27,139 nucleotides of DNA from a virus: positions 1 through 27,139 of IMG/VR virus record IMGVR_UViG_3300049482_000063; one strand, given 5' to 3'. The notes under the pieces were generated by a model. The model was not told the origin of the DNA and did not search any database. It saw only the letters and a list, made by a program, of their open reading frames with translations. Below, piece after piece: positions 1 to 27,139 of the stretch (the first letter of the stretch is position 1; each line of letters starts with the position of its first letter). Both the position numbers and the translations under genes were made by a program.

Positions 1-168
1 GTCGTAAACTTGGTCGCGAACTTGGTCGCGAACTTGGTCGTAAACTTGGCCGCTAACTTGGCCGCGAACTTGGTCGTAAACTTGGCCGCGAACTTGGTCG
101 CGAACTTGGTCGTAAACTTGGCCGCTAACTTGGCCGCGAACTTGGTCGTAAACTTGGCCGCGAACTTG
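1..168. repeat. 12-bp tandem repeat array with 72-bp higher-order duplication
   Basis: Fourteen consecutive 12-bp units of the form GtCGYRAACTTG fill this stretch; four variants occur: gtcgtaaacttg, gtcgcgaacttg, gccgctaacttg and gccgcgaacttg. Units 3-8 (25-96) are identical to units 9-14 (97-168), a perfect 72-bp tandem duplication. A degenerate fifteenth unit follows at 169-180. The array continues past the window edge and is in frame with the minus-strand gene, coding QVxx repeats. Confidence 0.97.
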
Positions 169-405
169 GTCGCTGCTACCTTCTATTAAAAGGATATTAG
201 CTGCATACTGTACTGCTAGCGGCGAATCTACGAATATGACCTTTGGTTTTTTTAACTTGGTCATACTATACATCCACTCAATGCCAGTACGTGCTGCGTC
301 TTGGTCTAACTCGTCGCCCCCAAGTAAAGAGAGGTTTATCCACTTATCCTTTACTACTTCCATCAACGCTATTTGTTCTTCTGTCAAACTTGTAATTTTA
401 GACAT
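1..405 (-). CDS. QV-tetrapeptide repeat protein, 3' end outside window
   Basis: Function unknown. The reading frame starts at ATG 405, with AAGGAG at 412-417 upstream, and stays open to base 1, so at least 135 residues are coded and the C-terminus is missing. The first 75 or so residues are unique (start MSKITSLTEEQIALMEVV, then DKW, and a VIFVDSPLA segment). From about residue 78 the protein becomes a run of four-residue repeats such as QVRG, QVYD, QVSG and QVRD, encoded by 12-bp DNA repeats. I recall a family of uncharacterised bacterial proteins with a similar N-terminus (LTxEQ...KW...DSPxA) followed by long SQLxSQL-type repeats, partly covered by DUF6745; membership is an inference from pattern. 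It is the last visible gene of the leftward small-gene operon, 24 bases after the preceding gene. Confidence 0.8.
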   Translation of the reverse strand, partial: MSKITSLTEEQIALMEVVKDKWINLSLLGGDELDQDAARTGIEWMYSMTKLKKPKVIFVDSPLAVQYAANILLIEGSSDQVRGQVYDQVRGQVSGQVYDQVRDQVRGQVYDQVRGQVSGQVYDQVRDQVRDQVYD

Positions 406-429
406 ACATAACTCCTTGTTTATTTAAAA

Positions 430-777
430 TCAATCGAACACACGCTGAATTACTTTAGTGAACGGATTGTATTCTGTTTTTTCTGTTACCTTATAAACAC
501 CTGGAGTAAGGGTGCGTGTCTCGTGTATATCAAAAGTCTTTTGGTGGTATAGTTCAGCTACTTCACGTATACGAATTAGACGTTCTACACCCTCAAATAC
601 TTCAAATTCTACATCAGACCTTAAGACGTGGTGGTGGCCTGTCTCACTATGACCTGCTATGTACAATTTGTGCAGAGTGGATTTGCCCGTTGGCTCTACA
701 TCTACAGGCGTGAAGCATAATTCTCCATGCGTTACCACTATTCTTTTACCGTTTACTACGTTATCTGCTTTTTTCAT
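430..777 (-). CDS. Conserved-looking phage protein with HSETGHHHVL motif
   Basis: A 115-residue protein of unknown function. An upstream ATG exists at 789, but the start at 777 is preferred: it has GGAG at a good distance and overlaps the stop of the preceding small gene as ATGA. The notable segment is AGHSETGHHHVLRSDVEFEV near the middle, a His-rich stretch that could bind metal; the rest is predicted mostly beta and charged (VERLIRIREVAELYHQKTF, then THE/HET and a final VIQRVFD). I have the impression that GHSETGHHHVL-type motifs recur in uncharacterised phage proteins but cannot name a family. It sits between the 39-residue gene and the QV-repeat gene in one operon. Confidence 0.85.
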   Translation of the reverse strand: MKKADNVVNGKRIVVTHGELCFTPVDVEPTGKSTLHKLYIAGHSETGHHHVLRSDVEFEVFEGVERLIRIREVAELYHQKTFDIHETRTLTPGVYKVTEKTEYNPFTKVIQRVFD

Positions 778-893
778 CTTATTCTCCATTTAAGTCGCTT
801 AATAGGTGCCTGGGTAGTCTCTGTACACACCTGACACCCGTTAGGGTCTGAGTGTACTACACCATAGTTTGAATAGACTTCGTGAACTGTCAT
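774..893 (-). CDS. 39-residue protein with CxxC
   Basis: A tiny gene, MTVHEVYSNYGVVHS..., with a single CQVC pair in GCQVCTE and a basic C-terminal tail (KRLKWRIR). Support is contextual: AAGGAAG stands 4 bases before the ATG, the ATG overlaps the TGA of the upstream gene by ATGA, and its own TGA overlaps the ATG of the downstream gene the same way. One CxxC is not a full zinc site, so it could bind metal as a dimer or through a partner. Function unknown. Confidence 0.75.
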   Translation of the reverse strand: MTVHEVYSNYGVVHSDPNGCQVCTETTQAPIKRLKWRIR

Positions 894-1006
894 TTTACTT
901 CCTTTGCTTTTACGTTACATCTTAAACAGGTAGCTGTATGGTGGGGTTCACCGTACCAGCCGCGTGTCATTGACCAGTTATGTCCGAATAAACATCGTAG
1001 TTTCAT
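890..1006 (-). CDS. 38-residue putative zinc-binding protein
   Basis: A tiny gene starting MKLRCLFGHNWSMTRG and containing Cys5, His9, the pair CLRC near residue 30 and two adjacent His in EPHHTATC. The CLFGHxW...CLRC layout is typical of very small zinc-binding phage proteins, so a compact zinc knuckle is likely. The ATG overlaps the TGA of the upstream membrane-peptide gene, and the TGA overlaps the ATG of the next gene, both as ATGA; this chain of overlaps is the main evidence that it is translated. Partner and role unknown. Confidence 0.75.
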   Translation of the reverse strand: MKLRCLFGHNWSMTRGWYGEPHHTATCLRCNVKAKEVK

Positions 1007-1116
1007 TTCATGCCTGCCACGAGCATGTTTACCACCTCATGCGTTATGAAGCTTGTAACCAGTATCACACCTGCTGCAAATAGAGTTATCCAAAGTATAA
1101 AGTCTCTAATTCTCAT
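1003..1116 (-). CDS. 37-residue single-span membrane protein
   Basis: Starts MRIRDFILWITLFAAGVILV and has one hydrophobic segment (about residues 6-24) after a basic N-terminus, followed by a short polar tail with THEVVNML. It is preceded by GAGG six bases before the ATG, starts inside the 3' end of the 42-residue gene (11-base overlap) and ends with an ATGA overlap onto the next gene. The form suits a small inner-membrane peptide, for instance one that modifies host membrane proteins or blocks superinfection, but nothing in the sequence decides its role. Confidence 0.75.
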   Translation of the reverse strand: MRIRDFILWITLFAAGVILVTSFITHEVVNMLVAGMK

Positions 1117-1234
1117 CTTGTTCCTCATCTCTTGGGATAGATAGGGGGTTCACCTCCACCACTTCATTTAGCGGACAAAGTAGGTGGGCTAAATCTCTTA
1201 GTTGTTGTTCGTACTCAGGTGATAGGTAAGTCAT
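1106..1234 (-). CDS. 42-residue acidic protein
   Basis: Starts MTYLSPEYEQQLRDLAHLLC and ends with an acidic PRDEEQDEN tail. The N-terminal half is a likely amphipathic helix. Its ATG overlaps the TGA of the upstream KGG-type gene as ATGA and its 3' end overlaps the next gene by 11 bases, in which GAGG serves as the next ribosome binding site. No family recognised; a small regulatory or adaptor protein is possible. Confidence 0.7.
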   Translation of the reverse strand: MTYLSPEYEQQLRDLAHLLCPLNEVVEVNPLSIPRDEEQDEN

Positions 1235-1422
1235 TTCTTTGATGGCCTACGGCTTATGGTGCCACCTTTTTTACCAGCTGTTCGTGCAAGTTCACGGTCA
1301 GCGTAGAAGCCACCTGTTGTGCTATTCTTGCCTCCTTTTGCGCCAATCTTTTTGTAAAAATCGGGGTCTCTTGCCTTGATAGTTGTAGCAGCTATTAAGC
1401 CCCCTTTACGTGTTCCTGCCAT
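1231..1422 (-). CDS. KGG-repeat small basic phage protein
   Basis: A 63-residue, Gly/Lys/Arg-rich protein with repeated KGG or GKKGG elements (TRKGGLIAA, GAKGGKNSTTGGFYA, GKKGGTISRR). Similar short proteins containing DFYxKIGxKGGKN...GGF, ELARxAGxKGG and ISRR are known from many phages, for example those of lactobacilli; they are presumed to bind nucleic acid, but their function is not established. It is the first gene after the leftward promoter at 1451-1479. The ribosome binding site, GAAAGGACTA at 1426-1435 read on the minus strand, is shared with rightward genes and is complementary to the loop of the candidate small RNA at 1516-1573. Confidence 0.9.
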   Translation of the reverse strand: MAGTRKGGLIAATTIKARDPDFYKKIGAKGGKNSTTGGFYADRELARTAGKKGGTISRRPSKK

Positions 1423-1450
1423 GTGTAGTCCTTTCTTTAGTTGTGCTTAC

Positions 1451-1479
1451 ACTATACTACCTGTGCTTAAATAATGCAA
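1451..1479 (-). promoter_or_regulatory. Leftward promoter
   Basis: Read on the minus strand: TTGCAT, a 17-base spacer, then TATAGT. The spacer contains TTTAAGCACAGGTAG, identical in the rightward promoter at 1943-1971, which suggests a shared regulator site inside the spacer. It lies 29 bases upstream of the first gene of the leftward operon. Confidence 0.8.
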
Positions 1480-1501
1480 TATACAGTTTGTCTAATTCTA
1501 A

Positions 1502-1510
1502 TGTTATAAT
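1502..1510 (+). promoter_or_regulatory. Extended -10 promoter of a short transcript
   Basis: TGTTATAAT is a perfect extended -10 element (TGnTATAAT). There is no clear -35 at 17 bases, which an extended -10 can tolerate. The expected start, about 1516-1518, is exactly at the base of the terminator hairpin that follows. Confidence 0.6.
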
Positions 1511-1515
1511 AATCT

Positions 1516-1571
1516 AAACTCCCCAGAAATTAGATTGTTAGTCCTTTCGTATTCTCTTGGGGAGTTTTTTT
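1516..1571 (+). terminator. Rho-independent terminator
   Basis: Perfect 9-bp stem AAACTCCCC (1516-1524) with GGGGAGTTT (1559-1567), followed by T to 1571. The T run is only on the plus strand, so it acts on rightward transcription. No protein gene on the plus strand lies before it. Confidence 0.8.
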
Positions 1572-1573
1572 AT
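1516..1573 (+). ncRNA. Candidate small RNA with anti-Shine-Dalgarno loop
   Basis: A transcript starting just after the extended -10 element would be about 58 nt long: a 9-bp stem (AAACTCCCC with GGGGAGTTT), a 34-nt loop and a run of seven T. The loop contains TTAGTCCTTTCGT (1538-1550), whose complement ACGAAAGGACTAA matches ribosome binding sites of genes at 2001 (11 bases), 3992 (11 bases) and 1422 minus (10 bases). A role in repressing translation of these genes is an inference; it could instead be a simple attenuated leader. Confidence 0.5.
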
Positions 1574-1637
1574 TCCAAGCCATACACCCCCCTATGCTAA
1601 GTAGCTAGGACTTTTGCATTTGTGGTCGTAAACTACT

Positions 1638-1778
1638 TTAGTTTAAGGGCAGGTTAGCACCAGGTCGTGTGGGGTGTTGTGCCGTTGCCTGGATTTTGTA
1701 CCTGCCCTCAAGTACGTCTTTGTTGATTAAGTGCTCGTATAACACTGTAGTTATTTTTAACCATTTGCTTGTTGACAT
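1638..1778 (-). CDS. Doubtful 46-residue open frame
   Basis: Starts MSTSKWLKITTVLYEHLINK and ends PTRPGANLPLN. The first half could form a helix and the composition is protein-like, but no Shine-Dalgarno site precedes this ATG or the earlier one at 1829, no other gene overlaps it, and a good plus-strand promoter (1772-1799) covers its start. It may be chance. If real, it would be the only gene in the control region and transcribed towards the leftward operon. Confidence 0.22.
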   Translation of the reverse strand: MSTSKWLKITTVLYEHLINKDVLEGRYKIQATAQHPTRPGANLPLN

Positions 1779-1799
1779 ATAGAATTGGCGTGGTACACT
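1772..1799 (+). promoter_or_regulatory. Second internal rightward promoter
   Basis: TTGACA, 16-base spacer, TACACT with TG one base before the -10 (extended form). The expected transcript starts near 1806 and meets a terminator within 40 bases. Confidence 0.55.
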
Positions 1800-1804
1800 A
1801 GATA

Positions 1805-1865
1805 TAGTGTTACAAACGTCCACCCGCAACGATATGCGGGTTTTTCTATTTGTTAGTGTTACAAA
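1805..1865. repeat. Two 12-bp direct repeats around a terminator
   Basis: TAGTGTTACAAA occurs at 1805-1816 and 1854-1865, 49 bases apart, one copy just at the expected start of the short transcript and the other just after its terminator. They could be binding sites for a regulator. Both copies are exact. Confidence 0.7.
1822..1846 (+). terminator. Rho-independent terminator closing a ~40-nt transcript
   Basis: Stem ACCCGCA (1822-1828) with TGCGGGT (1835-1841), loop ACGATA, then TTTTTC. With the promoter at 1772-1799 it defines a transcript of only about 40 nt, a second candidate small RNA or an attenuated leader for the rightward operon. Confidence 0.7.
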
Positions 1866-1907
1866 TAGTCTTGTTTAATATACGCCAAAACAGTTGAACT
1901 TGCAACC

Positions 1908-1916
1908 TGTGTATAA
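1908..1916 (-). promoter_or_regulatory. DnaA-box-like site
   Basis: TTATACACA on the minus strand fits the bacterial DnaA box TTATNCACA. It is single, beside an AT-rich segment and 27 bases before the rightward promoter. One box can occur by chance, so origin or DnaA control is only a possibility. Confidence 0.3.
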
Positions 1917-1942
1917 CTCTAAAAATATTGTTTATAAAGTAC

Positions 1943-1971
1943 TTGCATAATTTAAGCACAGGTAGTATGAT
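1943..1971 (+). promoter_or_regulatory. Rightward promoter of the early operon
   Basis: TTGCAT, 17-base spacer, TATGAT. Spacer and flanks match the leftward promoter in 22 of 23 bases from TTGCAT through GTAG, including TTTAAGCACAGGTAG. The first gene starts at 2001 after the ribosome binding site GAAAGGACTA. Confidence 0.8.
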
Positions 1972-2000
1972 AAGAGTGTAATAATCGAAAGGACTACACA

Positions 2001-2081
2001 ATGAACAAGCTAACAGTACGATACATACCAGGTGAAGTAAAAGTAGAGGTCTTAAACCTTAACAGCATGAGGGTATTTTAA
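2001..2081 (+). CDS. 26-residue leader gene of the rightward operon
   Basis: MNKLTVRYIPGEVKVEVLNL and six more residues. It is the first frame after the rightward promoter, has AAAGGA at a normal distance, and ends directly against the next ATG; the GAGGG site of that next gene lies within its last codons. It may be a small protein or a leader peptide coupling translation. No family recognised. Confidence 0.55.
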   Translation: MNKLTVRYIPGEVKVEVLNLNSMRVF

Positions 2082-2282
2082 ATGAAAATACCAGTAATAT
2101 ACAAACTACAAGAGCAGTACGTCAATGTAGTAATTGACGGTGAATGTAACCACGCAGAAGCAGAGCAAGATTTAGTAGACTTTGCTTACCGTGAAGATGT
2201 ACTTACTAAGAACGCTATGGTTTGCCGCTGTGGTCACATAGAAGAAATGGAATACGAAGAACTAGAGGGGGACGAATACTAA
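2082..2282 (+). CDS. 66-residue acidic Cys/His-rich protein
   Basis: Function unknown. The start follows GAGGG within the preceding leader frame. Residues include ECNH near position 21 and CRCGH near position 48, a possible zinc-binding arrangement (C..H plus C.C.H), followed by a very acidic tail (EEMEYEELEGDEY). It ends with a TAATG overlap onto the next gene. Small zinc-binding proteins of this type are common in phage early regions, often as anti-host factors, but nothing here decides the target. Confidence 0.8.
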   Translation: MKIPVIYKLQEQYVNVVIDGECNHAEAEQDLVDFAYREDVLTKNAMVCRCGHIEEMEYEELEGDEY

Positions 2283-2467
2283 TGAACGCGCAAGATATTG
2301 TAAATGCAGCGCTATCTATACCTAAGATGGAACTTAAACTAGCCAAGGGCGTAATCGTGTGTGACTTTTGTGAAGAAGAAGTACGCAGCGTTGGCCCAGA
2401 TGCAGTTTATTACTGTGATGAACATGGGTGTGTAGAAGCCTATTGGCACGAGGCAAGTGATGTTTAA
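2282..2467 (+). CDS. 61-residue zinc-ribbon-like protein
   Basis: Starts MNAQDIVNAALSIPK. Two Cys pairs, CDFC near residue 27 and CDEHGC near residue 44, make a likely treble-clef or ribbon-type zinc site. The frame is open further upstream to 2222, but that would overlap the previous gene by 60 bases; the ATG at 2282 has GAGGGGG upstream and a one-base TAATG overlap, so it is preferred. Function unknown; the position in the early operon suggests nucleic-acid binding or host takeover. Confidence 0.8.
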   Translation: MNAQDIVNAALSIPKMELKLAKGVIVCDFCEEEVRSVGPDAVYYCDEHGCVEAYWHEASDV

Positions 2468-2531
2468 TAATCAAGATAACAACCCTGCTGACCCTGAGCA
2501 AGCAGGATGGGAGAATTTACATGAAAACTAG
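2460..2531 (+). CDS. Possible 23-residue coupling frame
   Basis: MFNNQDNNPADPEQAGWENL plus HEN. It begins within the last codons of the previous gene (8-base overlap), has GAGG at a normal distance, and ends 11 bases inside the annealing-protein gene. It also contains the GGGAG ribosome binding site of that gene. It may only serve to couple translation, or may be chance. Confidence 0.35.
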   Translation: MFNNQDNNPADPEQAGWENLHEN

Positions 2532-3135
2532 CATAACTTTTACCAAAGTTGTAGAGGCACTACACGGCGTGCAGCAAGACCTAGAGATTATAGCCAGGGA
2601 CGACAAAGTAAAAGTCAAGACTACCAAAGGGGAGTACAGTTATAAGTTTACTGGCTACCCTACTATATGGCTGGCAGTTAAACCCCTGCTAAAGAAGTAC
2701 GACCTAACAGTGGTACAGACCCCCTGCTCGCACTATGAGGGCAGTATGGGCGATTATCTAGTGACTACTATATTCCATACCAGTGGCGAATGGATAGCAG
2801 ACGCCATGCGCCTTGTTATTACCCGTGACGACCCACAAGGCTTTGGCTCGGCCGTAACCTTTGCTCGTAGATATGCACTAAGCTCGATGCTTGGAGTTGT
2901 TACTGATGACGACAACGATGCCACAACTCAGCGCCAGGCAGACGGGGATATGAAAAAAGAATGGGTACGGGCTTATACAGTTATGAGCAAGCTAGTAGAC
3001 CCCGACCATAGCCCGACTAACAACGACTTTATGACCTTTATGACCGAAACCTATGGCAAGCACCCGTCTAAGATACTAGCCAAAGAACACCAGCAAGTGC
3101 TAGATGTCATTAACGCATTTAATCCAAATGATTAG
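2521..3135 (+). CDS. erf: ERF-family single-strand annealing protein
   Basis: A 204-residue protein of the ERF family (P22 Erf relatives), which anneals complementary single strands in phage recombination and genome circularisation. Diagnostic features are the Y..TIWLAVKPLLKKYDL segment at residues 46-62, HTSGEW at 86-91, and the core DPQGFGSAVTFARRYALSS at 104-122 followed by an acidic TDDDND motif at 128-133. The C-terminal third is variable, as usual in the family. The start has GGGAG eight bases upstream. It lies two genes before a NinG/Rap-like nuclease, giving a lambda/P22-type recombination module. Only the name of the family is certain; circularisation in this phage is inferred. Confidence 0.93.
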   Translation: MKTSITFTKVVEALHGVQQDLEIIARDDKVKVKTTKGEYSYKFTGYPTIWLAVKPLLKKYDLTVVQTPCSHYEGSMGDYLVTTIFHTSGEWIADAMRLVITRDDPQGFGSAVTFARRYALSSMLGVVTDDDNDATTQRQADGDMKKEWVRAYTVMSKLVDPDHSPTNNDFMTFMTETYGKHPSKILAKEHQQVLDVINAFNPND

Positions 3136-3253
3136 CGTATTAAAGGAGGTAATAGAAGCGGTAGAACAAGGCAACGAAGCGCCTACTATAGACATACTAG
3201 ATACAATATACTTAGCACTAGAGCCTAATTACTATGATGTAAAAACAATTTAA
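3128..3253 (+). CDS. 41-residue acidic protein
   Basis: Starts MISVLKEVIEAVEQGNEAPT and continues IDILDTIYLALEPNYYDV. It begins inside the last codons of the annealing-protein gene (8-base overlap) and ends with TAA touching the next ATG. Two short amphipathic helices are likely and the protein is acidic. Continuous codon use and tight packing in the operon suggest it is real. A partner of the annealing protein is a guess from position only. Confidence 0.65.
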   Translation: MISVLKEVIEAVEQGNEAPTIDILDTIYLALEPNYYDVKTI

Positions 3254-3264
3254 TGGAGGGCATT

Positions 3265-3567
3265 ATGGGTCACATAGCAAAGATAACACCTGACTTTTTT
3301 AGAGACATCAAGCACTTTAACAGGTGGCACACTAATAGGCGTACCGCACAGAAGTTTGGCATATCTGTAAAGACCGCCTTGCAGGTACGTGGTTCAAACA
3401 GCTACTTACAATATATGGAGAATGTAAAAGCACAACATCCTAAAACCAAGTACAGCCTAGCCGATGATGTACTAGAGCTGCATAAGTTGACGCTTAGGAA
3501 AGACAACACGTATATTACACCACCAACCGCTAAGAGTGCAGTGCAGGAATTGTTGTTGAAGGTATGA
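3265..3567 (+). CDS. Possible helix-turn-helix small basic protein
   Basis: A 100-residue basic protein. An ATG at 3253 is in frame, but GGAGGG lies at 3255-3260, ideal for the ATG at 3265 (MGHIAKITPDFF). The segment NRRTAQKFGISVKTALQVRG at about residues 24-43 looks like a helix-turn-helix (AQKFGISVKTA pattern), so DNA binding is plausible. The last codons overlap the start of the nuclease gene by four bases (ATGA). No family recognised with confidence; it could be a replication, recombination or control protein. Confidence 0.8.
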   Translation: MGHIAKITPDFFRDIKHFNRWHTNRRTAQKFGISVKTALQVRGSNSYLQYMENVKAQHPKTKYSLADDVLELHKLTLRKDNTYITPPTAKSAVQELLLKV

Positions 3568-3929
3568 GCTGGGGTAAAGCAAAAATAGATTTAGCCGACA
3601 AAGCCTTTTCCCTTTATATAAGAACTAGGGATAACTGGACATGCCAGAATTGTGGGAAGTATTATGCACCCCCTACGAACTCTCTACACTGTTCACACTT
3701 TGTCGGAAGGGGTAAGGAGAACACGCGCTTTAATGAACGTAACGCGGATGCTATGTGTTTTCACTGCCATCAAAGATTCACATCCCACCCGAATGAACAT
3801 GTCGAGTGGCAAGTAGAGAAAAAAGGCCAGCAAGTAGTAGACCTCCTAATACTCGCTGGAAACACGTATTGTAAAAAGGATAGGGATATGTGGAAGATTT
3901 ACTGGACTAATAGGCTTAATCAGTTGTAA
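3564..3929 (+). CDS. NinG/Rap-like recombination nuclease
   Basis: A 121-residue zinc-dependent HNH/treble-clef protein similar in layout to lambda NinG (Rap), which cuts branched recombination intermediates. Key parts in order: LADKAFSLYIRTRD (residues 10-23), CQNC (27-30), LHCSHFVGRG with Cys43 and His45, the NTRFNERNADAMC segment, CFHCHQ (65-70) and a basic helical C-terminus. This matches the family pattern KLFSxYIRxRD, CxxC, xGHFxxR, TRFxxxNxxxQC, CxxCN. It is shorter than lambda NinG (about 200 residues). Neighbour of the ERF gene, as in lambdoid phages. A general HNH homing endonuclease is the alternative. Confidence 0.8.
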   Translation: MSWGKAKIDLADKAFSLYIRTRDNWTCQNCGKYYAPPTNSLHCSHFVGRGKENTRFNERNADAMCFHCHQRFTSHPNEHVEWQVEKKGQQVVDLLILAGNTYCKKDRDMWKIYWTNRLNQL

Positions 3930-3932
3930 GGC

Positions 3933-3962
3933 TTGACAAATCTATTCCGCTTATGCTATAAT
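3933..3962 (+). promoter_or_regulatory. Strong internal promoter in the rightward operon
   Basis: Consensus TTGACA, 18-base spacer ending TGC, consensus TATAAT (extended -10). It lies directly after the nuclease gene and would give extra expression of the membrane protein, the lysozyme-like protein and the glutaredoxin. This is the best consensus promoter in the window. Confidence 0.85.
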
Positions 3963-3991
3963 TGACTTGTCACTTAAGAAAGGACTAAAAA

Positions 3992-4198
3992 ATGAAAACA
4001 ACTAAAGTAACGGAAAACGTAAAAACTGATAATAAGTTAGTGAAACTATTGAAGCTTTACTTAGCGGTATCCTGTGCAATTAGTGCCTACTTTTTAAGTA
4101 TGGTAGTAAAATCAGACATGCAGGTAGTACTTTATGTAGTATCTATAGGGCCAGCGTTGGTAGCCAGCTATCTAGTATACGACGGCTGGGTGAAGTAG
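3992..4198 (+). CDS. 68-residue protein with two membrane spans
   Basis: A Lys/Thr-rich cytoplasmic N-terminus (MKTTKVTENVKTDNK) is followed by two hydrophobic segments, about residues 21-39 (LKLYLAVSCAISAYFLSMV) and 44-64 (MQVVLYVVSIGPALVASYLV), joined by a short loop, giving a hairpin with both ends inside. It has its own strong promoter and the GAAAGGACTAA ribosome binding site complementary to the candidate small RNA. A holin is possible but the true lysis cassette is elsewhere; a membrane or superinfection-exclusion protein made early fits better. No family recognised. Confidence 0.8.
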   Translation: MKTTKVTENVKTDNKLVKLLKLYLAVSCAISAYFLSMVVKSDMQVVLYVVSIGPALVASYLVYDGWVK

Positions 4199-4215
4199 AG
4201 TTTAAGTAGGTGTTG

Positions 4216-4243
4216 CTTGGCTGCTTTTGCGAGGGCAGCCAAG
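4216..4243 (+). terminator. Hairpin between membrane-protein and lysozyme-like genes
   Basis: A 9-bp perfect stem CTTGGCTGC with GCAGCCAAG and a 10-base loop. The following tract TCTACTTTTATATT is only partly T-rich, so this may be a weak terminator or a translation-controlling structure directly before the ATG at 4258. Confidence 0.5.
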
Positions 4244-4257
4244 TCTACTTTTATATT

Positions 4258-4938
4258 ATGAACTACCAACTATTACCCTCTGACCCTAAATCACGCACTA
4301 AACATGCTAGAATACATAGTGTTAAACAAGGAACCACAGGGCATAAGCCCGTCATTTTGAAACTAATTACTAAGCAGAACCTTACAACCGCACTCTATTA
4401 CGCCGCAGTATTTTTAATTATATGCGGTGCTTTTTATTTTGCGAGTAGGGTGACACATACATCGAACACATTAAAGATAAATCAACTAGAGCTAAAATCG
4501 ACCCAGTACAAGCTTCAGGAACTAAATAGCCAGTATGATGCCGTATTGCAGGAAAAGACTGCCACAGAGGCTGAAAAAGCCTCACAAGACGCTAAAGTAC
4601 AGGAGTTAGAAAAAGCCAAGATAGAGCTGGAACGTCAGTTGCAAAGCAAGCTAGCTGAAAAGCAACGTGTAGCCTCTATACAAACAGCCCAAGTGTTTGC
4701 AGCAGGTGCCAATTGTGATACGCCTAAAATGTGCATATACATGAAAGAGTCTGGTAATAATCCCCTAGCCGTAAACTCAATAGGCTGTAGGGGCATAGGC
4801 CAAGCTTGCCCTGGAACCAAACTGCCCTGCGGTGCAGACTATGCTTGCCAAGATGCATGGTTTACCAACTACGCGATTGCCAGATACGGCAGCTGGGATA
4901 ACGCATGGGTAAAATGGCAACAACAGGGATGGTGGTAA
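4258..4938 (+). CDS. Membrane-anchored coiled-coil protein with Saccharibacteria-type lysozyme-like domain
   Basis: A 226-residue protein with a basic cytoplasmic N-terminus, one membrane span (about residues 43-65), a long charged coiled coil (about 72-140) and an exported C-terminal domain with six Cys (153, 159, 177, 184, 191, 197), a KESGNNP motif with candidate catalytic Glu164, GCRGIGQAC, and a final Trp-rich GSWDNAWVKWQQQGWW. The ESG(N)NP...GIGQ layout is that of SLT/lysozyme-like folds. The Trp-rich ending is what I associate with secreted cell-wall proteins of Saccharibacteria, so the gene may be host-derived. Making it early rather than in the lysis cassette suggests wall remodelling or superinfection exclusion. 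The start is uncertain: a GTG at 4210 is in frame but lies across the hairpin, and neither has a clear ribosome binding site. Confidence 0.75.
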   Translation: MNYQLLPSDPKSRTKHARIHSVKQGTTGHKPVILKLITKQNLTTALYYAAVFLIICGAFYFASRVTHTSNTLKINQLELKSTQYKLQELNSQYDAVLQEKTATEAEKASQDAKVQELEKAKIELERQLQSKLAEKQRVASIQTAQVFAAGANCDTPKMCIYMKESGNNPLAVNSIGCRGIGQACPGTKLPCGADYACQDAWFTNYAIARYGSWDNAWVKWQQQGWW

Positions 4939-4939
4939 C

Positions 4940-5179
4940 ATGACAATAACAATCTACGGAAGAACCACTTGTGCCTACTGCCCAATGGTTAAACGCTACC
5001 TAGACTCTAAACAATTACCCTACACTTATATAAACCTAGATGACGAACCACAACACGTAGATGAAGTAGTTAAAAAGTCAGGCGTGTTTACTGTGCCTGT
5101 GACAATTATTACAAAAGATGATACGGAACGGGTTGTAGTCGGCTATAACCTTAGTAGTTTATCTAGCGCTATAGCATAA
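4940..5179 (+). CDS. Glutaredoxin (NrdH-like)
   Basis: A 79-residue thioredoxin-fold dithiol reductase. Visible features are the first strand TITIYGR, the redox site CAYC (Cys11 and Cys14), the NLDD segment after the second strand, and TVPV with the cis-Pro near residue 53. The length is right for the NrdH/glutaredoxin family. Such phage proteins usually reduce ribonucleotide reductase for DNA precursor supply; no reductase gene is in this window, so the host enzyme or a gene outside may be the partner. It is the last gene of the rightward operon, just before a terminator. Confidence 0.92.
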   Translation: MTITIYGRTTCAYCPMVKRYLDSKQLPYTYINLDDEPQHVDEVVKKSGVFTVPVTIITKDDTERVVVGYNLSSLSSAIA

Positions 5180-5182
5180 AGA

Positions 5183-5218
5183 AAACCCCACCAAGGAAGT
5201 TTGGTGGGGTCAAGTTTT
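5183..5218. terminator. Bidirectional terminator between convergent operons
   Basis: Perfect 10-bp stem ACCCCACCAA (5185-5194) with TTGGTGGGGT (5201-5210), loop GGAAGT. On the minus strand it is followed by TTTTCTTT, a good terminator for the late operon; on the plus strand by CAAGTTTTT, a weaker one. It stands 6 bases after the glutaredoxin stop. Confidence 0.85.
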
Positions 5219-5229
5219 TGGTGGGTTTA

Positions 5230-5245
5230 ATGATTAGTTAATCAT
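5230..5245. repeat. 16-bp palindrome ATGATTA-GT-TAATCAT
   Basis: A near-perfect inverted repeat with 7-bp arms in the convergent intergenic region. It could be a protein binding site or add to termination. The rest of 5246-5342 shows nothing recognisable. Confidence 0.6.
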
Positions 5246-5342
5246 AAAACTAGTATAAGGTGCCAAAGTGCATATTTCGTGGGAACCCGCTATGTTTAAG
5301 CAGCACTAATACACCCCTATGTTAGCATAAACACTATTTTAG

Positions 5343-5639
5343 TCAATCATCAAGCCAGTCTGTATCCATTGTCTGCTCTAAATAACGTAGGTAAACCTCA
5401 TATTCACTCTGGGCTATTTCCTTACGATAGTTGACGTTTATTTCGGCGGCATCGGCTACTATCTCTGCATCGGCTTGGGGTAGGTGCCACTGAGCTATTC
5501 CCTCTTGAGTAACAATTTTTAATATACCGTGCCCTAACCAGCTAAAGACATGCACCTGGTCATAAACCCTATCTACTAGGTACTTTTCTTCACCTAAGTA
5601 CATGCCTACCGAGAAGTCTGGTTGTATTCTATTGTCCAT
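5343..5639 (-). CDS. 98-residue protein of unknown function
   Basis: Last gene of the leftward late operon. It starts MDNRIQPDFSVGMYLGEEKY, has an aromatic beta-like first half (VYDQVHVFSWLGHGILKIV) and an acidic helical second half ending TDWLDD. The start overlaps the previous gene by 11 bases and has GAGG upstream. No motif or family recognised. The tight overlaps with the two preceding genes suggest the three products act together or are at least made in fixed ratio. Confidence 0.8.
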   Translation of the reverse strand: MDNRIQPDFSVGMYLGEEKYLVDRVYDQVHVFSWLGHGILKIVTQEGIAQWHLPQADAEIVADAAEINVNYRKEIAQSEYEVYLRYLEQTMDTDWLDD

Positions 5640-5886
5640 AAATAACCTCTAAATTATCTAGGGCTTCTAGCCTACTAGCCTCTTGAAGCACACACATCAT
5701 GTCTAATAGCTTATTAACCCCAGACTCCTCGAATATGCGGCGGGTTGGTTTATGACGGTGTAAGTATGGGGTACGCTCCCTTATGGCTTCAAATATTCCC
5801 TGCATGGTTAGTTCTTCGGGTACGTCTAATAGCCACGCTTGGTACTCGTGCCATAGTTTAAATTCGTCTTCTTGTTCACGTTTCAC
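5629..5886 (-). CDS. 85-residue helical protein, GTG start
   Basis: Starts with GTG (MKREQEDEFKLWHEYQAWLL) after AAGGA six bases upstream and overlaps both neighbours by 11 bases. Predicted mostly helical with mixed charge (IFEAIRERTPYLHRHKPTRR). Function unknown; no motif recognised. Confidence 0.8.
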   Translation of the reverse strand: MKREQEDEFKLWHEYQAWLLDVPEELTMQGIFEAIRERTPYLHRHKPTRRIFEESGVNKLLDMMCVLQEASRLEALDNLEVIYGQ

Positions 5887-6202
5887 GTCTCGTCCTTATA
5901 AACTGATTGTAAATATCCTCGGCACTCACTCCCCAGGGTAGCCCGTTTTCTTCTTCTATCTCTGTAGCCCTAAGTAATACATTTTCGTTGGGGTCTTCAC
6001 CAGTTATCTGCTGGATAATAAAGGTAATCATTAATTTAGTACGGGCGTCTAATTCGCTTATTTGCTCTTGTTGGATAGCATGATAATCACCATAGGAGTC
6101 ATAACCCGTTCTTATATCTGGTTGTATTAGGGGTGAGGGTTGGTAGACTTGACCTTCTAGTGGGGTTCTTGGGTCAATCTCTGCACCGTTTAAATCATTC
6201 AC
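5876..6202 (-). CDS. 108-residue acidic protein, GTG start
   Basis: The start is GTG at 6202, with AAAGGA nine bases upstream and an 8-base overlap with the metallophosphoesterase gene. The N-terminal half is Pro/Tyr-rich and probably extended (PRTPLEGQVYQPSPLIQPD); the second half is helical and acidic (LDARTKLMITFIIQQITGED). No family recognised. It resembles small capsid or tail accessory proteins only in general composition, so no role is proposed. Confidence 0.8.
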   Translation of the reverse strand: MNDLNGAEIDPRTPLEGQVYQPSPLIQPDIRTGYDSYGDYHAIQQEQISELDARTKLMITFIIQQITGEDPNENVLLRATEIEEENGLPWGVSAEDIYNQFIRTRRET

Positions 6203-7550
6203 CTTTGTATTGTCCTTTGTAAATCATTAGGTGTTGCACTGCTCCATTGGCGTAGATTGCTGCGTGGCCGTTAGTCCAAGCATGTGGCGAGCCTCTCAGG
6301 TAGAACATATCCAAAGGTAACATCGTTCCGACTGTATGTGTTCGGCGCATTGTTTGGTTTTGGTGGACATGACCGCTAACTGATTGCCCATAATCGTTTT
6401 CTTTAGACACCATTGAGCCATAACCCAGCCCAACTCCTTTATCTCCATGTGCGCCCAACTGATAGCCCTTCACCCTAAAATCGTCAGTTCGTTTTAGAAA
6501 ACGAATATTATCAGGGATGTCTTGTATTAGTCTTATGCCGTGCTCTACAGGGTCGTTCTGGTCTTTCTCGGCCATATATGCAGCTAACTTAAAGGCAAAG
6601 CGGGCGTTCTCTTTGTCCTTTATAAACCTACCCTCGTTTAAGTACCGCCACAAAAACTCATGGTGGTTGCTCATTACTACAACAACTTCATCGGTCATGT
6701 CTGATAGTATTTTAAGTTCATCACCACATTGCTTGAGTTCTTGTTCAAGAGAGGTGTGGCCTAAGTCCTCTAACTGATGTATGCCCTGTGTAATCAGTTC
6801 TTTTTCGGCATGGTGTGAGACAGAGTGACCATCAAAGTAATCATGCAAGACTATCTTTTTCGGCTTGAGGTCATCAATCATTCTGTAAGTGGCCTTGAGT
6901 ACTGTAGGGTCAGTTCGTCCACAATGGTAGTCTCCTAGCACTAAAGCCTCGGTCTCAGTTTCTTCTATTCTATTACCACTATAGCTAACACCTAAGTCTA
7001 CGAATGAACCCCTACCATTAGCAGTGATGTGGCGCATGTAGTAGCGATTAGTGTTGGCAACCTCTACAACTAGGCCGCCGAATGTATGGTCTCTTAAAGC
7101 AATATTACCCAGGCGTCTTCGTTCAGCAGATACATCCTCGCTTGTGGCATAGTTAGGGTTGGTGACTGCACCTGTGGTGACTAAAAACTTTGGATGTTTG
7201 TTGGTCGAGTGAGCGACTGATTTAAGGCGTTGTTTTGGTGAGGCAAATACATGGGTCTTTTCTCTTTGTACAAACCTATTTAGTCCTTGTACTGGGTCAA
7301 TCTGGTAAGGTCTAACGTGGTGTTGTTCTATGCCAATGTGGTCGTTTAATTTACGTGTGCCGTACTCTACATCCATATCAGTAAATGCAGGGTGTAAATC
7401 CGTCCAGTCTTCTTTAGCGTTTTGACCTATCATTGGAAGGATTGTGAGGCTTCCAGCTCGCTCTGCAACGTAACTTTCCATTGAGCGTAGTAGTTGTCTG
7501 TTTGGCGCTGCCTCAGCTTGGGCTGCTGTGATTAAATGTACCTCGCTCAT
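6195..7550 (-). CDS. Metallophosphoesterase, possibly phage T5 A1-like
   Basis: A 451-residue protein. The ATG at 7550 is chosen over 7565 because GGAAGG precedes it and the upstream gene stops one base before. The second half carries the calcineurin-like metallophosphoesterase motifs in order: LGDYHCG (Asp207, His209), HDYFDGHSVSHH (Asp237, Asp240, His242, His246, His247), SNHHEF (Asn295, His296, His297), GAHGD (His368, Asp370) and SGHVHQ (His394, His396). The HD.FD...HH pattern recalls the phage T5 A1 nuclease and Mre11-like enzymes; this is a recalled resemblance. The first 200 residues match nothing I know. A DNA-degrading or processing role is likely, placed after the lysis genes in the late operon. 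Confidence 0.8.
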   Translation of the reverse strand: MSEVHLITAAQAEAAPNRQLLRSMESYVAERAGSLTILPMIGQNAKEDWTDLHPAFTDMDVEYGTRKLNDHIGIEQHHVRPYQIDPVQGLNRFVQREKTHVFASPKQRLKSVAHSTNKHPKFLVTTGAVTNPNYATSEDVSAERRRLGNIALRDHTFGGLVVEVANTNRYYMRHITANGRGSFVDLGVSYSGNRIEETETEALVLGDYHCGRTDPTVLKATYRMIDDLKPKKIVLHDYFDGHSVSHHAEKELITQGIHQLEDLGHTSLEQELKQCGDELKILSDMTDEVVVVMSNHHEFLWRYLNEGRFIKDKENARFAFKLAAYMAEKDQNDPVEHGIRLIQDIPDNIRFLKRTDDFRVKGYQLGAHGDKGVGLGYGSMVSKENDYGQSVSGHVHQNQTMRRTHTVGTMLPLDMFYLRGSPHAWTNGHAAIYANGAVQHLMIYKGQYKGE

Positions 7551-7551
7551 T

Positions 7552-7926
7552 TTATTGCCTTCCATAGTGTTTAATTAGTTCCCATTGTTGTGGTTGTATC
7601 TGGTACACTTCACTAGTCTTTTTTTCGCGGATACAGTTAATAACACCATTTATGGCGAGATACTCGTCTAGTACATCAACCATCAATTCAAGTCTAGGTA
7701 TGACTGGGCCTGAATAGATTTCGTGTAATTCTTGGTGTTGGTCGTTGTGCATCGTCACAACATTACTTACAAGGTTTCTAAACTGGTGTCTTATAGGTAC
7801 ACCAGCATAATCTGCCCTAGGGAAGTACATATGATGTTGGGATGTTTGACGACGTATAAAGGGGACTGTTTCAAACCCCAGATGTCCTACTGGTAAGGCT
7901 AAACTACTTGAGGTAGGATAGCGCAT
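7552..7926 (-). CDS. HNH-like small protein
   Basis: A 124-residue protein containing SQHHMYFPRADY, then PIRHQFRNLVSNVVTM, then a second His cluster HNDQHQELHEIY and GPVIPRLELM. The pattern HHxYxPRxxY ... FRN ... H...LH..Y..P..P is one I associate with small HNH-type proteins in phages and candidate-phyla bacteria, with the paired His as metal or catalytic residues; this is an inference. It lies between the holin and the metallophosphoesterase with almost no spacing, so the two may form a nuclease pair. The ribosome binding site is weak (AAGAG next to the ATG). Confidence 0.75.
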   Translation of the reverse strand: MRYPTSSSLALPVGHLGFETVPFIRRQTSQHHMYFPRADYAGVPIRHQFRNLVSNVVTMHNDQHQELHEIYSGPVIPRLELMVDVLDEYLAINGVINCIREKKTSEVYQIQPQQWELIKHYGRQ

Positions 7927-7929
7927 CTC

Positions 7930-8127
7930 TTAGCCAAGTCGTGGTTCGCTAAATAGTTTTTCAAGCACCTTGCCACAGGCTACAAGTCCAGCAACAGCTG
8001 CTGCTTTTAATGTAGCTGTTGATAGTTCTGTTGACGTTGAAAGACTAATAGCAAATGCAGATACAAATGCTATTGCGGTGTTGCGTAGTACGCTCAACCA
8101 TTGTTCGCGAGTTGGTAGGCTTATCAT
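7930..8127 (-). CDS. Holin-like protein
   Basis: A 65-residue protein, MISLPTREQWLSVLRNTAIA..., with a polar N-terminus, two moderately hydrophobic Ala/Ser-rich segments (about 15-30 and 38-54) and a charged end (KVLEKLFSEPRLG). Length, ERxxRT-like lead (QWLSVLRNTAIAFVSAF) and TLKAAAVAGLVA fit r1t-type phage holins, which form membrane holes for endolysin release. It follows the endolysin gene in the lysis cassette and has a strong AAGGAG site. Confidence in lysis role comes mostly from context. Confidence 0.75.
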   Translation of the reverse strand: MISLPTREQWLSVLRNTAIAFVSAFAISLSTSTELSTATLKAAAVAGLVACGKVLEKLFSEPRLG

Positions 8128-8167
8128 TTTAATCTCCTTGTTATAGAATTTAAAGTCAGGTTTCTTG

Positions 8168-8185
8168 CCCCATATATATTTGGGG
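8168..8185. repeat. Small hairpin between endolysin and holin genes
   Basis: CCCCA and TGGGG arms around an AT-only loop. On the minus strand it is preceded by TTGACT overlapping the endolysin stop. No T run follows, so it is not a standard terminator; it could stabilise or separate messages. Weak evidence. Confidence 0.35.
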
Positions 8186-8198
8186 TCGGTCAGTCAAC

Positions 8199-9005
8199 TC
8201 ATTTATGCCAGCCTTTCAACCAGTCAATTACTTTGCTAACTAAAGATTTAATCCAATCAAGTAAGGTTGGTGGTGTGACTACGGGTGGCACTACAGGCGG
8301 TTCCACTGGGGGGATTACGGGTGGTTCAATAGGTGGCGTGACGACAGGGGGCGGGGTCACAGGTGGGATAACTGGTGGTAGTACAACGGGTGGTGGTTGG
8401 CTCGCTGGTTGATAGCCGTACTTCTTGAACTGGTCTACGGTTCCAAACCATACGTTCATGTCCACGTTACCTGCAACACCTGCCATACTTCCGCTGCTTG
8501 TATACTGGTGCATCACATAGGTAGGCCAATGCTTAATAGGCACGTTGCCCGATGGGGCATAGCGGTAATCTGCTACCCATAGTCCGACATTTTGATTTAC
8601 AACAGGTGACCAGTCATACCTATTTTCTGTCGAAGTATTCATGTAAATAAGTGGTCGTGTACCTGTTTTGTCGATAACTCTTTGGATAAAGATACGGCAC
8701 CACTCAACAGGGTTAGGGTGCGCTACTTCCCAGTCCAAAATCATCACGTCATCTTTTTCTAAGGGTGAGCAGGAACTTATAAAGAAGTCTGCCTCTACAA
8801 TAGGGTCTTTAGCACCTGCAAAGTGGTACATACCTACTGCCTTACCAGTTGATTTAGCGAGGGCGTAGTTTCGTGATGCTTTAGAGTCATAGTAAACTCC
8901 GTCATCACCACCACTCATTTTTATTAGTGCGATGGGTGCGGTAACTGCCGACCAGTTAATATCTCCCTGCCACCTGCTGACATCGATTGCTACTGTTTCT
9001 GCCAT
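8199..9005 (-). CDS. Endolysin, GH25 muramidase with Pro-rich linker and amphipathic tail
   Basis: A 268-residue cell-wall hydrolase. Residues 1-200 are a glycoside hydrolase family 25 domain: DVSRWQGDINW (Asp8), MYHFAGA near 59, the catalytic DWE (Asp91, Glu93), YMNTS near 121, HQYTSSG near 166 and VDMNVW (Asp182). Cleavage of the N-acetylmuramic acid to N-acetylglucosamine bond is expected. There is no signal peptide, so release through the holin is likely. Residues 201-246 are a Pro/Val linker of PPV-type repeats, and 247-268 form an amphipathic basic helix (LLDWIKSLVSKVIDWLKGW) instead of a known wall-binding domain. It starts with AAGGAG upstream, ten bases after the XhlA-like gene. Confidence 0.95.
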   Translation of the reverse strand: MAETVAIDVSRWQGDINWSAVTAPIALIKMSGGDDGVYYDSKASRNYALAKSTGKAVGMYHFAGAKDPIVEADFFISSCSPLEKDDVMILDWEVAHPNPVEWCRIFIQRVIDKTGTRPLIYMNTSTENRYDWSPVVNQNVGLWVADYRYAPSGNVPIKHWPTYVMHQYTSSGSMAGVAGNVDMNVWFGTVDQFKKYGYQPASQPPPVVLPPVIPPVTPPPVVTPPIEPPVIPPVEPPVVPPVVTPPTLLDWIKSLVSKVIDWLKGWHK

Positions 9006-9014
9006 AATTACTCC

Positions 9015-9293
9015 TTACTTTTTAAATATGTGGTCGTAAACTTGTACTGCAAGGACTCCTACAGATATTGCGAGTCCGATTAGATACTTGACTGCTTTTT
9101 TTGAAACGTACAGTTCGCTTGCTTCGTTCTTAAATGAACTAATGGCGAGTAAGATTGCTTCTTGACCCTCTACAAGTGACTTGTTGGTTTCTTTGATGTC
9201 GTGTATGTCATCAACCATGTCTAATTGCTTTTGTTCCATAGTGGCCTGTTTAAGTGCTATTGCGTTGATTGATTTTTGTTCGCTTGCAGTCAT
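9015..9293 (-). CDS. XhlA-like coiled-coil membrane protein of the lysis cassette
   Basis: A 92-residue protein with a long helical, charged N-terminal part (QKSINAIALKQATMEQKQLD and onward) and a single C-terminal membrane span (about 66-86, KYLIGLAISVGVLAVQVY) followed by a short basic tail. This layout matches haemolysin XhlA-type proteins, which sit beside holin and endolysin in phages and defective prophages. It precedes the endolysin gene; the AAGGAA site is good. A spanin-like or holin-modifying role is the alternative. Confidence 0.75.
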   Translation of the reverse strand: MTASEQKSINAIALKQATMEQKQLDMVDDIHDIKETNKSLVEGQEAILLAISSFKNEASELYVSKKAVKYLIGLAISVGVLAVQVYDHIFKK

Positions 9294-9302
9294 AGTGGTT
9301 CC

Positions 9303-11183
9303 TTAGAGGTAGTCAGGTATAAGTGTTATTTTTCCACCAGCAAAACCATGCAAAAATCCAACATTTGTACCCACGCCAGCAAAAGAACCATTTACGTTTA
9401 AGTAATATACTGTTTGTGAAGTGACCGATAACCCTGTTGGAGGTAGCGTTAATGGATGACCAGATTCAGTAATGTTGTTTACATAACCGGATAAGGCGTA
9501 CCTTGAAGTAATTGTTACTGTTGCGGTGGTTGTATTTAAGTCAGCTTTTAGTGTTTGCGAACCAGCCGTACCACTAAGAACATACCCAAGTAACTTAGCA
9601 CTTACTTTCCATGAACCTGTTGGAACTGTAATTTGTTCGCCGTTGTTATAACTGACAGAAGTAGTGGGTGAGGCTTTTGTCATTGTAGCTTGGTAAATAG
9701 ACTCTACCGCATACCTATCTTCTGAGACTGGCATACCAAACGGTGCCTTTACTCCTGAATAATCTACTGTAGTTATTCCCCCACTAGTAGGTAGGCATGA
9801 ACCTTCAGGTACTTGAACAGTGGCTACAGTAGTAGCTACTTTAGTGACTATTCCCCAGTCGTAGGTACCAGCAGATACACCGTTAGCGTCAGTAGTAAAC
9901 GGTGAAGCAACAGAATACGTTGGTGAGCCAGTTGCTGTAAGGTTATTAGCGTTTGCCGTAAGGTCGTTAAGCCCTGATGCTTGGTCGAGTTTAAAGGCAG
10001 CAACACATGTTGATTCTGAGCCGCTTAATGTTTGTGATGCATATGAACGTATTGTAGCGGCTGAAAGCACCGACGAGAACATAGCCACTTGCGACAAGTT
10101 ACCTGCAAATGGCTGTAATCCACCACCATATGAGCCTACTTCGAGGTTGCCAGCGTCGGTTGCGGCTACAGCAGCACCAGTTGTAGCACTTGGGACTAGT
10201 ATGCCATTTATGTAAATTAATAATGAACCAGCAGATGCGTCTACGCTTATTGCTACATGGCTCCACTTATTCAAAGGAACTGACTGGTAGGACGTTCCAA
10301 GCCTTGTAGTTGGGGCAACATTGTATGAACCACCACCTAGTTGGCCTGATGCGTTAAGCTGGAATCCCTTACCGCTGTTACCTCCAGCATTTAGCTTAGA
10401 TAATATCCAGCCGTTTTGGTATGCAGTTGGACGAATCCACCCCATAATTGTGTAGTCGTCAGTTGCGCCGACTCCGGTAGGAGTAGTTTTAGAGGCATAT
10501 TGTGTAGTACCGTTTAAAGAGATAGCCCCTGTAGGTGCTGCTACTGTCCTAGTAGTCCTTACTCTCATTCCAGGTGTTAGTATGTTAGCTACTGTAGAAG
10601 CAAAGGTTATATCATTACTTCCGTTACCGTTGTTAGTTACTGAGGAGACGGCAGGGAGTTGACCAGCGACCAAGCCTGTAGTAATACCTAAGTTTGAAGG
10701 TTTGACCTTTTTAAGTGCGGTAGCAGAGGTGTCGTAGGCTAGTAAGAAGTCTGCACCTACATCAGGTGAAGTGTCTTCTGTACGTGAGGTTATGAGGGCG
10801 GCTTTGTGGGTACCGTCCAGCTGATTATGCTCAGCCAGTAGACCGTCTATCATCTTATTATACGAATAACTTGAGACAGGTATATAGACCTGTGTTGTTG
10901 AACCCGCCGTATAGACTTGGTCTGAACCGTAGACGGGCACAGCGTTCATAGCTAGAGTGGTTCCTGACGTGACAGTACCCACCCATTCAGTGTAAGTTCC
11001 AGCTACCAGTTCCCCGCTTGAATCCACAGTACGAATAGCGAATGTTATACCAGTAGTCGTTGGGAAGTTGACGGTTGAACCTACCGTTATAGTGGTTGCT
11101 GCTGCTGCCTTACCTGGCGCAGACAGGGTTGTTACGGTTGAAATTCCTTGTTTCTCAAAGACATCAAGTTCAGATGCGGCCAT
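9303..11183 (-). CDS. Tail fibre with LamG/concanavalin-like domain
   Basis: A 626-residue virion protein rich in Thr, Ser, Gly and Val. The N-terminal 130 residues are beta-rich with TTITVGSTVNFPTTTG repeats and an AEHNQLDGTHKAAL segment common in phage tail fibres near the attachment end. Residues about 215-425 form a LamG-like domain: NGTTQYAS, DYTIMGWIRP, GWILSK, WSHVAISVD, LLIYINGILV, NLEVGSYGGG, FAGNLSQVAMFSSVLSAATI. Such domains bind sugars or surface proteins, so host recognition is likely. The C-terminus is beta-rich and may trimerise. The ribosome binding site is in the loop of a hairpin. Confidence 0.85.
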   Translation of the reverse strand: MAASELDVFEKQGISTVTTLSAPGKAAAATTITVGSTVNFPTTTGITFAIRTVDSSGELVAGTYTEWVGTVTSGTTLAMNAVPVYGSDQVYTAGSTTQVYIPVSSYSYNKMIDGLLAEHNQLDGTHKAALITSRTEDTSPDVGADFLLAYDTSATALKKVKPSNLGITTGLVAGQLPAVSSVTNNGNGSNDITFASTVANILTPGMRVRTTRTVAAPTGAISLNGTTQYASKTTPTGVGATDDYTIMGWIRPTAYQNGWILSKLNAGGNSGKGFQLNASGQLGGGSYNVAPTTRLGTSYQSVPLNKWSHVAISVDASAGSLLIYINGILVPSATTGAAVAATDAGNLEVGSYGGGLQPFAGNLSQVAMFSSVLSAATIRSYASQTLSGSESTCVAAFKLDQASGLNDLTANANNLTATGSPTYSVASPFTTDANGVSAGTYDWGIVTKVATTVATVQVPEGSCLPTSGGITTVDYSGVKAPFGMPVSEDRYAVESIYQATMTKASPTTSVSYNNGEQITVPTGSWKVSAKLLGYVLSGTAGSQTLKADLNTTTATVTITSRYALSGYVNNITESGHPLTLPPTGLSVTSQTVYYLNVNGSFAGVGTNVGFLHGFAGGKITLIPDYL

Positions 11184-11184
11184 T

Positions 11185-11206
11185 AGATTGTTCCTTCTAA
11201 CAATCT
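11185..11206 (-). promoter_or_regulatory. Hairpin exposing the ribosome binding site of the fibre gene
   Basis: Read on the minus strand: AGATTGTT, loop AGAAGG, AACAATCT, one base before the ATG context. The 8-bp stem is perfect and the loop is the Shine-Dalgarno core itself. Such a structure could either present or restrict the site, controlling fibre translation. The 40 bases before it are very AT-rich and may hold a promoter, but no clear boxes are seen. Confidence 0.65.
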
Positions 11207-11249
11207 TCGGTGAGGTATGTCGTTAATTATTATTGTAATATATATCATA

Positions 11250-13265
11250 TCAATCCCCAAAAAATAGTTTAGGTACTTCTATCCCATTAGTGTGAGTCGT
11301 GCTGAGTAGATAATCCGTGTCCACCACTTCGCCGATAACTTCCCAACCTAGCTGGTTCACAGTCTCGTCAATCTCAAGTGTGGTGACGTGTATCTGTGTA
11401 GACGTGAAGTCTATAGTGCCCACATCTGACGACCATGCTGATGGCATCTCAGGTTCCGACCAGCGCATCTGACCCCATCCAGTAAATGAGGCAGTTTGTG
11501 AGAATGTGTCTGAGGCTAAAGTATTAACTGCACCATCTTCATCTAAACCAAAAGAATTTATTTGTATGGTTCCACTAGGCTGCAATAGTTTGAATCGCTG
11601 CTCTTGGATAGCTGCCATCGTCATGCCTGAATCTGACCACACCATACCCTCGTGGGCAACACGGCTCCTAAAAGCAACGCCGTTGTCTTGGTGAGCTACG
11701 GCGCGGGTGAAGGTCATAATGCTCGTACCGTTATAGATACAAAAGTCGATAGTGCCTGTTGTATTATTCTCACTAAGCCACATAAACTGAGCTGAGACAA
11801 CCCAAGGCATTATCCATATACCCCTACGGGATAGGTCTTTAATCCATATCTGATTATTACTGGTAGAACCTACTGGAAGCGCCCAATAAATCTTGTTCTC
11901 AAAAACCTGACCTTTGGAGTTAGCCATCGCAGATAAGTTAAGTCTCTGTACATCAGGGATAATGTCGTTACTTACAGAGCGTGTTGATAAGATGTTTTGT
12001 ACGTTAGCCGACGTACCTGTAGATTTAAAATCCTGCCCAGTTGGGTAGTAAAGTGAGTTGTCTGCTTCAACTACTGCATCTGCGGATACTGTACCCGCTT
12101 GCCCGTTAGCTTCTTGTACGTTTGGTATTGTAATCACATTGCCGTCAAAAGTAGTAGTTGTAAAGACAACATGGTGCATCTTACCCGAACCTGCCACGCC
12201 CCTGGATAGAACAGTAACCGCTGAATCGCCCTTACCTGTTCTAAAGCTTCGTACAGCTTGAGGGGTGGTGTCGCCTCCTGAATTTATACCAACATTCCCA
12301 CCTCCGTTAAATGGCGAGAAGTCACCCAATCCAGCAGCGCCACCGTCATACCACAGGTAATCTAAATTAGCAATATCCCCAACTCCATATAGTTGTCCGT
12401 CTTTATTCCACATAGTTTTAAGAATTGGCCCCGCTGTCGAGTTGCCCGAAGGGGCGCGTTTAAAGGTATTTGTGGTAAGGGTACCATCATCCCTAAAAGT
12501 AAGTGTACTAGATACTGAGGTTAGGTATTCTTCTTCGCCAGCCGTGGTGCTGACGTATATGTTATACGATGTCGCACCCGCTAGGGCACTCCACGTAACT
12601 GTGACGTATTCAGGTGTGGCTACGACCCACTGGTCACGTACCTTTGTAACTGTCACTGTACCTGCCACAGAGGCTATAGACTCGCCAACATTGTTGTTAC
12701 CCGATACTCTATAGTAATAAGTAAAGTTAGCGGTTCCAAGCCCCGTCTGTACTGCCGAAGGAGCGCTAGGGGTTCCTAGAGCTGTATATACAACCATTGC
12801 ACCGGTTGCGTTATTAAAGTAACTCATGGCATTTACTGCATTAGAAACATAGACCCTATCCCCTGATTGGCAGAAGTTTACTTGTGCCGTAGAGCTATAT
12901 GAGTTTGTGCCCGTAGCGGCTACCCACGTACCACCGTCTTTACGTGTGTGAACCTTACCCACACCTGCAATAACTTGCATGGATATGTCCCATTTTTCAG
13001 GTACACCACTTACTATCTTAATAAAAGTTCCAACTCCCAAAACCGTTCCTAGAGGCTGCGAGCCGAATAGTATAAGTGAGGGTCGAGGGCGCGGTAAATT
13101 ATCTTGGTCAAGGGTCGCGTTTGTCAGGTCATTTAAGGCGTCTAAGGGGGTGCGTGAATCTGTTACAAAACTTTGATACCCTTTTTTCCACCCACCACCT
13201 GACGGCGCACCTTGAGTGATGTTTATCTCTTTGCGCCTTTTCGGGGTTGGTTTAGGTACAAACAT
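11250..13265 (-). CDS. Large beta-rich virion protein with fibronectin-III-like segment
   Basis: A 671-residue structural protein. After a basic N-terminus (KPTPKRRKEINITQGAP) come repeated beta segments; residues about 165-265 look like a fibronectin-III-type fold (GTPSAPSAV, YYYRVSGNNNVGES, VTVTWSALAGATSYNIYVS). The rest resembles the beta-propeller-type stopper or tail-hub proteins of short-tailed phages (for example P22 gp10-like DNA-stabilisation proteins) in size and position; this is an inference. The start overlaps the preceding stop as TGATG and has GGAGG upstream. Confidence 0.75.
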   Translation of the reverse strand: MFVPKPTPKRRKEINITQGAPSGGGWKKGYQSFVTDSRTPLDALNDLTNATLDQDNLPRPRPSLILFGSQPLGTVLGVGTFIKIVSGVPEKWDISMQVIAGVGKVHTRKDGGTWVAATGTNSYSSTAQVNFCQSGDRVYVSNAVNAMSYFNNATGAMVVYTALGTPSAPSAVQTGLGTANFTYYYRVSGNNNVGESIASVAGTVTVTKVRDQWVVATPEYVTVTWSALAGATSYNIYVSTTAGEEEYLTSVSSTLTFRDDGTLTTNTFKRAPSGNSTAGPILKTMWNKDGQLYGVGDIANLDYLWYDGGAAGLGDFSPFNGGGNVGINSGGDTTPQAVRSFRTGKGDSAVTVLSRGVAGSGKMHHVVFTTTTFDGNVITIPNVQEANGQAGTVSADAVVEADNSLYYPTGQDFKSTGTSANVQNILSTRSVSNDIIPDVQRLNLSAMANSKGQVFENKIYWALPVGSTSNNQIWIKDLSRRGIWIMPWVVSAQFMWLSENNTTGTIDFCIYNGTSIMTFTRAVAHQDNGVAFRSRVAHEGMVWSDSGMTMAAIQEQRFKLLQPSGTIQINSFGLDEDGAVNTLASDTFSQTASFTGWGQMRWSEPEMPSAWSSDVGTIDFTSTQIHVTTLEIDETVNQLGWEVIGEVVDTDYLLSTTHTNGIEVPKLFFGD

Positions 13266-14161
13266 CAGCCTAGGCCTCCATCTGCCCAGTCAGAACCCAA
13301 ATTACTACCAATTGACGGCATGTTACTTATAATCGTTTTACCCTGTAAAAAGCCTAAATCTCGGTTGGCGTTTATCATCTTCAAATACAAATCATTCGCC
13401 ATACCATTGAGACTTGAGTACTGGTCTTCGCGGGCGGGGTCATTACGGGCCAATTCTGCTGCTGTGGCGTATACAAGCCATGTAGGGTCGTCTACAGGCA
13501 CTAGGTCGGTACTCAGTACCAAATCGGCAGGAATGTAGTAGCCAGCGACCTTCAGCGTCCCACCAACGATTTGGGCACTAGATAATATATCTTGGTAAAA
13601 AGCTAGTTTCTTGGGGGCACGGTCATAAAAATACACATCTGCTGTGTCTCTGTTCTGCACTGTACCCGTTACAAAACCTACATCTTGGTCAATTGTGGTT
13701 GTTACAATAACCTTATCTGAGGGCACCATAAAACTGCGGTGTATAGAATATTCTTGTACAGCAGTAGCGATAATCGTCTGACGTGTAAATGTCTTGCTGG
13801 ATGCTGTATTTGAGAATGCTACTGTGACCGTAAGACTCGTATCGCTTGGGATTGTGGCAATTGTACGGACTGTCTCGCCGCTTACTGTAATCTTGTCTCC
13901 CACCATATAATCTGTGAAGAATGTACCCGTTCCAGTTAGTGCCGTAGTCGCTGTGGTAGCTACTAGACCCGTCTCGTTGGGTGCAGTTGCTTTAAAGTTG
14001 GATGCCCATGTCTGAGTTGAGTCTCTTGCCCATTCATTCTTTTTACGGTTAGCAATAGCTAGGGCGGTGTTAGACTTTTCACTGGCAAAGGCGGGCACCC
14101 TTGACGCACCCTTACCCCTATATGCGTAGTATACGTCGGTTATTAGTTCTGCTGTTGTCAT
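13265..14161 (-). CDS. Connector/adaptor-like virion protein
   Basis: A 298-residue protein. The first 40 residues and the last 70 are helical (ELITDVYYAYRGKG; WLVYATAAELARNDPAREDQ), while the middle is beta-rich with an inserted domain (TTALTGTGTFFTDYMVGDKI, then VSGETVRTI). Helical ends around a beta core, plus the C-terminal ATAAELARNDP..ED pattern, are typical of head-tail adaptor or tail-connector proteins such as T7 gp11-like proteins. It lies between the ejection-type proteins and the large beta-rich protein and has AAGGAG upstream. Role inferred from context. Confidence 0.75.
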   Translation of the reverse strand: MTTAELITDVYYAYRGKGASRVPAFASEKSNTALAIANRKKNEWARDSTQTWASNFKATAPNETGLVATTATTALTGTGTFFTDYMVGDKITVSGETVRTIATIPSDTSLTVTVAFSNTASSKTFTRQTIIATAVQEYSIHRSFMVPSDKVIVTTTIDQDVGFVTGTVQNRDTADVYFYDRAPKKLAFYQDILSSAQIVGGTLKVAGYYIPADLVLSTDLVPVDDPTWLVYATAAELARNDPAREDQYSSLNGMANDLYLKMINANRDLGFLQGKTIISNMPSIGSNLGSDWADGGLG

Positions 14162-14163
14162 GA

Positions 14164-17100
14164 TTAACTCCTTACCGTTATCTTATTAAGTGTCGCTTTA
14201 CCGCCCGCTCTTTTTCTGTTGGAGTTTGTTTTAGTCGTACCAGCTAGTAACCGATTGAGGTTAGTGAATGTTGAACTTCTTGCAGCGTTCGATATGTTAG
14301 CAGGAAGGCTTATTTTACCTCCTCGACCGCCTTTACCTGTGGCGGTCTTGGGCTTCTTTATATAGCCGTTGGTAAGATACGTTTTTGCTTCGCGTTCTAG
14401 TGCCTCTTTTTTCTTCGTAAGAGTATTTATTTTTACCTGGTCAGTCTTGGGGTCTAGCTCTTTTATTTGCTTGTCCAACGCTGTAAATTCTTCCCCTGCT
14501 ACCTTTTTCCAGGTATTTAGGTCGTTACTAGCCTTAGCCCGCGTCATTGTAAGGTCACGGTTAGAGCTGTCTACATCTTTTGGGGTTTCGACCTTGCCTG
14601 CTGATGACGTGCCTGTTTTATATGGAGTTATGTCACCATTTAATAAAAGGTTTACTTGATTCTTGCTAAGTACTGTTTCCTTACCCTTAAAGTCTAACGC
14701 CCGTTCGCCTATAGCATACTTAGTCTGATACTTCCTGTTTTCGACTACTTTTACGTCTTCCGCTAGGGTGGCTAGACGCTTACGCTTGTCCTCAGAAGAT
14801 AGTGCCTTATATTCGTCGCTGTCGATAAGTTGTTTTTGGTATTCCCCCACTTTAGTAGCTGTAATTTTTTCAATATCTGCTGTTTGTCTTGGGGTGAGTA
14901 GCGAGGTTTTAGGTGCCGCTTTGTTGGCGTCCAGTTCCGCGTCAATAGGGTTTGTAGCCCGCTGGTCTGTTATCTTGAACGGTGCAAAGGAGTTTAATAT
15001 TGGATTGTTAGCAGGAATGGGCTGACCTTTGTAATCTCTAGTGCCAACTTTTTGGCGTAAACCAGGGTAGTTTAACATAAGTGATTGTACTTGTTTATCA
15101 ATATTGCCTTTACTGGTGTCCACCTTGCGTTCGGTGTCATCTGACATTCTTGCAATCCAACCCGTCAGTGCCCTGAATGGCACTACTTGTTGTGGGTAGT
15201 TAGATACGGCCTGTACGGCACGGTCTGAATCGCCCTTAAAGGCTGCTAGAGTGTCCCCTATGTTTTTAACGTAAGACTGGTCGCCTAGGAACTGCCCCCA
15301 CTTAGCAACGCCTTCTAATATTGCGTCTGCTGTTGACTCGCTCATTTTCTTTTGTTTAATTGCGTCATCAATACCTGCGGTTAGGGCAAGCGGGAATGAC
15401 ACAGCAGGGGGTAATTTAGAGAACCCAACCCACTTACCACCTATACGTATCGCGTATGGTTGTTTGCCTTCTGCTAAGAATCGGTCACGCTCGTTTGCAT
15501 TGGTAGGTGTCCCCCATGTTAAGTCGCCAGCGCCAAGTGCCGCGGCTGATGCACCGAATACAGCTGTACCAATGGCAGCACGGGTAAGGGCAGTTGCTTT
15601 ATCTGCTGCTGTCACTGCGTTAGCAAAACCAAGCGGGCTAAATTCTACACCCTGCTTAAGTATATTTGTTGGGGTTTTAACAAATGGGAATACAAACCTC
15701 GCCCATGTATGGTCTTTGCGAAGTTTCATAATACTGTTTGTAACGCTGTCTATACTCTGTAAAATGCCGCCTTGACCCCTTAAGTCTGTGTCCTGCTGGT
15801 AGAGACGGTAGGCGCCCTCTGCTTTGGCAAGGGCTTGTTTATTACCTTTTATCTTAATACCTTTTGACTCGCGCAAGTTGAGTGCTGATGTCTCGCCACC
15901 TTCTGCAAGAGTTCTAAAGAATTTATCTGATGCACCTAGCATCTTCATAGGGAATGATAAGGTACTGTACGTCGCACCTTTTACACCACCAATAGCAAGA
16001 GGTGTGGAGTACTCTTGTAGGTCTAGGTTCTGTGTTCTGTCAATACCACGCATTACATCTAAGAACTCGCCCGCTGCTTTTTTAAGGTTAATGGCTGCGC
16101 CCTTGGCGTAAGCTGCGCCCTCGCCCGCTGCGTATTTACGTTCTTTTCCGAATAATCCACCAGTAGCGTCTGCGACCCCCCTTAATGTTTTTTCTAATGG
16201 GGCGACTATACCCACGTTGATAGCGTTGCTTGCAGTGTTTACGATATGTGTAAGTGGACTTGATAACATCGAGTTGTACCTAACCGTATCTAGCCAGTCG
16301 CCAGCTTTGGCGGGTACTAACTCGCGGTATGCCTTAACGACATCGGTTGGGTCGCTAAAATCAACCTTAGCTAGTCTCTTAACGTACACTTCGGGGTTTA
16401 CACCTGCGTTATCTAATAGTTTAAACATCCTTTGTTGTGGGGTGTCTAATTCGTTGGCTATGATACGGCGGGCTTGTAGCTGCCTTGCCAGGTCGGTACC
16501 CTGCTCGCGGCTTACCCTACCCATAGCTGCTGACCTTGCTAGTTTTTCTTCGGCTGTTTTTAAATCGCCCGCTTTAAATGCCGCATCGGCTTCATTCTGT
16601 AGACGTACAGCGTCTTGCCTAACGTTAAGCTGCTCGGCTATCTTTGTACGTACTTGTTCATCTGTGTAGGTTTTAGTGTCTATACCAGCATCTTTAGCAA
16701 CTCTCTGAACATCTTTGTTAGACATCTTTGTAATGGTCTCTTGTGTCGCTTTGTCTAGCCTCGCCATGGCATCATAACCACCTGTGGTATTGAGTCTATC
16801 CGTATTAAGCTTTACCTTTGTGGTACTATTAGTTAATGAATCATTTTGCAATAATTGCGGACTCTTTGCCTGACCTACTGTACGGACTAGTTGTTGGGGT
16901 AGTTGCTCCTGTTTTGATAATTGGACTAGCTTTTTATCTGATAAAACTGCTGGTGGATTTACTGAATCGTTGGTAACTCTTTTGACATTGACTGGTAAAT
17001 CGTCCACAGGCTGAGATATGGGCTTGTTTACTCGGCGTGTCTTTTTGGGAACTGCTTTATAGTCTTCACTAGCACCAAAAGCCGCCTTACCTGAATCTAT

Positions 17101-18738
17101 CTGCCTCTTGGCTTCGTTGAACCAATCTAATTTGCTAGGTGCGCGCCCCTTCTCCGCAAAAGTATCGCTATAAAACTTGGAGTGACTTGTTGACCTTTTG
17201 TACCCGCCCCCGTAAGCTTCGCCGTCGGGTATCAACATACCACCACTTTTGTCTGCGTCCATACCTTCCAACATCTCTGCATAGTCATTCAAAAACGTCT
17301 TTTGTTCTGTGGAAAGTCTAGGTGCTGGGTCATTTTTGCCACCAGGTAATCTAATAAATCCGTCTTGGCCTGGGGCATCAATGTCAGTTGCTTGTCTATA
17401 CCTATCCATGATACTGAGTTTCTTACCGGTATCCGCACCCATCGGGTTGCTTATCTTAAGTGGCTTTGTTTGTGCACCCATTGGGTTATTTATATCTAAC
17501 CCCGTTGTCTTGGCATCAAGAGGGTTACTTATTTTGAATGTTGTCGTATCTGCACCGTCGGGGTTACTTATGGCTAGTCGCACATCATTTTTTGCTGATT
17601 GTATGCGTTCTCTAAGGCTTCCTGGTGCTGCGGGTACATTTGTGTCTACGGCAGCGGGGCCTTTTAATCCAGCCTTAATATACCCTACGCCCATGAGTGC
17701 TGCGCCGACCACTGCGTTCGTAGCAGCCGCTTTTAACGATTCGTTTAAATTAGCACCTTGACCGTAAGCTGATGCCCCACCACCTAGCGCGTTTAGAACA
17801 CTATTAGTACCTAGTTCGGTAAGGCCGTTCTTAATAACACTGCCACCTGCTGCTTTTAGGGCAGCACCTGATGTTGGGGATATAACAAGACCTGCCGTAC
17901 TAGCCAAATCCCCGAAGGACTGTGCATACATTTGTGCGGCGGTCATATCCTTATTAAACCCAGCTTTTTCTAGTTTCTGATTGTAGAATCTACCCAACTG
18001 GTCGTTAACTTCTTGATTAACAGATAACAATTGCTGTATGGCCTCTTGGCCTTTTTGTGGGTCGTATATGCCACTTCGGATACCGTCGGCTATCTCTTTG
18101 GTCTTGTTGGTAGTGAAGCTATCTGTATTCTTTTCTAAGTCTATAAGTTTGTTTTCTATTTGCTTTTCTGTATTCTTACGTGCTGCGTTACCTGGGATGA
18201 TATTACCTACAGGTGTTTCAGATACCTGATTATAGGCACGACTTACTGGGGCAACAATTGAATCCCTATAACTTTGGTCACGCCTTGCTCTTGCGTTGTC
18301 TGCGGCCTGAGTATTATTAGTTACGTTTGCTAGTCCCAATTGAGCACCCTTAACAACGGTGTCTCCAGTCTCCCAAAAAGGCTTGGCAATACCCTTAGCA
18401 ATGCCTGTGGCTTGCTGGACGGGTGTTTTATACCCCGCGTCTTTAGTAGTACTAGCTAGTAATTGGCTAAATTTGTCGTTAAACTGTTGGCCTGTAATCT
18501 GTCCCTCACGTTGTTGTCTGCCTAAGTTCCTACCCGATTGTTGCACAGCCTGGTCTTGGTTTGTAACTTGAGGGGAAAAGCTGCCGTAATACGGTACATT
18601 GGGTCGCGCAGGTGTAGCCATTTTAACTGCTGTTACTTGGCGTCTTTGTTGGTCGGCTGCGGTGTTCGCACTAACGGCATCTTTAATAACACTGGTGTCC
18701 CAGCGTTTCTTTAGGAATCCGCCAAGGTCAAACGCCAT
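14164..18738 (-). CDS. Giant ejection-type virion protein with LPD38-like region
   Basis: The largest gene, 1524 residues. The N-terminal third is Gln/Asn/Ala-rich and helical with a Gly/Ala-rich hydrophobic stretch near 290-350; residues 388-439 hold four 13-residue repeats; a long charged helical region with many Gln and Lys follows (about 600-780). Residues about 850-1200 resemble the large-polyvalent-protein associated domain LPD38 (FPFVKTPTNILKQGVEFSPL, then AIGTAVFGASAAALGAGDLTWG and further hydrophobic helices). The C-terminus is basic and coiled. Size, hydrophobic helices and place suggest an internal virion protein that enters the host membrane during DNA ejection. This is inferred from family resemblance. 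AGGAG precedes the start. Confidence 0.8.
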   Translation of the reverse strand: MAFDLGGFLKKRWDTSVIKDAVSANTAADQQRRQVTAVKMATPARPNVPYYGSFSPQVTNQDQAVQQSGRNLGRQQREGQITGQQFNDKFSQLLASTTKDAGYKTPVQQATGIAKGIAKPFWETGDTVVKGAQLGLANVTNNTQAADNARARRDQSYRDSIVAPVSRAYNQVSETPVGNIIPGNAARKNTEKQIENKLIDLEKNTDSFTTNKTKEIADGIRSGIYDPQKGQEAIQQLLSVNQEVNDQLGRFYNQKLEKAGFNKDMTAAQMYAQSFGDLASTAGLVISPTSGAALKAAGGSVIKNGLTELGTNSVLNALGGGASAYGQGANLNESLKAAATNAVVGAALMGVGYIKAGLKGPAAVDTNVPAAPGSLRERIQSAKNDVRLAISNPDGADTTTFKISNPLDAKTTGLDINNPMGAQTKPLKISNPMGADTGKKLSIMDRYRQATDIDAPGQDGFIRLPGGKNDPAPRLSTEQKTFLNDYAEMLEGMDADKSGGMLIPDGEAYGGGYKRSTSHSKFYSDTFAEKGRAPSKLDWFNEAKRQIDSGKAAFGASEDYKAVPKKTRRVNKPISQPVDDLPVNVKRVTNDSVNPPAVLSDKKLVQLSKQEQLPQQLVRTVGQAKSPQLLQNDSLTNSTTKVKLNTDRLNTTGGYDAMARLDKATQETITKMSNKDVQRVAKDAGIDTKTYTDEQVRTKIAEQLNVRQDAVRLQNEADAAFKAGDLKTAEEKLARSAAMGRVSREQGTDLARQLQARRIIANELDTPQQRMFKLLDNAGVNPEVYVKRLAKVDFSDPTDVVKAYRELVPAKAGDWLDTVRYNSMLSSPLTHIVNTASNAINVGIVAPLEKTLRGVADATGGLFGKERKYAAGEGAAYAKGAAINLKKAAGEFLDVMRGIDRTQNLDLQEYSTPLAIGGVKGATYSTLSFPMKMLGASDKFFRTLAEGGETSALNLRESKGIKIKGNKQALAKAEGAYRLYQQDTDLRGQGGILQSIDSVTNSIMKLRKDHTWARFVFPFVKTPTNILKQGVEFSPLGFANAVTAADKATALTRAAIGTAVFGASAAALGAGDLTWGTPTNANERDRFLAEGKQPYAIRIGGKWVGFSKLPPAVSFPLALTAGIDDAIKQKKMSESTADAILEGVAKWGQFLGDQSYVKNIGDTLAAFKGDSDRAVQAVSNYPQQVVPFRALTGWIARMSDDTERKVDTSKGNIDKQVQSLMLNYPGLRQKVGTRDYKGQPIPANNPILNSFAPFKITDQRATNPIDAELDANKAAPKTSLLTPRQTADIEKITATKVGEYQKQLIDSDEYKALSSEDKRKRLATLAEDVKVVENRKYQTKYAIGERALDFKGKETVLSKNQVNLLLNGDITPYKTGTSSAGKVETPKDVDSSNRDLTMTRAKASNDLNTWKKVAGEEFTALDKQIKELDPKTDQVKINTLTKKKEALEREAKTYLTNGYIKKPKTATGKGGRGGKISLPANISNAARSSTFTNLNRLLAGTTKTNSNRKRAGGKATLNKITVRS
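17419..17574 (-). repeat. Four in-frame 39-bp (13-residue) repeats
   Basis: Within the giant virion protein the unit xISNPxGAxTxxL occurs four times back to back: AISNPDGADTTTF, KISNPLDAKTTGL, DINNPMGAQTKPL, KISNPMGADTGKK. The DNA copies have diverged at third positions, so the repeat is old or under protein-level selection. Confidence 0.9.
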
Positions 18739-18747
18739 GATAGACTC

Positions 18748-19326
18748 CTAGAACCCTTGTTCTTGTTGCTTCTTCTTTAACTGGCCTAGTTGTGAACCAT
18801 AGTAACGTGAATCTACACCAAGTGATTGGTCGCCGCCAAACTTAGCAGGGTCAACCGTATATTGACCTAGCGTTGGTGTCTGTAGATTAGTAGCCCTTGC
18901 AGTAAATTGCGGCTTGTAGTTACCGAACAAAGCATCTAGCTGCGCTTGACGTGCGTCTACGCTGTTACGGCTTGCCTCGCCTGCTGCGCGAGCTGCTGCG
19001 TATCCTTGACCGTTTGCTTGGGCACGCTGTACCTGTAGTTGACCTTTTTGGCCTTCAAGTGTATTGCGTTGGTTACCTATTCCTTGTAAGAATGATAGCT
19101 CTTGGGACTTGCGTTGATTCTCTACGTCTTGCGTGTTGTAGTCGAATTGGTCTTTAGCATTACCGCGTGCAAATGCAATGCTTTGGTCATTTTTGCCAGC
19201 TTGGTCAAATACACCCTGACGACGAGTACCAGCGGCTTTAGATACTAAAGAAGGCGCTAATTCGCGTGCAGCGCTTGAATTACCTGAGTTACCACCCTGG
19301 AAGATTTTTATAAGATGTGTTTGCAA
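18748..19326 (-). CDS. C-terminal half of a frameshifted ejection-type protein
   Basis: The frame is open from 19341 to 18748, about 192 residues from a TTG at 19326, but it has no Met anywhere, no ribosome binding site, and only that weak TTG as a possible start. It is therefore most likely the second half of the protein begun at 19927, reached by a +1 shift. It contains GGNSGNSSAARELAPSLVSK, then helical Gln/Arg/Ala-rich coiled segments (QRNTLEGQKGQLQVQRAQAN), an ALFGNYKPQFTARATNL stretch and a TPTLGQYTVDPAKF motif. I recall the same order in long internal virion proteins of candidate-phyla phages. It precedes the giant ejection-type gene by ten bases. Confidence 0.8.
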   Translation of the reverse strand: MQTHLIKIFQGGNSGNSSAARELAPSLVSKAAGTRRQGVFDQAGKNDQSIAFARGNAKDQFDYNTQDVENQRKSQELSFLQGIGNQRNTLEGQKGQLQVQRAQANGQGYAAARAAGEASRNSVDARQAQLDALFGNYKPQFTARATNLQTPTLGQYTVDPAKFGGDQSLGVDSRYYGSQLGQLKKKQQEQGF

Positions 19327-19927
19327 AGTTACTAACTTGTCCTAAACCTTTTTCTTTATCTTGGGAATTTTGTAATGATTGTGAATCGTAACCTGCGTTT
19401 GCTTTGGTACGTTGTTCTTCTATGAGACGGGCATTTTCGGCTGCCGAACCACGTAAGGTTTCTAATCCTTGTGATTCTGCTGTACCAACCCTGCCGAGTA
19501 GCCTGTCTATGTCACTTAATTGGTCGTCGTAATATCGTTGCGTATCTGCTGTCGAGTTGCCAGCAGTTCCACCTGTAGTACTGCCTAGTACGCCACTACT
19601 ATTACCACCGCCTGTGAACTGACTATATTTACCAAGTAAGTACTGCCTAGCAGCTGCTTGGGCTGCTGCGTCTTCTGCTGCACCACCACCACCTGATGTC
19701 CACTGGTTAAGTTCCCCGACATTTATACCCGTGTCGCCCTGACCATTATAATCACCACCTACATAATTAAGTGAGCGTTCCGCCTGTGAGTCGCCTGATT
19801 GCGCTAGTTGGTTAAGGTAACCCCTAAAGCCGTTATCCCCAGCGGGTAGAACAGCTTGCTGTGTAGGTACGCCACCTACCTCTATTTGTCCTGTTGTTGG
19901 GTTAAGATATATCGCACCGTCTGCCAT
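19289..19927 (-). CDS. N-terminal half of a frameshifted ejection-type protein
   Basis: From the ATG at 19927 (MADGAIYLNPTTGQIEVGG), preceded by AGGAGA, the frame codes 212 residues to TAA at 19289. It is Gly/Gln/Ala-rich, with a long coiled segment near the end (DDQLSDIDRLLGRVG, then AAENARLIEEQRTKANAGYD) that stops abruptly at NTSYKNLPGW. The second half continues in the +1 frame. An in-frame ATG at 19993 would add 22 residues that look like a signal peptide (KRLYVLILIGLLLLVQTG); it lacks a good ribosome binding site, so the shorter form is preferred, though both could be made. Confidence 0.8.
   Translation of the reverse strand: MADGAIYLNPTTGQIEVGGVPTQQAVLPAGDNGFRGYLNQLAQSGDSQAERSLNYVGGDYNGQGDTGINVGELNQWTSGGGGAAEDAAAQAAARQYLLGKYSQFTGGGNSSGVLGSTTGGTAGNSTADTQRYYDDQLSDIDRLLGRVGTAESQGLETLRGSAAENARLIEEQRTKANAGYDSQSLQNSQDKEKGLGQVSNFANTSYKNLPGW
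19292..19341 (-). other. +1 frameshift window
   Basis: The zero frame ends with TAA at 19289-19291 and the +1 frame opens after TAG at 19342-19344, so the shift must occur in these 50 bases. Candidate slip sites are CTT-C (CTT at 19303-19301 sliding to TTC) and GGG-T (GGG at 19297-19295 sliding to GGT). The joined product would be about 392 residues. A sequencing or assembly indel, for example in the five-A run, is the alternative. Confidence 0.65.
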
Positions 19928-20084
19928 TTTGTTGTCTCCTGTTTGAACAAGTAGGAGTAAGCCGATAAGAATTAAGACGTATAGTCTTTTCATAGCTAAA
20001 CTATAACCTGTAAGTTAATGTTTGGCATCTTCCTTATTTTGGCTAGATGATGACTTCGTTTACACGACAGTCCTCTTGCTCTTT

Positions 20085-20121
20085 CTACAGTGAGGCGAGA
20101 GATTGATTACTCTCAGTGTAG
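20085..20121. repeat. Hairpin in the gap before the ejection-type gene
   Basis: GAGAG (20097-20101) pairs with CTCTC (20110-20114) around an AT-rich loop, and outer arms CTACA (20085-20089) and TGTAG (20117-20121) extend it. No T run follows on either strand, so processing or message stability is more likely than termination. The remaining 19994-20146 shows a TATAGT box near 20011 on the minus strand without a good -35. Confidence 0.45.
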
Positions 20122-20146
20122 CACGATGTTTATTTATTCCCAATAT

Positions 20147-20614
20147 CTACATTCCCACACCCGACATGCTCATCATTTGGGCAAAAATTGTAGCGCCTCC
20201 ACCTACAGGGTCAACTGTAAAGGTCGGTGTGGCAACCACTGCGCCACCTAATGTAAGAGCTGTGCCAGGTATGGTAGCTGTGATTGTCTCCTGAGCTGTG
20301 ATGTTATAAGTAGCCTGGGCGTCTAGGGTTATCGTGACTACTGTGTTGGAAGTTCTAACGACACCACCGACACCCTGTAAGACTTTAACTACAGCATCCC
20401 AACCAGTTCCCTCTGCCTGCGCTGAATCTAGCCCTGCGATTATATTGGCTCTTTGGGCATCAAAAGGCGCACCTGCCGCTACCCATGTATCACCAGTTAA
20501 GGTAAGGATTATGGTTTTCCCACCAGTAACAATATCCGTCTCCGTAATGGTGGCGGTTACTGTACCAGTGAGAGCAGCTGAAACACTACTCAGTAAGGAG
20601 AGTAGTAGACTCAT
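20147..20614 (-). CDS. Ig-like domain virion protein
   Basis: A 155-residue beta-rich protein. It starts with a hydrophobic MSLLLSLLSSVSAAL, then one repetitive beta domain: ATITETDIVTGGKTIILTLT, GDTWVAAG, FDAQRANIIAGLDSAQAEG, TGWDAVVKVLQG, VVTITLDAQATYNITAQETI. The pattern D(I)V.GG.T...TLTGDTW, SAQ.EGTGW, and TVTITL..QATY.ITA.ET is one I recognise as an Ig-like module common on phage tails in metagenomes. Adhesin or surface decoration role inferred. GGGAG lies in the stop region of the preceding gene. Confidence 0.8.
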   Translation of the reverse strand: MSLLLSLLSSVSAALTGTVTATITETDIVTGGKTIILTLTGDTWVAAGAPFDAQRANIIAGLDSAQAEGTGWDAVVKVLQGVGGVVRTSNTVVTITLDAQATYNITAQETITATIPGTALTLGGAVVATPTFTVDPVGGGATIFAQMMSMSGVGM

Positions 20615-20617
20615 TTA

Positions 20618-22111
20618 CTACTCCCAGACAGCGTCTATGTTGCACATGTAGGTGACTGCACCTGTGGCGGTTACAACACCACCAACACCAAGTTTGAGTA
20701 CGATAGCCACAAATTCACCAGGACGCACAACTATAGGTACAGTAAAGCTGACACTTATAGGGGTGGCTTGTGTACCAGCTACAGCCGCTGCTGTAGGGCC
20801 AAAGCTCGAAAGCCCTAACGGTACAACACGGGGTGCATGTGTTGTAGCTGTGGCAAATGAGGCGGTTTCTGCTGTTGCAAGAGATACTGCTGTATGACCA
20901 TATTGTAGGGATGCCTGATAAGGTAAAATCGCACCAGCCGACAAAACAACAGATACATGACCAGATAACTGGACTCCGTATATTAGTAAGTTTCTACCAG
21001 TAATGTTTATTGTTGATGCAGGGTTTTGATAAGAAAACAGAATACCATCTGTAGATACTGCAAGCGTAGGAAGAACCGCCGCTTGTCCACCCAGACCCGT
21101 AAAGGCTGCTGTGGTATTCGTTAAAGCGACCGCTGTTGGTGCTGTAGAGTTTGCGTAGATAGAGGTTTTACCCTGAGTGTGACCGTTCTGACCTAGGTTA
21201 CCCTGCTGTCCTAAAGTAGCCAATTGTGCAGGCCAATCTTTGTTGGTAGCGATGTCTGAGGTGTAGATGTTTATATCTGCTACACGCACAGTGTTAGAGT
21301 TAGCTACAACTCCTGTACAGATTTTCTGCATGAAACAAGGCAATGAAGCATTTTGGAACGGTTGACCGTTAGCTACTGCGTTTGCAAGTGTACCAAGAAG
21401 TATACCATCTCTCCAGAACTCGATAAGCTGTTCACCGATAATGATTTCCAATACATAGTTACTACCAAGAGTGAAGCTAGCTAGAGTTGCAAGTGAAGCA
21501 GTTGTAGCTTCAACCCCATTAAAGAATGCCTTACCGAATAGTCCTGCTGTCGTGAGGTGAAACCACACTCCGTCTGTAGGCGCTGTACCAGCCGTTGCTG
21601 GGTTACCAAAACCACAACGATACTCCTCGTTCGCTACCAGTGTTGCTGTGAATAAAGAGGTCGTAAACTTGGCTGCAATAGATGCCTTACCTATTAACGG
21701 GAAGTGCTGAAAGGTTTTCATGATTGCACCATGAGTAGCAGCTGTACCTTGAACCGTACCAAAGTTCAATGTTCCTACACCTGGCTGAGATGCGGTCATT
21801 GTTGCAAATATGTAGTTCCAAATTGAAGTGTTTTGAGTCGTAGCGTTAAATGTATCGTTGAACATCAAGGTATCTATACCAACTCTTAGTCGTCTGTGGA
21901 GTGAGGTTTTAGGAGATTTTACATTCCTTGCAAGGGTAACTGTACCCTCATCATTTACACTATACATACCCACTGCACCTGCCTGTGCTGGGCCACCGCC
22001 ACTTATGACACCTGCTGCGGTATAACCTGGAGTATTTACCTTTAGGTTATTACTAGCGTCTACTTCTGCAACATTCCCTGAGGTGTTGCCTTCTACTCTA
22101 ATTCCTGCCAT
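20618..22111 (-). CDS. Fibre/adhesin protein with lectin-like jelly roll
   Basis: A 497-residue virion protein. It begins with a short attachment-like part (GIRVEGNTSGNVAEVDASNN), followed by residues about 95-285 with a concanavalin-like jelly-roll layout (MFNDTFNATTQNTSIWNYIF, AAKFTTSLFTATLVANEEYR, GVWFHLTTAGLFGKAFFNGV, NYVLEIIIGEQLIEFWRDGI, TVRVADINIYTSD), then a beta-rich C-terminal domain with NTTAAFTGLGGQAAVLPTLA. Binding to host surface sugars is likely. AGAAGGA precedes the start. It resembles other phage head or tail fibre proteins in general layout only. Confidence 0.8.
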   Translation of the reverse strand: MAGIRVEGNTSGNVAEVDASNNLKVNTPGYTAAGVISGGGPAQAGAVGMYSVNDEGTVTLARNVKSPKTSLHRRLRVGIDTLMFNDTFNATTQNTSIWNYIFATMTASQPGVGTLNFGTVQGTAATHGAIMKTFQHFPLIGKASIAAKFTTSLFTATLVANEEYRCGFGNPATAGTAPTDGVWFHLTTAGLFGKAFFNGVEATTASLATLASFTLGSNYVLEIIIGEQLIEFWRDGILLGTLANAVANGQPFQNASLPCFMQKICTGVVANSNTVRVADINIYTSDIATNKDWPAQLATLGQQGNLGQNGHTQGKTSIYANSTAPTAVALTNTTAAFTGLGGQAAVLPTLAVSTDGILFSYQNPASTINITGRNLLIYGVQLSGHVSVVLSAGAILPYQASLQYGHTAVSLATAETASFATATTHAPRVVPLGLSSFGPTAAAVAGTQATPISVSFTVPIVVRPGEFVAIVLKLGVGGVVTATGAVTYMCNIDAVWE

Positions 22112-22129
22112 GTCGTAATCCTTCTTTCG

Positions 22130-22411
22130 TTATGCCCACACCCAGTGGACGTTAAATGTTCCGTTTAATCTCATATCAAGATTCGATGTATAAATGTCAA
22201 AGCCTGTGCCTGGCACGATATTCCCACAAGTTATATTTAGGGGTATAATTGAATGCTCGTAGGCATTATGCGTGGCTGTGGCTTCTGCCATTAAATACGC
22301 TTCGACCTGTGAGCCTGCAATAATACCTGCTTGACCCGTAACGGTAGTGGTCACTAGGTTTGTACCTGGTGCCGACCCAAAGTCCGCTACGGCTGTTCCT
22401 GTTGCACCCAT
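22130..22411 (-). CDS. 93-residue beta-rich virion protein
   Basis: Starts MGATGTAVADFGSAPGTNLV and ends NGTFNVHWVWA. The full pattern (A..DFG..PGTN....VTGQ.GI..GS..EAYLM..ATA.HNAYEH.I.PL...CG.IV.GTGF.IY....L.G.F.V.WVWA) is familiar to me from many uncharacterised phage structural loci, where it neighbours fibre genes. A small beta-sandwich subunit on the tail or baseplate is likely; exact role unknown. Its ATG overlaps the TAA of the large fibre gene. Confidence 0.85.
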   Translation of the reverse strand: MGATGTAVADFGSAPGTNLVTTTVTGQAGIIAGSQVEAYLMAEATATHNAYEHSIIPLNITCGNIVPGTGFDIYTSNLDMRLNGTFNVHWVWA

Positions 22412-24939
22412 TAGACGTTTTTCACTCCTTGCACGAACAATCTTAAATCAGTCAATGACGTGATACAGGTAGCCGTCCAGTTGTTAGCTGCTGTTGTCTG
22501 CTTGACTGGTACGGTGATGTTTGCACCTATTTGTTGACCAGCAGGCACGTACATCGACCATATAACTGAACCTGCTGTTGCGTCTCGTATATCTACCCTT
22601 GTGGCGGTAGCGGAAGTATTAGCGATTGTGATAAGAGTAATGTCGTGAAACACCCCAGCTGCGGCTGCGGTTAGAATTGTAGTCTCCGCGGTACTTGCTG
22701 TAATCGTGGTTGTTTGGTGTACTTCTAGGTCTCTTACCTGATTAAGAACGACAACTTGCCTACCTATATCGTCATAAGTAGCATCTACCCTATCTAGGTC
22801 TGCTACTGCCGTGGGGTTGGTTGTGCGAGCTTTACCACCTATTTTTACTGGGTTGCCCGAATCTACACCGTCATGGGCTATTGTTCCTACAACCTGAGCG
22901 TTTAGGTTAGAGGCTGTTGCTTGACGAACATCTGCGTTTTGTGTGACAGAAGATACAGTGGCTATAACACCAGTACCGTCGTTTACTTGAGCCACCCTAA
23001 GTACGCCAGTAGATGATGCACCGTTACCTGTTGCTACGGTGTTAGCACCTAGTTGAGCAACATTAACCGACTGGTTAGCTGTAAGCGCACCTATCACATT
23101 CGCACCAGTAGGTAGGGCTTGTATTTGAGCAACCTTTAATTCACCCGTGGAGTTGACCTGTAGCGGTGCAACTTCGTTAGTTGTATCAACAAGTGTAGTG
23201 TTAGCGTCCCTACGGACTGCACCAATAATGTTCCCCTTAGTAGTTGCTTCTGTATATGTTGTTGTTCCAAGTGTGGCGACAGTGTCATCTAATAGTTGAG
23301 TAGAGGTAAGTATGGCTGCTGAATTAGAATCTAAAACATTTAGTTCATTTGCTGCGGTTACATTAGCCGAACGGTTATTGCCAGCACCATCGGACATAAC
23401 GGTTCTTAGTGAACCCTTAGAGTTGAGTTGTAGGTTGTTATAGCGGGTTGATGTTAGAGTTGGTGGTGTAGAATTGTACTGACCAGCTGGTATAGTGTTA
23501 ATAGTATTACTTACGTTAATAACGTCCTCTGTACCACCTTGTGTATTGTTGACCGTTACATCGCCTATGTCTACACCTGGTTGGGTCTGTAGGGCAGAAG
23601 TGGCTGCGCCAGTTGGGAGTGGAAGCGACGCTGCGCTTACAGGTTGAGTTGCTTGAAAAAACGTACCATCTACGGTTATAGAACCACCGTTGTCTTGTAT
23701 TGCAAGAACGCCTGACGTGTCTGTTTTAATAGATTGTATATTCGTTCCGTCATCGCCCATTGCGATTGTACCCGTTGCCGTACCTCTAACTGCGCCGTCT
23801 GCGTACTGAGTGCCGCCGCCAAAAGTATCAACAAAGGCACCCGCAGAAGTAACTATCTGCGTGTACGCTGCGCCGTAATTGGTGGCACGTTGGGCTATGT
23901 TATCGCCGTCAGCAGATACGATTGTGGCGGGAGTGTCTTTTCTTACTAGGATAGGTACGGTACCTGTAGGGTCTGCTGCTGCTGGGGCATCTTCGGTGTA
24001 CTGTGTTCCGCCGCCTACCGCTACGGGCGCGCCTGCTGTATCTCTTAAAGTAACGTCTAGAGGCTGTCTATCTGCACTTGCAGCTGTTGAGGTTGGATAG
24101 CCAGCCGCTGTTGCTCCTTTAAGAGCTGTGTGCAGGTCACCCCCACTACCACCCGCTAAACTAGACCCGTCAGCATTTACAACTACTACCCCGTACTTTG
24201 TTGGGTCGGCAATAGCAGGTACGACGGCGGCGTATTTAGACGCGCCCGTAGCATCTGCAAAGGTAGAACCACTCGCACCTCCACCTCCACCCGTACGTTT
24301 GTCAACAATCTCTTTAAGAAGTTTGTTTGATTTATCAATTCTTGTTTCGACACCCTTTAAATCTGTTTCGGGAATTTTCGGGAATTTTGGAACCTCTTTA
24401 TTATTTATGGCGTTAACGACGTCTAGCAGTAAGTCTTGTAGTGGTTTTAGGTTAGGTGCATCAACGTTAATTATAGGTGCTTTCACATCTATCGTTGGGT
24501 TTAGCTTAAGTCCTTTAACCGCTTTTTCTAGTGAAGTCGTATCAAGCTTGACTTCCGCTAAGTTGGATACTTTTAACGTGTCCTTTTGTTCAGGTATCTT
24601 GGGTAGCGACTTAGGTATAAGCCCAAGTTCACGTTTCATGCCATTTAGAGCGTCTGTAACTGGCTTTAGGTCTAGCTTGTTGCTAAGTATATCTTTATCT
24701 AATTTCGATATGGCTACAACGACCCTATCGACGTCAGGTGTAGATATGCTTTTTAACTGATTGACTACTTCCGTCTTGGTGGTTTTACCGTCTAAGAACT
24801 GAATAAGAGCGCCAATAGCGGTAACCATATTACGCTGAATACCATCAATCTGTACTAGACGTTCCTTATGCTGTGTGTCTAGTTTATCTTGGTTTTCTTT
24901 AGTAGCGTAATGTTGCCTTAGTGGCGCTCTCTTATCCAT
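22411..24939 (-). CDS. Large fibre/stalk protein
   Basis: An 842-residue virion protein. The first 230 residues are helical and coiled (HATKENQ-type start, IDGIQRNMVTAIGALIQFLD, then KAPIINVDAPNLKPLQDLL) and end in a GGGGGASG hinge. The rest is a long Thr/Ala/Gly/Val-rich beta region with repeated elements such as GGGTQYTEDAP and GGGTQYADGAV, ATSALQTQPGVDIGDVTVNN and ADGDNIAQRATNYGAAYT, ending in a compact domain (DITLITIANTSATATRVDIR and FVQGVKNV). The layout fits a trimeric fibre with coiled attachment stem. No clear ribosome binding site precedes the ATG, so translation may be coupled to the gene upstream. Confidence 0.8.
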   Translation of the reverse strand: MDKRAPLRQHYATKENQDKLDTQHKERLVQIDGIQRNMVTAIGALIQFLDGKTTKTEVVNQLKSISTPDVDRVVVAISKLDKDILSNKLDLKPVTDALNGMKRELGLIPKSLPKIPEQKDTLKVSNLAEVKLDTTSLEKAVKGLKLNPTIDVKAPIINVDAPNLKPLQDLLLDVVNAINNKEVPKFPKIPETDLKGVETRIDKSNKLLKEIVDKRTGGGGGASGSTFADATGASKYAAVVPAIADPTKYGVVVVNADGSSLAGGSGGDLHTALKGATAAGYPTSTAASADRQPLDVTLRDTAGAPVAVGGGTQYTEDAPAAADPTGTVPILVRKDTPATIVSADGDNIAQRATNYGAAYTQIVTSAGAFVDTFGGGTQYADGAVRGTATGTIAMGDDGTNIQSIKTDTSGVLAIQDNGGSITVDGTFFQATQPVSAASLPLPTGAATSALQTQPGVDIGDVTVNNTQGGTEDVINVSNTINTIPAGQYNSTPPTLTSTRYNNLQLNSKGSLRTVMSDGAGNNRSANVTAANELNVLDSNSAAILTSTQLLDDTVATLGTTTYTEATTKGNIIGAVRRDANTTLVDTTNEVAPLQVNSTGELKVAQIQALPTGANVIGALTANQSVNVAQLGANTVATGNGASSTGVLRVAQVNDGTGVIATVSSVTQNADVRQATASNLNAQVVGTIAHDGVDSGNPVKIGGKARTTNPTAVADLDRVDATYDDIGRQVVVLNQVRDLEVHQTTTITASTAETTILTAAAAGVFHDITLITIANTSATATRVDIRDATAGSVIWSMYVPAGQQIGANITVPVKQTTAANNWTATCITSLTDLRLFVQGVKNV

Positions 24940-24940
24940 A

Positions 24941-25399
24941 TTAGTAGGCTGTTACTGCCGCGTTAGGGGTAATGGCTATATAGTCAAGAATATAGTTAAT
25001 CTTGCCTGCTGTAATAGCTGCGGTGGCATCTGTGGCAATAATGTCGGTGTTTGTGACTGACCACAATGGCACCTTTGTTAGAGCCGTACCCCTTGCAACT
25101 ACTGCTGCCGTGCTGTCTATACCCGCATTGGCTACCATGTTCGTACAAGTTAGTATAGGTATCAACATGTTAGTTGTACCTGCTACACCGTGTACTAGAG
25201 TAGCTGTTGCACCCGCTAGGGTTGTTTCAACATAACCCCTTAAAGAACAAATTACCGTACCTGTAACTGCAAACAGTTTAATAGTATCGTTTAGAGCACC
25301 TGAACCTGCAACGTTTGAAAACGTCATAGATTTCATAGCACCACTTGGCTTTACGCCTGCCTGCATTTCATCTAGTTCGCCTCTTGTGAATGAACCCAT
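24941..25399 (-). CDS. Capsid-associated or decoration-type protein
   Basis: A 152-residue protein with an N-terminal tail (MGSFTRGELDEMQAGVK) and a beta-rich rest (VTGTVICSLRGYVETTLAGA, TATLVHGVAGTTNMLIPILT, GIDSTAAVVARGTALTKVPL, ITAGKINYILDYIAITP). I recall similar VTGTV...GYVETTLAGATATI.HGVAG sequences in uncharacterised phage structural loci near capsid genes. It may decorate the head. AAGGAGA precedes the start; only one base separates it from the large fibre gene. Confidence 0.75.
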   Translation of the reverse strand: MGSFTRGELDEMQAGVKPSGAMKSMTFSNVAGSGALNDTIKLFAVTGTVICSLRGYVETTLAGATATLVHGVAGTTNMLIPILTCTNMVANAGIDSTAAVVARGTALTKVPLWSVTNTDIIATDATAAITAGKINYILDYIAITPNAAVTAY

Positions 25400-25536
25400 A
25401 TTGTCTCCTTATTCAAACTTTATCCGTTCAGGTATTGGTCGTCTGTACGAATTGAGTCTGATTATTTTATTGGTAGGTGTTTGCCGTTACAGTCATGCCT
25501 GTGGCTCCGTAATCGTGGCTGTCACCATTAGTTAGC
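25400..25536. other. Intergenic stretch with a coding-like +1 frame
   Basis: Between the two decoration-type genes. In the +1 frame relative to the upstream gene, a segment reading GHAKLRLTNGDSHDYGATGM and TVTANTYQ is open from about 25600 to 25471. It looks protein-like but has no start and the upstream gene already ends with a natural-looking C-terminus. Nothing else seen. Confidence 0.3.
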
Positions 25537-25962
25537 CTAAGCTTCGCGTGTCCAGATACCTGAGATAGCGTAGACAAGTGGGCCGTTAGTCTCAGCGGTG
25601 TTCACGATAGTCGCATAGTCGCCGACTTTCATAGTAGTCTTTGTAAGGATTATGTCCTTGTTATCTACTGCTGTACCCGTAACGCCACCCTGTATTTGGT
25701 CGGCTGCTACTGGTGAGATTGAAAGGTTCATAGTACCGTCTGATACAGCGCCAGTTGGTGTGCCTGATGGTTTTACACCACCTGCACGAATCTTCCAAGA
25801 ACCCTGGGTTGCCGTTGCTGGGATTGATACCACAACTGCGTCTGCGATTACGTTTTGTAAGAAGCCGCTATCTGCTAGTGTAAGAGTTTTGGCGGTATCT
25901 ACGTCTACCGTTAAACTACCGTCTGCTAGTCGATAAGCTGCTGTGTTAGCCATGTTAGCCAT
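25537..25962 (-). CDS. Head decoration-type protein
   Basis: A 141-residue beta-rich protein: AAYRLADGSLTVDVDTAKTL, LADSGFLQNVIADAVVVSIP, WKIRAGGVKPSGTPT, ISPVAADQIQGGVTG, DNKDIILTKTTMKVGDYATI, ISGIWTREA. The order QNVIADxVxVxIP, ISPxxAD.I.G, DNKD..., KVGDY and a final GTW.RE is one I recognise from small phage head proteins. It directly follows the 62-residue gene near the capsid gene, so capsid stabilisation or decoration is likely. AAAAGGAA precedes the ATG. Confidence 0.8.
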   Translation of the reverse strand: MANMANTAAYRLADGSLTVDVDTAKTLTLADSGFLQNVIADAVVVSIPATATQGSWKIRAGGVKPSGTPTGAVSDGTMNLSISPVAADQIQGGVTGTAVDNKDIILTKTTMKVGDYATIVNTAETNGPLVYAISGIWTREA

Positions 25963-25982
25963 GTTATATTCCTTTTCTTAGA

Positions 25983-26171
25983 TTACTTTTTAACTGTTTC
26001 GGGAGTAATGGTTGGTACGTCGCCCACTCTTTCAAACCCCGCCCTAATAAAAGCATCAATTTGTGATGAGCCTAGTTCGGGTAATAGTTTTAATACCGTT
26101 TCTGCGCCCGTCTCTTTGTGCCTGTATAGACCTGATTGTGGTAGTGCTGTGCCGTTGCCGTTAGTTTCCAT
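25983..26171 (-). CDS. 62-residue virion-locus protein
   Basis: Starts METNGNGTALPQSGLYRHKE. The middle TGAETVLKLLPELGSSQIDA and FIRAGFERVGD suggest a short beta-alpha fold, and the tail is Pro/Thr-rich and basic. It has AAGGAG upstream and lies between the capsid and decoration genes. I recall ALPQSGxYRHxETG-type openings in small proteins next to phage capsid genes but cannot name a function. Confidence 0.8.
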   Translation of the reverse strand: METNGNGTALPQSGLYRHKETGAETVLKLLPELGSSQIDAFIRAGFERVGDVPTITPETVKK

Positions 26172-26192
26172 TATTATCTCCTTACTTAGTTA

Positions 26193-27038
26193 CTATGGTG
26201 CTGTTTTGATGCGTATACCTGTGGCTTTTTGGCCCAAGATAAAGCAGTCAAAGTAGCGGCGACCCTGTACTAACCAACCGTCGATATTGCTATCGTTGTC
26301 TAGTGTACGAATCATGTTGAACTTATTGACTGCAACTGCTACGTTTCGGCAGGTAATCATAAATTCAAACTTAGCTACTAGGAAGCTTGCAGGAACTTTA
26401 ACGATTGTAAGACCGTCAACTTCACCCAAGATACCTTTTTTAAGGTCTGCAACTGATGTGTCACATGCCTTTATAAATTCAGGGTCACGCTTCAATAGGT
26501 TGTAGTTTGTTGGAGTAATCCACAAAGTACGTCCTTCAGGCGAGTAAAGCAACTCGTCAAGAGCGGCTTGCTGAACTAAAATCAAACTGAAGATAGTTGT
26601 GTTAGCTACTGCTGTTGAACCAATAGAACCTTGTGAGTTAGCGATAGCATAAGCTGTCAAAATACTCAAGTTATATACGTCTAGGTTCTTTACAATCACT
26701 TCACGTACTTGGCGCTTCACGAATGAAGCAGCTTCTGTAACCATTTGTGAATCTTCGTAGTTGCCACGGTCAATAGCTGCGTTAAATGCTTTGTCTTGTG
26801 AAAGAGTCAAAGTTTGTACGCCAGTACCTACTTCTGTAAGCGCACCAAAACGACTAGCGTTTAGTTCGCCACGGTTATAGTCTACTTCCGCTACTGTGTT
26901 TACGTTATAGATAGTAACGCTGTTCTTGCCGTTAAAATCCAAACGAATGTCGTTGTCTAAGCGTCCCTTTGTTAGTGATTCAAGATATACTCTTTCGTCA
27001 ACTACTTTAAGGTGGGCTGCACTATAGGTTTGTGCCAT
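26193..27038 (-). CDS. Major capsid protein
   Basis: A 281-residue protein of the HK97-fold type by pattern: VVDERVYLESLTKGRLDN near the start, the NSVTIYNVNTVAEVDYNRGE strand-loop, GTGVQTLTLSQDKAFNAAID, then a long helix (QMVTEAASFVKRQVREVIVK), the A-domain region with LLYSPEGRTLWITPTNYNLL and VADLKKGILGEVDGLTIVKV, and a final beta strand pair. The VQT(L/M)TL(S/T)QDK.F...IDRGN segment is typical of this capsid group. It follows a scaffold-like C-terminus and precedes the decoration-type genes, the normal order. AGAAGGA stands upstream. Confidence 0.9.
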   Translation of the reverse strand: MAQTYSAAHLKVVDERVYLESLTKGRLDNDIRLDFNGKNSVTIYNVNTVAEVDYNRGELNASRFGALTEVGTGVQTLTLSQDKAFNAAIDRGNYEDSQMVTEAASFVKRQVREVIVKNLDVYNLSILTAYAIANSQGSIGSTAVANTTIFSLILVQQAALDELLYSPEGRTLWITPTNYNLLKRDPEFIKACDTSVADLKKGILGEVDGLTIVKVPASFLVAKFEFMITCRNVAVAVNKFNMIRTLDNDSNIDGWLVQGRRYFDCFILGQKATGIRIKTAP

Positions 27039-27057
27039 CGTGTTTGTCCTTCTTTAG

Positions 27058-27139
27058 TTAGTCAGACTTCAGAATGTCCATGATTGCGTCTTTGGGCGTT
27101 TCTTTAGGTGGCGCTGCTGGTTTTGAATCAGCATTGATA
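27058..27139 (-). CDS. C-terminus of a scaffold-like protein, partial
   Basis: Only the last 26 residues or so are in the window: INADSKPAAPPKETPKDAIM then DILKSD and TAA. A charged Pro/Ala/Lys linker ending in a short helix, directly before the capsid gene, is what the end of a capsid scaffolding protein looks like. The start and most of the gene lie outside. Confidence 0.65.
   Translation of the reverse strand, partial: INADSKPAAPPKETPKDAIMDILKSD

Follow-up and report, generated by a model that had tools for sequence, protein, structure and literature searches.

The locus and its two reading frames

The window analyzed here is the whole of one linear IMG/VR virus record of 27,139 bases. 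The locus of interest is on the minus strand of this window, where two overlapping open reading frames lie directly upstream of a gene for an internal virion protein, with the following features:

14164..18738, minus strand: neighbouring downstream gene, intact, encoding an internal virion protein of 1524 aa (phrog_6651)
18748..19341, minus strand: 3′ part of the broken gene, 197 codons without a usable start, stop codon at 18750-18748
19289..19927, minus strand: 5′ part of the broken gene, 212 codons, ATG at 19927, TAA at 19291-19289, ribosome binding site AGGAG
19301..19311, minus strand: 11 bases shared by the two frames when these are aligned to the family, as delimited by the profile domain ends in window coordinates and by overlapping tblastn segments
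19301..19316, minus strand: direct repeat ATCTT with a period of 11 (ATCTTATAAAA ATCTT), the likely site of an 11-base loss

The original prediction described a downstream frame without methionine or a ribosome binding site, and with only a TTG as a possible start, overlapping the upstream frame by about 50 bases that include the sequence CTT-C. Reading of the minus-strand ORFs bore out this description: there was no Met among the 197 codons, TTG at 19326 was the sole start-like codon, no Shine-Dalgarno sequence was found for this frame, and CTT-C was located within the overlap of about 50 bases at 19303-19300. In six other genes of the window, out-of-frame reading gave open runs of at most 92 codons, far fewer than the 197 codons of the downstream frame. 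Therefore, the downstream frame is coding, because an open run of this length is far beyond chance.

The upstream frame contains an additional in-frame ATG at 19993, which would extend it to 234 codons. Starting at this ATG, the protein has a hydrophobic N terminus (MKRLYVLILIGLLLLVQTG, window 19928-19993, minus strand); a similar hydrophobic start (MKLFTTLILVVLLSLVGLTF) was seen in one relative (L040/L044), and the other relatives are without it.

The gene is a single open frame in relatives

Searches of phage records and viral contigs with either half of the gene, or with the 1524-aa neighbour, gave no matches. Relatives were instead reached through the major capsid protein, which yielded 30 contigs, followed by alignment of the gene. 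In three of these contigs (L002, L006 and L029), the gene was found as a single ORF of 393, 351 and 328 residues, respectively, at the same site before the internal virion protein gene. Profile and pattern searches yielded five further relatives (L038/L043, L039/L041, L040/L044, L042 and L045). All eight relatives, which are other IMG/VR contigs, have a single open frame that aligns without gaps across the junction, where an arginine residue is invariant among the eight. Both frames of the window match this same protein of the relatives, and the original prediction was right to treat them as two halves of a single protein.

The comparison with related phages, which had been proposed as a check on the original prediction, thus found the break kept in none of the eight; a single intact frame in relatives was the outcome that the original prediction had itself named as refuting it. 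The same comparison bears on whether the locus holds two separate genes, the second being translated from TTG 19326 or by re-initiation. Apart from the presence of this TTG, the evidence runs against such an arrangement, in that the second part has neither a ribosome binding site nor a Met in 197 codons and both parts are in one frame in all of the relatives; we regard it as extremely improbable. A separate start at TTG 19326 was rejected on the ground that there is no ribosome site.

The nearest copies of the protein were only about 37-42% identical. No near-identical contigs were detected in an exact scan allowing variable spacing or in a scan of genome contigs, and no close relative of the phage with either an intact or a broken copy of the gene was found. 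The contig otherwise appears sound, in that no other window gene for which a comparison with relatives was possible was split between frames. The genes just upstream of the relatives' gene (L038:2646-3743 and L039:2789-3703) contain long repeats of the Ser-Pro-Ser-Ala-Ser type.

The encoded protein is predicted to form a helical hairpin

The protein of the broken gene had no match among PHROG and Pfam families, and fold searches returned generic coiled-coil matches only. A structure model of the intact L006 protein had a mean pLDDT of 58.8, with values mostly of 76-93 over two long helices (residues 104-183 and 190-265) that are joined by a conserved QG-x-N-x-G turn. The protein belongs to an uncharacterised phage family and, based on this model, is predicted to form a long helical hairpin. 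A role in the virion or in ejection is plausible, because the gene lies directly upstream of the phrog_6651 internal virion protein gene.

The two frames overlap by 11 bases relative to the family

In a search with a profile built from the eight relatives, residues 87-209 of the upstream frame matched profile positions 67-179 (E 1.8e-17), ending at base 19301, and residues 11-195 of the downstream frame matched profile positions 180-359 (E 7.8e-43), starting at base 19311. The profile domains therefore abut at 179/180 with no position missing, while the window bases that encode them overlap by 11. Likewise, when the unbroken L002 and L006 ORFs were used as tblastn queries, consecutive segments of the protein were placed in two frames on window bases that overlap. 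The shared bases encode SYKNL in the upstream frame and LIKIF in the downstream frame, and examples of the relatives' sequences at the junction are SINNL followed by NRLL and SANSL followed by SRVF. The junction residues raised the match of the downstream frame by 4.0 bits and that of the upstream frame by 4.8 bits; random replacements did as well in 5% and 2% of cases, respectively.

With 4-5 bits for each junction piece, the sequence alignments support the exact placement of the gap well but not overwhelmingly; on the same alignments, the shortfall of 11 bases in spacing is independent of where exactly the gap is placed. Relative to the family, then, the break corresponds to a net loss of 11 bases and not to a one-base change. 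A single-base insertion or deletion, for example in a run of A residues, does not account for the spacing in the family, which requires 11 bases, and was rejected. A gap placed after CTT, with four residues missing, was also rejected, since the downstream frame matches the family through IKIF too.

A short direct repeat at the junction has the same period

The junction contains the sequence ATCTT twice with a period of 11, a pair that is unique in the window, where 0.04 were expected. A period of 11 was the only one from 5 to 19 that gave a match run of more than 3 at the junction, and such a repeat is present in about 1.2% of 28-base stretches. The length of the indel, as given by the 11-base shortfall, is the same as the period of the repeat at the site, which is probably what remains of a short tandem repeat. 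In a separate observation, a tandem repeat of 12/36 bases occupies positions 1-173 of the window, at the end of the contig.

Features of programmed +1 frameshifting

The original prediction saw an apparent +1 frameshift in the overlap, with CTT-C as a slip type like that of RF2, which, if programmed, would set the ratio of a short form (about 212 residues) and a long form (about 392) of a virion protein. Such a shift, at the CTT-C of 19303-19300, would be in keeping with a short overlap and with two halves that are each conserved and open. However, all eight relatives read through the junction in a single frame without a gap, 11 bases are missing, and the stimulators known from the RF2 gene are absent: the stop codon is not adjacent to the slip codon (the sequence reads CTT CCA GGG TGG TAA) and there is no Shine-Dalgarno-like sequence upstream of CTT. 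Downstream RNA folding was ordinary in comparison with shuffled sequences (z −1.05, calculated with pseudoknot-free folding). A +1 shift would yield a product short of four residues where the family is most conserved, beside the QG-x-N-x-G turn, and the short form would, according to the model, consist of half a helical hairpin, which is unlikely to be a functional product. We therefore consider a programmed frameshift at this site highly improbable.

The locus shares with the +1 programmed frameshift of RF2 (prfB; PMC5009743) the sequence CTT followed by C and the +1 relation between the frames, but it differs in having no stop beside the slip codon, no Shine-Dalgarno stimulator and a break that is not conserved. 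The +1 frameshifts in the capsid and tail-shaft genes of Listeria phage PSA (PMC5009743) also concern virion-region genes of a phage with a +1 relation, but PSA shifts on a proline codon beside a stop or a pseudoknot, whereas the relatives here need no shift. It is likewise highly improbable that a loss of 11 bases was followed, in this lineage alone, by +1 recoding that at present controls the ratio of short to long forms of a virion-region protein.

Probable loss of one repeat unit

Taken together, these results indicate that the locus is very probably one gene split, in this single contig, by an 11-base loss, resulting from an ordinary mutation or an assembly fault and not from programmed ribosomal frameshifting. 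The simplest account, and most likely the correct one as far as can be judged from the sequence, is the loss of a tandem-repeat unit, which would leave behind both a shortfall of one repeat period and a match to the family in either frame across the repeat. The ancestral gene would have had one intact frame containing one more 11-base repeat unit. One unit would then have been lost, either by strand slippage in the phage genome or by an error in the assembled sequence, which would have put the second half out of frame. Taken literally, the record would specify a truncated 212-residue protein ending at the hinge of the hairpin, with the rest having no working translation.

Tandem-repeat unit loss by replication slippage, or by a sequencing or assembly fault, has in common with this locus that the missing length equals the local repeat period and that both frames match the family. 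The difference is that the intact parent sequence is not seen here in a close relative; as the searches yielded no closely related copy having the additional unit, the ancestral repeat is one that we infer. The break may be a real mutation in the phage or an assembly artefact.

The second half of the gene exhibits no further decay, which would fit a recent loss or an artefact, and would also fit a frameshift that is in use. This intactness would also be in keeping with a genuine deletion that has become fixed in the phage, with occasional, non-programmed slippage giving enough of the full-length protein. Such rescue of indels by corrective frameshifting has been described (PMC5009743), but the locus has no sequence signal for efficient shifting and there is no evidence of the deletion being fixed in a population, so that we think this very unlikely.

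Recognition of the probable loss of a repeat unit prevents the locus from being recorded wrongly as a programmed frameshift, and it provides a simple test: when the same bases are matched to the family profile in both frames, and the length of this overlap is also the period of a local repeat, loss of a repeat unit is a likelier cause than recoding.

Insertions in other genes of the relatives

In two relatives (L022:8434-9236 and L026:9170-9992), about 0.8 kb interrupts the gene for the major capsid protein, and the codon interrupted is identical in the two (corresponding to 26681|26682 of the window). In both, the insert encodes a protein that, judged by eye, resembles HNH homing endonucleases (189 and 196 aa). 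Rfam gave no match at the gathering threshold in the window, L022 or L026; the insert is probably a self-splicing intron. In another gene of L022 (10558-11730), which encodes a relative of the 152-aa protein of the window (24941-25399), about 240 residues are inserted in frame. The insert may be an intein or an additional domain, and the product that bears it had no PHROG match.
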